NCBI RefSeq assembly: GCF_014199215.1
Contig: NZ_JACIJC010000001.1
Coordinates: 124,001-188,000 of the forward strand
Length of the DNA stretch: 64,000 bases
From: Sphingobium boeckii
GTDB taxonomy: Bacteria > Pseudomonadota > Alphaproteobacteria > Sphingomonadales > Sphingomonadaceae
Reading direction: 5' to 3'
The notes under the pieces were generated by a model. That model did no database searches and was not told the origin of the DNA. It saw only the letters and a program-made list of their open reading frames with translations. Shown here piece after piece: positions 1 through 64,000 of the stretch. The position numbers were made by a program, and so were the translations under genes. How positions within the stretch are numbered: the first letter of the stretch is position 1; each line of letters begins with the position of its first letter.

Positions 1-110
1 ATTTTGCGAAACCCCTCATTCTCGCCGAGCTTGTCGCAGCCTGCCAGCAAGCCACCTGCGCCCAGCGCTGCCCCGGTGATGAGCCGCCGCCGGGTGAGGA
101 TCGCGCTCAT
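1..110 (-). CDS. Molybdopterin-dependent oxidoreductase, N-terminal fragment (partial)
   Basis: Only the first 36 residues are in the window; the gene runs off the left edge. They start with a twin-arginine-like signal (TRRRLITG), then a small hydrophobic stretch and a lipobox-like LLAGC followed by DKLG. This N-terminus is typical of periplasmic sulfite-oxidase-fold molybdoenzymes that are paired with a membrane cytochrome b. The ATG overlaps the stop of the upstream cytochrome b gene (ATGA), so the two are translationally coupled. I infer that it exchanges electrons with that cytochrome. The molybdenum-binding domain itself is outside the window, so the assignment rests on the leader and the neighbour. 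Confidence 0.6.
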   Translation of the reverse strand, partial: MSAILTRRRLITGAALGAGGLLAGCDKLGENEGFRK

Positions 111-922
111 TGCGCCTTCTCCGCGGGCAGCCTGAACCAACCGGTGATCATGGAGCGGATGCCGTTCACCGGGCCGGAGAGCAGCACCAAGGCGAGGTGG
201 ACGATGATGAAGCCGACCAGAAGCCCCGCCACGATGAAATGGATCGAACGCGCCGACTGTCGCCCGCCGAACAGATCGAGCAGCCACGGCCAGGCGGCGT
301 TCAGGCCCGGAGACATTGTGAGCCCGGTCAGGATCATCAGCGGCAGCAGGATGAAGATCACGCCGACATAGCTGAATTTCTGGAGAATATTGAACCGCGC
401 ATCCCCGTGGTGAAAGCGCAGTTTCAGATGATCCATGATATCGCGCCCGATCGCGGCGGGGCGGATATCCGTGCGGCCGATGGCCAGATCCTTGCGGATG
501 TGCCCGTTCCACAGCGATCGGATCATGAAGAACAAAAGTCCGAATGCGAAGACCCAGGCGAAGGTCAGATGCCAGCGCCGGGCCATCGCCAGATTATAGG
601 TGGAGGGGATCGTCGCCCATCCCGGGAAAGCGCCGCGGCCGACATTGCCCTGGCCATCCTTCCAATAGCCGAGCACGCCGGAGGTATCCCAGCGACGGTC
701 GCCGATCTTGAGATAACCCTCGGTCCCGGTCGATCCGATCTCGAGCCAGGCGGAATCCGCATTGGCCCCATATTGCCCCCAATAGAGCCGGGGATGCGCG
801 TTGAAGATCATCAGGCCACTCATCAGCAGCGTGACGAGCGCCACCACATTCACCCAATGCCAGAGGCGGGTGGAAAGCCGGTGGCGGAATACGGAGCGGG
901 CGGGCGGGGCATCGATCACCAT
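107..922 (-). CDS. Cytochrome b (b561-type) membrane subunit
   Basis: This is a membrane cytochrome b that probably passes electrons between the quinone pool and the molybdoenzyme encoded next. It has about four hydrophobic helices with histidines suited to heme ligation: HWVN in the first helix, ARRWHLTFAW in the middle, and SIHFIV plus IVHLALVL near the C-terminus. A large periplasmic insert (about residues 45-110) precedes the second helix, as in thiosulfate-reductase-type cytochrome b proteins. I take the ATG at 922; a TTG at 952 would add 10 residues, and neither has a strong ribosome binding site. It overlaps the downstream gene by 4 bp and lies 45 bp after the TauE/SafE gene, so the three look like one transcript. 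Confidence 0.8.
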   Translation of the reverse strand: MVIDAPPARSVFRHRLSTRLWHWVNVVALVTLLMSGLMIFNAHPRLYWGQYGANADSAWLEIGSTGTEGYLKIGDRRWDTSGVLGYWKDGQGNVGRGAFPGWATIPSTYNLAMARRWHLTFAWVFAFGLLFFMIRSLWNGHIRKDLAIGRTDIRPAAIGRDIMDHLKLRFHHGDARFNILQKFSYVGVIFILLPLMILTGLTMSPGLNAAWPWLLDLFGGRQSARSIHFIVAGLLVGFIIVHLALVLLSGPVNGIRSMITGWFRLPAEKAQ

Positions 923-967
923 GCAGCGAACATCCCACTGTGCGCCGATCAAGTAAAGCGGCGCGCG

Positions 968-1753
968 TCAGTGATAGGCGCGGATGAAGAAGACGACCGT
1001 CATGCCCGCGGTGACCAGCAATGTGACGATGCGGATGATGTAGGGCGGCAGGATCCGGCCCAGCCTGGCACCCAATATGCCGCCCACGATCCCACCCAGC
1101 ATCATCGGGACAGCGAATTGCCATACCACCATCGCGCTTGAGACGAAGATGGTCGCCGCCGCCGCATTGGCCATGGCCAGCATCAGCGTGCGCGGCGCGG
1201 CCAGATGATGGGGGGCATGGCCGGCGAGCAATCCCCAGGCGGCGGTCATCATCAGGCCCACGCCACCGCCGAAATAGCCGCCATAGATGCCGAGCAGGAA
1301 CTGAACCACGATCAGCGTCCTCCGCCCGATGGCCACCCGGCTGTGCAGCGCATTGGAGGCATGTTTGCCGAATGCCAGCACCAGCGTGGCCATCAGCAGC
1401 AGCCAGGGGACGATGACGTCGAAGGTCCGCACGGGCGTCGCCACGAGCAGCAGGCTCCCGCCCAGCCCGCCGATGAAGGTGATGATCGTCAGCGCCCGCA
1501 AGCTGAGGCCACCAAGGGGTGCCAATCCGTCCCGATAGGTCCAGGCGCTGGCGATGGCACCGGGCTGGAGCGCGACATTGCTCGTGGCGTTGGCGATGGG
1601 CGACGGCAGGCCCAGCACGATCAGCGCGGGCATGGTGGCGAATGTGCCGCCGCCCGCCAGCGCGTTCATCGCGCCGCCGAGCAATCCTGCGCCTGCAGCC
1701 AGCGGAAGGAAGGAGATATCGTACACCCTGCGCCCATCGCCGGTGACGGCCAT
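968..1753 (-). CDS. TauE/SafE family sulfite/anion exporter
   Basis: This multi-spanning inner-membrane protein of about 261 residues matches the TauE/SafE family, whose characterised members export sulfite, sulfonates or sulfoacetate. The family hallmark GAMNALAGGG lies in the first helix, with a second internal repeat around YFGGGVGLMM, consistent with the duplicated architecture. The ATG at 1753 is chosen; an in-frame TTG at 1774 would add 7 residues. It is first in a minus-strand unit with cytochrome b and a molybdoenzyme. That context points to sulfur-oxyanion metabolism, but the substrate is inferred. Confidence 0.8.
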   Translation of the reverse strand: MAVTGDGRRVYDISFLPLAAGAGLLGGAMNALAGGGTFATMPALIVLGLPSPIANATSNVALQPGAIASAWTYRDGLAPLGGLSLRALTIITFIGGLGGSLLLVATPVRTFDVIVPWLLLMATLVLAFGKHASNALHSRVAIGRRTLIVVQFLLGIYGGYFGGGVGLMMTAAWGLLAGHAPHHLAAPRTLMLAMANAAAATIFVSSAMVVWQFAVPMMLGGIVGGILGARLGRILPPYIIRIVTLLVTAGMTVVFFIRAYH

Positions 1754-1868
1754 AATGTCGAGCAGAGAAGGCAATCCACGCCGCTGGCGGATTGACGAGC
1801 CTCGGCGCTAGGCCGATGATCAGTGAAAGGTCCGATGCCATGAGAAACGGATCGAGGGGATGATCAGC

Positions 1869-2636
1869 ATGAACAAGAAGCTTGAAGGCAAGGTCGTTCT
1901 AGTGGCGGGCGCGGGCGGCATCGGCAATGCCTTGGCCATTCGATACGCCGAAGAAGGGGCCAAAATCGTGCTCGGTGATATCGAACTGGCAACGGCGGAG
2001 GAGGCGGCGCACCAGATTTCCGTCATGGGCGGCGAAGCGATCGCCTTGCGCCTGGACGGCGCGGATGAGGCGTCGGTGGCTTCGGCGGTCAGCACCTGCT
2101 GCGATACATTCGCCCGTCTAGACGGCGCTCATATCAATTTCGGATTCTTGGCCGACGGCAATCCGCAGATCGGCGTTCTCGAACTGCCCATCGAAATTTA
2201 CGACGAAACCCAAAGGGTGAATGCTCGCGGCTTCTATCTATGCACCAGGGCAGTGCTGCCGCGGATGATCGAGGGCGGCGGCGGATCAATCGTGTATACC
2301 AGCTCGGCGGTCGCCGATGCACCCAGCCCGGCACAGGTCGCCTATGCCATGAGCAAGGCGGCGGGACATGCACTGATGCGTCATGTTGCGACCCGTTTTG
2401 GTGCGCAGGGCATCCGCGCCAACACGATTGCGCCAGCCATGACCATCCATGCGCGGATCGAGAAGCTGGTGCCCCCGGAGATGATCGAGTGGGCGCGATC
2501 GGCGGCCGCAATCAAAGCGAGGGTAGGCCGACCCGACGACATCGCCGCGATGGGCGCCCTGCTGCTGTCGGACGATGGATCCTATATCACCGGCCAGGTC
2601 ATCAGCATCGACGGCGGCACCACGATGCGACCTTAA
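1869..2636 (+). CDS. SDR family oxidoreductase with degenerate NNAG motif
   Basis: This is a short-chain dehydrogenase/reductase of 255 residues. The nucleotide-binding loop is GAGGIGNALA, an acidic residue after the second strand (LGDIE) suggests NAD preference, the catalytic Tyr-Lys pair is YAMSK, and a serine sits in YTSSAVAD. The C-terminal GQVISIDGGTTM is the standard family ending. The normally conserved NNAG after strand 4 is replaced by INFGF, which is unusual. The ATG at 1869 is preferred over the one at 1860 because GAGGGG at 1854-1859 is correctly spaced only for 1869. It stands alone, divergent from the TauE gene. Substrate unknown. Confidence 0.8.
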   Translation: MNKKLEGKVVLVAGAGGIGNALAIRYAEEGAKIVLGDIELATAEEAAHQISVMGGEAIALRLDGADEASVASAVSTCCDTFARLDGAHINFGFLADGNPQIGVLELPIEIYDETQRVNARGFYLCTRAVLPRMIEGGGGSIVYTSSAVADAPSPAQVAYAMSKAAGHALMRHVATRFGAQGIRANTIAPAMTIHARIEKLVPPEMIEWARSAAAIKARVGRPDDIAAMGALLLSDDGSYITGQVISIDGGTTMRP

Positions 2637-2692
2637 ACCGCGGTCGCTCAGCCGATTCGCAATCCGAAGATTCGCGAGATCGGCGGTTCGTC

Positions 2693-3913
2693 TTACCCCA
2701 GCGCAGCCTGCTTTTCTTCGGCCAGCCGGTCCAGCTCGGCACGGCTCTTCTTTTCCGATGCGGTCTTGAGTTGCCCGCAGGCGGCGTCGATGTCTCGGCC
2801 GCGCGGGGTGCGCACCGGCGCTGAAATGCCCGCGCCGAAGACGATGCTGGAGAAGGCGCGGATGCGATCGGGCAGCGAGCATTCATAATCCGCGCCCGGC
2901 CAGGGATTGAACGGGATCAGATTGACCTTGGCGGGCAGATCGAATTTCTTGATCAGCCGCACCAGTTCGCGGGCATCGGCATCGCTGTCATTCTTGTCGC
3001 GGATCATCACATATTCGAAGGTGATCCGTCGGGCATTGTTGACGCCGGGATAATCGGCGCAGGCCTGAAGCACCTCCTCGATCCCGTATTTGCGGTTGAG
3101 CGGCACCAATTCGTCACGCACTTCCTTGGTGACACCGTGCAGCGACACCGCCAGATTGACGTTGATCTCGGCACCCGCGCGCGCCATCATCGGCACCACG
3201 CCGGAGGTGGAGAGCGTGATCCGGCGGCGCGAGAGCGAAATGCCTTCGCCGTCCATCACGATCTTCAAGGCGTCCCGCACATTGTCGAAATTATAGAGCG
3301 GCTCGCCCATGCCCATCAGCACGATATTGGTGAGCAGGCGCCCTTCGGAGAGGCTGGGCCATTCGCCCAGATTGTCGCGCGCCAGCATCACCTGGCCCAC
3401 GATCTCACCAGGCGTCAGATTGCGCACCAGCCGCATCGTGCCGGTGTGGCAGAAGCGGCAATTGAGCGTGCAGCCGATCTGCGAGGAAACACACAGCGTG
3501 CCGCGGTCCGCATCTGGGATGAAGACCATTTCGTAATCCTGGCCGTCATCGGTGCGCAGCAGCCATTTGCGCGTGCCATCGGTCGAAACCTGCGCCTCGA
3601 TCACCTCGGGTCGGCTGACCACGAAGCGCTGCGCGAGCCACGGCTGCATCGTCTTGGAGATATCGGTCATCAGCGCAAAATCGGTGACGCCGCGGTTATA
3701 GATCCAGTGCCAGAGCTGCTTGGCGCGCAATTTGGCCTGTTTGGGCTCAAGCTGCGACGTTTCCAGCGCCATGCGCAGATCGGCCTTGGACAGACCCAGC
3801 AGATCGATCCGCCCATCCCGGCGCGGCACGAGATCGCGCGGCACGGGCACAGGATCGATATGGCCGGGAATCGCCATGTTGAAATCGGAAGGTGCGGTCA
3901 TGCGCGTTCCCAT
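2693..3913 (-). CDS. rlmN: 23S rRNA (adenine2503-C2)/tRNA (adenine37-C2)-methyltransferase RlmN
   Basis: This radical-SAM enzyme methylates C2 of A2503 in 23S rRNA and of A37 in some tRNAs. The CxxxCxxC cluster motif is visible as CTLNCRFC, and the [12 protein letters not shown] and [11 protein letters not shown] blocks are those of RlmN. The C-terminal AACGQL supplies the second catalytic cysteine region. At 406 residues it is of normal length with a slightly long N-terminus. An in-frame ATG at 3901 has a better-placed GGGA and may be the true start. It is monocistronic here, with a spaced inverted repeat upstream at 3967-4023. Confidence 0.95.
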
Positions 3914-3966
3914 AGGGAAAAATGCCCGGATTTACCAGCGGGAACGGGGACGGGGTTGGCGTGGCG

Positions 3967-4023
3967 CTAAAGCGACAAAGGCAGCGCAGCGGCGGGGCGC
4001 AACTGTCGGTTTTGTTGCTTTAG
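3967..4023. repeat. Spaced inverted repeat upstream of rlmN
   Basis: The arms CTAAAGCGACAAA (3967-3979) and TTTGTTGCTTTAG (4011-4023) pair over 13 positions with one G-U, around a 31-nt GC-rich spacer. It lies about 54 bp upstream of the rlmN start and could form a stem in its 5' leader. No T-tract follows in the rlmN direction, so it is not a simple terminator. Function unknown. Confidence 0.5.
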
Positions 4024-4089
4024 GAGGAGGTGGATCTGGATTAGATCGTTCGGCTTGTTTCACCCGACTATGGTTTGGTGACGCAATGG

Positions 4090-4115
4090 ATGCTGAAACA
4101 AGTTCAGCATGACGG
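4090..4115. repeat. Family A palindromic (REP-like) repeat, single unit
   Basis: The arms ATGCTGAA (4090-4097) and TTCAGCAT (4103-4110) flank the loop ACAAG, followed by GACGG. The same unit recurs at about 16105-16131 and 26157-26183, where it is paired with an inverted partner. Here only the single unit is recognisable. Confidence 0.8.
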
Positions 4116-4242
4116 CAAGGCCAGGCGCTTCACCAACGGCAAATCGCCTTTCGGATCACTGCCCATGCACCGCGCCAGCCCGATACCCAATCAGGCCCCA
4201 TTTCTTCTTTGAGAAACGCCGCAGCAGCAATGACATCGAGTG

Positions 4243-4482
4243 TCAGCCGCCAAAAATATAAAAGAACCAGCCTCCAGTGCAGATAGCCCAGAACCACATT
4301 GCCCAGCCCCATATCCGGATCAGGCTATCGCTTCCCGGGCCGAGCATCAGAGGCCCGATCGCGACTGCAAGAGCCAGCGGCACGGCAAAGGCCAAGATCG
4401 GCAGGACCAGCGGCAAGGTTCGCCAATTAGCCTCCCAGTGCGGCTCGGCTGCCCAATCATAAATATGGCGGAAAGGGTTCAC
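4243..4482 (-). CDS. Small membrane protein (79 aa), hypothetical
   Basis: This 79-residue protein has two likely membrane helices (about residues 23-47 and 57-77), the second rich in tryptophan and phenylalanine (WGWAMWFWAI, GGWFFYIFGG). The start is a GTG at 4482 that overlaps the stop of the preceding IalB-like gene (GTGA). This overlap is the main reason to believe it is real. I recognise no family. A role linked to the two upstream genes is only suggested by the coupling. Confidence 0.55.
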   Translation of the reverse strand: MNPFRHIYDWAAEPHWEANWRTLPLVLPILAFAVPLALAVAIGPLMLGPGSDSLIRIWGWAMWFWAICTGGWFFYIFGG

Positions 4483-4967
4483 CGCCGCCGCGCACAGCCC
4501 AGCGCGGCCGCGTCGATGGCCGTTGCCGCACCGCGCAGGCGGTAGACGTCGGCGAAGGGCTGGCCGGCGGCGTCGCGGCTTTCCACGGACATGCTTGTGG
4601 CGCTGCGCATGGCGGCGACGATCGCGGCATCCGCACGCGCATCCTGCGCCCAGGCGTCAGCGCCGCCGGCGGTCAGGCGGAAGCGGCGGTCGCCAATGCT
4701 GAGCGTGACCGCGGCGTCAGCGGCGCGGGCGCGGCTCATGCGGATGTGGAGCTGGCTGCGGACCTCCTGCGCGGGCCAGTGCGACACGCTGGCGAACGGT
4801 TTCCATCCGGTCTTGGGGGTTTCGCGTGCGGGTTCGGCAATGGCGTAGCACCGTGCCGGGCGGGCATCGCGGAAGGCACCCCAATTTTCGAACACGCCCA
4901 GCGAATCGCGTGCCTGCACCGGCGATGCCGCCATGACGGCAAGCAGCGCGATCCCGCCGCGCTTCAT
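4479..4967 (-). CDS. Secreted protein resembling invasion-associated locus B (IalB) family
   Basis: This 162-residue exported protein has a cleavable signal (MKRGGIALLAVMAASPVQA) and a mature part starting DSLGVFENWGAFRD. The pattern of an early tryptophan, a RCYAIAEP block and a later beta-rich region resembles IalB-like periplasmic proteins of alphaproteobacteria. The function of that family is poorly defined. The ATG at 4967 overlaps the stop of the upstream phosphatase gene (ATGA), and its own stop overlaps the next GTG, so three genes form one coupled unit. Confidence 0.65.
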   Translation of the reverse strand: MKRGGIALLAVMAASPVQARDSLGVFENWGAFRDARPARCYAIAEPARETPKTGWKPFASVSHWPAQEVRSQLHIRMSRARAADAAVTLSIGDRRFRLTAGGADAWAQDARADAAIVAAMRSATSMSVESRDAAGQPFADVYRLRGAATAIDAAALGCARRR

Positions 4968-5611
4968 GCGGGTGCCTGGCCGCCGCCGCGATGGACGAAG
5001 GTTTCCCGGCCATGCTGGATCATCACCATCGAACCCTGCGGCAGATTGCCCGCAAGGCCCGCGCCATAGGCGGGATCGATCGCCATGCCGGTCATCAGGC
5101 CGCGCAGCACGCGCGCGGACATGCCGTGCATGATGATCAGCCGGTCTCCGGCCTGATCGGTGGTGTCCGCCAACCATGAGGATAGCCGCGCCGCGATCGC
5201 ATCATACCATTCGCCGCCGGGCGCGGCGCGATTGAACAGGCCGGTTTCCGGTTCGATCAGCGGGCCGCTTTCCGCGATGATATCCTGATAGGTCCGCCCG
5301 CTCCATGTGCCGACTTCGATTTCGCGCAGGCGCGGATCGGTGATCGCCTCATGCCAGTCCGCACCCACATGTTCGGCGACCACCGCCAGCGTCTGAAGCG
5401 CGCGGCCATAAGGCGATGCCCATAAGGTGAGCGGCGATCCATCGCCCGGATTGGCATCCAGCCAGCGTTTCAGGCCCGCGCCCATTTCATCGGCCTGGGC
5501 GAAACCGGCGCGGGTCAGCGGCGTGTGCACCTGATCCCCCTGAAGCCGGCCGGTCGCGTTGAAAACGGTCTCGCCATGCCGGGCGATGAAGAAGCGGGCC
5601 TTGGAATCCAT
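4964..5611 (-). CDS. Histidine phosphatase family protein (phosphoglycerate-mutase-like)
   Basis: This is a 2H-phosphatase of the phosphoglycerate mutase superfamily, 215 residues. The phospho-acceptor motif ARHGETVFN is near the N-terminus, and the second histidine is in IIMHGMSARV. WASPYGRALQT and LREIEVGTWSGR match small phosphatases such as CobC/PhoE rather than glycolytic mutases. I start at the ATG at 5611 (MDSKARFFIARHGE); the frame stays open upstream to 5677 without homology-like sequence. The substrate cannot be read from sequence. It heads the unit with the IalB-like and small membrane proteins. Confidence 0.8.
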   Translation of the reverse strand: MDSKARFFIARHGETVFNATGRLQGDQVHTPLTRAGFAQADEMGAGLKRWLDANPGDGSPLTLWASPYGRALQTLAVVAEHVGADWHEAITDPRLREIEVGTWSGRTYQDIIAESGPLIEPETGLFNRAAPGGEWYDAIAARLSSWLADTTDQAGDRLIIMHGMSARVLRGLMTGMAIDPAYGAGLAGNLPQGSMVMIQHGRETFVHRGGGQAPA

Positions 5612-5745
5612 GGCCCCGCTTTCAAGCCCCTGTGGCCAAATTGCAACGCATTTCCTTGTTGTCTGAGGTTCATGCAACGGAGATCGGTTTCGTGCACTGA
5701 GCCTCCCGTCCCCGGTTTGGGACCGTGAAGTAAATGGAGTTTATC

Positions 5746-6321
5746 ATGCGTAATCTTGTTTTGGCATCGCTGCTGGCGACCGCTTTCGCTACCCCCGCTC
5801 TCGCTCAGGATGCCGATGCACCGTTCACCGGTCCCCGCGTCGAGGCGCTGGTCGGCTGGGATCGCATTCAGGGCGATGATTCGCACAGCGATGATGTCGG
5901 CTATGGCGTTGCAGCGGGCTATGACGTTCAGGCTGGCCGCGCCGTGATCGGTGCCGAAGTCGAATATTCCGATTCCGACAATCGCGCCTGTGCCGGAGCG
6001 ACCACCGTCGCCAATCCGCGCCTGTGCCTGAAATCCGGTCGTGATCTTTATGTCGGCGGCCGCGTCGGCACCGCGATCACCCCGAGCACGCTGCTTTATG
6101 CCAAGGCCGGCTATACCAATGCGGGTGCCAAATTCACGTCTGACGACGGCGTGGACGAAGTGACGCTGGACAAGTCCAATCTGGACGGCGTTCGCGTGGG
6201 CGCGGGCATCGAGCAGAAGCTGGGCAGCAAGACCTACCTCAAGGGCGAATATCGCTATTCCAACTATGAGGCCGGTGTTGAGCGTCATCAGGCGATGGCC
6301 GGCGTCGGCATCCGCTTCTGA
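5746..6321 (+). CDS. Outer-membrane beta-barrel protein (porin-like, OmpA-barrel type)
   Basis: This 191-residue protein has a signal peptide ending PALAQ and a mature part of alternating amphipathic strands with glycine and tyrosine turns (VEALVGWDRI, GYGVAAGYDV, KGEYRYSNYE). It ends in phenylalanine (GVGIRF), the classical BamA recognition ending for outer-membrane barrels. Its size fits an 8-strand barrel. GGAG at 5736-5739 places the start at ATG 5746 rather than 5734. It is monocistronic, with its own terminator downstream at 6414-6442. The ligand is unknown. Confidence 0.85.
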   Translation: MRNLVLASLLATAFATPALAQDADAPFTGPRVEALVGWDRIQGDDSHSDDVGYGVAAGYDVQAGRAVIGAEVEYSDSDNRACAGATTVANPRLCLKSGRDLYVGGRVGTAITPSTLLYAKAGYTNAGAKFTSDDGVDEVTLDKSNLDGVRVGAGIEQKLGSKTYLKGEYRYSNYEAGVERHQAMAGVGIRF

Positions 6322-6413
6322 TCGGATGAAGTGCTTCGTTCGCTGCGACGCCGGCGTCTCCACCTTCGGGACAGCATGGAGATTCGGACGATTGCAGGAA
6401 TGACGAAAAGAGA

Positions 6414-6446
6414 GGGTCGGGGCGCTTGCTCCGGCCCTTTTTCTTG
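6414..6446 (+). terminator. Rho-independent terminator after the beta-barrel gene
   Basis: GGGTCGG (6414-6420) pairs with CCGGCCC (6431-6437) with one G-U, followed by TTTTTCTTGTT. It lies about 90 bp after the stop and separates the porin-like gene from dnaN. Confidence 0.8.
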
Positions 6447-6473
6447 TTAAGGAAGGGTTTGAAATGATATGGT

Positions 6474-6500
6474 GCCGGGAGGTGTCTTCCCGGCTTGTTT
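6474..6500 (+). promoter_or_regulatory. Hairpin immediately upstream of dnaN
   Basis: GCCGGGA (6474-6480) pairs with TCCCGGC (6488-6494) and is followed by TTGTTTTG. It ends 22 bp before the dnaN ATG. It could be a second terminator for the upstream gene or an attenuator-like element in the dnaN leader. Confidence 0.45.
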
Positions 6501-6522
6501 TGAAGTCCCCGGGGGATTGTAA

Positions 6523-7635
6523 ATGAAGGCGACGATCGAACGCGCAACGCTCCTCAAGAGCCTGAGCCATGTGCAATCCGTGGTCGAGCGGCGCAACACC
6601 ATTCCGATCCTGTCCAATGTGCTGCTCGAAGCTTCGGCGGACGGCCGTATCCGCCTGATGGCAACCGATCTCGATCTCCAGGTCGTCGAAAGCATCGAGG
6701 CCGCGGTCGATCAGGCCGGCTCCACCACAGTATCCGCCCACACCTTGTTCGATATCGCTCGCAAGCTGCCCGAAGGCAGTCAGGTCGAATTGAACGCCGC
6801 CGATGGCAAGATGCAGGTGAATGCCGGCCGCGCGCGCTTCAACCTCTCCACGCTGCCACGCGATGATTTCCCGGTGATCGCAGAGGGCGAACTGCCCACC
6901 AAATTCGAACTGCCGTCTGAAACGCTCAAGCAGATCATCGACAAGACGCGCTTCGCGATCTCCACCGAAGAGACGCGCTATTATCTGAACGGCATCTTTT
7001 TCCACGTTTCGGACGAGGCGCAGCCCGTGCTGAAGGCCGCCGCCACCGACGGGCATCGCCTGGCGCGCGTTACCGTGCCGCGTCCCGAAGGTGCGGAGGG
7101 AATGCCCGATGTGATCATTCCCCGCAAATGTATCGCCGAATTGCGCAAGCTGCTCGACGAAGTGGATGGCTCGGTGGAAATCACGCTTTCCCCGACCAAG
7201 ATCCGCTTCGGGCTGGGCAATGCGATCCTCACATCCAAGCTGATCGACGGCACCTTCCCGGATTACAGCCGCGTGATCCCGACGGGCAATGACAAGATGC
7301 TCAAGATCGATCCGCGCAGCTTCGAAGAGGGCGTGGACCGCGTGGCGACGATCGCCACCGAAAAGACCCGTGCGGTGAAGATGGCGCTGGAGCGCGACAA
7401 GATCACGCTGTCTGTCACCAGCCCGGAAAATGGCACGGCGGCGGAAGAGGTTTCGGGCGAATATACGTCGGAAGGCTTCGAGATCGGCTTCAACGCGCGC
7501 TATCTGCTCGATATTCTGGGCCAGATCGAAGGCGACACGGTCGAGGTCCATCTGGCCGATGCCGCCGCCCCCACGTTGATCCGCGAGAATGACAAGGCGC
7601 CGGCACTCTATGTGCTGATGCCGATGCGCGTCTGA
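6523..7635 (+). CDS. dnaN: DNA polymerase III subunit beta (sliding clamp)
   Basis: This is the ring-shaped processivity clamp of the replicative polymerase. Its 370 residues form three repeated clamp domains with the typical start MKATIERATLLKSLSHVQ, the central FNLSTLPRDDFP and FAISTEETRYYLNGI blocks, and the C-terminal ALYVLMPMRV, which forms part of the partner-binding pocket. GGGGGA about 7 bp before the ATG is the ribosome binding site. dnaA is not in the window. recF lies 1.5 kb downstream, separated by two opposite-strand genes. Confidence 0.98.
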   Translation: MKATIERATLLKSLSHVQSVVERRNTIPILSNVLLEASADGRIRLMATDLDLQVVESIEAAVDQAGSTTVSAHTLFDIARKLPEGSQVELNAADGKMQVNAGRARFNLSTLPRDDFPVIAEGELPTKFELPSETLKQIIDKTRFAISTEETRYYLNGIFFHVSDEAQPVLKAAATDGHRLARVTVPRPEGAEGMPDVIIPRKCIAELRKLLDEVDGSVEITLSPTKIRFGLGNAILTSKLIDGTFPDYSRVIPTGNDKMLKIDPRSFEEGVDRVATIATEKTRAVKMALERDKITLSVTSPENGTAAEEVSGEYTSEGFEIGFNARYLLDILGQIEGDTVEVHLADAAAPTLIRENDKAPALYVLMPMRV

Positions 7636-7659
7636 CCCGGCGGGTCTAGCGCCCGATCG

Positions 7660-8556
7660 TCAAAGCGACTGGGGTTCCAAGGGTTCGTCAACGATTTCCG
7701 CGGCATCCGTAGCGGCTTCCATGGCGTCCGCCGCGGCATCCATCGCCGCAGCCTCGGATTCGGGGTCGATCGCCATATCGTCTTCGGCGGCGTCCAGCGT
7801 GTCATCGGCGGCATCATCCATCGGCATCGCCTCCAGATCTTCTGGCGGAGCAGTCACGCTGCTCTTGCCCTGCTGGCTAAAGCTCGCTGCCAGCGCGTCG
7901 ACGCTCATCGGTTCAGCGGGAAGCGTGAAATCGGCTGGCTTGGTGTCCACGGTTTCAACGGTGGTCAGAATGAATTTGCCATCGGCGTCCAGCGGGGTGC
8001 CAAGCGCGAACACCGTGTTCATGTCGGCCAGAATGCCGTCCATCATCGGGCCGAAGAGGATCGCGGCGGGGGCGGTGACGGCGGCCATATAGGCGGTCAA
8101 ATTATCGCCAAAGGGCTTGAGCGCGGGATCCTCGCTCATCACGAAATCGGCCGTCTTCGTGCCGCTGAGACCCGAAATCGCATAGAGTTTGCCGGTGCGG
8201 CCGTTGATCGTCCGTTCGCCCTTCGGCGTGATCTTCAGATTGGTTTTGGGCACGCCCTTGCCGAGCTGGCCGAACAATTGCCGCATTTCGGAGGGTACGG
8301 CCTTTTTCGCTGCAGCGGAAAGATCGCTCGCGCGGGCGACAGTGGCGCCCGTTTCGGTTCTGGTCACGAGATAGAAGACGCCGCCGATCCGCAGGCCATA
8401 TTCCTTTTCGTCCGTCCCTTCGATCCGCACATCGCCATTGTCGGCCAGCGTCACCATCAGCGCCTTGGGGTCATCCTTGGCGATGAAGGTCGCCCTTTGC
8501 CCCGCGAAAACGGCGCTGGGCGTGACGGCGAGGACAAGGGCGAGGATCAGGCGCAT
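7660..8556 (-). CDS. Exported hypothetical protein with acidic Ala/Asp-rich C-terminus
   Basis: This 298-residue protein has a signal peptide (MRLILALVLAVTPSAVFA). The globular part (about residues 20-230) contains EGTDEKEYGLRIGGVFYL and an INGRTGKLYAI segment that recalls periplasmic proteins of the DUF4412 kind, but I cannot confirm that. The last 65 residues are very acidic and alanine-rich (DDAADDTLDAAEDD), probably disordered. The start is the ATG at 8556, placed by the signal peptide. It lies opposite to dnaN and recF with a phasin-like gene upstream. Function unknown. Confidence 0.7.
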   Translation of the reverse strand: MRLILALVLAVTPSAVFAGQRATFIAKDDPKALMVTLADNGDVRIEGTDEKEYGLRIGGVFYLVTRTETGATVARASDLSAAAKKAVPSEMRQLFGQLGKGVPKTNLKITPKGERTINGRTGKLYAISGLSGTKTADFVMSEDPALKPFGDNLTAYMAAVTAPAAILFGPMMDGILADMNTVFALGTPLDADGKFILTTVETVDTKPADFTLPAEPMSVDALAASFSQQGKSSVTAPPEDLEAMPMDDAADDTLDAAEDDMAIDPESEAAAMDAAADAMEAATDAAEIVDEPLEPQSL

Positions 8557-8621
8557 GGACAGGCTTTCGGCAAGAACGGGGCAAGGGCTGTATCCCCTGC
8601 TTTGATCCGGCCTGCAATCCT

Positions 8622-9080
8622 TCAGCGCGGCTTGCGCTTCGCCAGCCGCTTTGCGTTGGCGGTGGCCTTGGCATGAATCGGGGCGAGCGCGCGCCCGCCG
8701 CTGCCCATGGCGCGCACCAAGATCCGTTCGGACCGCTGCGCGATTGCATTTGCGGTTTGCGAGGAGGGCAAACGCCCGGTGGCCATGACTGCTGCCACGG
8801 CCCCCGCCTGCGCAAACATATCCATCTGCAATTTCATGATGTCCGTGGCCATGGCCATGCCCGCGCTGGCGAAGGCTTCCGTCTTCTCCGACATCATCAG
8901 CCCCAGTTCGGCATGATCGGCCGTCAGCGGATTGCGCATCGCCGCGTCGATCGTCTCGCCCCGATGCCGCACCACGCTGCCCGCCGCGACCAGCGTTTCG
9001 TTCATCCGCTGTCCGGTCGCCGCCATGTCCAGCCCGGCGGTCATCATGCGGGTCCACATATCGAAGGGGGATGCTGTCAT
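8622..9080 (-). CDS. Hypothetical helical protein, phasin-like
   Basis: This 152-residue protein has no signal peptide. It is methionine- and alanine-rich and predicted mostly helical ([33 protein letters not shown]), with a basic C-terminal tail ([10 protein letters not shown]). Helix-rich proteins of this size with an FDMWTRM-like start resemble phasin-type polyhydroxyalkanoate granule proteins, but this is a weak resemblance. The ATG at 9080 is chosen because the sequence before it in the frame is low in quality. It is divergent from recF, with 76 bp between the starts. Confidence 0.6.
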
Positions 9081-9156
9081 GCCCCATCCATCACACGTCC
9101 GCCGGGGGATGACCAGCGCGCTTTTGCCTTGGCCGCGATTGGCTATAGGGAGGGTC

Positions 9157-10221
9157 ATGGTCCTCACGCGGCTCAGCCTGTCCGATTTCCGTTCCTATGC
9201 CGATGCCCTGATCGTGCCGGGGCCGCGCTTCGTCGTGCTCACGGGTGAGAATGGCGCGGGCAAGACGAACATTCTGGAAGCGGTCTCTTTGCTCGCGCCC
9301 GGCCGTGGTCTCAGGCGCGCGGCTCTGTCCGAAATGGCGCGTGACGGCGGGGCGGGCGGCTTCGGAGTCGCGGCGCGGCTGGGCGATGTCGATCTGGGCA
9401 CCGGTGCCACGGCGCTGGCGCCCGAACGCCGGCAGGTGCGGATCAACGGTGCGCCGGCAGCGGCCACCGCGCTATCCGAATGGCTCTCGATCGTGTGGCT
9501 GACCCCGGCGATGGATCGGCTTTTCATCGAAGGCGCGGCCAATCGTCGCCGCTTTCTCGATCGGCTCGTGCTGGCGCTGCATCCCGCCCATGCCGTCCAC
9601 ACCGCACGCTATGAGGCCGCGATGCGCGCGCGCAACAAGCTGCTCGCCGAAGAGGGGCGGCCCGATCCGGTCTGGCTCGGTGCGCTGGAAGCGCAGATGG
9701 GCGAGCATGGCAGCGCGCTGGCCGAGGCGCGCAATGATACGGTGACGGCGCTGGCGTCGCGGCTCACCGAAGCGCCGGAAGGTCCGTTCGCGCGCGCGGG
9801 ACTGGTGCTGGATGGCTGGAGCCATGGCGATCTGGCGACCGAACTCGCGGCGTCACGCCCGCGCGATGCCGCTGCAGGCCGCACGCTGGTCGGCCCGCAT
9901 CGGAGCGATCTGCTGGTCACTCATTTGGGCAAGGGGCAGGCCGCGGAACGCTGCTCCACCGGTGAACAGAAGGCGCTCTTGCTCGGGCTGGTGCTGGCCC
10001 ATGCCGATCTGGTCGCCGAACGCGCGGATCGCCGGCCGGTCCTGTTGCTCGATGAAGTCGCCGCGCACCTCGATCCGTTGCGCCGCACCGCGCTGTTCGA
10101 ACGGCTGGAAGCGGGCGGCGGGCAGGTCTGGATGACGGGAACGGAAGAGGCGTTGTTCGAAGGCGTGCCCCCCACCGCCCAGAGATTGCGAGTCGAGCGC
10201 GGCCTGATCGGGACGATCTGA
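9157..10221 (+). CDS. recF: DNA replication/repair protein RecF
   Basis: This SMC-like ATPase helps load RecA at single-strand gaps. The Walker A motif is GENGAGKTN (about residue 30), the signature region is [17 protein letters not shown], and Walker B is [11 protein letters not shown]. Its 354 residues are normal for the family. The frame is open upstream, but the RecF N-terminus [14 protein letters not shown] fixes the start at ATG 9157, preceded by AGGGAGGG. Together with dnaN it is a dispersed version of the usual replication-gene cluster. Confidence 0.95.
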
Positions 10222-10436
10222 CGCGACGCCGCGGTGCAGGCGATTTGCTTTTTATACGAAGGTTTTTTGGTGGCGCCGCCCGGATCGCCGTCGCGCTTCA
10301 TATAATGGTCCTCGACGCTTCATGCGCATACTGTTGTGTGCCGGCCCGCCAACGGCCGGCGTTCATGGATCGATCCGATCTCCGGGGTGGGCCTGGCGGC
10401 ATGTCACATGGGTGTTCCACATGAGGAGACCAAGAC
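10222..10436. promoter_or_regulatory. recF-chemoreceptor intergenic region
   Basis: It holds a TATAAT at 10301-10306 without a clear -35 partner and a 7-bp inverted repeat GCCGGCC/GGCCGGC (10340-10346, 10354-10360) with no T-tract. GAGGAG about 8 bp before 10437 is the ribosome binding site of the chemoreceptor. Confidence 0.35.
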
Positions 10437-11819
10437 ATGTTGTGGTTCCAGGAAATCGCCCCGATCCGGCAAAAGATGATGGTCGCCTTTACCGGCATGA
10501 CGTTGCTCGTGGCGCTGGCGGCGTTGACGACGCTGGGGGCTGCCGTGGCGGGTTATCCGGTGGTCGGGTTCATCTGCGGCGCGCTGGTGACGCTGGCCGC
10601 CGCCATATCGGGCGCGTGGATGCGCACGGCGGTGTGCGATCCCTATGTGTCCACCGTGGTGCGGATGGAGGGTCTTGCGGCCGGCGACCTCGAAACGCCC
10701 ATCGCCCATACGGCCTATAAGGATTGCGTGGGCCGCATGACGCAGGCGATGTTCAGCTTCAAGGAAACGGCGATGGCCAATCGCACGCAGGCGGCCTCGC
10801 AAGAGCAACTGGTCTCCGTCCTGAGCTCGCATCTGGCAATATTGCGCGATGGTGATCTGACCGCAACGATCACAGCCGATTTCCCGCCGGAATATGCCGC
10901 GCTGAAGACAAATTATAACGATGCGCTGGATGCGATGCGTGCGTTGATCAGCGCAGTCTCCGAAAGCGCGATGACGATCCGCACGGGATCCGACGAGATC
11001 GCGCAGGCTTCGGAAAACCTGGCGCGCCGTACCGAAGGCAACGCCGCCAGTCTGGAAGAAACCGCGGCATCGGTGACGCAGATCGACGAGCGGGTGAAGG
11101 CGTCCGCCACGGCGGCCAGCCGCACGGTGGAGCGCGCCGACCGGGCGATCGCCACGGTGAGCGGCGGCCGCGCGGTGACGGACGAAGCGGTGCAGGCGAT
11201 GGGCCGCGTCTCAGAAAGCGCCAAGGGCATCGACAGCGTGATCGAAGGGCTGGACAAGATCGCGTTCCAGACGCGCGTGCTCGCCATGAACGCCGCGGTC
11301 GAAGCGGGGCGTGCGGGCGATGCCGGCCGCGGTTTTGCTGTGGTGGCCGATCTGGTTTCCGCGCTTGCGATGCGCGCCGAAGAAGAGGCCAAACGCGCGC
11401 GCGATCAGCTCACCGTGACACAGACCGACATCGTGACCGCCGTGCAGGCGGTGGAAAAGGTGGATGGCGCGCTGGCGGATATTTCGGGCGATGTGGGCCA
11501 GGTGCACGATCTGCTGGCGACGATGGCGGCAGACAATCAGGCGCAATCGGCGGCGATCACGCAGATTTCGGCGGCGATCGGAACGATGGACCAATCGACC
11601 CAGCAGAATGCGGCCATGGTGGAGCAGACCTCAGCCGCGGCCCGCAATCTGGCCAGCGAAGTGGGCAATCTGGCCGAACAGTCCAGCCGCTTCAAGGTGA
11701 CCGATGGCGGGACCAGGGGCCGTGCCGCGTCATCCACCCATCAGCCGATATCCATCCGGAAAGCGTCCGGCGCGCAAATCCGCCATGAAGCGCGCGGGGT
11801 CCACGCCGCGGTCTCTTAA
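10437..11819 (+). CDS. Methyl-accepting chemotaxis protein without periplasmic sensor domain
   Basis: This 460-residue chemoreceptor has two adjacent membrane helices (about residues 14-38 and 42-62) with almost no periplasmic loop. A HAMP-like segment ([14 protein letters not shown]) and a second such unit follow ([14 protein letters not shown]). The signalling domain has the conserved hairpin tip [20 protein letters not shown] and [16 protein letters not shown]. The usual ADEVR at the tip is ADLVS here. Its ligand must be sensed by partners, the membrane or the cytoplasm. The last 30 codons overlap gluQRS, which converges from the other strand. No che genes are nearby. Confidence 0.88.
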
Positions 11820-12584
11820 CCCGGCGATATCCGGCGCGCCGTTGCGCTTGGCCAGCCTTTCCCCATCGACCGTGGCGATCAAGGGGTGATGGATATAGGC
11901 CGGGCTGGCCAATCCAAGCAGATGCTGGAGCAGGCGGTGAACATGGGTGGCGGCGTACAAGTCTGCGCCGCGCACCACATGGGTGATGCCCTGATCGGCA
12001 TCATCCACGGTGACGGCCAGGTGATAACTGACCGGCGCATCCTTGCGAGCGAGCACCACATCGCCATGGATTTCGGGGGTAGCGCGAACCGCGGTGCCAT
12101 CGCCCGTGATCCATGCGAGCGGCCCAGCCGCTGCGATCGCCTTGGCCATATCCAGCCGCCAGCCATGCGGCGTGCCGGCCATGCGCGCTGCATCCGGCGG
12201 CAGATCGCGGCAGAGGCCCGGATAGAGCAAGCCATCGGGGCCATGCGGCGCCGAGGCGCTGGCGGCGATATCCTTGCGCGTGCAGAAGCAGGGGTAGACC
12301 AGGCCACGGGCCTTCAGATCTTCCAGCGCCATCGCATAAAGCGCGGTGCGTTCGGACTGGAACAGGATTTCCCCTTCCCAATCCAGCCCCAACCAGAGCA
12401 GATCCTCGATGATGCCCGACACATGCGCCGGGCGTGATCGGGTGACGTCTATATCCTCGATCCGCAGCAGAAAATGGCCGCCACGCGCGGTTGCCAGGTC
12501 GTGCGCCTGCAATGCGGACCAGGCATGGCCCAGATGAAGCCGCCCGGTGGGGCTCGGCGCAAAGCGGGTAACCGTCTCGCTCAT
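11730..12584 (-). CDS. gluQRS: Glutamyl-Q tRNA(Asp) synthetase
   Basis: This enzyme attaches glutamate to the queuosine base at position 34 of tRNA-Asp. It is a truncated glutamyl-tRNA synthetase of 284 residues, consisting of the catalytic core without the anticodon domain. The HIGH-type motif is [12 protein letters not shown], the KMSKS equivalent is the shortened LAKRNG, and a zinc site is made by CFCTRKD with the later YPGLCR. These three features separate it from true GltX. Its 3' end overlaps the chemoreceptor gene by 90 bp. queG, which completes queuosine, is also in this window. Confidence 0.93.
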
Positions 12585-12685
12585 GAAATTGACTCTTGAC
12601 CGCGAGTCGCCTGAAATGCTGTCATACCCCGGTCATCTTCATCCGCGATGGGGGCGGTGACCGAAGGGGGAGCGAGCGTGACGCC

Positions 12686-13252
12686 ATGTATCATCCCGAT
12701 CTGATCCGCCATCCGGATAGCTGCCCCGCGCTCGTGCTCAACGCGGACTATAAGCCGCTGAGCTATTATCCGCTTTCTCTCTGGCCTTGGCAAACGGCGG
12801 TGAAAGCGGTGTTCCTCGATCGCGTGACGATCGTCGACGAATATCAGCGCGAGGTGCGAAGTCCCACCAGCGCGATCAAGCTGCCATCGGTGATCGCGCT
12901 CAAGCAATATGTGAAACCTTCCGAACATCCCGCCTTCACGCGCTTCAATCTGTTCCTGCGCGATCGCTTCTGCTGCCAATATTGCGGCATTTCCAGCGAT
13001 CTGACCTTCGATCACGTCATCCCCCGCGCCCAGGGCGGGCGCACGACATGGGAAAATGTCGCCACGGCCTGCGCGCCCTGCAATCTGAAAAAGGGCGGAC
13101 GGACGCCGCGGCAGGCGGGGATGCAGCTTCACATCACCCCGATCCGGCCGACGAGCTGGCATCTGCAGGAACATGGCCGCGCCTTTCCCCCTAATTATCT
13201 GCACGATACCTGGCGCGACTGGCTTTACTGGGACATCGAATTGCTGGCCTGA
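12686..13252 (+). CDS. HNH endonuclease family protein
   Basis: This 188-residue protein has a C-terminal HNH nuclease fold: a CQYC zinc pair, the catalytic FDHVIPRAQGG, then W-E-N-V and the second zinc pair CAPC followed by NLKKGG. The N-terminal half starts PALVLNADYKPLSYYPLSLW, a layout widespread among stand-alone housekeeping HNH proteins in bacteria. The target is unknown and there is no restriction methylase nearby. The start is the ATG at 12686; the frame extends upstream to 12596 without plausible protein sequence. It diverges from gluQRS. Confidence 0.85.
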   Translation: MYHPDLIRHPDSCPALVLNADYKPLSYYPLSLWPWQTAVKAVFLDRVTIVDEYQREVRSPTSAIKLPSVIALKQYVKPSEHPAFTRFNLFLRDRFCCQYCGISSDLTFDHVIPRAQGGRTTWENVATACAPCNLKKGGRTPRQAGMQLHITPIRPTSWHLQEHGRAFPPNYLHDTWRDWLYWDIELLA

Positions 13253-13345
13253 GCGCTACGGAAGCGAGTCAAAAAAAGCACGGCTTCGTTACGCCAGCGA
13301 CCATAGGCCGTTGACCGCGTTCCTGCCGCAGTGCAGCATCGCATC

Positions 13346-16021
13346 ATGGCTACATCACCCCCCATCACGCAAAATCCCGATATTCGCTTTCTTGGCAAAT
13401 TGCTGGGCGACGTCATTCGCGCCTATGGCGGCGAGACGCTGTTCAAGCGCACCGAATATATCCGCGCGACATCGGTGGACCGGCATCGCGGCGTGGCGGG
13501 GGCGGATGGCATCGATACCGGGCTGGATGCGCTCAGCCTGGACGAGACGATCCAGTTCGTGCGCGGCTTCATGCTGTTTTCCATGCTCGCCAATCTGGCG
13601 GAGGATCGCCAGGGAATCGCCGCCGAACCCCAGGCCGATCTGGCCCATGCCATGGCGCGGCTGGCGAAGGAGGGGATAGACGGCAAGGCCGCGCTGGCGA
13701 TGCTGTCCGATTCGCTGGTGGCCCCGGTGCTGACCGCACACCCCACCGAAGTCCGCCGCAAATCGATGATCGATCATCGCAACCGGATCGCCGAGCTGAT
13801 GAAGCTGCGCGATGCGGGCTTGAGCGAGACACCCGATGGCGATCTGATCGACGAAGCGATCTTCCGGCAGATCGCCTTGCTGTGGCAGACGCGGACGCTG
13901 CGGCGTGAACGGCTGTTCGTGGCGGATGAAGTAGAGACCGCGCTTGCCTATCTGCGCGATACATTCCTGCCCGTCCTGCCCGCGCTTTATGCCCGGTGGG
14001 AGCGCGCGCTGGGACATCGCCCGGCGAGCTTCCTGCGGCCCGGAAGCTGGATCGGCGGGGATCGGGACGGCAATCCTTTCGTCACCGCCGAATCGCTCAC
14101 GCTTGCGCTGTCGCGCTCCGCCGAAACCGTGATCGCCTGGTATCTGGATGCGCTGCATGGGCTGGGTGCCGAGCTTTCGATTTCGAGCGAGCTGGCGGAG
14201 GCGGGCGCTGAAGTGGCGGCGCTGGCTGAGGCGAGCGGCGACACCGCACCCAGCCGGCAGGACGAACCCTATCGCCGCGCGATCACAGGCATCTATGCGC
14301 GACTGAGCGCGACGCTGCAGCAGTTGACCGGCAAGGCGGCACCGCGCCCGTCCGCGATCAGGGGCAAGCCCTATGATGGGCCAGATGCGTTTCGCGCCGA
14401 TCTCGTGGCCATCGCGCATGGCCTGGCGGCGGCGGGCAAGGGCGCGCTCAATTCGGGTGGCGCGCTGGGGCGGCTGATCCGCGCGGTCGAGACGTTCGGT
14501 TTTCATCTCGCTACGCTCGACATGCGGCAGAATAGCGCGGTGCATGAGCGCGTCGTGGCCGAACTCCTCCAGGTGGCGGGCGTTGAAGACGATTATCTGG
14601 CGCTGGACGAGGATGCGCGCGTGGCGCTGCTGCGGCGTGAGCTCATGACGCCGAGGCCGCTCTCCAGCCCGCATTTCTCCTATTCCGAAGAGACCGCGGG
14701 CGAACTCGCGATCGTGCGGGCGGCCGCGCAGGCGCACCGGCTCTACGGACCGGATTGCATCCAGAATTACATTGTCTCCATGGCGCAGAACGTCTCCGAT
14801 CTGCTCGAAGTGAACATCCTGCTGAAAGAGGCGGGGCTGTACCGGCCGGGTGACGCTGCCGAAGCGGATATCATGGCGGTGCCTTTGTTCGAGACGATCG
14901 GCGATCTGGAGAATGCGCCGGACGTGATGGGCGCGTGGTTTGCTTTGCCGGAAATTGAGACGATCGCCGGGCGGCGTGGGCATCAGGAAGTGATGATCGG
15001 CTATTCGGATTCGAACAAGGATGGCGGCTATCTGACCTCCACCTGGGGACTGCATCAGGCGAGCCTCGCGCTGGCACCGGTGTTCGCGCAGGCGGGCGTG
15101 GGGATGCAATTGTTCCACGGGCGCGGCGGCGCGGTGGGGCGTGGTGGCGGATCGAGCTTTGCGGCGATCCTCGCCCAGCCGCGCGGCACGGTGCAGGGGC
15201 GCATCCGCATCACCGAACAGGGCGAAGTGATCGCCGCGAAATATGGCACCCGCGAAAGCGCGGCGAGCAATCTGGAGGCGATGGCCTCGGCCACATTGCT
15301 GGCGTCGCTCGAATCCGATCCGGTGCCTGAGAAGGAGCGCGCGCGCTTTGGTGCGGCGATGGACGAGATTTCGGGCGCGGCGTTCAAGGCCTATCGCGGG
15401 CTGGTGTATGAGACGGACGGATTTCGCACCTTTTTCCGCCAGATGACGCCGATCGCGGAGATCGCGACGCTCAAGATCGGATCGCGGCCGTCCAGCCGGA
15501 AGAAGACCGATGCGATCGAGGATCTGCGCGCGATTCCCTGGGTGTTTTCATGGGCGCAGGCGCGCGTGATGCTGCCGGGCTGGTATGGCGTGGGGCAGGC
15601 GCTGAAAGGCTATAAGGATCAGGGGCTGCTGCGCGAAATGGTGCAGAGCTGGCCGTTCCTTCAGGCCACGCTGGCCAATATGGAGATGGTGCTCGCCAAG
15701 TCCGACATGGCGATCGCCGCAAATTATGCGGCGCTGGTGGAAGACAAGGCGCTGGGCGATGCGATTTTCGGGCAGATCAGCGATGGCTGGAACGCTGCGC
15801 ACGATGGCCTGCTCTCGATCACGCGGCAGACGCGATTGCTGGAGAAGAATCCGTCGCTCGATCAGTCGATCCGGCTCCGCCTGCCCTATATCGAGCCGCT
15901 CAATCTGCTGCAGGTGGAACTATTGAAGCGGCACCGCGCGGGCGAGGCGGATGAGAGGATCGCAGAAGGGATCCAGCTTTCGATCAATGCGATTGCGACC
16001 GCGCTGCGCAATAGCGGGTAA
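13346..16021 (+). CDS. ppc: Phosphoenolpyruvate carboxylase
   Basis: This anaplerotic enzyme makes oxaloacetate from PEP and bicarbonate in the cytoplasm. The catalytic histidine motif is TAHPTEVRRKS (about residue 135), the glycine-rich loop is FHGRGGAVGRGGG, and GSRPSSRKK is also diagnostic. It ends ALRNSG, close to the family-typical RNTG that reaches into the active-site region. At 891 residues from ATG 13346 it is full length; a GTG at 13331 would add 5 residues. It is monocistronic and followed by a composite palindromic repeat. Confidence 0.97.
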   Translation: MATSPPITQNPDIRFLGKLLGDVIRAYGGETLFKRTEYIRATSVDRHRGVAGADGIDTGLDALSLDETIQFVRGFMLFSMLANLAEDRQGIAAEPQADLAHAMARLAKEGIDGKAALAMLSDSLVAPVLTAHPTEVRRKSMIDHRNRIAELMKLRDAGLSETPDGDLIDEAIFRQIALLWQTRTLRRERLFVADEVETALAYLRDTFLPVLPALYARWERALGHRPASFLRPGSWIGGDRDGNPFVTAESLTLALSRSAETVIAWYLDALHGLGAELSISSELAEAGAEVAALAEASGDTAPSRQDEPYRRAITGIYARLSATLQQLTGKAAPRPSAIRGKPYDGPDAFRADLVAIAHGLAAAGKGALNSGGALGRLIRAVETFGFHLATLDMRQNSAVHERVVAELLQVAGVEDDYLALDEDARVALLRRELMTPRPLSSPHFSYSEETAGELAIVRAAAQAHRLYGPDCIQNYIVSMAQNVSDLLEVNILLKEAGLYRPGDAAEADIMAVPLFETIGDLENAPDVMGAWFALPEIETIAGRRGHQEVMIGYSDSNKDGGYLTSTWGLHQASLALAPVFAQAGVGMQLFHGRGGAVGRGGGSSFAAILAQPRGTVQGRIRITEQGEVIAAKYGTRESAASNLEAMASATLLASLESDPVPEKERARFGAAMDEISGAAFKAYRGLVYETDGFRTFFRQMTPIAEIATLKIGSRPSSRKKTDAIEDLRAIPWVFSWAQARVMLPGWYGVGQALKGYKDQGLLREMVQSWPFLQATLANMEMVLAKSDMAIAANYAALVEDKALGDAIFGQISDGWNAAHDGLLSITRQTRLLEKNPSLDQSIRLRLPYIEPLNLLQVELLKRHRAGEADERIAEGIQLSINAIATALRNSG

Positions 16022-16037
16022 GGGGTGAAGCAGCATC

Positions 16038-16131
16038 AACGTCACCCTGAACTTGTTTCAGGGTCCATTTTGAAGTCCTGATCAATGGCGGGGCGGACGA
16101 ATGGATGCTGAAACAAGTTCAGCATGACGGC
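16038..16131. repeat. Family A composite palindromic repeat (BIME-like), copy 2
   Basis: There are two hairpins in inverted orientation. CCCTGAA (16045-16051) pairs with TTCAGGG (16057-16063), and ATGCTGAA (16105-16112) with TTCAGCAT (16118-16125). The outer flanks are CGTCA and TGACG. The two halves are reverse complements of each other apart from two bases in the stem. It lies between the converging ppc and GIN-domain genes and may act as a transcription end. Confidence 0.85.
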
Positions 16132-16154
16132 GGTTTTGAGGGTGGCCCCAAAAC

Positions 16155-16850
16155 CTAACCACACACCACTTCACCCGACCCCAGTGCATTCACCGTGCAG
16201 GCGGGTTTGCCGCCGATGGCGACGCCACCAGCCCCCGAAGACACCACTTTGGCGCTCAGTTTCGCGCCAAGCGTCACATTGCCCGCGCTCTCGCTGGTCA
16301 CTGTCAGATCGTTGGCGATCAGGCCCGCGCCGTCGATCGTCGCTGCACCGCGCACTATGGCGGTGAGCGCCTTGGTGGCACCGGCGAGCGTGAGATTTCC
16401 AGATCCGGCCAAGCCGAGATCGAGCCTGTCCGTCTCCACCCGCCCGATGGTCATGCGTGCGGATCCTTCAACTGCCAGGCTGAGACGGGGGCCGCGCACC
16501 TTGTCGATCATCACGCTGCCGCTGCCGGAAATGGCAGCGCCACGCAATTCGCCCGTGGTGAGCCGGATGATGACCGGGCCGCCCTTCTCGTCATCCGGCC
16601 AGCCGCCCTGCCATGCGGTGCGGTTGGTGCGGATGGTGAGCAATGTGCCCTGGACGGCGATGTCCACCCGGTCGATCGCCGCGCGGTCGCCGCTGATCTT
16701 CGCCGAGGTTCCGCGCCCCGTCACGATTTCCACGCGATAGGGGCCATCCACGCGGATCCGGTCGAAGCTGGTGACGGTCGCAACGCGGTCGGCGGCGAGG
16801 GCCGGGCCGGGCAGCATCAACAGGGCGGCGATTAGGAAGCGCGGGGTCAT
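16155..16850 (-). CDS. GIN-domain (DUF2807) exported protein
   Basis: This 231-residue secreted protein has a signal peptide (ALLMLPGPALA) followed by a right-handed beta-helix-like putative auto-transporter adhesin 'head GIN' domain. Repeated short strands with G-x-G-S turns (AAISGSGSV, AVEGSARMTI, LAGSGNLTLAGA) recur about every 18-20 residues. It ends with a cysteine pair (PACTV, EVVCG). It is encoded just after a paralogue of the same type and probably co-transcribed with it. The biochemical role of the family is unknown; surface or periplasmic location is likely. Confidence 0.85.
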   Translation of the reverse strand: MTPRFLIAALLMLPGPALAADRVATVTSFDRIRVDGPYRVEIVTGRGTSAKISGDRAAIDRVDIAVQGTLLTIRTNRTAWQGGWPDDEKGGPVIIRLTTGELRGAAISGSGSVMIDKVRGPRLSLAVEGSARMTIGRVETDRLDLGLAGSGNLTLAGATKALTAIVRGAATIDGAGLIANDLTVTSESAGNVTLGAKLSAKVVSSGAGGVAIGGKPACTVNALGSGEVVCG

Positions 16851-16898
16851 CTCCGGATCATGACGGCAGCAACGGCGGCCTGCAAGCGGCGCGTGCCC

Positions 16899-17618
16899 TC
16901 AGCGGGTGCAGGTGACATCGCCCGATCCGATCTTCGAGACGCTGCACTTGGCTCCGCCGATGATCTCCACGTCGCCCGATCCGACGATCGAAACGCTGGC
17001 ATGGCCGGTGGCGCCCGCCGTCACGCCGCCCGAACCCGCCACCGAGATATCGGCGTCTCCGGCGGTCAGCGTGCCAGCGTCAATCCCGCCGGAACCCGCG
17101 ATCGAATATTGGGCGCGACCTGCCGTTCCCGCCAGTTTGGCATCACCCGATCCGGCGACATCAAGCGATAGCACGTCCGCCTTGATCTGGCGGATGTTCA
17201 GTCCGCCCGAACCCGCGATGGAGCCATCGAAGCTGGCCCCCGTCACGGCATCGATATCCATATCGCCCGATCCGGCGACCGACGCGGCCTTGATCGCGGG
17301 CAGGGCCACCGTCACGGTGGCCGCGCCCTTGCTGCCGCCCCAGCTTAGACCGGATGACTTATCGCGCCCGATCCTGAGCTGATTGCCGACGACTTCCACG
17401 GTGAGCCGCGCCAATATGCCGGTGTCGCCCGTCGCGGTGACCGACGGCGGCCCGCCGACGCGCACGATCACATTATCCGGCCCCGTGAGCGAGACCGAGT
17501 CGAAGCCCGAGACCGCAAAGCTGCGGGCACCCGACACGCCCGAGGGCTTGCTGCCCGCTTCGGAAGGGGAGCAGGCGGTGACGAACAGGAAAGGGATGGC
17601 TACAATGAGGGTGCGCAT
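16899..17618 (-). CDS. GIN-domain (DUF2807) lipoprotein
   Basis: This 239-residue lipoprotein has a lipobox (FVTAC at the end of the signal). The mature part is a DUF2807 head-GIN beta-helix with very regular SVAGSGDMDI, SIAGSGGLNI, DVAGSGDAKL, SIAGSGGIDA and SVAGSGGVTA rungs. Two cysteines close the C-terminus (KCSV, VTCTR). It is paralogous to the protein encoded just downstream. A palindrome (17633-17654) sits on its probable promoter, so the pair is likely controlled by a repressor not found in this window. Confidence 0.88.
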   Translation of the reverse strand: MRTLIVAIPFLFVTACSPSEAGSKPSGVSGARSFAVSGFDSVSLTGPDNVIVRVGGPPSVTATGDTGILARLTVEVVGNQLRIGRDKSSGLSWGGSKGAATVTVALPAIKAASVAGSGDMDIDAVTGASFDGSIAGSGGLNIRQIKADVLSLDVAGSGDAKLAGTAGRAQYSIAGSGGIDAGTLTAGDADISVAGSGGVTAGATGHASVSIVGSGDVEIIGGAKCSVSKIGSGDVTCTR

Positions 17619-17632
17619 GATCAGGCTCCTAG

Positions 17633-17654
17633 CTGTATTGCTATAATAATACAG
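17633..17654 (-). promoter_or_regulatory. Palindromic operator overlapping the GIN lipoprotein promoter
   Basis: The arms CTGTATT (17633-17639) and AATACAG (17648-17654) are a perfect 7-bp inverted repeat around GCTATAAT. On the minus strand a -10-like TATTAT falls inside it. The ribosome binding site (AGGAG) and the ATG at 17618 follow within 15 bp. The symmetry and size suit a dimeric GntR/YtrA-type or similar repressor. Confidence 0.6.
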
Positions 17655-17681
17655 TTACGGGCGTGGCCTGTCCACCCCCAA

Positions 17682-17712
17682 CAAAAAGGGCGGCCCCTGC
17701 GGACCGCCCCTT
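17682..17712 (-). terminator. Rho-independent terminator after carD
   Basis: On the minus strand GGGCGGTCC (17704-17712) pairs with GGGCCGCCC (17688-17696) apart from one internal mismatch, followed by TTTTTGTTGG. It lies 29 bp after the carD stop. Confidence 0.8.
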
Positions 17713-17740
17713 CTGGTTGTTTTCGATCGAAACGGCCGGA

Positions 17741-18271
17741 TTATTCGGCCTTTTCCTTCACATGCAGCGGTGCCGCCTTGTTCAGGATTTCGAGGATCTT
17801 GGTCTGTGCGCCAACTTCGTCCGTCTCTTCCATCGCACCGAGTTCGCGGGCGAGGCGGCTGGTGGCCGCTTCGAAGATCTGGCGTTCGGAATAGCTCTGC
17901 TCGGGCTGATCGTCCGCGCGGAAGAGATCGCGGACCACTTCGGCGATCGACACGAGATCGCCCGAATTGATCTTGGCTTCATATTCCTGCGCGCGGCGCG
18001 ACCACATGGTGCGCTTCACCTTGGGCTTGCCCTTGAGCGTTTCGAGCGCTTCCTTGAGCGTCTTGTCCGAAGACAATTTACGCATCCCGACGCTTTCGGC
18101 CTTGTTGGTGGGCACGCGGAGCGTCATCCGCTCCTTTTCGAAACGCAGCACGTAAAGTTCGAGCTGCATTCCTGCAATATCGGTACTCTGGAGTTCGATG
18201 ACACGGCCAACGCCGTGCTTGGGGTAAACGACATAATCGCCGACGTCGAAGGACAGCGCCTTGGAAGCCAT
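17741..18271 (-). CDS. carD: CarD family transcriptional regulator
   Basis: This is an RNA-polymerase-binding regulator of 176 residues. The N-terminal Tudor-like RNAP-interaction domain (FDVGDYVVYPKHGVGRV, about residues 7-65) is followed by a helical DNA-binding region with the conserved KRTMWSRRAQEYEAKI. It stabilises open promoter complexes, especially at weak -10 promoters such as those of rRNA genes. The start is ATG 18271 (MASKALSF). It has its own terminator downstream, and fdxA lies upstream behind a separate terminator. Confidence 0.93.
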   Translation of the reverse strand: MASKALSFDVGDYVVYPKHGVGRVIELQSTDIAGMQLELYVLRFEKERMTLRVPTNKAESVGMRKLSSDKTLKEALETLKGKPKVKRTMWSRRAQEYEAKINSGDLVSIAEVVRDLFRADDQPEQSYSERQIFEAATSRLARELGAMEETDEVGAQTKILEILNKAAPLHVKEKAE

Positions 18272-18434
18272 AGGTGATAGACCTTTCCATGGGAGAATTT
18301 GACCGGAAATGGGTCGCCTGCCTCTGTGGGCAAGATGACGAACGGCCATGTCCGGCGATCAGATAGGTGTGACTCTCCATCGCGGCGTGCAGGGAGCATC
18401 CGCGTTCGATGAGCGCCATTTAGCAGATTCGTAA

Positions 18435-18471
18435 CAAAAATGCCAGCCCGCAGTCTTTTGTTGCGGACTGG
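18435..18471 (-). terminator. Rho-independent terminator after fdxA
   Basis: On the minus strand CCAGTCCGCA (18462-18471) pairs with TGCGGGCTGG (18443-18452), 10 bp with one G-U, followed by CATTTTTG. It separates fdxA from carD, leaving about 160 bp of carD leader and promoter region. Confidence 0.75.
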
Positions 18472-18501
18472 TCTGGAAACCGTAGCGTCAGACGCGGCGG
18501 A

Positions 18502-18840
18502 TCAGTCGCCCTGGCCGGGTTCCGGGGAGAAGTATTTTTCAAACTTGCCTTCGGTATTCTTGAACGAGTCCGCATCGTCCGGCGCGGGGCGGGCGCGCGT
18601 GATGTTTGGCCACTGCGCCGAGAAAGTGTTGTTCAGCTCCAGCCACTGCTCAAGCCCGCTCTCGGTATCGGGCAGGATCGCCTCGGCCGGGCATTCCGGC
18701 TCGCACACGCCGCAATCGATGCACTCGCTGGGATTGATCACCAGCATGTTGTCGCCCTCATAGAAGCAGTCCACGGGGCATACTTCCACGCAATCCATAT
18801 ATTTGCAGCGGATGCAGGCATCGGTGACGACATAGGTCAT
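18502..18840 (-). CDS. fdxA: Seven-iron ferredoxin FdxA
   Basis: This cytoplasmic electron carrier of 112 residues has one [3Fe-4S] and one [4Fe-4S] cluster. The first motif is [18 protein letters not shown] and the second [16 protein letters not shown], in the bacterial FdxA arrangement. The C-terminal tail ([17 protein letters not shown], then KFEKYFSP) is the alphaproteobacterial extension. Partners are not encoded nearby. It is transcribed alone, ending at the terminator at 18435-18471. Confidence 0.93.
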
Positions 18841-18947
18841 TGGGGCAGTCCTCCTAGAGTACGTCCCGATAAGCGGGGAAAACCGGATTTCCGGCCGGGA
18901 CGTGCTTCAGATCAATGTCGCCCTGCTATTCCCGCCCTCGCGCTTCG

Positions 18948-19250
18948 TCAATCCGAGGATTTCTTTACCGGATCGATAGCCAGATCAACATACAGCGTGG
19001 CGGCTTCCACGGGCGGACCGCGCCGAACCGGCAGCCGGTCTATGCGGATCAGGCGGATGCCACCGGGCAAGGGCAGGGTGAGCACGCTACCGGTGCGCAC
19101 CGGGCAATGCGCACGATCGATCCGGCGGCCATCAAGGCGGATATGCCCCTTCTCGCAAAGCGCCTGCGCCGCGCTGCGGCTTTTGCACAAACGCGCGAAC
19201 CACAGAAAGCGGTCGATCCGCTGCGTTTCGCTTTCCCGCTCAGCCCCCAT
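18948..19250 (-). CDS. S4-domain RNA-binding protein (Hsp15-like)
   Basis: This 100-residue protein is built around an S4 RNA-binding domain (RIDRFLWFARLCKSRSAAQ, then GHIRLDGRRI). It matches the small Hsp15/HslR-type proteins that rescue 50S subunits carrying stalled nascent chains. The ATG at 19250 lies inside the last codons of the helicase gene (11-bp overlap), so the two are coupled. The C-terminus is short and basic (PVKKSSD). The ribosome-rescue role is inferred from family. Confidence 0.8.
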   Translation of the reverse strand: MGAERESETQRIDRFLWFARLCKSRSAAQALCEKGHIRLDGRRIDRAHCPVRTGSVLTLPLPGGIRLIRIDRLPVRRGPPVEAATLYVDLAIDPVKKSSD

Positions 19251-21765
19251 TCGCGACAAGCACTCCCAATTCGGCAAAGGCATTGCCGGGGTGAACGGCG
19301 CGGATCTCGCGCGGCCGGGTGCGCCCGCGATAACGCCAGCCCGCTTCGTGGGTTTCGAACCCCAGCAGCCGCATCAGCCGCGCGAGCGAGTCCGTCGAAA
19401 GACCCAGTGACGTGGCGAGCGAAGGATCGGGTAGGAACAGTTTGCGCCCGTCGCGCCCGTCATGCGCGGCGCGGGCGATCCGCTCGGCCAGATCGATCCG
19501 GAGCGATTGCGCGCCGAGCGTACGGAATTCGGGCAGCGCTGACGGATGCGCGAGGGTGACGACACCAGGCGCAGGCATGGGCGGCATCGCCGTGCCCTGT
19601 CGCACCGCGCGCAACGCCGCCCGCCATCGTATCGCCTCGGGCTTGAGCAATTGCGGGTTGAAGAGATCGAGCGCACCGATCACGAGCCCCAGCCTGCGGG
19701 CTTGATGGCGACCATCGCGATCGAGCGCGGCCAGCGCCTGGTCGAGCGGCGCACGGGGGGATAATCCGCCGGATTCAGCCAGCGGCGCCAGCAACGCCCG
19801 CAGCGGCGGCGTCATGGCGGCATCGCGCGCGGCATCGGCAATGCGCTGGAGCGGCTTCAGATGCCTGGCGAGCATCGCGGCCAGCCAGCGATCGAGCCGT
19901 TCGATCGCCGTGCGCCGCACGGGTTCGTCCAGCGCATCCAGCGCGCGATCCGGCTTCACCCGCGGCGCCAGCAGGGTTTTTCCAGGAGCGAGATGCGCGA
20001 CCCTGAAGCCCGCCCATGCGATCGACAGGGGGCCGCTCGCCGCGGTATCGAGCGTGAAATCCTCATCCGGGGCGGCGGCGAGTGCGGCGGCGCGGCGGCT
20101 CAACTCCCGGCCCAGCCGCCGCTCGGCCACGGCCAGCAATTTGCGTCGGTCCGCCAGCCGGGCATCGGCGGCCACGGTGAAGCGGAATCCGTCGAGCCGC
20201 CCGATCGGCTCATCATCCACGCGGACTTCGCCATCCTCGGCGATGGTGACGGGGATCGAATCGGGATCGCTGCCAATCTCGCGCATCAGCACGGCGGTGC
20301 GGCGATCGACGAAACGCTGGGTGAGTTTTGCGTGCAGCGCGTCGGAAAGCTTTTCCTCCAACGCGCGCGTGCGCTCGGCCCAATGCGCGGGATCGGCCAT
20401 CCAGTCCGGGCGGTGCGCGATATAGGCCCAGGTGCGCGTGGCGGCGAGCCGGCCCGCCAGCGTCTCCACATCGCCCTGCACCGAATCGAGCCGCGCGATC
20501 TCGTCGGCGAACCAGGGCACCGGCACATGCCCCGTGCCCTCGCTCAAATGCCGGAACACGCGGCCGGCGAGACGACTGTGGTGATCCGCGCCAGACTTGC
20601 GGAAATCGGGCAGACCCGATGCGGCCCAGAGGCGGCGGACCATCGCCGGATCGGTGGTGCGTTCGCGCACCCAGGGTTCGCCCGCCAGTCGCTTGAGCAC
20701 CGCCAAGTCGATCGCTTCCGGCGCAGCGCGGAGCATCGGCTGGGTGGGGCGCGCCTCCAGCGCGCCGATCAGCGCATCGAGGCTCGACAGATCTGGGAGG
20801 CCATCGCGCCAAAAAAGATGGTCGAGCGGCGGGAAACGATGCTCCTCAATCCGCTCGATTTCCTCGGGTGTGAAGCGGATGCCGCCATCCTCCGCGCCCA
20901 GCGTGCCGAAAGTGCCGTCCTTTTGGTGCCGCCCGGCGCGGCCCGCGATCTGCGCCATCTCCGCCAGCGAGAGCCTGCGGCGGCGGCGGCCATCAAATTT
21001 GGCGAGGCCTGCGAAGGCAACATGCGCCACATCCATGTTCAGCCCCATGCCGATCGCGTCGGTGGCGACGAGATAATCGACCTCGCCCGCCTGGAACATA
21101 TCCACCTGCGCATTGCGGGTGCGTGGGCTAAGCGCGCCCATCACGACCGCGGCACCGCCCTTCAGCCGGCGGAGCATCTCGGCTACGGCATAGACTTCTT
21201 CCGCGCTGAACGCGACGATGGCGGAGCGCGGCGGGAGCTTCGAGAGCTTCTTGGCTCCGGCATAGCTCAGCGTGGAAAAGCGCGGGCGGGTAATGATCTC
21301 AGCATCGGGGACGAGGTTTCGGATCAGGGGCTTGAGGCTTTCAGAGCCGAGAATCATCGTCTCTTCCCGCCCGCGCGCGCGCAGCAGCCGATCGGTGAAG
21401 ACATGACCGCGTCCGGGGTCTGCGCCGATCTGCGCCTCGTCCAGCGCGACAAAGGCGACATCACGGTCCAGAGGTCCTTCGGCTTGCCGGCCAGGCCGGC
21501 CGCTCAGGACAGGCATGGATTCGGCGGTGCAGAGGAACCACCGCGCCTTGGGGGGCAGGATCTTTTCCTCGCCGGTGATCAGCGCGACCTGGTCCTTGCC
21601 CTTGATGCCGACCACGCGATCATAGACTTCGCGCGCCAGCAACCGCAGCGGAAAGCCGATCATGCCGGAGGAATGGCCGCACATGCGCTCCACCGCCAAA
21701 TGGGTCTTGCCCGTATTGGTGGGGCCGAGGATGGCCGTGACCGGGCTTCGCGCGAACTGGCTCAT
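19240..21765 (-). CDS. Suv3-like DEAD/DExH-box RNA helicase
   Basis: This 841-residue helicase resembles mitochondrial Suv3, found widely in alphaproteobacteria. Walker A is GPTNTGKTH at the extreme N-terminus, motif II is LDEAQIGAD, motif V is ATDAIGMGLNM and motif VI is QIAGRAGR. The C-terminal half (about residues 400-840) is long and arginine- and alanine-rich. Suv3 unwinds RNA and feeds exonucleases. I start at ATG 21765 (MSQFARSPVTAILG), which puts motif I at the usual distance. It is coupled to the S4-protein gene, which also suggests an RNA-handling role. Confidence 0.88.
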   Translation of the reverse strand: MSQFARSPVTAILGPTNTGKTHLAVERMCGHSSGMIGFPLRLLAREVYDRVVGIKGKDQVALITGEEKILPPKARWFLCTAESMPVLSGRPGRQAEGPLDRDVAFVALDEAQIGADPGRGHVFTDRLLRARGREETMILGSESLKPLIRNLVPDAEIITRPRFSTLSYAGAKKLSKLPPRSAIVAFSAEEVYAVAEMLRRLKGGAAVVMGALSPRTRNAQVDMFQAGEVDYLVATDAIGMGLNMDVAHVAFAGLAKFDGRRRRRLSLAEMAQIAGRAGRHQKDGTFGTLGAEDGGIRFTPEEIERIEEHRFPPLDHLFWRDGLPDLSSLDALIGALEARPTQPMLRAAPEAIDLAVLKRLAGEPWVRERTTDPAMVRRLWAASGLPDFRKSGADHHSRLAGRVFRHLSEGTGHVPVPWFADEIARLDSVQGDVETLAGRLAATRTWAYIAHRPDWMADPAHWAERTRALEEKLSDALHAKLTQRFVDRRTAVLMREIGSDPDSIPVTIAEDGEVRVDDEPIGRLDGFRFTVAADARLADRRKLLAVAERRLGRELSRRAAALAAAPDEDFTLDTAASGPLSIAWAGFRVAHLAPGKTLLAPRVKPDRALDALDEPVRRTAIERLDRWLAAMLARHLKPLQRIADAARDAAMTPPLRALLAPLAESGGLSPRAPLDQALAALDRDGRHQARRLGLVIGALDLFNPQLLKPEAIRWRAALRAVRQGTAMPPMPAPGVVTLAHPSALPEFRTLGAQSLRIDLAERIARAAHDGRDGRKLFLPDPSLATSLGLSTDSLARLMRLLGFETHEAGWRYRGRTRPREIRAVHPGNAFAELGVLVANGG

Positions 21766-21876
21766 GAAATGCAAGATCGGCAATCCGGACGCCGGGCGCA
21801 AGCATCATGCTGTTAAAATTAAGGTTCCATGCGCCAAACCGCTGAACGGCACGGCTCGTCGCGCTTTGGGGGGATG

Positions 21877-21901
21877 TTAACCATCTTAATTTGACTTTAA
21901 C
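21877..21901 (+). promoter_or_regulatory. CtrA-type binding box upstream of the M23 peptidase gene
   Basis: TTAA (21886-21889), seven bases, then TTAAC (21897-21901) matches the full CtrA consensus TTAA-N7-TTAAC. Another TTAA half site lies at 21877-21880, and TTAAAATTAA lies near 21813. It sits about 85 bp before the proposed start. A small hairpin CGGTTC-AAAA-GAACCG follows at 21931-21946 in the probable leader. Confidence 0.6.
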
Positions 21902-21984
21902 CAGATCGGTCCACAGACAAAGGGCCGGGTCGGTTCAAAAGAACCGCAGGGCAAGTATTTCACGGTTCCGGGGGGCGCACAGCC

Positions 21985-23541
21985 TTGTATCAGCGTAGTG
22001 ACCATGGTTTTGGCGCAGGCGGAGCCACCGCAGCGCTGTCTATGGATCATGCACTGCCTGCGCCGGTCGCGCCCGCATTTGGGCGCAAAATTGCCAGGCT
22101 GACGCCATGGCAGCGTCTGGAAGCCGCATTCATCGATGTGGATCTCGTCCCCGATCTGGGTGCGCGCGTCGGATCGCGTGAATGGTTTCGCGGTCTCGTC
22201 ACCTGCACGATCCTGTGTGCCTCAGCCATTTACATGTCTCCCGGCTTTGCGCCGCTGAACGCGGTCTCGCCGCCGGCCATGCCCGAAGCGCAATGGGATG
22301 AAGCGCGCGCCCAAGCCATCTCCCCGCTCGCCTTGGGCGGGGATACCGGGCGGCGCATGGCCGCGACCGATGCGGTGGTGCCGCTCACCGATATTCCCGA
22401 ACGCCCCACGATGGAGCTGGTCGCAACATTGGGGCAGGGCGATGGCTTTGCGCGCGTGCTGACCCGCGCGGGCGTGGCCGAAGCCGAGGCAAGCCGCGTG
22501 GCGGAGCTTGTTTCCGGTGCGGTGGCACTCGGCGATATCAGGCCGGGCACGCGCATGGATGTGACGCTGGGCCGCCGCGCCAATCGCAGCCAGGCGCGGC
22601 CGCTCGATCTGCTGGCCTTCCGGGCGCGCTTCGATCTGCGGCTCGAAGTGACCCGCGTGAACGGCGCGCTGGCGCTGACGCGCATTCCGATCGCGGTGGA
22701 TCATACGCCGCTGCGCATTCAGGGTGTGGCGGGATCGAGCCTTTATCGCTCGGCGCGCGCCGCGGGTGCGCCCGCCAAGGCGGTGGAAACCTATATTAAG
22801 GCGCTGGCCGGCAAGATGTCGATCGGCGACGTCGGCGCGAACGACCGGTTCGATATCATCGTGGAGCAGGCGCGCGCCGAAACCGGCGAGGTGGAAACCG
22901 GCGATCTGCTCTATGCCGGGCTGGACAGAGGCAAGCGCCAGGTCCGTCTGATGCAGTGGAGCGTGGACGGCCGCACCGAATGGTTCGAAGCATCCGGCGT
23001 CGGCCAGAAGCGCGGTGCGATGGCGCAGCCAGTCTCCTCATCGCGCGTGACATCGGGCTTCGGGATGCGCCGTCATCCGCTGCTGGGCTATTCGCGGTTC
23101 CACAAGGGCATGGATTTCGGATCGCCTTATGGCGCACCCATCTATGCCGCCACCGATGGCATTGTCGCCTTTGCGGGGCGGCATGGCGGGCATGGCAATT
23201 TCGTGAAGCTCAGCCATGCCGGCGGGATCGGCACGGCCTATGCGCATATGAGCCGGATCGCCGTGAGCGCAGGCGCGCGCGTGCGCCAGGGGCAGGTGAT
23301 CGGCTATGTCGGCTCCACCGGGCTTTCGACCGGGCCGCATCTGCATTACGAGCTTTACAAGAATGGCGTGGCGATCAATCCGCGCTCGATTTCCTTCACC
23401 ACGACCTCGCTGCTCAGCGGCTCCGACCTCGCCAATTTCAAGGCGAAGCTCAATGGATTGATGAGCGTACGGGCTGGCACGCCCGCGCCCATGGCCGGTC
23501 GCAGCGGATCGCCGGCGGGCGCTGTGAAGGCTTCGCGTTAA
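21985..23541 (+). CDS. M23 family metallopeptidase (LytM domain, membrane-anchored)
   Basis: This peptidoglycan endopeptidase or activator has 518 residues. A cytoplasmic N-terminus is followed by one membrane helix (about residues 70-90), a middle region resembling the OapA/LysM-like part of such proteins, and a C-terminal M23 domain with the zinc ligands FHKGMDFG and GPHLHYE. All metal ligands are present, so it may be active. The start at TTG 21985 is uncertain; an ATG at 22042 is in frame. The CtrA box upstream suggests cell-cycle control. Confidence 0.88.
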   Translation: MYQRSDHGFGAGGATAALSMDHALPAPVAPAFGRKIARLTPWQRLEAAFIDVDLVPDLGARVGSREWFRGLVTCTILCASAIYMSPGFAPLNAVSPPAMPEAQWDEARAQAISPLALGGDTGRRMAATDAVVPLTDIPERPTMELVATLGQGDGFARVLTRAGVAEAEASRVAELVSGAVALGDIRPGTRMDVTLGRRANRSQARPLDLLAFRARFDLRLEVTRVNGALALTRIPIAVDHTPLRIQGVAGSSLYRSARAAGAPAKAVETYIKALAGKMSIGDVGANDRFDIIVEQARAETGEVETGDLLYAGLDRGKRQVRLMQWSVDGRTEWFEASGVGQKRGAMAQPVSSSRVTSGFGMRRHPLLGYSRFHKGMDFGSPYGAPIYAATDGIVAFAGRHGGHGNFVKLSHAGGIGTAYAHMSRIAVSAGARVRQGQVIGYVGSTGLSTGPHLHYELYKNGVAINPRSISFTTTSLLSGSDLANFKAKLNGLMSVRAGTPAPMAGRSGSPAGAVKASR

Positions 23542-23628
23542 GCACAAGGCGCGCCGGTCCAGTGGACGACCCATTTTATACGACGCTGGCCCTTTGCGCC
23601 GCCGGCAAACTCGCTTAATCGGCGGCGG

Positions 23629-24441
23629 ATGACACATTATCCCTTTTCGCCCACCCACCCACTCTGGCTGCTGGGTTGTGGCAATATGGCGGGCGCCATG
23701 CTCGCGCGCTGGCTGGAAACCGGTCTCGATCCGGCGGCGGTCACGGTGATCGATCCCAGCCGCACGGAGGCACCCGCCGGCGTCCGCCTGCTCGCGGCAC
23801 CGCCGCAGGGCGAAGCGCCGCCCGCGGCGTTGTTGCTCGGGGTAAAGCCGCAGATTTTTGCAGCGGCGAGCGCGGGACTGTCCATCAAGGGCAGCGCGAT
23901 CATCTCGATCATGGCCGGCGTGGATGGCGCGAGCCTTGCCGCCCGCTTGCCCGATGCGAGCGCGATCGTCCGGCTGATGCCCAATCTTCCCGCCGCACTC
24001 GGCAAGGGCGTCGCTTTGCTTCACGCCAGCAAGGGCGACGCAAAGGCGATGGCGGACGCGCTGGCCACGCCGCTCGGGCTGGCATTGTGGGTGGAGAGCG
24101 AGGCGCTGATCGACGCTGGCACTGCGGTCTCCGGATCAGGCCCGGCCTTCGTCTATCGCTTCATCGACGCCATGGCGGCAGGGGCCGAGAAACTGGGTTT
24201 CACCGCGGATCAAGCCCAGGCGCTGGCTTTGGCGACCGTGGAGGGGGCGGCGGCACTCGCCAGCGCATCGCCCGAATCGCCGGCAATATTGGCTGATCGC
24301 GTCGCCAGTCCGAAAGGAACGACGCGCGCGGGGCTGGATGTGCTGGATGAGGATGCCGCCATCTACACGCTGATCCATCGCACGCTGAAAGCGGCGGCGG
24401 ATCGCGCGGGGGCGTTGGCGGAGGAAGCGCGGAACGGCTAG
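23629..24441 (+). CDS. proC: Pyrroline-5-carboxylate reductase
   Basis: This enzyme performs the last step of proline synthesis, NAD(P)H-dependent reduction of pyrroline-5-carboxylate. The 270-residue protein has the Rossmann loop LGCGNMAGAM at the N-terminus and the family signature spanning AVSGSGPAFVYRFIDAM to the C-terminal SPKGTTRAGL. It is cytoplasmic and normally a decamer. It lies 87 bp after the M23 peptidase gene on the same strand and could be on its transcript. Confidence 0.95.
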   Translation: MTHYPFSPTHPLWLLGCGNMAGAMLARWLETGLDPAAVTVIDPSRTEAPAGVRLLAAPPQGEAPPAALLLGVKPQIFAAASAGLSIKGSAIISIMAGVDGASLAARLPDASAIVRLMPNLPAALGKGVALLHASKGDAKAMADALATPLGLALWVESEALIDAGTAVSGSGPAFVYRFIDAMAAGAEKLGFTADQAQALALATVEGAAALASASPESPAILADRVASPKGTTRAGLDVLDEDAAIYTLIHRTLKAAADRAGALAEEARNG

Positions 24442-24469
24442 CTCGCCGCGATCACCATCCAACTTTAGG

Positions 24470-24664
24470 TCAGACGCTCCGGTTACGTCTACGATCCAGC
24501 GCCTTCTTGGCGACATAGGCACCGCCCAGGATCAGCCCCAATGGACCCAGCCGGCGCAATCCGCCTGCCGCCGCCGCACCGATCACAGCGCCCTTCAGGC
24601 CGCCTTGGCCATCGCGCTTGTCGATTTCGCGGCCAACCAATGCGCCGATCACCTTGCCGATCAT
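24470..24664 (-). CDS. Small glycine-zipper-like protein (64 aa), hypothetical
   Basis: This 64-residue protein has alternating glycine and alanine (GGLKGAVIGAAAAGGL, then LGLILGGAYVAKKALD) and a basic tail RRRNRSV, suggesting a membrane-associated hairpin. I recognise no defined family. It lies 26 bp downstream of fumC on the same strand and may be co-transcribed. The ribosome binding site AAGGGAGA precedes the ATG at 24664. Confidence 0.6.
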   Translation of the reverse strand: MIGKVIGALVGREIDKRDGQGGLKGAVIGAAAAGGLRRLGPLGLILGGAYVAKKALDRRRNRSV

Positions 24665-24690
24665 GATAGTCTCCCTTGTTCGTCCATGGC

Positions 24691-26082
<1,392 letters not shown>

Positions 26083-26092
26083 ATCGCTCCAT

Positions 26093-26187
26093 CGTCACCC
26101 TGAACTGATTTCAGGGTCCGTTTCAAAGTCCCGACCATCAGCGTGGCGACACAATGGATGCTGAAACAAGTTCAGCATGACGGCGGG
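26093..26187. repeat. Family A composite palindromic repeat, copy 3
   Basis: It has the same two-hairpin structure as at 16038-16131: CGTCACCCTGAACTGATTTC, a spacer, then ATGCTGAA-ACAAG-TTCAGCAT and GACGG. The first hairpin has a GA for TT change in its loop region. It lies directly between fumC (start 26082) and the 3' end of sspB, so it is inside a co-directional gene pair. Confidence 0.85.
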
Positions 26188-26243
26188 TTTGTCGGCTAAA
26201 AACGCAAAAAGCCACCGTTCGGGGTGACGTCCCTAGCGAACCG

Positions 26244-26720
26244 TCATTTCTTGCGGCCGAAATCCACCGTCACCACGTTCGAACCGTCTTCGGCGGTGAC
26301 CACCGGGCCGTCATTCTCCGCGCGATCGGGCTCGGCATGGTCGTCTTCGCCCTGCGCCTGGAATTGCAGCGCGAAATTGACGGCGGGATCGACGAAGCCG
26401 GTGACCGCGGAAAAAGGAATCACCAGATGCGCCGGAATCTGGTTGAAGCTCAGCTTCACCTCGAAACCATCGTCATTCACCTTCAGATCCCAGAATTTAT
26501 TCTGGAGCACGATCGTCATCTCGTCCGGAAAGCGCTGGCTTAGATGCGTGGGGATCGCCACGCCGGGCGCGCCGGTCTTGAAGGTGATGTAGAAATGATG
26601 TTCGCCCGGAAGCCCGCCGGTGACCGCGATCTGCCCCAGCACGCGACCGACCACGGCGCGCAGCGCTTCCTGGACGATCTCGTCATAGGGAATCAGGCTG
26701 TCAGGGGCGTCTTCGCTCAT
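26244..26720 (-). CDS. sspB: SspB family protein (ClpXP adaptor, alpha-type)
   Basis: This 158-residue adaptor delivers ssrA-tagged and other substrates to the ClpXP protease. The folded domain (about residues 1-120) holds [33 protein letters not shown] and [12 protein letters not shown], the substrate groove of the alphaproteobacterial SspB type. It is followed by an acidic linker and a short C-terminal tail [10 protein letters not shown], which corresponds to the ClpX-binding tail. It diverges from the his operon. Confidence 0.9.
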
Positions 26721-26795
26721 GTCGGCCTAGGTGAACGTATGCGCCGTGCGGGTCAAGACATTGCGCCAGCTTTCCGGCGCGCTATAGGAGCCGCC

Positions 26796-27404
26796 ATGCG
26801 CACCGCCACGATCAGCCGCAAGACCAAGGAAACCTCGATCGACGTTTCCCTGAACCTCGATGGAACCGGAATTTATTCGGTCTCCACGGGCATTGGTTTC
26901 CTCGATCACATGCTTGAGCAGCTTTCACGCCATTCTCTCATCGATCTCGATGTGAAGATTGCGGGGGATCTGCACATCGATCAGCATCACACGACCGAGG
27001 ATTCGGGGATCGCGATCGGCGAGGCGTTCAGCCAGGCGCTGGGCGACCGGCGCGGGATCACGCGATTCGGCGCGGCCTATTCGCCGATGGACGAGACTCT
27101 GACCCGCGTGGCAATCGACATTTCGGGACGTCCCTTCCTCGTCTGGAAGGCGGCGTTCAGCCAGCCGCGGCTGGGCGAGATGGATACCGAATTGTTCGAA
27201 CACTGGTTTCATGCGTTCACGGGATCGGCCGGCATCACGCTGCATGTCGAGAATCTCTACGGCCGCAACAATCATCACATCATCGAAAGCGCGTTCAAGG
27301 GGCTGGCCCGCGCGTTGCGTCAGGCGATCGAGATCGATCCGCGCAAGGCGGATAGCATCCCCTCGACCAAGGGCACGCTGGGCGGCGCTGGCACGGATGT
27401 CTGA
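26796..27404 (+). CDS. hisB: Imidazoleglycerol-phosphate dehydratase
   Basis: This is the monofunctional HisB of 202 residues, the sixth step of histidine synthesis. The two manganese-binding motifs [14 protein letters not shown] and [14 protein letters not shown] are intact. There is no fused phosphatase domain, as usual in alphaproteobacteria. GGAG about 5 bp before ATG 26796 sets the start; the frame is open much further upstream but antisense to sspB. It is first of the his unit and overlaps hisH by 8 bp. Confidence 0.96.
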
Positions 27405-28008
27405 TAACATCGCGCTGATCGATTATGGCGCGGGCAATCTCCATTCGGTCCATAATGCGCTGAAAGCGGCGGGAGCCAGTGCGATTGACGTCACCGCCGA
27501 TCCCGCAATCGTTCGCCGCGCGGGACGGATCGTGTTGCCCGGCGTCGGCGCCTTCGCTGCCTGCGCCAATGCGTTGCGCGCGATTTCGGGCATGACTGAT
27601 GCGCTCGATGCGGCCGTGATCGAGGGCGGCACGCCCTTCCTCGGTATCTGCGTCGGAATGCAGCTCATGGCGGGCGAGGGCGAGGAACATGGCGCGCATC
27701 CCGGCCTTGGCTGGATCGCCGGACGCGTGACCGCGCTGCAGTCGCATGATCCCGCAGTCAAGATTCCGCATATGGGCTGGAACGATGTCGTGCCCGCCGT
27801 CGATCATCCGCTGATCGCGCCTGGCGAAGCCTATTTCCTGCACAGTTTCGCCTATGAAGGCACCGACATCCTGGCAGTCACCGATCATGGCGGCCCCGTG
27901 ACCGCCGCGATCGGCCGTGCGAACATGCTGGGTGTTCAGTTTCATCCCGAAAAGAGCCAGCGTTACGGGCTCGATTTCCTTGCCCGTTTTCTGGAGTGGC
28001 GGCCATGA
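27397..28008 (+). CDS. hisH: Imidazole glycerol phosphate synthase, glutaminase subunit
   Basis: This class I glutamine amidotransferase subunit of 203 residues supplies ammonia to HisF. The nucleophile is in GICVGMQLM and the His-Glu pair in [10 protein letters not shown]. The N-terminal [14 protein letters not shown] is typical. It overlaps hisB by 8 bp and hisA by 4 bp (ATGA), giving strong translational coupling. Confidence 0.96.
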
Positions 28009-28736
28009 GCCTTATCGTTTTCCCGGCCATCGATCTGAAGGCCGGTCAGGTCGTGCGTCTTGCCGAAGGCGATATGGAACGCGCGACCGTTTATGGGGAT
28101 GATCCCGCCGCACAGGCGATGCTGTTTGCCGAGGCGGGGGCCGAATACCTTCATGTCGTCGATCTGGACGGTGCCTTTGCGGGCGCTTCGGTCAATGGCG
28201 AAGCGGTGAAGGCCATCGTGGCGCGTTTTCCCGGCCATGTGCAATTGGGTGGCGGCATCCGCAACCGTGAGGCGATCGAGGGCTGGTTCGATCTGGGTGT
28301 GGCGCGCGTCGTGATCGGCACGGCGGCGCTCAAGGATCCCGATTTCGTGAAAGCGGCGGCACAAGACTTTCCCGGTGGCATCGTCGTCGCCGTGGATGCG
28401 CGCGATGGCATGGTGGCGACCGAGGGCTGGGCCGATGTGTCCGATGTGACCGTCACGGATATGGCGCGGCGCTTCGAGGATGCGGGCGTGGCGGCATTGC
28501 TGTTTACCGATGTGGGCCGCGATGGATTGCTCAAGGGCTGCAATGTGCAGGCCACGGTCGATCTGGCGCGTGCCACCGATATTCCGGTGATCGCCAGCGG
28601 CGGCGTGGCGGGCATCGGCGATATCCATATGCTCTCGATCCACGCGCGCGACGGAATCGAAGGCGTGATCACGGGCCGGGCGCTGTATGACGGGCGGCTG
28701 GATCTGGCGGCAGCGCTGGCAGTGGCGGCGCAGTGA
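28005..28736 (+). CDS. hisA: ProFAR isomerase HisA
   Basis: This is the (beta-alpha)8 isomerase of step four in histidine synthesis, 243 residues. The start [20 protein letters not shown], the phosphate-binding [14 protein letters not shown] and the C-terminal [11 protein letters not shown] are diagnostic. Aspartates in AIDLK and in FTDVGRDG are the catalytic pair. ATG 28005 overlaps the hisH stop. A palindromic repeat of family B separates it from hisF. Confidence 0.96.
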
Positions 28737-28750
28737 GGGGCTACCAGAAT

Positions 28751-28824
28751 CCGTTTGTGTCGAGCGCAGTCGAAACACGTTCCGATGTTTCCCCACGTCC
28801 CTCGACTACGCTCGGGGCAAACGG
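28751..28824. repeat. Family B palindromic repeat between hisA and hisF
   Basis: The imperfect inverted repeat runs CCGTTTGTGTCGAGCGCAGT at the left and CTACGCTCGGGGCAAACGG at the right. It is the same element as at 34593-34679, 44421-44502 and 50991-51075. It fills most of the 109-bp gap between hisA and hisF inside the operon. Confidence 0.85.
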
Positions 28825-28845
28825 TTTATTCAACGGCATAGTCCA

Positions 28846-29619
28846 ATGACCGTCCGCGCGCGGATCATCCCCTGCCTCGACGTCCGTGACGGGCGCGTGG
28901 TGAAGGGTGTCAATTTCGTCGATCTGCGCGATGCCGGCGATCCGGTGGAGGCGGCGCGGGCCTATGATGCGGCGGGGGCGGACGAGCTTTGCTTTCTCGA
29001 TATCTCGGCCACGCATGAAGGTCGCGGCACCTTGCTCGATATGGTGCGGCGCACCGCGGAAGTGTGTTTCATGCCGCTCACCGTGGGCGGCGGCGTGCGC
29101 ACGCCCGATGATGCCCGCGCTTTGCTGCTGGCGGGGGCGGACAAGGTGGCGGTGAACAGCGCCGCCGTCGCGCGGCCTGAACTGGTGGCGGATATGGCGG
29201 CGCGTTTCGGCAGCCAGTGCGTGGTCGCCTCGGTGGACGCGCGCAAGGTGGCCGAGGGGCGTTGGGAGATCTTCACCCATGGCGGCCGCCGCGAAACCGG
29301 AATCGATGCGGTGGAACATGCGATCCGACTGGCCGATCTGGGCGCGGGCGAATTGCTGGTCACTTCGATGGATCGCGATGGCACGCGCGACGGCTATGAT
29401 CTGGTGCTCACGCGCACGATCGCCGATGCGGTGTCCGTTCCAGTGGTCGCCAGCGGCGGGGTGGGCAAGCTGGGCCATCTGGTGGAAGGCATATTGCAGG
29501 GCCATGCCAGTGCGGTGCTGGCCGCCTCCATTTTCCATTTCGGGGAGGCGAGCATCGGCGATGCGCATGGCGCGCTCGCCGATGCCGGCATCGCGGTCAG
29601 GGTTCCCGTCGCCCGCTGA
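28846..29619 (+). CDS. hisF: Imidazole glycerol phosphate synthase, cyclase subunit
   Basis: This is the cyclase half of IGP synthase, a (beta-alpha)8 barrel of 257 residues. [18 protein letters not shown] carries the first catalytic aspartate, and [16 protein letters not shown] carries the second. [12 protein letters not shown] and [12 protein letters not shown] bind phosphate. It works as a complex with HisH. Unlike the tight hisB-hisH-hisA overlaps, it stands 109 bp after hisA because of an inserted repeat. Confidence 0.96.
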
Positions 29620-29620
29620 T

Positions 29621-29649
29621 GGTTAATGTCGGCGCGGCTTACATTAACC
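29621..29649 (+). promoter_or_regulatory. Perfect 9-bp inverted repeat after hisF
   Basis: GGTTAATGT (29621-29629) and ACATTAACC (29641-29649) are perfectly complementary around an 11-bp GC-rich spacer. It is AT-rich in a GC-rich background, begins one base after the hisF stop, and is followed by more TTAA at 29668. There is no T-tract, so an operator or a processing/stability hairpin is more likely than a terminator. Confidence 0.5.
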
Positions 29650-29774
29650 AGAATATCGTTTCGGGCATTAACTATCGATGCGGTCCCAGATCGGCGAATC
29701 TGGTGATACTGGCAGGGCGCTTGCGTAGCGCCCGGGCATGACCGCCTTTGCGGTTGCGTTATCGGGGTAAGGGC

Positions 29775-29984
29775 ATGGGCATGGTCAAAGCGTGGCATAT
29801 GATCGCGGCCGCAGCACTGGCGGTCTCGATGATCGCCCTATTGGGCCATGCCGAATGGTGGAACGCCGAACAGCTTTCCGAACATGGCAATCTCAGCCTG
29901 TTCGTGGCGGGTATCGCCGGGGTTGCGATCGGCCGCCGCTCCAGCCGCATCCGCCGCAGCCACAAGCCCGATACAAGCGCTTGA
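29775..29984 (+). CDS. Small membrane protein (69 aa) inside the his operon
   Basis: This 69-residue protein has two hydrophobic stretches (MIAAAALAVSMIALLG, then LSLFVAGIAGVAIG) and a basic C-terminus (RRSSRIRRSHKP). It is preceded by GGGGTAAGG about 5 bp before ATG 29775. It resembles no histidine enzyme. It lies between hisF and hisE on the same strand, with its own 155-bp upstream region that contains an inverted repeat. The function cannot be told from sequence. Confidence 0.6.
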   Translation: MGMVKAWHMIAAAALAVSMIALLGHAEWWNAEQLSEHGNLSLFVAGIAGVAIGRRSSRIRRSHKPDTSA

Positions 29985-30015
29985 CGCTCCCCGGTCACCC
30001 GCGGCACATGGCGCG

Positions 30016-30336
30016 ATGGCCGGAACACTCGAAACGCTGCAATCCACGATCCGCGACCGCCGTTCAGGCGATCCCGCATCCTCCTATGTTGCCAGGCTGA
30101 CCGCCAAGGGCCGCGCCAAGATCGCGCAGAAATTGGGTGAGGAGGCGGTGGAAACCGTGATCGCCGCGATGGAGGGCGATCGCGCGGGCGTCACATCAGA
30201 GGCGGCCGATCTGCTGTTTCACCTGGGCGTGCTGCTGGCGGACATGGATCTCGGCTTCGAAGACGTGTTTGCCGAGCTGGAGCGCCGCGAAGGCGTGTCC
30301 GGACTGGATGAAAAAGCCGCCAGGCCACAGGATTGA
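30016..30336 (+). CDS. hisE: Phosphoribosyl-ATP diphosphatase
   Basis: This 106-residue pyrophosphohydrolase performs step two of histidine synthesis. The MazG-like metal site is KLGEEAVETVIAAM with the downstream EAADLLFHLGVLLAD. It is a stand-alone HisE; HisI is not fused and not in the window. The start ATG 30016 (MAGTLETLQSTI) is the one that aligns with family length. It sits 31 bp after the small membrane protein gene. Confidence 0.94.
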   Translation: MAGTLETLQSTIRDRRSGDPASSYVARLTAKGRAKIAQKLGEEAVETVIAAMEGDRAGVTSEAADLLFHLGVLLADMDLGFEDVFAELERREGVSGLDEKAARPQD

Positions 30337-30340
30337 AGCC

Positions 30341-30718
30341 ATGCCGATCGATGCCACCCAGCCTTATGACGACCAAAATATCTTTGCGAAGATCCTGCGC
30401 GGGGATATCCCCAACAGCACCGTGTATGAAGACGCTTTCGCATTGGCCTTTCACGACATCAATCCGCAGGCGCCGCATCATATCCTGGTGATCCCCAAGG
30501 GGGCCTATGTATCCTGGGACGATTTCTCCGCGCGCGCCGATGATGCAGAGATCGCGGGCTTCGTCCGTGCGGTGGGCAACGTCGCCCGCGAGGCCGGTAT
30601 GGTCGCGCCGGGATACCGGTTGCTCGCCAATATCGGACAGGACGGGCATCAGGAAGTGCCGCACCTCCACGTCCACATCTTTGCGGGTAGACCGCTTGGC
30701 CCGATGCTGGCGCGATAG
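30341..30718 (+). CDS. HIT family nucleotide-binding protein (Hint-like)
   Basis: This 125-residue histidine-triad hydrolase has the HxHxH motif HLHVHIFAG near the C-terminus and the IFAKILRGDIPNSTVYED start typical of Hint branch proteins. Hint enzymes hydrolyse nucleoside phosphoramidates and aminoacyl-adenylates. It starts 4 bp after the hisE stop, so it is the last gene of the his transcript. This hisE-HIT pairing is common in alphaproteobacteria. Confidence 0.92.
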   Translation: MPIDATQPYDDQNIFAKILRGDIPNSTVYEDAFALAFHDINPQAPHHILVIPKGAYVSWDDFSARADDAEIAGFVRAVGNVAREAGMVAPGYRLLANIGQDGHQEVPHLHVHIFAGRPLGPMLAR

Positions 30719-30811
30719 GGGATTGCGCTCCTCCACATAGCGGCTAGGTTCCCCGCATCACAGTTCGCGGGCAGGCGGCAACCGCCCCCGCGCACCAAGG
30801 GGAAATCATAG

Positions 30812-32353
30812 ATGATATTCGGGCGCATCAAGCCACTCGACGCCATTTTAGCCACCGCCGAGAAAAAATCACTGACCCGCTCTCTGGGCGCATTCCAGCT
30901 TACCATGCTGGGCATCGGTGCCGTGATCGGCACCGGCATCTTCGTTCTGACCGCAGAGGCCGCGCAAAAAGCCGGGCCAGGCATGATGCTGTCGTTCATC
31001 ATCGCCGGCTTCGTCTGCGCCGTCGCCGCGCTCTGCTACGCCGAAATGGCCGCGATGGTCCCCGTATCGGGTTCCGCTTATACCTATAGCTATGCCGTGA
31101 TGGGCGAGCTTATCGCATGGATGGTCGGCTGGGCGCTGATCCTGGAATATGCGGTGGCGGCGGGCGCGGTTTCGGTGGGCTGGTCCGGCTATGTGGTCGG
31201 CCTGCTCGAAAACGCATTTTCGATCGATATTCCCGATCTGCTGGTGCGCGGCCCTTATGATGGCGGGATCGTCAATCTGCCCGCCATGGCGATTGCGGGC
31301 CTGGTCACCTGGCTTCTGGTAATCGGCACCAAGGAAAGTGCGGCGGTCAATGCGGTGCTGGTGGCGATCAAGGTCGCCGCGCTGACATTGTTCATCATCC
31401 TGGCAGTGCCGGTGATGAAGATGGAGAATTTCACGCCCTTCTCGCCTTTGGGCTTTGCGGGCGTCTCGGCGGCTGCAGCGTCGATCTTCTTTGCTTATGT
31501 CGGTTTCGACGCGGTTTCGACTGCAGCCGAGGAAACCAAGAATCCGCAGCGCAACATGCCGATCGGCCTGATCGGCTCGCTCGCCATCTGCACCATCTTC
31601 TATATCCTCGTCGCGGCCGGCGTGATCGGCAGCGTGGGCGCACAGCCGATGCTCGGCCCCGATGGCGCAGCGCTGCCTCCCGGCAGCACCCAATTGGCGC
31701 AGGCTTGCGCCAACAGCATCGCATCCACCGGCCACGACGCCGTGGTCTGTTCCAAGGAAGCACTGGCCTGGACGCTGCGCGAAATCGGCTGGCCCCAGAT
31801 CGGCAATCTGATCGGCCTGGCCGCTGGCCTTGCGCTGCCGTCGGTCATCCTGATGATGATGTTCGGCCAGACCCGCATTTTCTTCGTGATGAGCCGCGAT
31901 GGTCTGCTCCCCGCGGTCTTTTCCAAGATCCACCCCAAATTCCATACGCCGCATGTGATCACGATCCTGACCGGCATCTTCGTGGCGATGTTCGCGGCCT
32001 TCTTCCCGGTCGGCAAATTGGCGGATATTTCCAACAGCGGCACGCTGTTCGCCTTTGCCGCCGTGTCGATCGCGGTGCTGGTGCTGCGTCGCACCGATCC
32101 AAGCCGCAAGCGTCCTTTCCGGACCCCGGCGATCATGATCACTGCGCCGATCGCGGTGGCGGGCTGCATCTATCTGTTTTTCAGCCTCGGCACGGAAACC
32201 AAGCTGATGTTCGTCGGCTGGGCTGCCATCGGCCTCGTGGTCTATTTCCTCTATGGCTATCGCAAGAGCCATGTCGGTCTGGGCCATGTCGAAGTGCATG
32301 AGACGGATACCGACGCGCCGCCGCAGCCGGTGCCGCCCGTACCCGATCTCTGA
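30812..32353 (+). CDS. APC family amino acid permease
   Basis: This inner-membrane transporter has 513 residues and about 12-13 membrane helices. The substrate-binding GIGAVIGTGIFVLTAE in helix 1 is the APC hallmark, and GFDAVSTAAEETKNPQRNMP marks the cationic/general amino acid permease (YfnA/CAT-like) branch. A periplasmic loop around residues 290-330 contains two cysteines. It has its own promoter region upstream and a strong terminator downstream. Substrate specificity is not certain. Confidence 0.9.
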   Translation: MIFGRIKPLDAILATAEKKSLTRSLGAFQLTMLGIGAVIGTGIFVLTAEAAQKAGPGMMLSFIIAGFVCAVAALCYAEMAAMVPVSGSAYTYSYAVMGELIAWMVGWALILEYAVAAGAVSVGWSGYVVGLLENAFSIDIPDLLVRGPYDGGIVNLPAMAIAGLVTWLLVIGTKESAAVNAVLVAIKVAALTLFIILAVPVMKMENFTPFSPLGFAGVSAAAASIFFAYVGFDAVSTAAEETKNPQRNMPIGLIGSLAICTIFYILVAAGVIGSVGAQPMLGPDGAALPPGSTQLAQACANSIASTGHDAVVCSKEALAWTLREIGWPQIGNLIGLAAGLALPSVILMMMFGQTRIFFVMSRDGLLPAVFSKIHPKFHTPHVITILTGIFVAMFAAFFPVGKLADISNSGTLFAFAAVSIAVLVLRRTDPSRKRPFRTPAIMITAPIAVAGCIYLFFSLGTETKLMFVGWAAIGLVVYFLYGYRKSHVGLGHVEVHETDTDAPPQPVPPVPDL

Positions 32354-32379
32354 TCGCGCGCGACAAGCGCAAAGAAAAA

Positions 32380-32405
32380 GGGGAGGCGTCGGCCTCCCCT
32401 TTTTT
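32380..32405 (+). terminator. Strong rho-independent terminator
   Basis: GGGGAGGC (32380-32387) and GCCTCCCC (32392-32399) form a perfect 8-bp stem with loop GTCG, followed by six T's. An A-rich run on the left (AAAGAAAAA) makes it work on the minus strand too, for the converging adenosine kinase gene. Confidence 0.95.
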
Positions 32406-32426
32406 GTGTCCGTCAGAGGGCCGGAG

Positions 32427-33428
32427 TCAGCCGAAGCGCTGGGCGATGACGGCCTTCAGATCGGCCTCGGGTCGCGCGCCATAATGGGAGATGATCTCCG
32501 CGGCGCAGATCGCGCCCATGGTCAGACTGTCCTCGACCGAACGGTCCTGCGCCTGACCGGCCAGGAAACCGGCCGCGAAGAGATCGCCCGCGCCCGTGGT
32601 ATCGACCACGGCGTCGATCGGCTCGGCGGGCACGGCGAAACGCGCGCCATCCTTCACCGCGATCGCGCCCTGCTCCGAACGGGTGACCACCAGCAGCGGC
32701 ACCTGCGCTGCGATCCGGCTTACGGCGGCCTCGAAATCGTCCAATTCGGTGAGCGACAGGATTTCGGCTTCATTGGCGAACAGGATATCCACATCGCCAT
32801 CCGCGATCAGCTTCAGGAAATCGCCGCGATGGCGCGAGATGCAGAATGTGTCGGACAGGGTGAAAGCCACCTTGCGGCCCGCGCCGCGCGCGATCGCGAT
32901 CGCCTCCCGCATCGCACCGCGGGGCTCTTCGGGATCCCAGAGATAGCCTTCGAGATAGAGGATCGCCCCGCTGGCGATCATGGTCTTGTCCAGCGCGGCG
33001 GCGGGCAGGAATTGCGATGCGCCGAGAAAGGTGTTCATCGTGCGCTGGCCATCGGGGGTGACGAGGATCAGGCAGCGCGCGGTGGGCGGTTCGGCTTCGA
33101 TCCGTGCTTCGGTGGTGAAGGTCACCCCCAGCGCGCGAATGTCATGGGCGAATACATTGCCGAGCTGGTCCTTGGCGACCTGGCCGATGAAGCCGCATGT
33201 GCCGCCAAGCGCCGCGATGCCAGCGACCGTATTGGCGGCCGATCCGCCACTGGCTTCGATGCCCGCCGCCATCTTGGCATAGAGCGCTTCGGCCTCTTCG
33301 GTGGTGAAGAGCAATTGCATCGAGCCCTTGTTCAGCCCCTCCTGCGCGATAAAGGCGTCGTCGGCCTTGGCGATGACGTCGACGATGGCGTTGCCGATGG
33401 CGACGATATCATAAGTGGCTGCGCTCAA
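32427..33428 (-). CDS. Adenosine kinase (PfkB family)
   Basis: This carbohydrate/nucleoside kinase of the PfkB fold has 333 residues. The two PfkB signatures are visible: GGSAANTVAGIAALGG (substrate side) and DTTGAGDLFAAGFLAG with the catalytic aspartate and anion hole. The overall pattern (AIGNAIVDVIAKADD at the N-terminus) is that of bacterial adenosine-kinase-like proteins in purine salvage. A sugar kinase cannot be excluded. It converges on the permease gene and shares its terminator. Confidence 0.87.
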   Translation of the reverse strand: MSAATYDIVAIGNAIVDVIAKADDAFIAQEGLNKGSMQLLFTTEEAEALYAKMAAGIEASGGSAANTVAGIAALGGTCGFIGQVAKDQLGNVFAHDIRALGVTFTTEARIEAEPPTARCLILVTPDGQRTMNTFLGASQFLPAAALDKTMIASGAILYLEGYLWDPEEPRGAMREAIAIARGAGRKVAFTLSDTFCISRHRGDFLKLIADGDVDILFANEAEILSLTELDDFEAAVSRIAAQVPLLVVTRSEQGAIAVKDGARFAVPAEPIDAVVDTTGAGDLFAAGFLAGQAQDRSVEDSLTMGAICAAEIISHYGARPEADLKAVIAQRFG

Positions 33429-33534
33429 ATGCTGGCTCCTCGCATATCTGGATATGATCGCCGCCTAGTGCGCAAGGGCGGTGGGCGCAACCGGGCGATT
33501 GACGTCCGGGCGGCGGGCGCGCAATCACGGGCGG

Positions 33535-34215
33535 ATGATCCGTGCCTTCTTCCTCTCCCTCGGCCAGCTTTCCGATCCTGCGATCCTGAAGGTGCTGGCC
33601 AAGGTCATCGCCCTCACCCTGCTCATCTTCATCCTGCTCGGCGCCTTGCTCTGGTTCGGGGTGTCACGCTGGATCGGCACCGATTTCTGGGCGGGAGAAA
33701 GCGATTTGTACGGATTGGCGGCGTTGACCGGGCTGGCCGTGTTCGGCGGCACCTGGCTGTTTTTCCGCGCGGTCGCGGTGGCGGTGATGGGGCTGTTCGC
33801 CGATGGCGTGGTCGCCGCGGTGGAGCGGCGGCATTATCCGGCGGTGGCTTCGGACGCACGCAATCCTTCCATGTCATTGTCACTGCGCATGGGGCTGGCG
33901 TCAATGCTGCGCGCGATCCTGTTCAATCTGCTCGCGCTGCCGCTCTATGTGTTGCTGCTGGTGACGGGCGTGGGCACGATCGCCCTGTTCGCATTGGTCA
34001 ATGCGTTGCTGCTGGGCCGCGATCTGGGGGAGATGGTCGCGGTGCGCCATATGGATGCCGGGGCGGTCCGGGGCTGGCTTGAGACGACCCGCACGCAAAG
34101 GCTGGTCCTCGGGCTTGTGGTGACCGGCCTGTTTGTGGTTCCGTTCGTCAACCTGCTCGCGCCCGTGATCGGCGCGGCGATGGCGACGCATCTGTACCAC
34201 GGGAAACGCATATGA
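33535..34215 (+). CDS. EI24 domain-containing membrane protein (CysZ-like)
   Basis: This 226-residue inner-membrane protein has four to six helices and the EI24/CysZ pattern: an N-terminal amphipathic start MIRAFFLSLGQLSDPAIL, central helices, and an NLLAPVIGAAMATHL ending. CysZ members carry sulfate. Alphaproteobacterial EI24 proteins are less well studied, and no cys genes are near. ATG 33535 is chosen; the upstream part of the frame is not protein-like. The next gene overlaps by ATGA. Confidence 0.82.
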   Translation: MIRAFFLSLGQLSDPAILKVLAKVIALTLLIFILLGALLWFGVSRWIGTDFWAGESDLYGLAALTGLAVFGGTWLFFRAVAVAVMGLFADGVVAAVERRHYPAVASDARNPSMSLSLRMGLASMLRAILFNLLALPLYVLLLVTGVGTIALFALVNALLLGRDLGEMVAVRHMDAGAVRGWLETTRTQRLVLGLVVTGLFVVPFVNLLAPVIGAAMATHLYHGKRI

Positions 34216-34583
34216 AAGCCGTATTGTTCACCCTCTCCACCGCGCTGTTGCTGGCGGGCTGCGGCAGCAATGGGCCGCGGCCGCAAGCCGCGGCGCGCGC
34301 GCCCGATCCGATCGTGCCGCGCAAGGTGAGCCGCGGTGGCGCGCAGGATGCCGTGATCGGACGCGATGCGCGGGCGCTGACGGGCCTGTTCGGTCGTCCG
34401 GCTCAGGATGTGCGCGAGGCCAATGGCCGCAAACTGCAGTTCGGCAATGGCGTGTGTGTGCTCGACGCCTATCTCTATGCACGCAAAAGCGGGGCGGAGC
34501 CGGTGGTGACCTATGTCGATACGCGCAAGCCCGATGGCGCGGATGTGGACCGGGCGAGTTGCGTGGCGGCTTTGGCGCGGTAG
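34212..34583 (+). CDS. Small lipoprotein, hypothetical
   Basis: This 123-residue lipoprotein has the lipobox LLAGC followed by GSNG. The mature part contains LTGLFGRPAQDVREANGRKLQF and CVLDAYLYARK, a pattern resembling SmpA/BamE-like small lipoproteins (a turn after a Phe-Gly-x-Pro), though I cannot assign a family firmly. It is translationally coupled to the EI24 gene (ATGA at 34212-34215), which suggests a joint role in the envelope. A long perfect palindrome follows. Confidence 0.7.
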   Translation: MKAVLFTLSTALLLAGCGSNGPRPQAAARAPDPIVPRKVSRGGAQDAVIGRDARALTGLFGRPAQDVREANGRKLQFGNGVCVLDAYLYARKSGAEPVVTYVDTRKPDGADVDRASCVAALAR

Positions 34584-34592
34584 GGAATACTG

Positions 34593-34679
34593 AAAATATC
34601 CGTTTGTCCCGAGCGCAGTCGAGGGACGTAGCGCTTGGTCCTGAGTGTCTCGACTGCGCTCGGGACAAACGGATATTTT
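34593..34679. repeat. Family B palindromic repeat with perfect 31-bp arms
   Basis: Left arm 34593-34623 and right arm 34649-34679 are exact reverse complements over 31 bases, with a 25-nt loop. The core is TTTGTCCCGAGCGCAGTCGA. The outermost bases are AAAATATC and GATATTTT, so it ends in a T-run on both strands and can serve as a bidirectional terminator for the lipoprotein gene and queG. Confidence 0.95.
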
Positions 34680-34691
34680 GAGCATTTTCCG

Positions 34692-35738
34692 TTAATCCAA
34701 TCGCGCCAGCGCCCAGCCTGCCGCCTCGCTAACCACATCGGACTCATCCTCCAGCAACGGCTCCAGCCGCGCGCGCAGTGACCGGTCCCCGCTGTTCCCC
34801 GCAGCGATGGCGGCATTGCGGACCATGCGGTTCCGCCCGATCCGCTTGATCGGCGATCCTGCGAACACCTGCCGGAAACCGGCGTCGTCGAGCGCGAGAA
34901 TATCGCCGATTGCCGGTGCGGTCAGCTCGGCGCGCGGGGCGAAGGCGAGGTTTGCCGCGGCCTTGACCGCGAATTTGTTCCAGGGGCAGACCGCCAGGCA
35001 ATCGTCGCAGCCATAGATGCGATTGCCGATCGCTTCCCGAAATTCCAGCGGGATCGGCCCTTTCAACTCGATCGTGAGATAGGAAATGCAGCGCCGTGCA
35101 TCGACCCGATAGGGCGCGGGAAAGGCATCCGTGGGGCAGGCGCGCTGACAGGCGTCGCACGATCCGCAATTGTCCCGTCCCGGCTCATCGGGTTCGAGGT
35201 CGAGTGTGGTGTAAATCGATCCCAGGAACAGCCAACTCCCGTGATCGCGGCTCACCAGATTGCTGTGTTTACCCTGCCAGCCCAGCCCGGCCGCTTCGGC
35301 CAGCGGCTTTTCCATGACCGGCGCGGTATCCACGAACACCTTCAGATCGCCGCCCGCTTGCCCCACCAGCCAGCGCGCAAGCTCCTTCAGCTTGCGCTTC
35401 AGGATATCGTGATAATCGCCGCCCTGCGCATAGACCGAGATGCGCCCGATCCCGCCTTCCTTCTCCAGCGCAAGCGGATCCACTGCGGGCGCATAGCTCA
35501 GTCCCAGCATGATGACCGAGCGGACTTGGGGCCAGAGCCCCGCCGGGCTGCCGCGCTGGCCCGCGCGTTCCTCCATCCAGATCATCTCCCCATGGCAGCC
35601 CTCGTCCAGCCACTGGTTGAGCCGTACCGCGCTGAGCGGAGCCGCATCGGCGGGCGCGATCCGGCAATCGGCAAAGCCGATGCGGCGCGCTTCCTGCTTG
35701 AGTGCAGTGGAGAGAGAGGGGGATGGCGTGTTTGTCAT
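34692..35738 (-). CDS. queG: Epoxyqueuosine reductase
   Basis: This cobalamin-dependent iron-sulfur enzyme reduces epoxyqueuosine to queuosine in tRNA. It has 348 residues with two ferredoxin-like cluster motifs, CGSCDACQRACPTDAF and CDDCLAVCPWN. The QueG-type start EARRIGFADCRIAPAD and the C-terminal HEAT-like segment (RNRMVRNAAIAAGNSGD) are present. The start is ATG 35738; the frame runs upstream to 35936 without homology-like sequence. It diverges from the ABC exporter genes. The partner gluQRS is also in this window. Confidence 0.94.
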   Translation of the reverse strand: MTNTPSPSLSTALKQEARRIGFADCRIAPADAAPLSAVRLNQWLDEGCHGEMIWMEERAGQRGSPAGLWPQVRSVIMLGLSYAPAVDPLALEKEGGIGRISVYAQGGDYHDILKRKLKELARWLVGQAGGDLKVFVDTAPVMEKPLAEAAGLGWQGKHSNLVSRDHGSWLFLGSIYTTLDLEPDEPGRDNCGSCDACQRACPTDAFPAPYRVDARRCISYLTIELKGPIPLEFREAIGNRIYGCDDCLAVCPWNKFAVKAAANLAFAPRAELTAPAIGDILALDDAGFRQVFAGSPIKRIGRNRMVRNAAIAAGNSGDRSLRARLEPLLEDESDVVSEAAGWALARLD

Positions 35739-35835
35739 TCCGAAATCTATTGTTACTAGGATCGGCCGGTCATGTCGCGGCTGAGAGCATCGGAAACCAG
35801 TTTCATGCAAGCGTATCTGTGTAGCCGGGGCGTCG

Positions 35836-36753
35836 ATGGCGGATGATCTGGTGGTCCGGGCCTCCGGACTCTGCAAATATTTCGGCGACCGGCTGGTGGT
35901 CGACGGCGTCGATCTGGAGGTGCCGCAGGGCCGCATCTATGGCGTGCTCGGCCCCAATGGCGCGGGCAAGACGACCACGCTGCGGATGCTGCTGGGCATA
36001 TTGGAGCCTGATCGCGGATCGCGCACCATCTTCGGCCATGCCAATCCCCGCGCCGTGGGGGACAGGATCGGTTATCTGCCTGAGGAGCGCGGGCTCTATC
36101 CGGCGATGAAATGTCGGGAAGCGATCGCCTTCATGGGCGCGCTGCGCGGTCTGGACTGGAAGGAAGGGCGTGCACGCGCCGGCGATCTGCTGGAGGCGGC
36201 GGGACTGGGCCATGCGGTGGACGACAAGATCCGCAAACTTTCCAAAGGGATGGCACAGCTCGTGCAATTGCTGGGCTCCATCGTCCACCGGCCCGATCTG
36301 ATCGTGCTCGATGAGCCCTTTTCGGGGCTGGACCCCGTGAATCAGGAGCGGCTGGAAGCGCTGATCCGCGCCGAACAGGAGCGCGGCGCGACGATCGTCT
36401 TTTCAACCCATGTGATGGCTCATGCAGAGCGGCTATGCGACCGGCTGGCGATCATCGCGGGCGGCAGGAGACGCTTCGAAGGCACGGTGGACGATGCTCG
36501 CGCGAAGCTGCCGATGCACGCGCTATATACGCCGCGCGTAGCGGGCAATGGCCTGGCGGCTCTGCTTCCGGCCGATGCGGTGCCGGCGGGGGACGGGTTT
36601 CGCTTCCTGTTGCCCGCAGACGGGATCGAGCCGGTGCTGGAGCGCGTGATGAAAGGCGGGCATGGTATTGCCGGCCTTTCGATCGAGCGGCCCAGTCTGC
36701 ATGATGCGTTCGTGCGCATCGTTGGCCGGGACAATATGGGGGATGTGGAATGA
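35836..36753 (+). CDS. ABC transporter ATP-binding protein (NatA-type)
   Basis: This 305-residue ATPase of an ABC-2 exporter has Walker A GPNGAGKTT, a Q-loop near IGYLPEERGLYP, signature LSKGMAQLVQLLG (a variant of LSGGQ) and Walker B LIVLDEPFSGLDP. A C-terminal extension of about 80 residues is present, as in NatA/DrrA-type proteins. It overlaps the permease gene by 4 bp. The exported substrate (sodium, drug or lipid) cannot be told from sequence. Confidence 0.9.
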   Translation: MADDLVVRASGLCKYFGDRLVVDGVDLEVPQGRIYGVLGPNGAGKTTTLRMLLGILEPDRGSRTIFGHANPRAVGDRIGYLPEERGLYPAMKCREAIAFMGALRGLDWKEGRARAGDLLEAAGLGHAVDDKIRKLSKGMAQLVQLLGSIVHRPDLIVLDEPFSGLDPVNQERLEALIRAEQERGATIVFSTHVMAHAERLCDRLAIIAGGRRRFEGTVDDARAKLPMHALYTPRVAGNGLAALLPADAVPAGDGFRFLLPADGIEPVLERVMKGGHGIAGLSIERPSLHDAFVRIVGRDNMGDVE

Positions 36754-38006
36754 AGCGCCTTGTCCGCCAGACGCTGGTCATCGCGCGCCGCGATTTTATC
36801 GCGACGGTGTTCACGCCCACCTTCCTGCTATTCCTGCTGGCGCCGTTTTTCATGATCGGTTTCGCGACGATCGGCGGCCTGGGCGCACGCCAGATGGTGA
36901 CCAGCACCAAAGGCAATGTCTCGATCCTGTTCATCGCCAATGCCGCCGATGGCGCTAAGATCGCGGCTGTCGATGGGCAGTTGCGCAAGAGTTTCAGCAT
37001 GGCGGAGCGCCCGGCCGATCTGATGATCATCAAGCCCGATGGCCGCGGCGAAGCGCAGGCGCGCGCGCTGTTCGCGCAGGGCAAGCATGATGTCTATGCC
37101 GTCGCCTTCGGGCCGCTGGAACGGCTGACGATCCTTCGAAGCGGCGGCAGCGATCGGTCCGCCGCCTATCTGGCCGAACTGGCCGAGCAGGTGCTGCGCG
37201 ATGGCAAGGCAGGTCTCGCGACGGGACAGCGGCTCACCGACTCCCGCGTGATCCCGATCGAACGCGAGACGCCCACCCAGGGCGGACGGCAAGGCATCGG
37301 CTTTGCCGCAGTGTTCATCATCTTCTTCCTCACGCTGCTGCTGGCGGGCCAGGCCGTGGGGATGCTGGCCGAGGAAAAGGGCAATAAGGTGATTGAGATC
37401 CTCGCCGCCGCCGTGCCGCTCGAATCGGTGTTCCTCGGCAAATTGATCGGCATGTTCGGCGTGGCTTTGCTGTTCGTGGCGTTCTGGGGATTGCTCGCGA
37501 CGCAGGGGCTGAATTATTTTCCCACCAATGGCCTTTCGCTCGCCACGCTGCAGCCTGCGATCGGCCTCCCGCTGTTTTTCGTGTTCGGCGCGGCCTATTT
37601 CACCATGGCCTATCTGCTGCTCGGTGCCGTGTTTCTCGGCGTCGGCGCGCAGGCGTCCACGGTGCGCGAAATCCAGATGCTGTCGCTGCCGATCACCATC
37701 TTCCAGGTCGCGATGTTCGGCCTTTCCTCCTCCGCCGCCTCGCAGCCCGGCACCGATATGGCGCTGTTTGCGGAAATCTTCCCGTTCAGCAGCCCCTTCT
37801 CCATGGCTGCACGCGGGGCGACCGATCCCCGCATCTGGCCGCATCTGCTGGCGCTGGGCTGGCAATTGACCTGGGTGGCGCTCACCATCTTCGTCGCCGC
37901 ACGGATGTTTCGCAGGGGCGTGCTGAAATCAGGGTCGGGTGGATTGAAAAGGCTATTTGGCAGGCAGAAATCCGTCCCGGCCGCGGGGTTGGAGCCGCGC
38001 AGTTGA
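36750..38006 (+). CDS. ABC-2 type permease (NatB-like)
   Basis: This 418-residue permease has one N-terminal helix (about residues 22-45), a long periplasmic domain (about 60-180) and five C-terminal helices (MLAEEKGNKVIEILAAAVPL after the second helix). This 1+5 layout with the EEK-x-NKV motif is typical of NatB/ABC-2 exporters. ATGA overlap with the ATPase gene shows they form one transporter. A P450 gene follows 75 bp later. Confidence 0.88.
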   Translation: MKRLVRQTLVIARRDFIATVFTPTFLLFLLAPFFMIGFATIGGLGARQMVTSTKGNVSILFIANAADGAKIAAVDGQLRKSFSMAERPADLMIIKPDGRGEAQARALFAQGKHDVYAVAFGPLERLTILRSGGSDRSAAYLAELAEQVLRDGKAGLATGQRLTDSRVIPIERETPTQGGRQGIGFAAVFIIFFLTLLLAGQAVGMLAEEKGNKVIEILAAAVPLESVFLGKLIGMFGVALLFVAFWGLLATQGLNYFPTNGLSLATLQPAIGLPLFFVFGAAYFTMAYLLLGAVFLGVGAQASTVREIQMLSLPITIFQVAMFGLSSSAASQPGTDMALFAEIFPFSSPFSMAARGATDPRIWPHLLALGWQLTWVALTIFVAARMFRRGVLKSGSGGLKRLFGRQKSVPAAGLEPRS

Positions 38007-38081
38007 CACTCATGTAAATAGTGGCATTCTGCAACTGACTCGAAGCGCCGGACACAGGCGCGACAGTTCCAGGAGACACTT

Positions 38082-39329
38082 ATGGCCACGCTTGCTCCCG
38101 CGCCCGACGCCGTCGTTGCGCATGATCCGCTCGATGTCAGCCGTGCCGCGCTGTATCGGGATCATCTGTGGGAAGAGCCGTTCCGCCGGCTGCGGGCCGA
38201 AGCGCCAATCTATCGCTGCGAGGATTCGACCTTCGGACCCTATTGGTCGGTTTCGACCTATAAGCCGATCGTCCATGTCGAATCCTTGCCGGAGCTTTAT
38301 TCCTCATCCTGGGAATATGGCGGGATCACGCTGGCTGATCCGGTGGATCAGGCGAGCGAATTCATCATGCCGATGTTCATTGCGATGGACCGGCCCAAGC
38401 ACACCGATCAGCGCCGCACGGTCGCGCCGGCCTTTACGCCGAGTGAGATGACAAGGCTGAGCGAATCGATGCGGGCGCGGACGTCTGCCCTGCTGGATGA
38501 GTTGCCGATAGGCCAGCACTTCGATTGGGTGGATCGCGTTTCGGTCGAGCTGACCACGCAAATGCTGGCGATCCTGTTCGATTTCCCCTGGGAAGACCGG
38601 CGCAAGCTGCCTTATTGGTCTGACTGGGCGGGCAATATCGAGTTGGTGCACAATGAGGAGACGCGCAAGCAGCGGCTCGAAATCCTCTTCGAAATGGGCA
38701 GCTATTTCCAGACATTGTGGAATGCACGCGCCCATGCCGCCCCCGCGCCCGATCTCATTTCGATGATGATCCATTCCGAAGCGATGAGCGGGATGAGTCA
38801 GAATGAATTCATGGGCAATCTCGTGCTGCTGATCGTGGGCGGCAATGACACCACGCGCAACACCATGAGCGGGCTGGTCTATGGCCTCGACAAATTTCCC
38901 GACGAGCGCGCGAAGCTGGAGGCCGATCCGGGCCTCATCGCGAATACGGCGTCGGAAGCGATCCGTTGGCAGACGCCGCTGGCGCACATGCGTCGCACCG
39001 CGACCGCCGATGCCGATCTGTTTGGCCACCCAATCGCCAAGGGCGATAAATTGGCGCTCTGGTATATCTCGGGCAATCGCGACGAAAGCGTGTTTGCGGA
39101 TGCGGACCGTTTCAAGGTGGACCGCGACAATGCGCGGCGGCATCTGGCTTTCGGCTATGGCATCCATCGCTGTGTCGGGGCGCGGCTGGCCGAATTGCAG
39201 ATCACGATTCTCCTGGCGGAAATGGCCAAGCGCCGGATGCGCGTGAATGTTCTGGAGGAACCGCAGCGCGTCGCCGCCTGTTTCGTGAACGGCTATACCG
39301 CGATGCCGGTGGAGATCACCCGCTATTGA
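38082..39329 (+). CDS. Cytochrome P450, CYP153-like
   Basis: This soluble bacterial P450 has 415 residues. The I-helix is LLIVGGNDTTRNTMSG, the ExxR motif is SEAIR and the heme-binding loop is FGYGIHRCVGARLAE with the cysteine ligand. The GGNDTTRN sequence and general layout resemble the CYP153 group, whose known members hydroxylate alkanes or fatty acids at the terminal carbon. No ferredoxin or ferredoxin reductase is adjacent, so redox partners must come from elsewhere. AGGAGA 7 bp before ATG 38082 is the ribosome binding site. Confidence 0.88.
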   Translation: MATLAPAPDAVVAHDPLDVSRAALYRDHLWEEPFRRLRAEAPIYRCEDSTFGPYWSVSTYKPIVHVESLPELYSSSWEYGGITLADPVDQASEFIMPMFIAMDRPKHTDQRRTVAPAFTPSEMTRLSESMRARTSALLDELPIGQHFDWVDRVSVELTTQMLAILFDFPWEDRRKLPYWSDWAGNIELVHNEETRKQRLEILFEMGSYFQTLWNARAHAAPAPDLISMMIHSEAMSGMSQNEFMGNLVLLIVGGNDTTRNTMSGLVYGLDKFPDERAKLEADPGLIANTASEAIRWQTPLAHMRRTATADADLFGHPIAKGDKLALWYISGNRDESVFADADRFKVDRDNARRHLAFGYGIHRCVGARLAELQITILLAEMAKRRMRVNVLEEPQRVAACFVNGYTAMPVEITRY

Positions 39330-39383
39330 TGGCATATCCGCTTTTGCCGGGCAGCGCATGTCCGGGCGTCAGGAGTTTGCAGG

Positions 39384-39887
39384 ATGAGCGTCAATCGCCG
39401 CACATTGATCACCACCGCCGCACTGGGCACGGGCGTGGCAGGTTTTCTCGGTTTGCGCTTGCTGACCGCGTCGGAGCCGGCCGCGGCCAAGAATTTCGAG
39501 ATCAATTATAGCGATGCCGAATGGCAGAAGCGGCTGTCGCCGGCGCAATATAAGGTTTTGCGCAAGGCCGAGACCGAATATCCGGGCACAAGCCCGTTGA
39601 ACAAGGAAAAGCGCAAGGGCATCTTCGCCTGCGCAGGCTGTGCGCTGCCGCTGTTTTCATCCACCACGAAATTCGAAAGCGGCACGGGCTGGCCCAGTTT
39701 TTTTCGGCCGCTCAACAATGCCGTGGCCACCAGCATGGATCGCTCGATGATGTCGGTGCGCACCGAAGTGCATTGCCGCCGCTGCGGCGGGCATCTGGGG
39801 CATGTTTTCGACGATGGACCAAAGCCCACCGGCAAACGCTATTGCATGAACGGTGTGGCGATGACCTTCGTGCCGGGCCAGGCGTAA
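39384..39887 (+). CDS. msrB: Peptide-methionine (R)-S-oxide reductase, exported
   Basis: This methionine sulfoxide reductase B has 167 residues. Four zinc cysteines sit in CAGC and CRRC, FESGTGWPSFFRP is the substrate-site block, and the catalytic cysteine is in GKRYCMNGVAM. An N-terminal Tat-like leader (SVNRRTLITTAALGTGVAG) suggests a periplasmic or membrane-anchored form that repairs oxidised envelope proteins. It stands alone and converges with the osmoprotectant ABC genes. Confidence 0.92.
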   Translation: MSVNRRTLITTAALGTGVAGFLGLRLLTASEPAAAKNFEINYSDAEWQKRLSPAQYKVLRKAETEYPGTSPLNKEKRKGIFACAGCALPLFSSTTKFESGTGWPSFFRPLNNAVATSMDRSMMSVRTEVHCRRCGGHLGHVFDDGPKPTGKRYCMNGVAMTFVPGQA

Positions 39888-39908
39888 GCCGCGCCTGCTC
39901 CATTTGCC

Positions 39909-41456
39909 TTATCGATTCGGTTTCGCGCGTTCGATACGGCCATCGAGCCAGCGTGCCGCGGATTCGGGGCTTTGCTTGTCCGCATCGCGATCGACCTGGT
40001 AATTCGCCTCGCGCATGGCTTCCACCGGGATGGCGTCGATCAGCGGCCAGAGCGCATCGAGGAGCGTGGAATCCCGGCTGACATGGGGCGAGACCAGCAG
40101 CACGGCGTCATAGCCGGGAAGCGCCCCCCTTGGGTCGGCCAGCACCTTCAAATTCATCGCCGCAATCCGCCCGTCTGACGAGAAGGCGGAGATCGCATCG
40201 GCCTGCCGGCTCTCCAGCGCGCGATACATGAACGTGGGGCTGTAAGCACGAGAGGCGGCGAAGCGGAGGCCATAAGCGCTTTTGAGCGCGGCCCATTCGG
40301 GACGTTCGAGAAATTCGAGATCGCTGCCTAGGGTCATCCCCGGCGCGGCGCGCCCCAGATCGTCCAGCGTCTCCAGCTTCAGCCGTGCCGCATCGTCGCC
40401 GCGCACCGCAATGGCATAGGCATTTTCGAAACCCAGCGGCCCCATCATGGTCACGCGGTGCGCGCCCGCCGCCCAGTTTTTGAGAGCAGCCAGCATGGCG
40501 GCGCGGGACGGGGTATCAGACCGCTTCATCTCATTGGCCCATAATGTCCCCGAATAATCGACGTAAACGTGGATATCGCCCGCCGCGAGCGCGCGGAAGA
40601 TGACCGCCGACCCGAGTCCCTCGCGATATTGGACCGCATAGCCCGCGCGCTCCAGCCGCTGGCCGATCAGACGGGCGAGGATATATTGCTCGGAGAAATT
40701 CTTGGCACCGATCACCACGGTTTTTTGCGATGCGGGATTGACGGCAAGCGAAGGGAGCGCCGCGGCGAGTATCCCGATCGCGATTGACGCCAGCCCGATC
40801 CAGACAAGGATCTTGTGTCGCCTGGCAATCCCGAACGCGACGAGTCCGAGCAGAGCATCCACCGCAAGCGCGAGCGCCGCAGAGGCGATGCAGCCGGTGA
40901 GCACCAGCGTCCAATCCTGCGTCTGGAGACCGGCGAAGATCAGATCGCCAAGACTCGGCTGGCCGACGGTGGTGGCGAGCGTCGCCGCGCCGATCGTCCA
41001 GACGGCGGCGGTGCGGATGCCGGCCATCATCACCGGCGCGGCAAGGGGCGCTTCGACGAGGCGGAGTTTCTGTCCCGCGGTCATGCCCACGCCGTCCGCC
41101 GCCTCGATCAGCGCGGGATCCAGGCCGGTCAGCCCCGTCACCGCGTTGCGCAGGATGGGGAGGATGGCATAAAGCGTGAGTGCAAGCAGCGAGGGCAGAA
41201 AGCCGAGCGCCGGGATGCCGCCGCCCACCAGCGCAGACAGCGCGAGCAGCATGGGATAGAAAAGGGCAAGCAGCGCCAGCGCGGGGATCGTCTGGATCAG
41301 GCTTGCCGCGCCCAGCGCGGCGCGTGCCAATGCCGGCCGGCGGGATGCGGCGACCGCGAGCGGCAGGCTGATCGCCAGACCCAGCAGCAATGCCGCGGCG
41401 GAGAGCAGCACATGCGAGGCCAGCAGATCGGGCAGCCGGGCGAGCGCGCCGGTCAT
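39909..41456 (-). CDS. Quaternary-amine ABC transporter, fused permease and substrate-binding protein
   Basis: This is a two-part protein of 515 residues. Residues 1-220 are an OpuBB-type permease with five to six helices (the EAA-like loop is ALIEAADGVGMTAGQKL). Residues about 240-515 are an OpuBC/ProX-type binding domain (VVIGAKNFSEQYILARLIG, then VYVDYSGTLWANEM). Such fusions take up glycine betaine, choline or related compounds. It overlaps the ATPase gene by 4 bp. The exact ligand is not determined. Confidence 0.9.
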   Translation of the reverse strand: MTGALARLPDLLASHVLLSAAALLLGLAISLPLAVAASRRPALARAALGAASLIQTIPALALLALFYPMLLALSALVGGGIPALGFLPSLLALTLYAILPILRNAVTGLTGLDPALIEAADGVGMTAGQKLRLVEAPLAAPVMMAGIRTAAVWTIGAATLATTVGQPSLGDLIFAGLQTQDWTLVLTGCIASAALALAVDALLGLVAFGIARRHKILVWIGLASIAIGILAAALPSLAVNPASQKTVVIGAKNFSEQYILARLIGQRLERAGYAVQYREGLGSAVIFRALAAGDIHVYVDYSGTLWANEMKRSDTPSRAAMLAALKNWAAGAHRVTMMGPLGFENAYAIAVRGDDAARLKLETLDDLGRAAPGMTLGSDLEFLERPEWAALKSAYGLRFAASRAYSPTFMYRALESRQADAISAFSSDGRIAAMNLKVLADPRGALPGYDAVLLVSPHVSRDSTLLDALWPLIDAIPVEAMREANYQVDRDADKQSPESAARWLDGRIERAKPNR

Positions 41457-42214
41457 GCGCCGTGCTCCAGCCGCAGCAGGCGTTCGGCTTGGGCGCGGGG
41501 CACGGCGACGAGCGCATCCGCCGCACGTCCCGCTTTACCTGTCAGCACGTCATGCGGCGTGGCATCGGCCACGATCCGTCCGGCCTGCATCACCAGCAAG
41601 CGGTCCGCGAGCAGCAACGCCTCCGCCATGTCATGCGTCACCATGATCGTGGTCAGCGCCAGCCGGTCATGCAGCGCGCGATAGGCGGTGCCGATCTGAT
41701 CGCGGGTAACGGGATCGAGCGCGCCGAACGGCTCGTCCATCAGCATCAGTTGCGGTGCCAGCGCCAGCGCGCGCGCGACGCCGACGCGCTGGCGCTGGCC
41801 GCCGGAGAGCGCATCCGGCATTCGTGCGGCATGATCGCGCGGCAGATCGACCAGATCGAGCAATTCGGCAACGCGATCTCCTTGATCCTGGCTTTCGAGC
41901 CGCAGGCCGATCGCGATATTTTCCGCCACGGTCATGTGCGGAAACAGCCCGATCGACTGGAACACATAGCCGATCCGGCGGCGCAGGACGTGGGGCGCCA
42001 TCGCATCCGCCCTGGCCTCGCCGATCAGGACAGCGCCCGAATCGGGTTCCACCAGCCGGTTGATCATCTTGAGCAGGGTCGATTTGCCCGATCCCGACGT
42101 ACCGACCAGCGCCACGAAGCTGCCGGACGCGATCGCCAGGCTGACCGAATCGACCGCCAGGGCTCCCGCATAGGATTTGGACACACCTTCGAAGTGGATT
42201 GCGGAAACCTTCAT
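41453..42214 (-). CDS. Quaternary-amine ABC transporter ATP-binding protein
   Basis: This ATPase of the OpuA/OpuC-ProV group has 253 residues. Walker A is GTSGSGKST, the signature is LSGGQRQRVGVARAL and Walker B is LMLMDEPFGALDP. There is no C-terminal CBS pair, so osmotic gating by CBS domains is absent. It is first of a two-gene unit with the fused permease/binding protein. Confidence 0.92.
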   Translation of the reverse strand: MKVSAIHFEGVSKSYAGALAVDSVSLAIASGSFVALVGTSGSGKSTLLKMINRLVEPDSGAVLIGEARADAMAPHVLRRRIGYVFQSIGLFPHMTVAENIAIGLRLESQDQGDRVAELLDLVDLPRDHAARMPDALSGGQRQRVGVARALALAPQLMLMDEPFGALDPVTRDQIGTAYRALHDRLALTTIMVTHDMAEALLLADRLLVMQAGRIVADATPHDVLTGKAGRAADALVAVPRAQAERLLRLEHGA

Positions 42215-42311
42215 GCGCGCACCTTATGCACAGAATTGGCCGACGTCATTTCCGCTTTCACAGGGAAAGCGGACGTGGTTTGGTCAAAAAAATAAAAAGA
42301 GGGTCAGCACG

Positions 42312-43109
42312 ATGCGCAAGGCGATTTTCATTACGGGGGGCGGTTCGGGAATCGGGCGGGCGACGGCGCAGCTTTTCGCGGCGCGCGACTGGTTCGTGGG
42401 TGTAGCGGACGTGGATGCGGCGGGGATGGCGGGGACTATGGCGCTGCTGCCGGCCGGGCAGGCGAGTATGCACCGGATGGACGTGACCGATCGGGGCCAA
42501 TGGGCGTCCGCATTGTCCGATTTCGTGATGGTCAGCGGCGGGCGGCTGGACGTGCTATTCAACAATGCGGGGATCGGATCGGGCGGACCGCTGGCACAAA
42601 CCGATTTCGCCGAATTGGATCGGGTGGTGGCGATCAATTTCATGGGCGTGCTGAATGGCGCGCGGATCGGCCATGCCTATCTTGCGAAAACGCCAGGATC
42701 GTGTCTGCTCAACACGGCTTCGGCCAGCGCCATTTACGGCTCTTCCGGTCTGGCCACCTATTCGGCCACCAAATTCGCGGTGCGCGCGCTGACCGAGGCG
42801 CTGGACGGCGAATGGTTTGGCGATGGCATCAAGGTGCGCGCGATCGTGCCGAGCTTCATCGAGACGCCGCTGTTGAACGCCAGCCCCGTCGGGTCGAACG
42901 AGACTATCCGCGATCGCGTAACCGCCGCCGGACTCGAACTGACGCCGGTCGATCAGGTCGCCGAAGCCGCCTGGGCGGCTGTGCATGGCGAGACCATCCA
43001 CACCTATGTCGGCAAGACCGCGCATCGTATGGCCGTTGCCGCACGCTGGCTGCCGGGCAAATTGCGCAAGATGGGGCGGCGGGGTGTGACCCGGAAAACG
43101 CCTGCTTGA
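42312..43109 (+). CDS. SDR family oxidoreductase
   Basis: This classical short-chain dehydrogenase has 265 residues. The cofactor loop is TGGGSGIGRATA, then ADVD (NAD preference likely), NNAG, serine in NTASASAIYG and the catalytic pair YSATK. A basic C-terminal tail (KLRKMGRRGVTRKTPA) is an addition. I start at ATG 42312 where the Rossmann strand begins. It stands alone between the ABC genes and phhB. Substrate unknown. Confidence 0.88.
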   Translation: MRKAIFITGGGSGIGRATAQLFAARDWFVGVADVDAAGMAGTMALLPAGQASMHRMDVTDRGQWASALSDFVMVSGGRLDVLFNNAGIGSGGPLAQTDFAELDRVVAINFMGVLNGARIGHAYLAKTPGSCLLNTASASAIYGSSGLATYSATKFAVRALTEALDGEWFGDGIKVRAIVPSFIETPLLNASPVGSNETIRDRVTAAGLELTPVDQVAEAAWAAVHGETIHTYVGKTAHRMAVAARWLPGKLRKMGRRGVTRKTPA

Positions 43110-43115
43110 AATCCC

Positions 43116-43406
43116 CTAATCCACCAGCGCGTCGATCGCTTCGGCCATCTCGATATCCCGCTCCGAGAGGCCGCCGGCATCATGCGTGGTGAGCAGGATT
43201 TCGACGCGATTATACACGTTGGACCATTCGGGATGATGATCAGCCGATTCGGCGAGCAGCGCTACGCGGGTCATGAAGGCGAAGGCTTCGGAAAAGTCGA
43301 CGAAGGTGAAGATGCGCGTGATCGAATCGCGCGCTTCGTCATGATCCCAGTCGGGCAGGCCGTCCAGCGCATCGGCGCGTTCGGCTTCGCTCAATTGATC
43401 GACCAT
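43116..43406 (-). CDS. phhB: 4a-hydroxytetrahydrobiopterin dehydratase (PCD/DCoH)
   Basis: This 96-residue pterin-4a-carbinolamine dehydratase has the active-site motif [14 protein letters not shown] followed by [12 protein letters not shown], complete as in active enzymes. It recycles the pterin cofactor of aromatic amino acid hydroxylases, although no phhA is in the window. The start is ATG 43406 ([14 protein letters not shown]). It converges with the SDR gene, leaving 6 bp. Confidence 0.92.
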
Positions 43407-43459
43407 GGCTTGCTTCCCCTTCACTGGCGCATATCGCACAATTTGCCTATGTCGCAGCG

Positions 43460-43864
43460 ATGACGGGGACAGGTCAACCGCGGCGTTACGCGCCCACCGC
43501 CGCCGAGATCGAGGCGCTGGCGCGTGACGCCATGGCGCGCTTGCCGGAGGAATTCCGCGCGCTGCTATCCGGCGTGCTGCTGATCGTCGAGGATTTTGCG
43601 GAGGGCGCGATCCTCATGGACATGGGGATAGAGGATCCGTTCGAGCTGACCGGCCTCTATAGCGGCCGCCCGATCGGGGAGCCCGTCGCCACGGGAGACA
43701 TGCCCGCCACCATCCACCTCTACCGTCGTCCTTTGCTCGATGAATGGGTCGATACCGGCGTGTCGCTGGAGGCGCTGATCACGCATGTGCTGATCCACGA
43801 GGTCGGCCATCATATCGGGCTTTCGGACGACGATATGCACGCGCTGGAAGATCAGGCCGGGTGA
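43460..43864 (+). CDS. Zincin-like metallopeptidase family protein
   Basis: This 134-residue protein has the zinc-protease motif [18 protein letters not shown], that is HExxH with a likely third ligand downstream. It belongs to the small minimal-zincin family (DUF1025/PF06262). Whether it cleaves peptides is unproven. Its stop overlaps the GTG start of ccmA (GTGA), so it leads a coupled unit with ccmA and ccmB. Confidence 0.85.
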
Positions 43865-44511
43865 GTGGCATCCGGTTTCACGATGTAGGCTGTATCCGCG
43901 GCGGGCGCCTGCTGTTCGAAGGGCTGAGCTTTGCGCTGACGCCGGGGGAGGCCGGCCTGGTCACTGGTCCCAATGGCGTGGGCAAATCCAGCCTGTTGCG
44001 GCTCGCGGCCGGTTTGCTGGAGCCGCGCGCGGGGGTGATCGCGCGGACCGACCGTGTGGCGCTGGCGGACGAGAATGCCGCGCTGGACCGGGAAGCGACG
44101 CTCGGCGCGGCGCTCGGTTTCTGGGCCGGCTTCGAGGGCGGCGATGTGGCGCGCGGGCTGGATGCCATGGGGCTCGCGCATCTGGCGGCGATCCCCGTGC
44201 GGATGCTTTCCACCGGGCAACGCAAGCGCGCGACGCTGGCGCGGGTGATCGCGGGCAATGCGCCGATCTGGCTGCTGGATGAGCCGGGCAACGGACTGGA
44301 TGCGGACTCGCTGGCGCGGCTTGAGACGGCGATCGCGGCGCACCGGGCGGGCGGCGGGATCGTGCTGGCAGCCTCGCATCAGCCGCTGGGCATGGCGGGG
44401 GCAATATTGCTGGACATCAAGCCGTTCGTTCCGAGCGCCGTCGAAGGACGTGGAGGCGAAGACAAGCCTGTCTCGACTACGCTCGATACAAACGGATATT
44501 TTGACGCATGA
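43861..44511 (+). CDS. ccmA: Heme ABC exporter ATP-binding protein CcmA
   Basis: This is the ATPase of the cytochrome c maturation transporter, 216 residues. Walker A is GPNGVGKSS, the signature is MLSTGQRKRATLARV and Walker B is IWLLDEPGNGLD, with the switch histidine in AASHQPLG. The start is GTG 43861, overlapping the previous stop. The final 30 residues (from about 187, KPFVPSAVEG to TNGYFDA) are encoded by a family B palindromic repeat and replace or extend the normal end. It overlaps ccmB by ATGA. Confidence 0.9.
   Translation: MSGIRFHDVGCIRGGRLLFEGLSFALTPGEAGLVTGPNGVGKSSLLRLAAGLLEPRAGVIARTDRVALADENAALDREATLGAALGFWAGFEGGDVARGLDAMGLAHLAAIPVRMLSTGQRKRATLARVIAGNAPIWLLDEPGNGLDADSLARLETAIAAHRAGGGIVLAASHQPLGMAGAILLDIKPFVPSAVEGRGGEDKPVSTTLDTNGYFDA
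44421..44502. repeat. Family B palindromic repeat inside the ccmA coding end
   Basis: The left part is GCCGTTCGTTCCGAGCGCCG and the right part CTACGCTCGATACAAACGG followed by ATATTTT. The copy is diverged but clearly the same element as at 34593-34679, including the ATATTTT end. It is read through in frame as the C-terminus of CcmA and ends 6 bp before the ccmB start. Confidence 0.85.
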
Positions 44512-45155
44512 ACGCTATGCTGCTCATCATCCGGCGCGATCTGGCGGCCAGCTTCCGCGCAGGCGGCGCTTTGCTCCCCGTCGCGTTCTTTCTGCTGGTC
44601 GCGACGCTCTTTCCCTTTGCCGTGGGGCCAGACGCCCAATTGCTCGCGCGCACGGGCGGCGGGGTGCTGTGGGTCGCCGCTTTGCTGGCGGCGCTGTTGC
44701 CGGTGGAGCGGGTGATCGCGCCCGATCGCGATTCGGGGGTGCTGGATCAGATTGCGCTGCGCGGCGTGAGCGACGAGATGCTCGCGCTGGCCAAAATGAT
44801 CGCGCACTGGCTGGGCTTCGGCCCGCCGCTGATGATCGCCACCTTGCCCGCCGCTGCCCTGCTCAATCTCTCCGGCGAGACGCTGGGGCGGCTTGAGGCG
44901 GGTCTGGCGATCGGCACGCCGGGGCTGGCCGCGCTGGGGGTGATCATCAGCGCGATCACGGCGGGGCTGCGCGGTGCGGGGGCGTTGGCTGGATTGCTGA
45001 TGCTGCCACTCGCGGTGCCGCTCGTCATCTTCGGCGCAGGATCGCTCGGCGAATTCGGCGGGGGCGGACTGAAGCTGCTCGCGGCTTCCAGCCTGTTGCT
45101 GGTCGCGATCGCGCCCTTTGCGGCGGGCGCTGCGATCAGGGCCGGGCGGGAATAA
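44508..45155 (+). CDS. ccmB: Heme exporter permease CcmB
   Basis: This membrane subunit of the CcmAB exporter has 215 residues and six predicted helices. The N-terminal MLLIIRRDLAASFRAGGALL, the GGVLWVAALLAALLPVERV block and the LMLPLAVPLVIFGAGS block match CcmB. It acts with CcmA to release holo-CcmE during cytochrome c maturation. ccmC and the later genes are not adjacent. Its stop codon directly abuts that of the converging methyltransferase gene (TAA at 45153-45155, opposite stop at 45156-45158). Confidence 0.92.
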   Translation: MNAMLLIIRRDLAASFRAGGALLPVAFFLLVATLFPFAVGPDAQLLARTGGGVLWVAALLAALLPVERVIAPDRDSGVLDQIALRGVSDEMLALAKMIAHWLGFGPPLMIATLPAAALLNLSGETLGRLEAGLAIGTPGLAALGVIISAITAGLRGAGALAGLLMLPLAVPLVIFGAGSLGEFGGGGLKLLAASSLLLVAIAPFAAGAAIRAGRE

Positions 45156-46025
45156 TTATTGCCGCCAGCGTGCGAAGATCGCGGTGGGCAGCAGCAGCCC
45201 GCGGCGTTCCTCGCGCACCGCGAGTTCGCCGGCTTCCACGTCACCGGGCAGATCAGCCATCGCCTGCTTCATCAATTCGCCGATCGCGAGCGCAGACATG
45301 CGCACCGCGTAGACGGTGAGGAAGCAAAAGCGGGAATTCTCGTCGAGCAGCCCGCGGCAGCTCGCGATCAGGCCCGGCAGACCTTCTTCCAGTTTCCAGA
45401 TCTCGCCTTCGGGGCCGCGGCCATATTTGGGCGGATCAAGCAATATGCCGTCATAGCGGCGGCCGCGACGGACCTCGCGGGCGGCGAATTTGGCGGCATC
45501 GTCCACGATCCAGCGCACCGGCTTTTCCGCCATGCCGGAGAGCTTGGCATTGGCGCGTGCGGCCTCGACCGATTTCTTCGAGGCGTCGACATGGACCAGT
45601 TCGCCGCCCTTCGCGGCCATCGCCAGCGTGCCGACCCCGGTATAGCCGAACAAATTCATGATCGATGGGGTTTCCATCCCCTCGGTCCGTTCGCGCATCC
45701 AGCTCCAGACGGGGCTCATATCCGGGAAAAAGCCGAGATGGCGGAAGGGGGTGCATTGGGCAGTGAAGTTCACCTGATCCCAGGTCAGCGGCCAGCCTTC
45801 GCGCGGCACCTCGCGGTGGAATTCCCAGCGGCCACCACCGTCTTCGTCCGATCCGGGCACGAATTCGCCATCCGCATCCCAATCCTCGGAGGCGGGCGCC
45901 CACATCGCCTGCGGCTCGGGCCGGATGAAGCGGAAACCGCCATAGCGTTCCAGCTTGCGGCCATGGCCCGAATCGATGAGGCCATAATCGGCCCAGGGTT
46001 CGGCGATCAGGGTGGAAAGGATCAT
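45156..46025 (-). CDS. Class I SAM-dependent rRNA methyltransferase (RlmI/RlmL-C-like)
   Basis: This 289-residue methyltransferase of the PF10672 type has a SAM-binding strand-loop VLNLFGYTGV-like (MNLFGYTGVGTLAMAAKGG) followed by HVDASKKSVEAARANAK, and the catalytic-loop-like DPPKYGRGPEGEIWKL. The PUA domain of true RlmI is absent. rRNA cytosine or guanine methylation is inferred from family. The start at 46025 overlaps the stop of thrC by 4 bp. Confidence 0.82.
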   Translation of the reverse strand: MILSTLIAEPWADYGLIDSGHGRKLERYGGFRFIRPEPQAMWAPASEDWDADGEFVPGSDEDGGGRWEFHREVPREGWPLTWDQVNFTAQCTPFRHLGFFPDMSPVWSWMRERTEGMETPSIMNLFGYTGVGTLAMAAKGGELVHVDASKKSVEAARANAKLSGMAEKPVRWIVDDAAKFAAREVRRGRRYDGILLDPPKYGRGPEGEIWKLEEGLPGLIASCRGLLDENSRFCFLTVYAVRMSALAIGELMKQAMADLPGDVEAGELAVREERRGLLLPTAIFARWRQ

Positions 46026-47425
46026 GCCTTGGGCGTGGCGCGCTCGCCGATCCAGGCGGTCACGGCCTCGAGCGTCGCGGGCAGCACGGTGAAGCGCTCC
46101 TCGCGCTCGAACAGCGAACCGATGCGGGAGGGGATGGGCGGGCGCATACCGGTGGCGCGCTCCACTGCATCACGGAATTTGGCGGGATGCGCGGTCGCGA
46201 GCGTGACGATGGGCACGTCAGCGGGCAGATCCTCCGCACGCGCGGCGGCGGCAAGGCCGATGGCGGTATGCGGATCGATGATCTGGCCGGCGCGCTCGCT
46301 CGCCCAGCGCATCGCCATCTGCATGTCATCCGCGTCGATGCGTTCACTGGTGAAAAGGCCGGCCGCGCCTTCGCGCTGCGCATTGGTGAGTTGCAGCGCG
46401 CGATGGGCTTCGAATTCGCGCATCGATTCGCCCATGGCAAAGCCGTTACGCCCGCCCAGATCGAACAGCAGACGCTCGAAATTGGAGCTGACCTGGATAT
46501 CCATCGACGGCGTCGCCGTGGCCACTACGGTCCCTTGCGAATAATCGCCGGTGGAAAGCGCGCGGTGCAGGATGTCATTGACGTTGGTCGCCACGATCAG
46601 CCGCTCGACCGGCAGACCCATGCGCGCAGCCACATAGCCAGCAAACACATCGCCGAAATTGCCGGTGGGAACGGCGAAAGCCACCTTGCGGCCCGGTGCA
46701 CCCAGGCGGACGGCGGCGTAGAAATAATAGACCACCTGCGCCATCAGCCGCGCCCAATTGATCGAATTGACCGCGGAGAGCGTGAAGCGCGAGGAAAAAT
46801 CCCTGTCTGCGAACATCGCCTTCACCAGCGCCTGCGCCTGATCGAAATCACCCTTGATCGCGATGTTGTGGACGTTGGGGGCCAGCACGGTCGTCATTTG
46901 CCGGCGCTGCACATCGGAGACGCGGCCTTCGGGATGGAGCATGAAGATATCCACCTTGGCACGGCCCGCCAAGGCGTCGATCGCCGCCGATCCGGTATCG
47001 CCCGACGTCGCACCGACTACGGTCAGGTGCGTATCGCGGCCGGAGAGGAATTTTTCGAAGAGCAGCCCGACAAGCTGCAGCGCGACATCCTTGAACGCGA
47101 GCGTGGGGCCGTGGAACAGCTCGAGCAGCCAGTGGCGGTGATCGATCTGGACAAGTGGCGTCACGGCGTCATGCGCGAAGCGGCCATAGGCTTCGGTGCA
47201 CAGCGCGCGCAGTTCGTCTTCGGTCAGCGACGTTCCGATGAATGGCATCATCACCCGCACCGCGGTCTCCACATAGGAAAGCCCCGCCATGTCCGCGATC
47301 TCGCGCTCCGAGAAGGACGGCCAATGTTCGGGAATATAAAGCCCGCCATCGGATGCGAGCCCTGCCAGCGTGACCGCCTCGAAATCGAGCGCCGGTGCGC
47401 TCCCCCTGGTGCTGATATATTTCAT
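46022..47425 (-). CDS. thrC: Threonine synthase
   Basis: This PLP enzyme converts O-phosphohomoserine to threonine. It has 467 residues and is of the long type II form. The PLP lysine is in TLAFKDVALQLVG, VGATSGDTGSAAIDAL and the phosphate-binding AVPTGNFGDVFAGY are diagnostic, and MKYISTRGSAPALDF is the standard start (ATG 47425). It lies downstream of the oxidase locus on the same strand, 41 bp after the SURF1 gene. Confidence 0.96.
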   Translation of the reverse strand: MKYISTRGSAPALDFEAVTLAGLASDGGLYIPEHWPSFSEREIADMAGLSYVETAVRVMMPFIGTSLTEDELRALCTEAYGRFAHDAVTPLVQIDHRHWLLELFHGPTLAFKDVALQLVGLLFEKFLSGRDTHLTVVGATSGDTGSAAIDALAGRAKVDIFMLHPEGRVSDVQRRQMTTVLAPNVHNIAIKGDFDQAQALVKAMFADRDFSSRFTLSAVNSINWARLMAQVVYYFYAAVRLGAPGRKVAFAVPTGNFGDVFAGYVAARMGLPVERLIVATNVNDILHRALSTGDYSQGTVVATATPSMDIQVSSNFERLLFDLGGRNGFAMGESMREFEAHRALQLTNAQREGAAGLFTSERIDADDMQMAMRWASERAGQIIDPHTAIGLAAAARAEDLPADVPIVTLATAHPAKFRDAVERATGMRPPIPSRIGSLFEREERFTVLPATLEAVTAWIGERATPKA

Positions 47426-47466
47426 GTCGTGCCGGGGATTAGCGACGCTTGGCCGCCCCCGCAAGG

Positions 47467-48087
47467 CTATGCGCCGCCGCGGCGTTTCAGTGCAATCGCA
47501 TAGATGATCCCGGCGATCCCGGCGAACAGGAACCATTGCACCGCATAGGCGAGATGATTGTTGGGAATATCGCCCACGCCGGGCGGCTGGGTCGGCTCCA
47601 GTCCGGGTGCGGGTGCGGCGGAAATCAGCAGGGCGCGCGCCACCGGGGGTGTGGAAAACAGACGCCCCAGCAGGCTGCCGTGTTCGGGTTCGGAGGCGAT
47701 CCAGCCACTGACGGGGCCGCCCGTCCAGGAAGGTTTGAAAGCGGGATCCTGCGTGACGCCCAGATCGACCAGCAGCCCCGGACCTTCAGCACCGGTGCGG
47801 CAGCTTGCGATCTGGCGGTAACCGGTGCCCCCCGAAAGCGCGCGGCCGCCCTCTATGCGCCAGCCCGTGACTTCGAGGCAGGTGGCGGCTGACCTGCGGA
47901 ACATGGCTTCATCGGGCACAGGTGCCATCGCGGGAAACGCCATTTCCGGCTTTCGCAGATTGGCGGCATAAAGCGCGAGCAGCGCTTCCTTCTCGCCTTT
48001 GCGCTGGATCTGCCACACGCCCATGGCGATCATGATGGCCATCGCCAGCCCGACGAGAATGGTGGGGATGAGGGGAATGCGCTTCAT
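47467..48087 (-). CDS. SURF1 family cytochrome oxidase assembly protein
   Basis: This assembly factor for aa3-type oxidase, involved in heme a insertion, has 206 residues. One helix lies at the N-terminus (PTILVGLAMAIMIAMGVWQIQRK) and one at the C-terminus (HLAYAVQWFLFAGIAGIIY), with a periplasmic domain between, which is the SURF1 topology. GVWQIQRK and the C-terminal NNHLAYAVQWF motifs are conserved. It is slightly short for the family. It overlaps the DUF983 gene by 4 bp. Confidence 0.92.
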   Translation of the reverse strand: MKRIPLIPTILVGLAMAIMIAMGVWQIQRKGEKEALLALYAANLRKPEMAFPAMAPVPDEAMFRRSAATCLEVTGWRIEGGRALSGGTGYRQIASCRTGAEGPGLLVDLGVTQDPAFKPSWTGGPVSGWIASEPEHGSLLGRLFSTPPVARALLISAAPAPGLEPTQPPGVGDIPNNHLAYAVQWFLFAGIAGIIYAIALKRRGGA

Positions 48088-48455
48088 GGCACCAGCCGGC
48101 CTTCGCGCGCGCGATTTCTGTATTCCAGTGTGATCAGTGCGGCTTTCGCGACGCGAAGCAGGGCAATCACGAGGACAGCGCTGACGGGAACCCAGATCAG
48201 GATATGGATCCAGAAGGGCGGCTCGCTCGAAAGCTGGAGCATCACCGCGCCGAGGGTGACCAGGGCACCAACGATCAGGATCAGGAAAGCGGCGGGGCCG
48301 TCTCCCACGTTGAACTGGCCGAAATCGAGATGGCAGGCAGAACAGCGCGGCGCGAAACCCAGCAGGCTGGCATAGAGGGTCTTCGCGCCACAGCGCGGGC
48401 AAAGGCCCCCGAACGCCGCCTGCGCGGTGCCGGGAGCCTTATGCAGATCGTTCAT
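48084..48455 (-). CDS. DUF983 domain membrane protein
   Basis: This 123-residue protein has an N-terminal zinc-ribbon-like pair of CxxC motifs (GLCPRCGAK, then RCSACHLDFG) and two membrane helices (AAFLILIVGALVTLGAV, then IWVPVSAVLVIALL). DUF983 genes regularly lie in alphaproteobacterial oxidase loci, so a role in oxidase assembly or metal handling is plausible but unproven. The ATG at 48455 overlaps the last base of the ctaE stop. Confidence 0.9.
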   Translation of the reverse strand: MNDLHKAPGTAQAAFGGLCPRCGAKTLYASLLGFAPRCSACHLDFGQFNVGDGPAAFLILIVGALVTLGAVMLQLSSEPPFWIHILIWVPVSAVLVIALLRVAKAALITLEYRNRAREGRLVP

Positions 48456-49333
48456 CAACCGTGGACCGGTGCGCCCCAGCCGCCCCAGACATAGATGGCA
48501 ATGAAGAGGAACAGCCACACCACGTCGACAAAGTGCCAATACCAGGCGGCGGCTTCGAAGCCGAAATGCTGCCGCGGGGTGAAATGGCCCTTATAGGTGC
48601 GTACCAGGCAGACGATCAGGAAGATCGTGCCGATGATCACATGGAAGCCATGGAAACCCGTCGCCATGTAAAAAGCCGAAGTATAGTTCAGGCCTTTGAA
48701 GGCGAAGGGCGCATGAGCATATTCATAGGCCTGAATGCCGGAAAACAGCAGGCCGAGAATGATTGTCAGCCAGAGACCTTTTTTCAGGCCATCACGATCG
48801 CCGTGGATCAGCGCGTGATGCGCCCAGGTGATCGTGGTGCCCGAGCAGAGCAGGATCAGCGTGTTGAGCAAAGGCAGCGAGAAGGCATCGATGACATGCA
48901 GACCCTTGGCAGGGAATTGCGCGACAACGCCGGCCTGGCCGGTGAGATTCTCGACCTGTCCATCCACCACCTGAAGCGCGACGGGGAAGAGCGAGAAATC
49001 GAAAAAGGCCCAGAACCAGCCGACGAAGAACATCACTTCGGAAGCGATGAACAGGATCATGCCATAGCGCAGGTGGAGCGAGACCACGGGGGTGTGATCA
49101 CCCGCATGAGCTTCCTTCACCACATCGGCCCACCAGCTATAGAAGGTGAACAGCACGCCTGCGAGGCCCATCAGGAAGATCCAGCCGCCGCCATTGGCCT
49201 GATCAGCCGCCACATGGCTGCCGTGCATCCACATCACGCCGCCAGCGGCCATCGCCAGCGCCGAAAAGGATCCGATCAACGGCCACGCGCTCGGCGGCAG
49301 GATATGATAGTCGTGGTTCTTTGCTCCGGCCAT
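48455..49333 (-). CDS. ctaE: Cytochrome c oxidase subunit III
   Basis: This is the seven-helix subunit III of the aa3-type oxidase, 292 residues. HDYHILPPSAWPLIGS is the usual start, and SEVMFFVGWFWAFF carries the conserved glutamate. GFHGFHVIIGTIFLIV and AAWYWHFVDVVWLFLF complete the pattern. It supports proton uptake and protects the active site during turnover. It lies 39 bp after ctaG. Confidence 0.97.
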   Translation of the reverse strand: MAGAKNHDYHILPPSAWPLIGSFSALAMAAGGVMWMHGSHVAADQANGGGWIFLMGLAGVLFTFYSWWADVVKEAHAGDHTPVVSLHLRYGMILFIASEVMFFVGWFWAFFDFSLFPVALQVVDGQVENLTGQAGVVAQFPAKGLHVIDAFSLPLLNTLILLCSGTTITWAHHALIHGDRDGLKKGLWLTIILGLLFSGIQAYEYAHAPFAFKGLNYTSAFYMATGFHGFHVIIGTIFLIVCLVRTYKGHFTPRQHFGFEAAAWYWHFVDVVWLFLFIAIYVWGGWGAPVHG

Positions 49334-49372
49334 CTTGGCTTCCCTTACCCTTGTTTGTTCAAGTCCCTAACC

Positions 49373-49936
49373 TCAACCTTTTTCCGGGTCTACCGGGAAG
49401 AAGGTGTAGGAGAGGGTGATTTCGCTGATATCGTTCGCATCCGGATCGTTCAGGATCGCGGGATCGACGAAGAAGATAACCGGCATACGGACTTCTTCGC
49501 CGGGCTTGAGCGTCTGTTCGGTAAAACAGAAGCACTCGATCTTGGTGAAATATTTGCCGGCCTGAGACGGGCTGACATTATAGCTGGCGATGCCCTTGAC
49601 TGGTTCGTCGGACAGATTCTTCGCGCGGAAAAACGCCATGTCCCGCGCCCCGATCGTGATCGTCTCGCGATGCTTTTCGGGCGTGAACTCCCAGGGGAGA
49701 TCGGGCCGGTGATTCGCGTCGAAGCGGATCGAGATGGTCTTGCCCGCAACCGCACCGGGAACGGCCGAAGCGTCGGCGCGCTGGGTGGTGCCGCCAAAGC
49801 CCGTTACTTTGCAGAACATGTCGTAAAGCGGAACCGACGCATAGCCGAGGCACACCATGCCCACCACCATCATCGCGGCGGACAAGGCCGTCCGCCGCTT
49901 GGCGCGGTCCAGATCCGTGGCGACCGGGGTCGTCAT
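49373..49936 (-). CDS. ctaG: Cytochrome c oxidase assembly protein CtaG/Cox11
   Basis: This Cox11-type copper chaperone for the CuB centre has 187 residues. One N-terminal helix (MMVVGMVCLGYASVPLYDMF) anchors it, and the periplasmic beta domain contains the copper motif ECFCFTEQTLKPGEEV. VPLYDMFCKVTGFGGTTQ supplies the third conserved cysteine. It overlaps the small coxF-like gene by 4 bp. Confidence 0.96.
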   Translation of the reverse strand: MTTPVATDLDRAKRRTALSAAMMVVGMVCLGYASVPLYDMFCKVTGFGGTTQRADASAVPGAVAGKTISIRFDANHRPDLPWEFTPEKHRETITIGARDMAFFRAKNLSDEPVKGIASYNVSPSQAGKYFTKIECFCFTEQTLKPGEEVRMPVIFFVDPAILNDPDANDISEITLSYTFFPVDPEKG

Positions 49937-50064
49937 GATCCGGCGGCAATCTTGGCGATGGAGATGCCATAGATCAGCAGCACGAATGCGCCGAGCATCA
50001 GGGCGACGATCAGCGCGCGCGACTTCTGGCGCTTGCGGACGATCTGTTCTTCCTGAGGTGTCAT
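49933..50064 (-). CDS. CoxF-like small membrane protein (43 aa)
   Basis: This 43-residue protein has a charged N-terminus ([17 protein letters not shown]) and one helix ([19 protein letters not shown]). Tiny proteins of this design occupy the slot between ctaB and ctaG in alphaproteobacterial oxidase loci. The ATG at 50064 overlaps the ctaB stop, and its own stop overlaps the ctaG start. Position and coupling make it convincing despite its size. Confidence 0.85.
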
Positions 50065-50981
50065 AGGGCCATCATCCAGTGATCGGCGAGGAGAATGCCG
50101 AAGAGAAGAAAGAGATAGAGGATCGAAAAGGCAAAGAGCCGCTTTTCGGGCTTCATGCCGTCGTCCTCGACTGCGGTGCGGATGCCCACCTTCGCCGCGA
50201 GATAGAGGAACCACGCGGTCAGCACGGCGGCGGTGACGCCATAGAGATTGCCGGTCAGCCCCATCGCCCAGGGCGCGATCGCCGCCGCCGCCATGGGGAT
50301 GCTGTAGAGGAAGATCTGGCGGCGCGTGGTGCGTTCGCCTGCAACGACCGGCAGCATCGGGATGCCCGCGGCGGCGTAGTCGGGGCGAACCCACAAGGCC
50401 AGTGCCCAGAAATGCGGCGGGGTCCACAGGAAGATGATCAGGAACAGCAGCACCGGCAGCGGCGCGACATGGCCCGTGGCCGCGATCCAGCCGATCAGCG
50501 GCGGAAAGGCGCCGGCAGCACCGCCGATTACGATGTTCTGCGGCGTGCGCGGCTTCAGCCACATGGTATAGATGATCACATAGAACAGGATCGATCCGGC
50601 GAGCATGACGGCGGCGAACCAATTGGTCGCAAAGCCCATCAGCAGCACGGAGAAAAACGAGAGGCCAACGCCGAAATGCAGCGCGGATTGCCGGTCCATC
50701 CGGCCGGCGGGCAGAGGCCGCTTTTCGGTGCGCTTCATCAGTGCGTCGATATCGGCCTCATACCATTGATTGAGCGCGCCCGATGCACCCGCGGCCAGCG
50801 CGATGCAAAGGATCGCCGTAAAGCCCAGCACCGGATTGATCCCGCCGGGTGCCACCAGCATTCCGCACAGCCCGGTGAACACGACCAGTCGCATGACGGA
50901 CGGCTTGGTCAGCGCCAGGAAGTCCCGCCAGTCGGCGGGAAGGATGTTCGGTGTTGTGGCGACGTTGCTGGCCATGATCAT
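50061..50981 (-). CDS. ctaB: Heme o synthase (protoheme IX farnesyltransferase)
   Basis: This membrane prenyltransferase makes heme o, the precursor of heme a in the oxidase. It has 306 residues with about nine helices. The first aspartate-rich motif is [20 protein letters not shown], and the second is present near [13 protein letters not shown]-like as [14 protein letters not shown]. The start could be 50981 or the ATG two codons later (50975). A family B repeat separates it from ctaD. Confidence 0.96.
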
Positions 50982-50990
50982 TTCACTTCA

Positions 50991-51075
50991 AATCCGTCGG
51001 TCCCGAGCCTGTCGAAGGACCGTCTTCTTCCTTGAAGAAGAAGACAGGGGCTTCGACAGGCTCAGCCCAAACGGA
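50991..51075. repeat. Family B palindromic repeat between ctaD and ctaB
   Basis: The outer arms carry CCGAGCCTGTCGAAGGACCG (51002-51021) and CTTCGACAGGCTCAG, with an inner hairpin GTCTTCTTC-CTT-GAAGAAGAAGAC at about 51021-51044. It sits in the 111-bp gap between two co-directional oxidase genes. Confidence 0.88.
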
Positions 51076-51092
51076 TCATGTAACGCGTACCG

Positions 51093-52754
51093 TCAGTCAA
51101 CCTTGGGCAAGGTTTCGAACTGATGGAAAGGCGGCGGGCTCGAAAGCGTCCATTCGAGCGTCGTCGCTCCTTCGCCCCACGGGCTGTCCCCGGCCTTGCG
51201 GCCAGCCGCCAGCGAGATGATCAAATTCACGAAGAAGAAGATCATGCTGACCGCCATGATGACATAGCCCAGAGACGCGATGTGGTTCCAATAGGCAAAA
51301 GCGTCAGGATAATCCGGATAACGGCGCGGCATCCCCTGGAGACCCAGGAAGTGCATCGGGAAGAACAAGACGTTCACGCCGAGGAAGAAGGTCCAGAAAT
51401 GCAACTGGCCGAGGAACTCGTTGTACATCTTGCCCGACATTTTCGGGAACCAGTAATAGAAACCGGCGAACAGCGAGAAGACGGCACCCAGCGACAGCAC
51501 ATAATGGAAATGCGCCACCACATAATAGGTATCGTGCATGTAATTATCGATGCCGCCATTGGCGAGCAGAACGCCGGTCACGCCACCCACGGTGAACATG
51601 AAGATAAAGCCCAGAGACCACATCATCGGCGTCTTGAACGAGAGCGAACCGCCCCACATCGTCGCGATCCAGGAGAAGATCTTGATGCCGGTCGGCACCG
51701 CGATCACCATCGTCGCCGCGGTGAAATACATCTTGGTGTTCACGCTCATGCCGGTCGTGAACATGTGGTGCGCCCACACGACGAAGCCGACCACGCCGAT
51801 CGCGACCATGGCATAGGCCATACCGAGATAGCCAAAGACGGGCTTTTTCGAGAAGGTGGAGATGATCTGGCTGACGATGCCGAAGCCCGGCAGGATCATG
51901 ATGTAGACTTCGGGGTGGCCGAAGAACCAGAACAGATGCTGGTAGAGCACCGGATCGCCGCCGCCTGCCGCATCGAAGAATGCGGTGCCGAAATTACGAT
52001 CGGTGAGCAGCATGGTGATGGCGGCTGCGAGCACGGGAAGCGAAAGCAGCAGCAGGAAAGCGGTGACGAGAACCGACCATACGAACAGCGGCATCTTGTG
52101 GAGGGTCATCCCCGGCGCGCGCATGTTGAAGATGGTGGTGATGAAGTTGATCGCGCCCAGGATCGAGCTGGCGCCCGCAAGGTGCAGCGACAGGATCGCC
52201 ATATCCGTGGCCGGCCCGGGGCTGCCGCTGGTGGAAAGCGGCGCGTAGACCGTCCAGCCCGTGCCTGAACCGCTGCCTGAACCGCCCGACACGAAGGCCG
52301 AGCCGAGCAGCATGGTGAAGGCGGGGACGAGCAACCAGAAGGAGATGTTGTTCATGCGCGGGAACGCCATATCCGGCGCGCCGATCATGATCGGCACGAA
52401 CCAGTTGCCGAAACCGCCGATCATGGCGGGCATGACCATGAAGAACACCATGATCAGGCCGTGCGCGGTGATGAGGGCATTCCACAGATGGAGATGGTCC
52501 CCACCCTGAAGTTCGGCCCAGCCATGGAGATATTGGATGCCAGGTGCGGCCAGTTCGGCACGCATCAGCCCGGAAATGGCACCGCCGATGATCCCCGCGA
52601 AAATCGCGAAGATCAGATAGAGCGTGCCGATATCCTTGTGGTTGGTGGACATGAACCAGCGGGCGAAAAAGCCCGGCTTGTGATCTGCATCGTGATGATG
52701 ATCGTCATGGCCATGGGCCTGGAATTCGGACGGGGTGGCTGCGATATCTGTCAT
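51093..52754 (-). CDS. ctaD: Cytochrome c oxidase subunit I (aa3-type)
   Basis: This is the catalytic subunit with heme a, heme a3 and CuB, 553 residues and 12 helices. [19 protein letters not shown] carries a heme a ligand, [18 protein letters not shown] holds the CuB histidine cross-linked to tyrosine, and [12 protein letters not shown] supplies the last heme ligands. A histidine-rich N-terminal stretch ([12 protein letters not shown]) precedes the core. ATG 52754 is chosen over longer upstream frame. It lies 4 bp after ctaC. Confidence 0.98.
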
Positions 52755-52758
52755 GATC

Positions 52759-53814
52759 TCAGTTTCCGGTAGCGGCGGTGGCCGCGTTGGTTGCATTCGC
52801 GGCAGGGGCTGCTGCATTGTCGGCGACGGGAGCGGTTGCACCCGTCGCCGCGGGTGCCGCAGGGGCCACCGCTGCAGCGACGGGTTCGCTGCCCGGCATC
52901 TTGCCGCCCTTGAACTTCACCCATTCCGCAAAGCGCGCGGGGCTCACCGCTTCGACGACGATCGGCATATAAGCGTGCTTGTCGCCGCAAAGCTCCGAAC
53001 ATTGCCCGAAATACACGCCGGGCTTCTCGATGGTGAAGCTGGTTTCGTTGGTGCGGCCGGGGACGGCGTCCATCTTGATCCAGAATGCGGGCATCGCCCA
53101 GCTATGGATCACGTCCGACGCGGTGGTCAGCAGCTTGATGGGCACGCCGACGGGCAGGATGATGCGGTTATCGGCCGCCAGGAGACGGGGGCCGTCCGCA
53201 TCGGTGCGGAATGCGGTGCCGGGAGCGGCTTCGTCCTTTTCAGGCAGCATGTTGGCCGTGAACTCGATCCCGTGATCGGGATATTCATACGACCAGTTCC
53301 ACTGATTGCCCGTGGCTTTCAGCGTGATCGCCTCCTTGGGAGCGGGCTTATATTGTTTCGCGAGCAGGCTGATCGAGGGAATGGCGATGCCCACCAGGAT
53401 GAGAACGGGCAGAAGCGTCCAGATCACCTCGATCGCGGTGTTGTGCGAGGTCTTGGATGCGATCGGGTTCGCCTTGGCGCGATAGCGCGCCGCGATCCAG
53501 AACAGCAGACCGAGCACGAGCAGCGAGATGATGACCATCACGGGCATCAGGATGATATCGTGCATCCACAGCGCTTCTTCGCCCAACTTGGTCACCTGCG
53601 GCTGAATGCCGATGGCGCCGTTCACGGGCTGGCCGATCCCGGCGACGGGGGGCGTCACGGGCCATACCGGCGCAGCGGCATTGGCCACGGCGTCAGCGGG
53701 GGCCGCAGCGTTTGCCGCTACGGCAGCGGGGGCCGTGGCCCCCGGAGTGGCCATCGCCGCAGATGGCGCGAGCATCAGGCCGAATGCCAGAATCGCGGTT
53801 TTCAGGATGTTCAT
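52759..53814 (-). CDS. ctaC: Cytochrome c oxidase subunit II with Ala-rich extensions
   Basis: This is the CuA subunit, 351 residues. It has a signal peptide, two helices and a periplasmic cupredoxin domain with the CuA motif [34 protein letters not shown] is the aromatic electron-entry patch. Unusually, both ends of the mature protein are low-complexity and Ala/Pro/Asn-rich: about 40 residues after the signal, and about 45 at the C-terminus ([19 protein letters not shown]). It is first of the oxidase unit and diverges from pyrE. Confidence 0.97.
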
Positions 53815-54001
53815 AAGCGTCTCGATTTCACCCTTCGTAAAGCTCCGGTCCCGCTCTGATTCCCGCAGGCGCGCCGGTCATTTTGGGCGGCTTATAGGCA
53901 CGGTTTCTCGCGGTCTCAAGCGGAAGTGACGATTATTTGAGACCATTGTCCCCGCGCGACGAAAAGCTATAAGGCGCGTCGCTCACACAGGCGGAGGAAA
54001 A
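53815..54001. promoter_or_regulatory. Divergent ctaC/pyrE intergenic region
   Basis: It must hold the promoters of the oxidase locus and of the pyrE unit. I see no clear operator palindrome. GGAGG at 53993-53997 is the pyrE ribosome binding site. Confidence 0.5.
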
Positions 54002-54004
54002 GTG

Positions 54005-54592
54005 GTGACGGACGAGGAGATACTGGCGGAATTCCGGGCGGCGGATGCGCTTCTGGAGGGCCATTTCATCCTGTCTTCGGGCTTGCGAAGCCCGCGCTAT
54101 CTGCAATGCGCGCGGGTGCTGATGGATCCGATGCGTGGTGCAAGGCTTGCGTCGGCGCTGGCTGCGCGCATTCCGCGCGATATTCGTTCCGCGATTAATA
54201 TCGTGGTTTCGCCTGCAATGGGCGGCGTGATCATCGGGCATGAGATGGGGCGGGCGCTGGGCGTGGAGGCGGTCTTTCTGGAGCGTCCCGAGGGCGTTTT
54301 CGAATTGCGCCGGGGCTTTGCGCTCAAGCCGGGTCAGAAAGTGCTGATGATGGAGGATGTGGTCACCACCGGGCTTTCGTCACGCGAAGCGATGAAATCG
54401 ATCGCGGCCGCAGGGGGCGAGGTTATTGCCGCCGGCGCGCTGGTGGATCGTTCGAATGGGGCGGCGACGTTCGATGTGCCGTTCTTCCCGCTCATCGAGC
54501 TGGCGGTGCCCACCTATGATCCCGATTCGCTCCCGCCCGAGCTTGCCGCGATTCCCGCGGTGAAGCCGGGGAGCCGCAAGGGCGCGGCATGA
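54005..54592 (+). CDS. pyrE: Orotate phosphoribosyltransferase
   Basis: This pyrimidine biosynthesis enzyme converts orotate and PRPP to OMP. It has about 195 residues and the PRPP motif [31 protein letters not shown] and [18 protein letters not shown] complete the fold. It starts with GTG; the GTG at 54005 is better spaced from GGAGG than the one at 54002. Its stop overlaps pdxJ (ATGA). Confidence 0.95.
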
Positions 54593-55335
54593 CGCGGCAC
54601 CGTGCGGATGAGCGCCGGCTCCGCCTCGGGGTCAATATCGATCACGTCGCCACCGTGCGCAACGCGCGGGGCGCGGGCTATCCCGATCCCGTGCGGGCAG
54701 CGCTCGTGGCTGCCAAAGCCGGGGCCGACGGCATCACCGCCCATCTGCGCGAAGACCGGCGACATATCACCGATGATGATATCGCCCGGCTTGCGGCGGC
54801 CCTGACCATTCCGTTGAACTTCGAAATGGCGGCGACCGACGAGATGCTGGGCATTGCGCTCCGCCATCGGCCGCACGCCGCGTGCATCGTGCCGGAGAAA
54901 CGTGAAGAGCGGACCACCGAGGGCGGTCTCGATGCGGCGGGGCATTACGATCATCTCGCGCCGCTCGTGCGCCGATTGGCGGCCGCGGATATCCGTGTTT
55001 CCCTGTTCATCGAGCCCGATGCGCGCCAGATCGAGGCCGCGCTCCGGCTGGGCGCGCCTGTCGTCGAACTGCACACCGGCCTTTATGCCGAACTCGAAGG
55101 GGAGGCGCAGGTGGCCGAACTGCGCCGACTGTCCGATACCGCCGCGCTGGCCGCGAAGAATGGAATCGAGGTGCACGCCGGGCACGGCCTTACCTATGAT
55201 AATGTCACCCCGATCGCCGCCATCCCCCAGGTGGCGGAGTTGAATATCGGGCATTTCCTCATTGGCGAGGCGATCTTCACGGGCCTCGAGGCCAGCGTGA
55301 GCCGGATGCGCGAGTTGATGGACCTGGCCCGATGA
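54589..55335 (+). CDS. pdxJ: Pyridoxine 5'-phosphate synthase
   Basis: This is the last ring-forming step of the DXP-dependent vitamin B6 pathway, 248 residues, a TIM barrel. The start [18 protein letters not shown], the [12 protein letters not shown] loop and the C-terminal [16 protein letters not shown] are diagnostic. ATGA overlaps join it to pyrE and acpS. Confidence 0.97.
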
Positions 55336-55748
55336 TCGTCGGCCTGGGCTCCGATCTCTGCAATATCGAGCGGATCCAGGCCTCGCTTGAGCGGTTTGGC
55401 GATCGTTTCGAACAGCGCGTCTTTACCGAGACCGAGCGGAAAAAGGCGGCACGCCGGCCTTTCACCAAAGCGGGGACGCTCGCCAAGCGATTCGCGGCGA
55501 AGGAGGCCTTTTCCAAGGCGGTGGGGACGGGTTTCAAGGCGGGCGTGTTTATGAAGGACATCGGCGTGGTCAATGCGCCCAGCGGCGCGCCGACGCTGGC
55601 GCTGGCGGGCGGCGCGAAAGCGAGGCTTGACGCAATGACCCCGGCGGGCCACGCCATGCGTGTGCATCTGACGCTGACCGACGATCATCCATGGGCCCAG
55701 GCGTTCGTCATCCTGGAAGCTATACCCCTTGAGGAGCCCCGCATTTGA
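55332..55748 (+). CDS. acpS: Holo-[acyl-carrier-protein] synthase
   Basis: This enzyme transfers phosphopantetheine from CoA to ACP. It has 138 residues with the magnesium motif [12 protein letters not shown] and the second motif [14 protein letters not shown]. It belongs to the pdxJ-acpS-lepB coupled string that is common in proteobacteria. Its stop overlaps the TTG start of lepB. Confidence 0.96.
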
Positions 55749-56629
55749 GCGATTCCCTGAACGAGGCCACGCCAGCCGACGCGGAGCCGGTGACGGTCGA
55801 TTCGAAAAAGGCGGGGCAGACCGACTGGTGGGGCGAGGTCCGCGGCATATTCTGGCTGATTCTGGCTGTGCTCGGATTTCACAGCTTCATCGCCAAGCCT
55901 TTTTACATCCCCAGCGAATCGATGATGCCCGGCCTTTTGACGGGGGATCGGCTGGTCGTTTCCAAATATCCCTATGGCTGGTCATGGGTCTCCCCCAGCT
56001 TTCATATCCTGCCCTTCATCCAGGGGCGCGCGCTGGGCCATCTGCCCGAACGCGGCGATGTCGTCATCGCGGTGCCGCCGGGCGAACGCGAGGATTATAT
56101 CAAGCGCGCAATCGGCCTTCCGGGCGATCGGCTGGAAGTGCGTGGCGGAATCGTGATCCTCAACAATGTGCCGGTAAAGCGCAGCGCGGGTTTTGCCGTG
56201 CGGATCCCGGTAGACGTCAATTCGCCTTGCAATGATTATCCCGGCGCGCTCCGCAGCGGGCCGGACGGCAAGGACTATTGCGAATTGCCGGCTTACCGCG
56301 AAACCCTGCCCAATGGCCGCAGCTACACCGTGCTCGACACTGGCTGGTCCAGCGGAGACGATTATGCCGCGATCACGGTGCCGGAAAACACCGTATTCCT
56401 GATGGGCGACAATCGCGATCATTCGGCGGACAGCCGCTATTCCCTGGAAAGCCAGGGGCTGGGCGGCCCGGTGCCGTGGGAGAATATCGGTGGGCGCGCC
56501 GAATTCATCACCTTCTCGCTGGATGGCACGGCCAATTGGTGGAATCCGATTAGCTGGTTCACCGCGATGCGCAGCGGACGCGCCTGGACCAGCCTTCACC
56601 CCGATCGTACAACCGCCGGAGATCAATGA
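55745..56629 (+). CDS. lepB: Signal peptidase I
   Basis: This membrane protease removes Sec signal peptides. It has 294 residues and one N-terminal helix ([19 protein letters not shown]). The catalytic serine is in [13 protein letters not shown], the lysine in [17 protein letters not shown] and box E is [12 protein letters not shown]. The start is a TTG at 55745 within the acpS stop (TTGA). The usual neighbours rnc and era do not follow; an AI-2E transporter gene does, with overlap. Confidence 0.96.
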
Positions 56630-57711
56630 TCATGGCCGTCCGCGCGCCGAAGCATGTTCAGGAGCCTGGCCCCAGCGAGGTGCGCGATCCGGAGATGCGG
56701 CTGGAAATCAAGCGCGCGTTCGTCTGGCTGAGCATGGCGAGTGCGCTGGCGCTGGTGGTATTGCTGATCCAGCCGCTGTTGCTGATTCTGGGCGGCGTGA
56801 TCTTTGCGGTGATGCTGGATGGCGGCGCAAGGCTTTTGGGACGCGCACTCCCGATCGGGCGCGGATGGCGTTTGCTGATCGTGGTGATCGGCACGATCGC
56901 CTTCATCGTCGGCACATTCTACATGACGGGTGTCGAAATCGCCCAGCAGGCCAGCGAATTGCGCGCCACGATGGAAGCGCAGGGCAATCGGCTGCTCGAA
57001 TATCTGACCGACAGCGGACTCATGCCCGGCCGGGAAGACATGACCAGCATGGCGCGTGAGGCGGTGGGCAGCATCGGGCGGCTGACATCCTTCCTCGGCA
57101 CCGCCTTTGGCGCAATCACCAGCCTGTTCATGATCATGGTGATCGGCCTGTTCCTGGCGATGGAACCGCGAATCTACGAACGCGGGCTGCAATGGATGAT
57201 GCCGCAGGACAAGCGTGGCGATTTCAAGATCACGTTCGATCGGATGGGTTTCACGATGCGTCGCCTGATGGCCGGGCGCTTGCTGGGCATGTTATTCGAA
57301 GGCGTGCTGACCTGGGTGGCGCTCAGCCTGTGCGGCGTCCCAATGGCACTGATCCTGGGGATCATCACCGGCTTGCTGGCCTTCATTCCCAATATCGGCG
57401 CGTTCATCAGCGGAGCGTTGATGGTCGCCGTCGGCTTCAGCGCAGGGGTGGATACCGGCTTGCTGGCCATCTTGGTCTATCTCGTGGTGCAGACGTTCGA
57501 CGGCTATGTGCTGATCCCGATCGTCGCGAAGAAGACGGTGGATATGCCGCCTGCGCTTACCCTGGGCACGCAGATCCTGCTCGGCACATTGTTCGGTATC
57601 TACGGGCTGGCGCTCGCCGATCCGATCGTGGCGATGATCAAGGTCGCGCTGGAGCGGCGGGCGGAACAGAATATGCCGGCCAAGAGCGGCGCGAGAAACG
57701 CGCCCGGTTAG
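56626..57711 (+). CDS. AI-2E family transporter
   Basis: This 361-residue membrane protein of the AI-2E/TqsA/PerM family has about eight helices and a central periplasmic region, plus the family-typical GVPMALILGIITGLLAFIPN and GYVLIPIVAKKTVDMPPALT near the C-terminus. Members include sodium/proton antiporters and a putative autoinducer exporter, so the substrate is open. ATG 56626 or 56632 can be the start, both overlapping or abutting the lepB end, so it is co-translated with lepB. Confidence 0.9.
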   Translation: MIMAVRAPKHVQEPGPSEVRDPEMRLEIKRAFVWLSMASALALVVLLIQPLLLILGGVIFAVMLDGGARLLGRALPIGRGWRLLIVVIGTIAFIVGTFYMTGVEIAQQASELRATMEAQGNRLLEYLTDSGLMPGREDMTSMAREAVGSIGRLTSFLGTAFGAITSLFMIMVIGLFLAMEPRIYERGLQWMMPQDKRGDFKITFDRMGFTMRRLMAGRLLGMLFEGVLTWVALSLCGVPMALILGIITGLLAFIPNIGAFISGALMVAVGFSAGVDTGLLAILVYLVVQTFDGYVLIPIVAKKTVDMPPALTLGTQILLGTLFGIYGLALADPIVAMIKVALERRAEQNMPAKSGARNAPG

Positions 57712-57719
57712 ATCCGAGG

Positions 57720-57840
57720 GATCAGCCAGATCCGTTCAGGCTGAGGCTATCGAAGTCCTTCCTTCTTCCACATCGGGAAGCAGAAAACCCTTTCGGCAAA
57801 CCCTGGGTAAACCGGAATGCTTCAAGCGAGGCGCTCGGCC
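57720..57840. repeat. Degenerate family B-like remnant
   Basis: CCGTTCAGGCTGAGGCTATC followed by GAAGTCCTTCC resembles one arm of the CGTTC-GAGCCTGTCGAAG repeats, but the second arm is not recognisable. It lies in the gap between the converging AI-2E and FKBP genes. Confidence 0.3.
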
Positions 57841-57852
57841 TCTGCGCGGCGC

Positions 57853-58479
57853 TTACTGCCCCGGCATCCCTTGCGGCATTTCGCCAGGAGGCATGGCACC
57901 CGGGGGCATCCCGCCGCCCTGCTGCTGGCGCATCATCTGCTCTTGCATCTGCATCGCCTGTAATTCCGCCTTGGACCGGAAATCAATGAGATCGAGGTCG
58001 AACACAAGCACTGAATTGGCCGGAATGCCCGTGGCGGCGTCGCCCTTGGCTTCGGCACCATAGCCGAGCGCGGGCGGGATCCAGATCTGATATTTCGCGC
58101 CGGGCGACATCAGCTTGAGCGCTTCCGAAAAGCCAGGGACCACGCCGCTGACTTCCATCGGAACCTGCTGATTCTGATCGAATACGCGGCCGTCGGTCAA
58201 CGTGCCCTTATAGTTCACCAGAACCACATCGGCATCGGTTGGCTTGCCGCCCTTGCCGGGCGCGATCACCTTATATTGCAGACCCGAAGGCGTGGTGATC
58301 ACGCCTGTCGCGCTGCCATTTTTCGCGAGAAACCCGTCCGCCGAATTGGCGATCGGCCCGGTCGATGTGCCGGCCCATGCCAGGCCCGCCGCCACGGTGA
58401 CGGCAAGCGCGCCGCCGATCCATAGTTTCGCAAGGCTGCCCTTTTTGATGGGGCGCAGCGGAACGGCGGTTACCGACAT
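57853..58479 (-). CDS. FKBP-type peptidyl-prolyl isomerase, membrane-anchored
   Basis: This peptidyl-prolyl cis-trans isomerase has 208 residues. An N-terminal helix (KLWIGGALAVTVAAGLAWAG) anchors or exports it. The FKBP domain (about residues 60-165) holds VLVNYKGTLTDGRVFDQ, MSPGAKYQIWIPPALGYG and VLVFDLDLID. The C-terminal 40 residues are Met/Gln/Pro/Gly-rich (MQMQEQMMRQQQGGG, MPPGAMPPGEMPQGMPG) and probably disordered. It is likely a periplasmic folding helper. It lies 45 bp after rpsU. Confidence 0.92.
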   Translation of the reverse strand: MSVTAVPLRPIKKGSLAKLWIGGALAVTVAAGLAWAGTSTGPIANSADGFLAKNGSATGVITTPSGLQYKVIAPGKGGKPTDADVVLVNYKGTLTDGRVFDQNQQVPMEVSGVVPGFSEALKLMSPGAKYQIWIPPALGYGAEAKGDAATGIPANSVLVFDLDLIDFRSKAELQAMQMQEQMMRQQQGGGMPPGAMPPGEMPQGMPGQ

Positions 58480-58524
58480 GAGGTCAGCCTTTCGAACGGA
58501 AACAGGGGAAACGCGCGAATCGTC

Positions 58525-58731
58525 TTACTTGACGCCGTCGCGCTCCATGCGCTTGCGCTCCATCTTGCGGGCGCGGCGAATCGCGGCAGCACGCTCGCGC
58601 GCACGCTTTTCCGAGGGTTTCTCGTAATGACGGCGCAGCTTCATCTCGCGATAAACGCCTTCGCGCTGCAGCTTCTTCTTGAGCGCGCGCAGCGCCTGAT
58701 CGACGTTATTGTCGCGAACGAGGATTTGCAT
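58525..58731 (-). CDS. rpsU: 30S ribosomal protein S21
   Basis: This small-subunit protein S21 has 68 residues and is involved in start-site recognition. [20 protein letters not shown] is the typical start, and the C-terminal half is strongly basic ([13 protein letters not shown]). The start is ATG 58731; the longer open frame upstream is not protein-like. An FKBP gene follows on the same strand. Confidence 0.96.
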
Positions 58732-58989
58732 AAGGCCGTGTAACTCCAGACAAAAATGGGTTCGCGGCAACTTGCCTTCCGCCAGAAACCCGAACCAATA
58801 AATAGGGATCGCCGAAGCCATAGCCCCGTCGGTTGAAGCGCGCCTAACAGCGAAACTACGGGAATTCAAGCCGATTCGGGTTGCAGCGGGGCGCAGGCGC
58901 GGCCAAAGATCACGGGGTGTGACAAAGAGCACACTCGGCACTCAACGAACGCGATAGGCCGATTCAGGATGGAATTGGAGATATTGCGT
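58732..58989. promoter_or_regulatory. Divergent rpsU / M14-like intergenic region
   Basis: About 260 bp that must carry the promoters of rpsU and of the M14-like gene. The GGAG at 58977-58980 serves the M14-like start at 58990. I see no palindrome or box I can name. Confidence 0.4.
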
Positions 58990-59997
58990 ATGGTGGTGCG
59001 AGGAATCGCGTGGAAATGGCTATGTGCGGTGCCGTTGATCGGCAGCGTCGCCTCCCCCGGGATGGCGCAGGATTCGATCGCGCCCGTGCCGGTGGCGGTT
59101 GCACCGCCCCTGGCCCCTCCCATTGCCATCATTCCCGCTGCGCCTGCCGAGTCGCCGGCAGCCGATACCCTGTCGTCCTTCTTTCGTCCGATCAATCCGC
59201 TGCTGGTTATGGATGCCGATTTCCTGCGGCATCGCGATCCGGCGCTGTGGGCGGGGCTTGCGGTGGCCGAGACGCGATTCGTGGAAAATGGCTTTGCCTG
59301 GCATTTCTTCCGCATCACCAACAGCGTCAAGCCGGATGGCCCTTTCTGGGCGGTGCCCCATGATGACGAGAATGCCGCCTTTTCGGTCGCGCTCGATGGC
59401 GTGCGCACGCATGGGGGCGTTGCGATGATCGTGAGCACCACTGCGGACGAGGAAAGCGCTGCGGCGCGCTATAATCTGGCGCTGGATGGCAGCGGCCGAA
59501 TCGATCCGAACCGCAATTTCACGGGTGCTTCGCCCCGCTTCATCCATAATTTCCTGTCTGCGCCGGATATCGAAAAGCGGCTTGTGCTTTCGGTGCACAC
59601 CAATTCGCCGGGTTATAGCTCCGGCGAGAATAATTGCGGACCATCAAGCGACGGGGGGAAGGGCAATATCTCTATCCGGGTGTGTGATCCGGTGATGCAG
59701 CCCTATCCATCGTTCGCGCGGGCCTTTCCGTTCAATGACGATGATACGCTGACGATCGTGCCCATTCGTCCGTTTGCGGGCCTCTCCGCCTGTGGCAAGA
59801 TCCTGCGAGCGGCGGACTATAATGTGGTGGCTGAAAATATCTGGGCGACGGATGGCTCGCTGTCCAACTATCTGATGCTGCGCAATCCGGCGGTCCGTTA
59901 TGTCACGCTGGAAGCGCCGCATGAGACACCGGGCAATGGCGAGACTCGCGCGCGTTTGAAGGCGATGGCTGAAGGCGTGATCGCGCGCTGTCCCTAG
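58990..59997 (+). CDS. Exported protein with M14 carboxypeptidase-like signature residues
   Basis: This 335-residue secreted protein has a signal peptide (to about PGMAQ) and a Pro/Ala-rich linker. The body carries, in order, HxxE (PHDDEN, residues 124-127), Asn-Arg-Asn (DPNRNF, 174-176), a histidine in LSVHTN (203) and glutamates in VTLEAPHE (308, 312). This is the order and kind of the zinc, substrate-carboxylate and catalytic residues of M14 metallocarboxypeptidases. Overall similarity is low, so the call is inferred from motifs. GGAG at 58977-58980 favours ATG 58990 over 58969. It is monocistronic. Confidence 0.6.
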   Translation: MVVRGIAWKWLCAVPLIGSVASPGMAQDSIAPVPVAVAPPLAPPIAIIPAAPAESPAADTLSSFFRPINPLLVMDADFLRHRDPALWAGLAVAETRFVENGFAWHFFRITNSVKPDGPFWAVPHDDENAAFSVALDGVRTHGGVAMIVSTTADEESAAARYNLALDGSGRIDPNRNFTGASPRFIHNFLSAPDIEKRLVLSVHTNSPGYSSGENNCGPSSDGGKGNISIRVCDPVMQPYPSFARAFPFNDDDTLTIVPIRPFAGLSACGKILRAADYNVVAENIWATDGSLSNYLMLRNPAVRYVTLEAPHETPGNGETRARLKAMAEGVIARCP

Positions 59998-60071
59998 CGT
60001 ATTTGCATCGGCCCGCCGGCCTATGCGATACTGGCCCGCATCATCGGAACCATACCGAAGGGAGAGCCGCC

Positions 60072-60833
60072 ATGGCGACTGCGATCAGGCGCAATTCACA
60101 GGTGGGCGAGGCCGAATGGGCCGCGCGCCAGGAACTGGCAGCCTGTTACCGCGTCTTCGATATGCTCGGCTGGTCCGAGATGATCTACAATCATATCACC
60201 GTGAAGGTGCCGGGCGAGGAGGATGCGTTCCTGATCAATCCGTTCGGCCTGCACTTCAGTGAAGTGACGGCCTCCAATCTGGTGAAGATCGATATCGACG
60301 GCAACAAACTGGACGACAATCCCTATCCCGTGAACATGGCCGGCTTCGTCCAGCACAGCGTCTTCCACCGCCATCTGCCCGATGCGCATTGCATCATGCA
60401 CACGCATACGACGGCGGGGATGGCGGTCAGTTCGGTCGAGGGCGGGCTGCGTCCCGCCAATTTCTATGCGTGCAACTTTGCCGGCCAGATCGCCTATCAT
60501 GATTTCGAGGGCGTCACCGTGCGCAGTGAAGAGGGCGAGCGACTGATCCAGAGCCTGGGCGACAAGCGCGTGATGCTGCTCAAGAATCACGGCATATTGG
60601 TGATGGGCAAGACGCTGCCCGAGGCCTTTATCAAGCATTGGGCCTTGCAGCGCGCCTGCGAAATTCAGATCGCCACCGCATCCATGGGGAACATGCTGGA
60701 AGTCTCTCCTGCGGTGGTCGCCGTGCACCAGCGCGACCTTTATATGGCGCAGGCGTCAGCCAAGCCGGGCCAAGCCGATTTCGACGCGATGGTGCGCAAG
60801 GTGGACAGGATCGATCCGAATTGGCGGGATTAG
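60072..60833 (+). CDS. Class II aldolase/adducin family protein
   Basis: This zinc-dependent aldolase-fold protein has 253 residues. The metal-binding histidines are in HTHTTAGMAVSS, LKNHGILVMGKTL carries another, and a conserved YNHITVKVPGEED loop is present. The class includes fuculose-phosphate aldolase and many decarboxylases or epimerases. This long form without a sugar-phosphate context is usually of unknown substrate. GGGAGAGCC precedes ATG 60072. It stands alone. Confidence 0.88.
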   Translation: MATAIRRNSQVGEAEWAARQELAACYRVFDMLGWSEMIYNHITVKVPGEEDAFLINPFGLHFSEVTASNLVKIDIDGNKLDDNPYPVNMAGFVQHSVFHRHLPDAHCIMHTHTTAGMAVSSVEGGLRPANFYACNFAGQIAYHDFEGVTVRSEEGERLIQSLGDKRVMLLKNHGILVMGKTLPEAFIKHWALQRACEIQIATASMGNMLEVSPAVVAVHQRDLYMAQASAKPGQADFDAMVRKVDRIDPNWRD

Positions 60834-60846
60834 ATCGGACCTCCGA

Positions 60847-61653
60847 TCAGCCGAAGCGATAGCCCGAGACCGTCCAGCCCATCACATGGGCCGTGAAATC
60901 GCAGGAAGCCGGATCATCGCCGCCCGCGCCGAGCGCGACCATCAGAGGAATCAGATGCTCCTCGCGCGGATGGGCGAAGCGCGCAAAGGGCATCTCGCTC
61001 CACCGGGCGACGCGATCGGCGCGCGCGGCCGGATCGGGATCGGTCACGGCGGCGGTCAGCGCGTCATCCCAGGCATCAGCACGCGCCGTGACATGCGCGC
61101 CGCGTTCACGCAGATTGTGGAAGCTCATGCCCGATCCCACGATCAGCACGCCTTCGTCACGCAACGGCGCCAGGGCGCGGCCAGCGGCGATGTGCGCTGT
61201 CGGATCGAGATCGGCGCGCATGGAGAGCTGGGCGAGCGGAATGTCCGCGTCGGGCACGCTCACCATCATCGGAATGAACACGCCATGGTCCCAGCCGCGG
61301 GCCAGTTCCGCGCCGGTGGGAAAGCCCGCAGCGCTCAGCAGCGTCGCGGCGCGATGCGCCAGTGCAGGCGCGCCCGGCGCATCCCAGCGGAGCTGATAGG
61401 TATGGGGCGGAAAATTATGATAGTCGAACAGCAGATCCGGCCGGTTACCCATATGCACGGTGAATTGCGCTTCCTCCCAATGACCGGAAACCAGCAGGAT
61501 CGCCTTGGGGCGTTCGGGAAGGTCTGCGATCAGCGCCTCCAGATATGATTCCATCGGTCGCCACATGGGATCGGGCCGAGCGCCGGGATTCATGAAGAAG
61601 CAGGGTCCGCCGCCATGCGGAATGAACAGGCTGGGAAGTTTCATCCTTGCCAT
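60847..61653 (-). CDS. Extradiol dioxygenase, DODA/YgiD type
   Basis: This class III ring-cleavage dioxygenase family protein has 268 residues. The iron/zinc ligands are in FIPHGGGPCF, HNFPPHTYQ and WDHGVFIPM, and MSFHNLRERG plus HPREEHLIPL complete the active site. Bacterial YgiD-like members cleave 4,5-DOPA and related catechols, but the natural substrate is generally unknown. An ATG at 61644 may be the true start. It converges with the class II aldolase gene. A functional link is possible but not shown. Confidence 0.9.
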   Translation of the reverse strand: MARMKLPSLFIPHGGGPCFFMNPGARPDPMWRPMESYLEALIADLPERPKAILLVSGHWEEAQFTVHMGNRPDLLFDYHNFPPHTYQLRWDAPGAPALAHRAATLLSAAGFPTGAELARGWDHGVFIPMMVSVPDADIPLAQLSMRADLDPTAHIAAGRALAPLRDEGVLIVGSGMSFHNLRERGAHVTARADAWDDALTAAVTDPDPAARADRVARWSEMPFARFAHPREEHLIPLMVALGAGGDDPASCDFTAHVMGWTVSGYRFG

Positions 61654-61724
61654 ATCGGCCCCGGGCGCGCCCGCATCAATCGCCGCTATTGGAAAAGCAT
61701 CGTTTCCGGTCCTAGAAGAACCGC

Positions 61725-62279
61725 ATGACCAAGCTCACCGTAAACAACCAGCCCGTTCAATATCGCATGGATCCGGCGACGCCCCTGCTCTGGGCGCTGC
61801 GGGACGCCTCCAATCTGACCGGCACGAAATATGGCTGCGGGCGCGGCGATTGCGGGGCGTGTACGGTGGAGATCGATGGTGAGGCGGTGCGCAGTTGCCG
61901 GATGACGCTGGCGGAGGCGGAGGGCCGGTTCGTCACCACGATCGAGGCGCTGTCGCGCGATCGTAGTCATCCTGTGCAGCAGGCGTGGGTGGCCGAAGGG
62001 GTGCCGCAATGCGGCTTCTGTCAATCGGGAATGATCATGGCGGCGGCGGTGTTGCTCAAGAAGAATCCCAATCCGGCGGATGCTGATATCGACGCGGCCA
62101 TCACCAATATCTGCCGTTGTGGCACCTATCCCCGGATCCGCGCCGCGATCCGCCATGCCGCGCGCGTCAATGCAGGAGCCGAGCCGATCGCCGCCGCGCC
62201 GCCGCCGGGGATCGATCCGGCGGATGCGGCGCGCGCCGTGCCCGCGCTCACCCCGCCACCCGCCAAGCCGGGCTCATAG
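61725..62279 (+). CDS. 2Fe-2S subunit of xanthine-dehydrogenase-family enzyme (IorA-like), orphan
   Basis: This electron-transfer subunit of a molybdenum hydroxylase has 184 residues. The plant-type cluster motif is GCGRGDCGACTV, and the second cluster is in CGFCQSGMIMAA with CRCGTYPRIR. A Pro/Ala-rich tail of about 35 residues (AAAPPPGIDPADAARA) is added. The large molybdopterin subunit that usually follows (isoquinoline or aldehyde oxidoreductase beta) is absent; an RcnB-like gene comes next. The N-terminal half is intact, so it can still be functional with a distant partner. Confidence 0.9.
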   Translation: MTKLTVNNQPVQYRMDPATPLLWALRDASNLTGTKYGCGRGDCGACTVEIDGEAVRSCRMTLAEAEGRFVTTIEALSRDRSHPVQQAWVAEGVPQCGFCQSGMIMAAAVLLKKNPNPADADIDAAITNICRCGTYPRIRAAIRHAARVNAGAEPIAAAPPPGIDPADAARAVPALTPPPAKPGS

Positions 62280-62391
62280 GTTACCGAATCCTTTCAGCCA
62301 GCTTTCACCCCGGTTCAGCAATGCGTCAGCCGCTCGGGCCGATACCGCATGGGTTGGCGGCCGACGGCGTCGCCCCTGGAGTATCTGGGAC

Positions 62392-63309
62392 ATGAGAAAG
62401 TTTTTGATCCTGACGCTGATGGCGGCCACGGCGGCCACGCCTGCGCTCGCACAGCGGGACCGTGGTGAACGCGGCGAGCGTGCACCCCGCGCCGAATCGC
62501 GCGGCGATGGCGGCTATCGCGGCAATCCGGGCGCGGGCGTTCGCGCACCCCGCGCCGAACGCGCGCCGCAGGTCCGCGCGGAGCCGCGTCAGCAGCCGCA
62601 AGCTCAATCCGCGCCGCAACGCGGTTTCAGACAGGACCGCCCCACCAATGGCAGCGGCGATCAGGGCTGGCGCGGCAACCGCGGTGGACAGCCGGGGCGC
62701 GCGGAGCGTGCCACGCCGTCGGTCCGTCCGCAGGCCACGCCCGACGTGCGGCGTGGCGAGCGCGGCGTTCGGGTCCAGCGCGAAACCGTCGGCACGCCAC
62801 GCGCAGGCTGGCAGGGCAATCGCCCGGACACACGCCGCGATGATCGGCAGAGCGTCCGCAACGGCGGTCGCGACGATCGCCAGACCTGGCAGGATCGTTC
62901 CAATCGTGATCGCGGCGATTATCGCCAGGGCAATCGCAACGGTGCCCGCAACGATCGCGCGGATCGCGGCAATGATCGGCGATGGCAGGGCAGCGCTCGC
63001 TGGAATCGCGATTGGCGCAATGACCGTCGCTATGACTGGCGGAGCTATCGCAACCAATATCGCAACATCTACCGCGCGCCGCGCTATTACGGGCCTTCCG
63101 GCTGGAATTATGGTTATCAACGCTTCTCGATCGGCCTGTATCTGAATTCGCTGCTGTTCAGCTCGAATTACTGGCTCGACGATCCCTGGCAATATCGCCT
63201 CCCGCCCGCCGAATATGGCACGCAATGGGTCCGTTATTATAACGATGTGCTGTTGGTCGACGTCGACTCGGGTGAAGTGGTCGATGTGATTTACGACTTC
63301 TTCTACTGA
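62392..63309 (+). CDS. RcnB family protein with Arg/Gly/Asn-rich linker
   Basis: This exported protein of 305 residues has a signal peptide ending PALAQ, then about 180 residues of Arg/Gly/Asn/Gln-rich low-complexity sequence (NGGRDDRQTWQDRSNRDRG), and finally the folded RcnB-like C-terminal domain (residues about 240-305: YRLPPAEYGTQWVRYYNDVL followed by LVDVDSGEVVDVIYDFFY). RcnB of E. coli is a periplasmic factor for nickel/cobalt tolerance; homologues in sphingomonads are mostly uncharacterised. ATG 62392 is preceded by TGGGA. It ends at its own terminator. Confidence 0.88.
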   Translation: MRKFLILTLMAATAATPALAQRDRGERGERAPRAESRGDGGYRGNPGAGVRAPRAERAPQVRAEPRQQPQAQSAPQRGFRQDRPTNGSGDQGWRGNRGGQPGRAERATPSVRPQATPDVRRGERGVRVQRETVGTPRAGWQGNRPDTRRDDRQSVRNGGRDDRQTWQDRSNRDRGDYRQGNRNGARNDRADRGNDRRWQGSARWNRDWRNDRRYDWRSYRNQYRNIYRAPRYYGPSGWNYGYQRFSIGLYLNSLLFSSNYWLDDPWQYRLPPAEYGTQWVRYYNDVLLVDVDSGEVVDVIYDFFY

Positions 63310-63326
63310 TCGCGCTCACGGGAAAA

Positions 63327-63359
63327 GGGCGTCGTCGCACGAGCGGTGACGCCCTTTTT
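63327..63359 (+). terminator. Rho-independent terminator after the RcnB-like gene
   Basis: GGGCGTC (63327-63333) and GACGCCC (63348-63354) form a perfect 7-bp stem followed by five T's, 18 bp after the stop. Confidence 0.9.
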
Positions 63360-63390
63360 GCGCACACACGAGAAAGCTGCAAATATCATT

Positions 63391-63410
63391 TGCAAATCAT
63401 TCTCAATAGC
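63391..63410 (+). promoter_or_regulatory. Fur-box-like site in a gene-free region
   Basis: TGCAAATCATTCTCA (63391-63405) agrees with the 7-1-7 Fur consensus TGATAATNATTATCA at 11 of 14 fixed positions. A second partial unit (TGCAAATATCATT) lies just before it. There is no gene start within 150 bp on either strand. Confidence 0.6.
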
Positions 63411-63414
63411 GTTA

Positions 63415-63530
63415 GTGAGGATGCAGACCTGAACGGATATTCCCGCCCCACGCCCTCCCTTCACGTGGCACGCGGATGCTGGGCTGGCGCACCGAGTTTG
63501 GGTTTTCAAAAAAATGCGCCAGCCCCTTTT
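63415..63530 (+). ncRNA. Candidate Fur-regulated small RNA
   Basis: This stretch of about 110 bases lies between a Fur-box-like site and a perfect hairpin terminator on the plus strand. The interior is CU-rich (CCCGCCCCACGCCCTCCCTT at 63442-63461) and complementary to Shine-Dalgarno-type sequence. Reading frames inside are only a few codons long or run into the hairpin. It is separated from the RcnB-like gene by that gene's own terminator. The 5' end is not determined; no strong -10 is visible. The call is inferred from layout alone. Confidence 0.45.
63481..63530 (+). terminator. Strong hairpin terminator without an upstream gene
   Basis: GGGCTGGCGCA (63481-63491) and TGCGCCAGCCC (63515-63525) are perfect 11-bp arms, followed by CTTTT. 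The loop holds GGTTTTC and AAAAAAA, which can pair. There is no T-run on the opposite strand, so it acts on plus-strand transcripts. Confidence 0.75.
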
Positions 63531-63563
63531 CCGTGACGGACATTTCCTTCAGCGCCGCCTCGG

Positions 63564-64000
63564 CTAGCCCTCGATCAGCCCGCCGCCCAATGCGACATAA
63601 AGCGTGACGAGATTATCGGCCTGTGCACGGCGGAGCTGGATCAGCGCCTGCTCGGCCGAGAAGAGATTGCGTTCGGCGTCGAGCACCTCGAGATAGCCGG
63701 CCACGCCTTCGCGATATCGCGTGCGGGCCAGATCGGCGATGCGGCGGGTCGCCAGTGTGCCCCGTTCCTGCGCCTCCACCTGATCCGCCAGATAGCGCCG
63801 TCCCGCGAGCGCATCGGCGACTTCGCGGAAAGCACCCTGCACGGTGCGTTCATAGCTGGCGACCGCGATATCACCGCGCGCCTCGGCCACGGAAAGATTG
63901 CCCTTGGTCCGCCCGAAATCGAAGATCGGGAGGCTGATCGAAGGGCCGAAGCTCCAGCTCAGGCCATTGTCCCCCACCAGATCACCCAGCGTGGACGACG
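63564..64000 (-). CDS. TolC/NodT-type outer-membrane efflux factor, C-terminal part (partial)
   Basis: The gene enters from the right edge; about 145 C-terminal residues are present. They show the second outer-membrane-factor repeat: SLPIFDFGRTKGNLSVAEA, the coiled-coil helix region REVADALAGRRYLADQVEAQ, then RYREGVAGYLEVLDAERNLF and the ending TLYVALGGGLIEG. This is the RND-efflux outer-membrane lipoprotein (NodT) type. The pump genes should lie beyond the window, upstream of it. Confidence 0.88.
   Translation of the reverse strand, partial: SSTLGDLVGDNGLSWSFGPSISLPIFDFGRTKGNLSVAEARGDIAVASYERTVQGAFREVADALAGRRYLADQVEAQERGTLATRRIADLARTRYREGVAGYLEVLDAERNLFSAEQALIQLRRAQADNLVTLYVALGGGLIEG

Follow-up and report, generated by a model that had tools for sequence, protein, structure and literature searches.

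A candidate Fur-repressed small RNA with an exposed CU-rich loop between converging rcnB-like and efflux genes of a sphingomonad

Near the right end of the window (the whole 64-kb stretch of DNA analysed here, from a genome of 4.03 Mb), two genes converge on an intergenic block that carries a regulatory box and a hairpin of its own, raising the question of whether this block gives rise to an RNA. One neighbour is a plus-strand rcnB-like gene (PF11776), the 3' end of which faces the minus-strand gene of an outer-membrane efflux factor (OMF; PF02321); the latter is part of an RND operon, in which ACR_tran and HlyD genes precede it. Read from the rcnB-like gene to the OMF gene, the intergenic order is a terminator, a Fur-like box, a C-rich stretch with CCCTCCCT and an 11-bp hairpin followed by TTTT. 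The original prediction took this arrangement for an iron-starvation sRNA, and its coordinates and counts for the box, the hairpin and the CU-rich stretch proved correct on re-reading of the letters. The reading favoured here is that of a lineage-restricted, Fur-repressed small RNA, to which a probability of roughly 0.55 is assigned (raised from 0.5 because of two similarly arranged units in congeners). The rcnB-like gene is immediately preceded by a [2Fe-2S] small-subunit-like gene (Fer2, Fer2_2; 61725-62279), for which no large subunit was found among the ten proteins scanned there.

The Fur-type box and its genomic company

The core of the box, TGCAAATCATTCTCA, occupies 63391-63405 on the plus strand, where a Fur-like 7-1-7 site with 11 of the 14 fixed bases of TGATAATNATTATCA had been claimed and is present as described. 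Within the 64 kb, the core (GCAAATCATTCTCA) has a single occurrence without mismatch, and with three mismatches allowed its frequency is not above chance (two found against a mean of 4.96 expected). The extra half-sites TGCAAAT (63378-63384) and ATTTGCA (63388-63394), taken together with TGCAAAT (63391) and ATTCTCA (63399), suggest a putative extended operator spanning 63378-63410 on the same strand.

The genome-wide behaviour of the box was assessed with a Fur-type pattern (TGMDAATNATTHKCA, searched with up to one mismatch), the reversed pattern serving as control. The genome of the window matches the pattern at 11 places and the control at none, the orphan box being the sole place without a mismatch; since the pattern was composed after this box was known, its rank is partly built in, which does not apply to the enrichment. 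The other ten places adjoin iron-linked genes in eight cases (Rrf2/IscR, feoB, tonB, three TonB receptors, an fpr-like oxidoreductase and nuoA), and lactate/malate dehydrogenase and GntR genes in the rest; one of the three TonB-receptor places was assigned from coordinates, and nuo is counted as iron-linked because of PMC11475020. Across five genomes of the genus, the pattern is found at 48 places and the reversed control at one (in G002), and the flanks of the boxes are conserved between congeners at several of these genes. The 7-1-7 inverted-repeat motif is thus common to iron genes of the window's own genome, which encodes two FUR-family proteins (one strong match, one weak). In Sphingobium SYK-6, Fur1 binds the Fur-box promoters of tonB2, fiuA and feoA (PMC7376174). 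Apart from these, four of the five congeneric genomes have a Fur-type site ahead of malate dehydrogenase (L136, L160, L172 and L179), and in another genome (G306, locus L119) a Fur-type box at 1501-1519 stands 57 nt upstream of a tRNA-Val gene (1577-1652). The window's genome also holds 76 TonB plug-domain matches in its 4 Mb.

The same box recurs in other genera. In a search of 397 family genomes, the main match outside the own genome is the exact 25-mer ATTTGCAAATCATTCTCAATAGCGT (63388-63412), which is shared by five of the six genomes of the Sphingosinicella group (g106), the named records with an identical box being Sphingosinicella and one Sphingomonadaceae MAG. At these loci the 25-mer lies about 50 nt before an fpr-like (ferredoxin-reductase-like) gene, and a cydA-like gene, identified from reading of the locus, diverges from the box. 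As the 25-mer precedes the fpr-like gene in the same orientation as in the window, rightward transcription from the window's box is suggested. Within the Sphingosinicella group, a Fur box is conserved between the diverging cydA-like and fpr-like genes at nine loci (L078-L082, L138-L140 and L144), with 25 nt identical in L078-L082. The pattern GCAAATNATTCTCANTAGC occurs in 8 of the 397 genomes, one of them the window's own, and the control has no hit among the matches listed. Further, a scan of genome contigs for the box returned seven loci, of which four precede fpr-like genes, one adjoins a TonB-receptor-like gene (called by reading, without Pfam) and two belong to deltaproteobacterial MAGs; no sRNA homologue was seen among the seven. 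In the two MAGs (L142, L143) the same box directly follows TTGACA-16-TATATT; in L143 a frame for a small Cys-rich protein lies downstream of it. The enrichment across the genome, the iron-gene neighbours and the occurrence of the same box before fpr in a sister genus support the claimed Fur box, and the site at 63391-63405 is very probably a genuine one.

The promoter accompanying the box is less distinct. The best plus-strand score is 8 of 12, obtained for a possible -10 element TATCAT (63384-63389) with three tied -35 choices; this element lies no more than 2 nt from the position of TATATT in the deltaproteobacterial MAGs. The score is not special, as the minus strand also reaches 8 and 187 of 1000 random stretches equal it, in agreement with the weak -10 noted before.

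A predicted non-coding RNA with its own terminator

The intrinsic terminator of the rcnB-like gene (63327-63354) has T-runs on either side and is readable on both strands, so that it can also end converging OMF transcripts; neither neighbour therefore needs a second one. Nevertheless, another intrinsic terminator is predicted on the plus strand at 63481-63530, beginning 127 nt past the first, and is without an owner among the neighbouring genes. Its arms, GGGCTGGCGCA (63481-63491) and TGCGCCAGCCC (63515-63525), form 11 pairs around a 23-nt loop and are followed by C-TTTT-C, confirming the perfect 11-bp hairpin with T's that had been reported; the T-run (63527-63530) is found on the plus strand only and consists of just four Ts. 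Terminator-like structures are called six times in the window, at four places, whereas 20 block shuffles give 0.65 on average; the orphan hairpin has the longest stem of the six as long as the T-run is not counted as stem. Once A-T pairs formed by the T-run are included, 11 pairs are likewise reached by the rcnB terminator and by a hairpin at 32375, and the distinct 11-bp repeats in the window number six. The automated terminator scan passed over the orphan hairpin, its loop and T limits being too tight.

From these signals, a plus-strand non-coding RNA of about 110-135 nt is predicted at 63396-63530, with its 5' end within 63396-63421. The claimed absence of a usable reading frame between box and hairpin was borne out by the frame listing and by a Pfam scan of five small frames, none of which gave a credible match. 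On the plus strand, a frame of 48 aa opens at a TTG within the box and continues across the hairpin, another of 43 aa starts at 63476, and the ATG at 63421 opens a frame of three codons. As expected of a regulatory sRNA, the block is by prediction non-coding and closed by an intrinsic terminator, the T-run of which is short.

The predicted fold places a CU-rich stretch in the open. A possible 5' hairpin (CATTCTCA / TGAGGATG, 63398-63423) requires the RNA to start no later than 63396-63398. A middle hairpin (CCGC-CCACG / CGTGG-GCGG) is predicted at 63443-63475, for which an equally stable fold arose in 7 of 500 shuffles, the region having been picked afterwards. Its 11-nt loop, CCCTCCCTTCA (63453-63463), contains the CU-rich stretch at 63453-63460 and may serve as an anti-Shine-Dalgarno seed. 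The predicted unpaired probability of the loop is 0.99-1.0 for RNAs starting at 63396, 63412 or 63421, and with a start at 63406 it is kept in the MFE fold; the CCCTCCC motif claimed earlier is accordingly present, and with each of these four starts it is predicted to lie open in a hairpin loop. In a shuffle test, CCTCC occurred in 55 of 400 shuffles and was fully exposed in three. The overall stability of the fold is ordinary when compared with shuffles (z of -1.06, and +0.58 for the body alone).

Taken together, 63378-63530 would form a small plus-strand transcription unit of its own, for which we infer promoter activity, RNA ends, iron response and targets from the letters. Under iron sufficiency, Fe2+-Fur would sit on the operator at 63378-63410 and block the overlapping promoter; when iron runs short, Fur would leave and an RNA of about 110-135 nt, ending at the hairpin 63481-63530, would be made. 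This RNA would code for nothing and would display CCCUCCC in its 11-nt hairpin loop, which would pair in trans with purine-rich ribosome-binding regions and lower translation. The production of a Fur-repressed short non-coding transcript from the block is fairly probable, and pairing in trans via the CU loop is possible but rather doubtful. A crude duplex test revealed no preference for the starts of TonB receptors (7 starts against 61 window genes, p = 0.87), the starts having been set by a crude Shine-Dalgarno rule that left 7 usable out of 30 TonB loci. A short U-tract makes a poor Hfq site.

Conservation, recurrence of the layout and rival explanations

Conservation of the box-to-hairpin block in close relatives, which the original prediction had put forward as a check, did not hold: with at most two candidates scored per genome, the block was not found in the 396 other family genomes, four congeners included. 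In this family search, 11 of 397 genomes matched (own included), of which five are the g106 box matches; the remaining ones fall in the box region (G160 and G327) or are pieces of 21-31 nt (G144, G250 and G375). A genus search found the block in one of five genomes, namely its own. Among 59 genomes of relatives searched at E 0.001, five matched, own included, and the other four gave only pieces of 27-35 nt. Plasmids gave no match to the block, and no window match exceeded an Rfam gathering score, RF00519 (suhB) included; the best sub-threshold match was Cgb105 (63265-63379, E 0.022, 21.9 bits against 163). The block matches at L086 and L087 were rejected as homologues on ORF calling, both lying inside ORFs, and so was that at L083, which is a terminator: a 22-nt stem and tail match links the orphan terminator to the one after a flavodoxin/FMN-reductase-family (wrbA-like) gene of another genus.

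The surroundings of the block are equally restricted. At E 1e-100, 66 of 199 genomes have a match to the OMF gene, and the flanks of the best 30 of these 66 loci were examined (own and 29 others, 28 of them informative, as L037 has no flank); within 700 nt, none of the 28 has a box-like site of at least 11/14, and L024 and L038 have one of 10/14. The rcnB gene was matched in 165 of 199 genomes, and in the best 30 of the 165 loci, tested for the exact core only, that core is absent outside the own locus. Among the 76 loci compared, the exact core is present only in copies of the window's own place. The rcnB/OMF junction is unlike that of all relatives examined (best 30 OMF and best 30 rcnB loci, own included), and synteny is lost. 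The OMF protein is 74-75% identical in three congeners, G002 having no match at the cut-off. Since the congeners are so distant and the junction differs in all relatives examined, the conservation test has low power for a young RNA, and the absence of the block weakens the sRNA reading without killing it.

The layout of the block, in contrast to its sequence, is predicted to recur in the genus. A congener survey of 47 loci, covering the 48 Fur-type places in five genomes, found three in which the box is followed, on one strand, by a terminator-like hairpin, namely the window's own, L180 (G003, minus strand) and L176 (G003), the last being left out of a strand-neutral count owing to T-run handling. 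Convergent calls at L129 (feoAB) and L133 (nuoA) were miscalls of the crude ORF caller, and L156, also called convergent by it, has no terminator. The L180 unit (1378-1518, minus strand) lies before a gamma-glutamyltranspeptidase-family gene; no usable frame runs from its box to its terminator, which has an 11-bp stem and CTTTTT, and CUUCCCUCACCUCU is exposed in a hairpin. A second unit, L173 (1498-1634, plus strand, in G004), lies before a glutamine-amidotransferase (guaA-like) gene, and its terminal hairpin has no T-run. In both, the right half of the box folds into a 5' hairpin and a GC-rich terminal hairpin follows 67-81 nt after the box. Of 94 box flanks, three were found to expose a CU-rich loop (those of the window's box, L180 and L173), as did 3 of 1000 random, mostly coding window segments (Fisher p = 0.010); the loop was defined after the window had been seen, and leaving the window out gives 2 of 92.

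L180 and L173 are homologous to each other outside the box (they align with a score of 90.6, whereas the highest of 1000 shuffles scores 52.9), their match being the best against 92 other flanks. Neither matches Rfam, and together they are possibly an unnamed iron-regulated RNA family; either could, judging from its position, be a 5' leader of the downstream gene. With the window RNA they have in common the Fur-type box, the 5' hairpin from its right half, the exposed CU-rich loop and the terminal GC hairpin, but they stand at different loci, carry an extra hairpin and lack sequence homology with it (268 and 133 of 1000 shuffles score as high for L180 and L173, respectively). A covariance model of the pair (R1), weak in being built on two sequences with the terminator misaligned in A2, gave no credible match at the window block, its best window matches lying elsewhere. 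That the genus has a class of directly Fur-repressed sRNAs on one plan (box, CU-rich anti-Shine-Dalgarno loop and terminator), in which two congeners would share one member (L180/L173) and the window copy would be a younger and lineage-restricted one, as an alphaproteobacterial counterpart of RyhB, is a doubtful proposal, although slightly raised by this pair.

The main rival, itself unlikely, is that the block is a rearrangement scar: a Fur promoter separated from its gene (a TonB receptor, fpr or another) by loss or relocation now stands beside a foreign terminator, any short RNA being a by-product. The unique junction and the unconserved block would suit such an event, as would the finding that the 25-mer is identical to an fpr promoter in another genus, while a different box belongs to the fpr-like gene of the window's genome, and that an identical terminator stem and tail ends another gene elsewhere (L083). 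However, no coding remnant was found between box and hairpin, the operator and the hairpin both appear intact, a whole-gene deletion sparing both signals 75 nt apart would be a special event, and the layout recurs in L180 and L173. Far less probable is that the Fur-controlled RNA overlaps the OMF mRNA in its 3' UTR, or runs past a weak terminator into it, and so tunes the RND efflux operon in cis under iron limitation; the short T-run at 63527-63530 would allow this, and the minus-strand T-run of the rcnB terminator means that OMF transcripts may cross 63530-63322, antisense to the predicted RNA, yet the 11-bp stem speaks for termination and the arrangement is absent at the OMF orthologues examined. 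It is similarly improbable that no dedicated transcript exists, the box being a decoy or accidental Fur site without a promoter and the hairpin a second rcnB terminator, for although the promoter score is ordinary and tandem terminators exist, accidental boxes this good are rare (no control match in the own genome and one in five genomes) and 127 nt lie between the first hairpin and the start of the second. For the Fur-repressed sRNA, the box, the ownerless terminator, the lack of a frame, the exposed CU loop and the congener layout speak in favour, and the unconserved block, the lost synteny, the ordinary promoter and fold and the short T-run speak against it; the block is a good candidate, with sRNA status by prediction.

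Relation to known small RNAs

RyhB, PrrF, NrrF and FsrA are Fur-repressed sRNAs that are intergenic and short, with a Fur box at the promoter, an intrinsic terminator and no ORF, and Fur-controlled sRNAs elsewhere lower translation by pairing. The predicted window RNA resembles these four in layout and working logic and differs in its CU-rich loop; with no Rfam match, kinship is not indicated. Fur-repressed sRNAs of the RyhB type are named in two Caulobacter studies (PMC3751524; PMC6120978). In the available text of the latter, no conserved Fur box precedes any of its sRNAs, iron-responsive ones included, and one 1-kb RNA with small-protein genes (R0117) is raised in a fur mutant; the former proposes an unidentified iron-responsive sRNA, and also suggests that sRNAs might come from the Fur-repressed operon CC0682-CC0681. 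The window RNA shares with R0117 and CC0681-CC0682 the standing of a candidate Fur-repressed alphaproteobacterial RNA, R0117 differing in its 1-kb length and small-protein genes. RusT of Caulobacter crescentus is an iron-starvation sRNA of 118 nt, controlled by NtrYX, located between lolA and xth and conserved in Caulobacter, for which its authors found no Fur box; they also call it intriguing that the Fur regulon has no identified sRNA (PMC11005374). Compared by description, RusT and the window RNA are both alphaproteobacterial and of similar size, whereas the Fur box is on the window side only. In the accessible parts of the open-access literature, no sphingomonad sRNA with a Fur box was found. 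Sphingomonad loci of this kind, in which an orphan Fur promoter is joined to a putative CU-loop RNA and of which the window copy may be a young example, are offered as cheaply testable candidates for the missing sRNA arm of the Fur regulon.

The CU-rich loop has its own precedents. The anti-Shine-Dalgarno sRNAs alpha-r14 and NfeR1 have three hairpins, each with CCUCCUCCC, in which the CU-rich motif is unpaired (PMC10746234); a loop-borne anti-Shine-Dalgarno motif is likewise predicted in the window RNA, which has one such loop, with CCCUCCC, and no family match. SuhB/MmgR (RF00519) is a trans-acting sphingomonad sRNA with a CU-rich stretch and a terminator, reported to be highly conserved in Sphingopyxis (PMC6563040), and the window candidate is alike in both features without matching RF00519.

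A gathering-score Rfam scan of the 46 other Fur loci yielded just two matches, to suhB in L176 and to a tRNA in L162. The stretch 1501-1657 of L176 (G003) carries a Fur-like 15-mer, TGCGAATGAATTGCA, about 70 nt upstream of the match to the known suhB/mmgR sRNA (RF00519, 46.5 bits, gathering 41); this box may not control suhB. In a plasmid search, the suhB-like sequence of L176 (1495-1660) was matched by 41 records of sphingomonad type, of which 26 are predicted to be conjugative; the best 20 of the 41 matches do not cover the box. The same 15-mer also precedes malate dehydrogenase in two other congeners.
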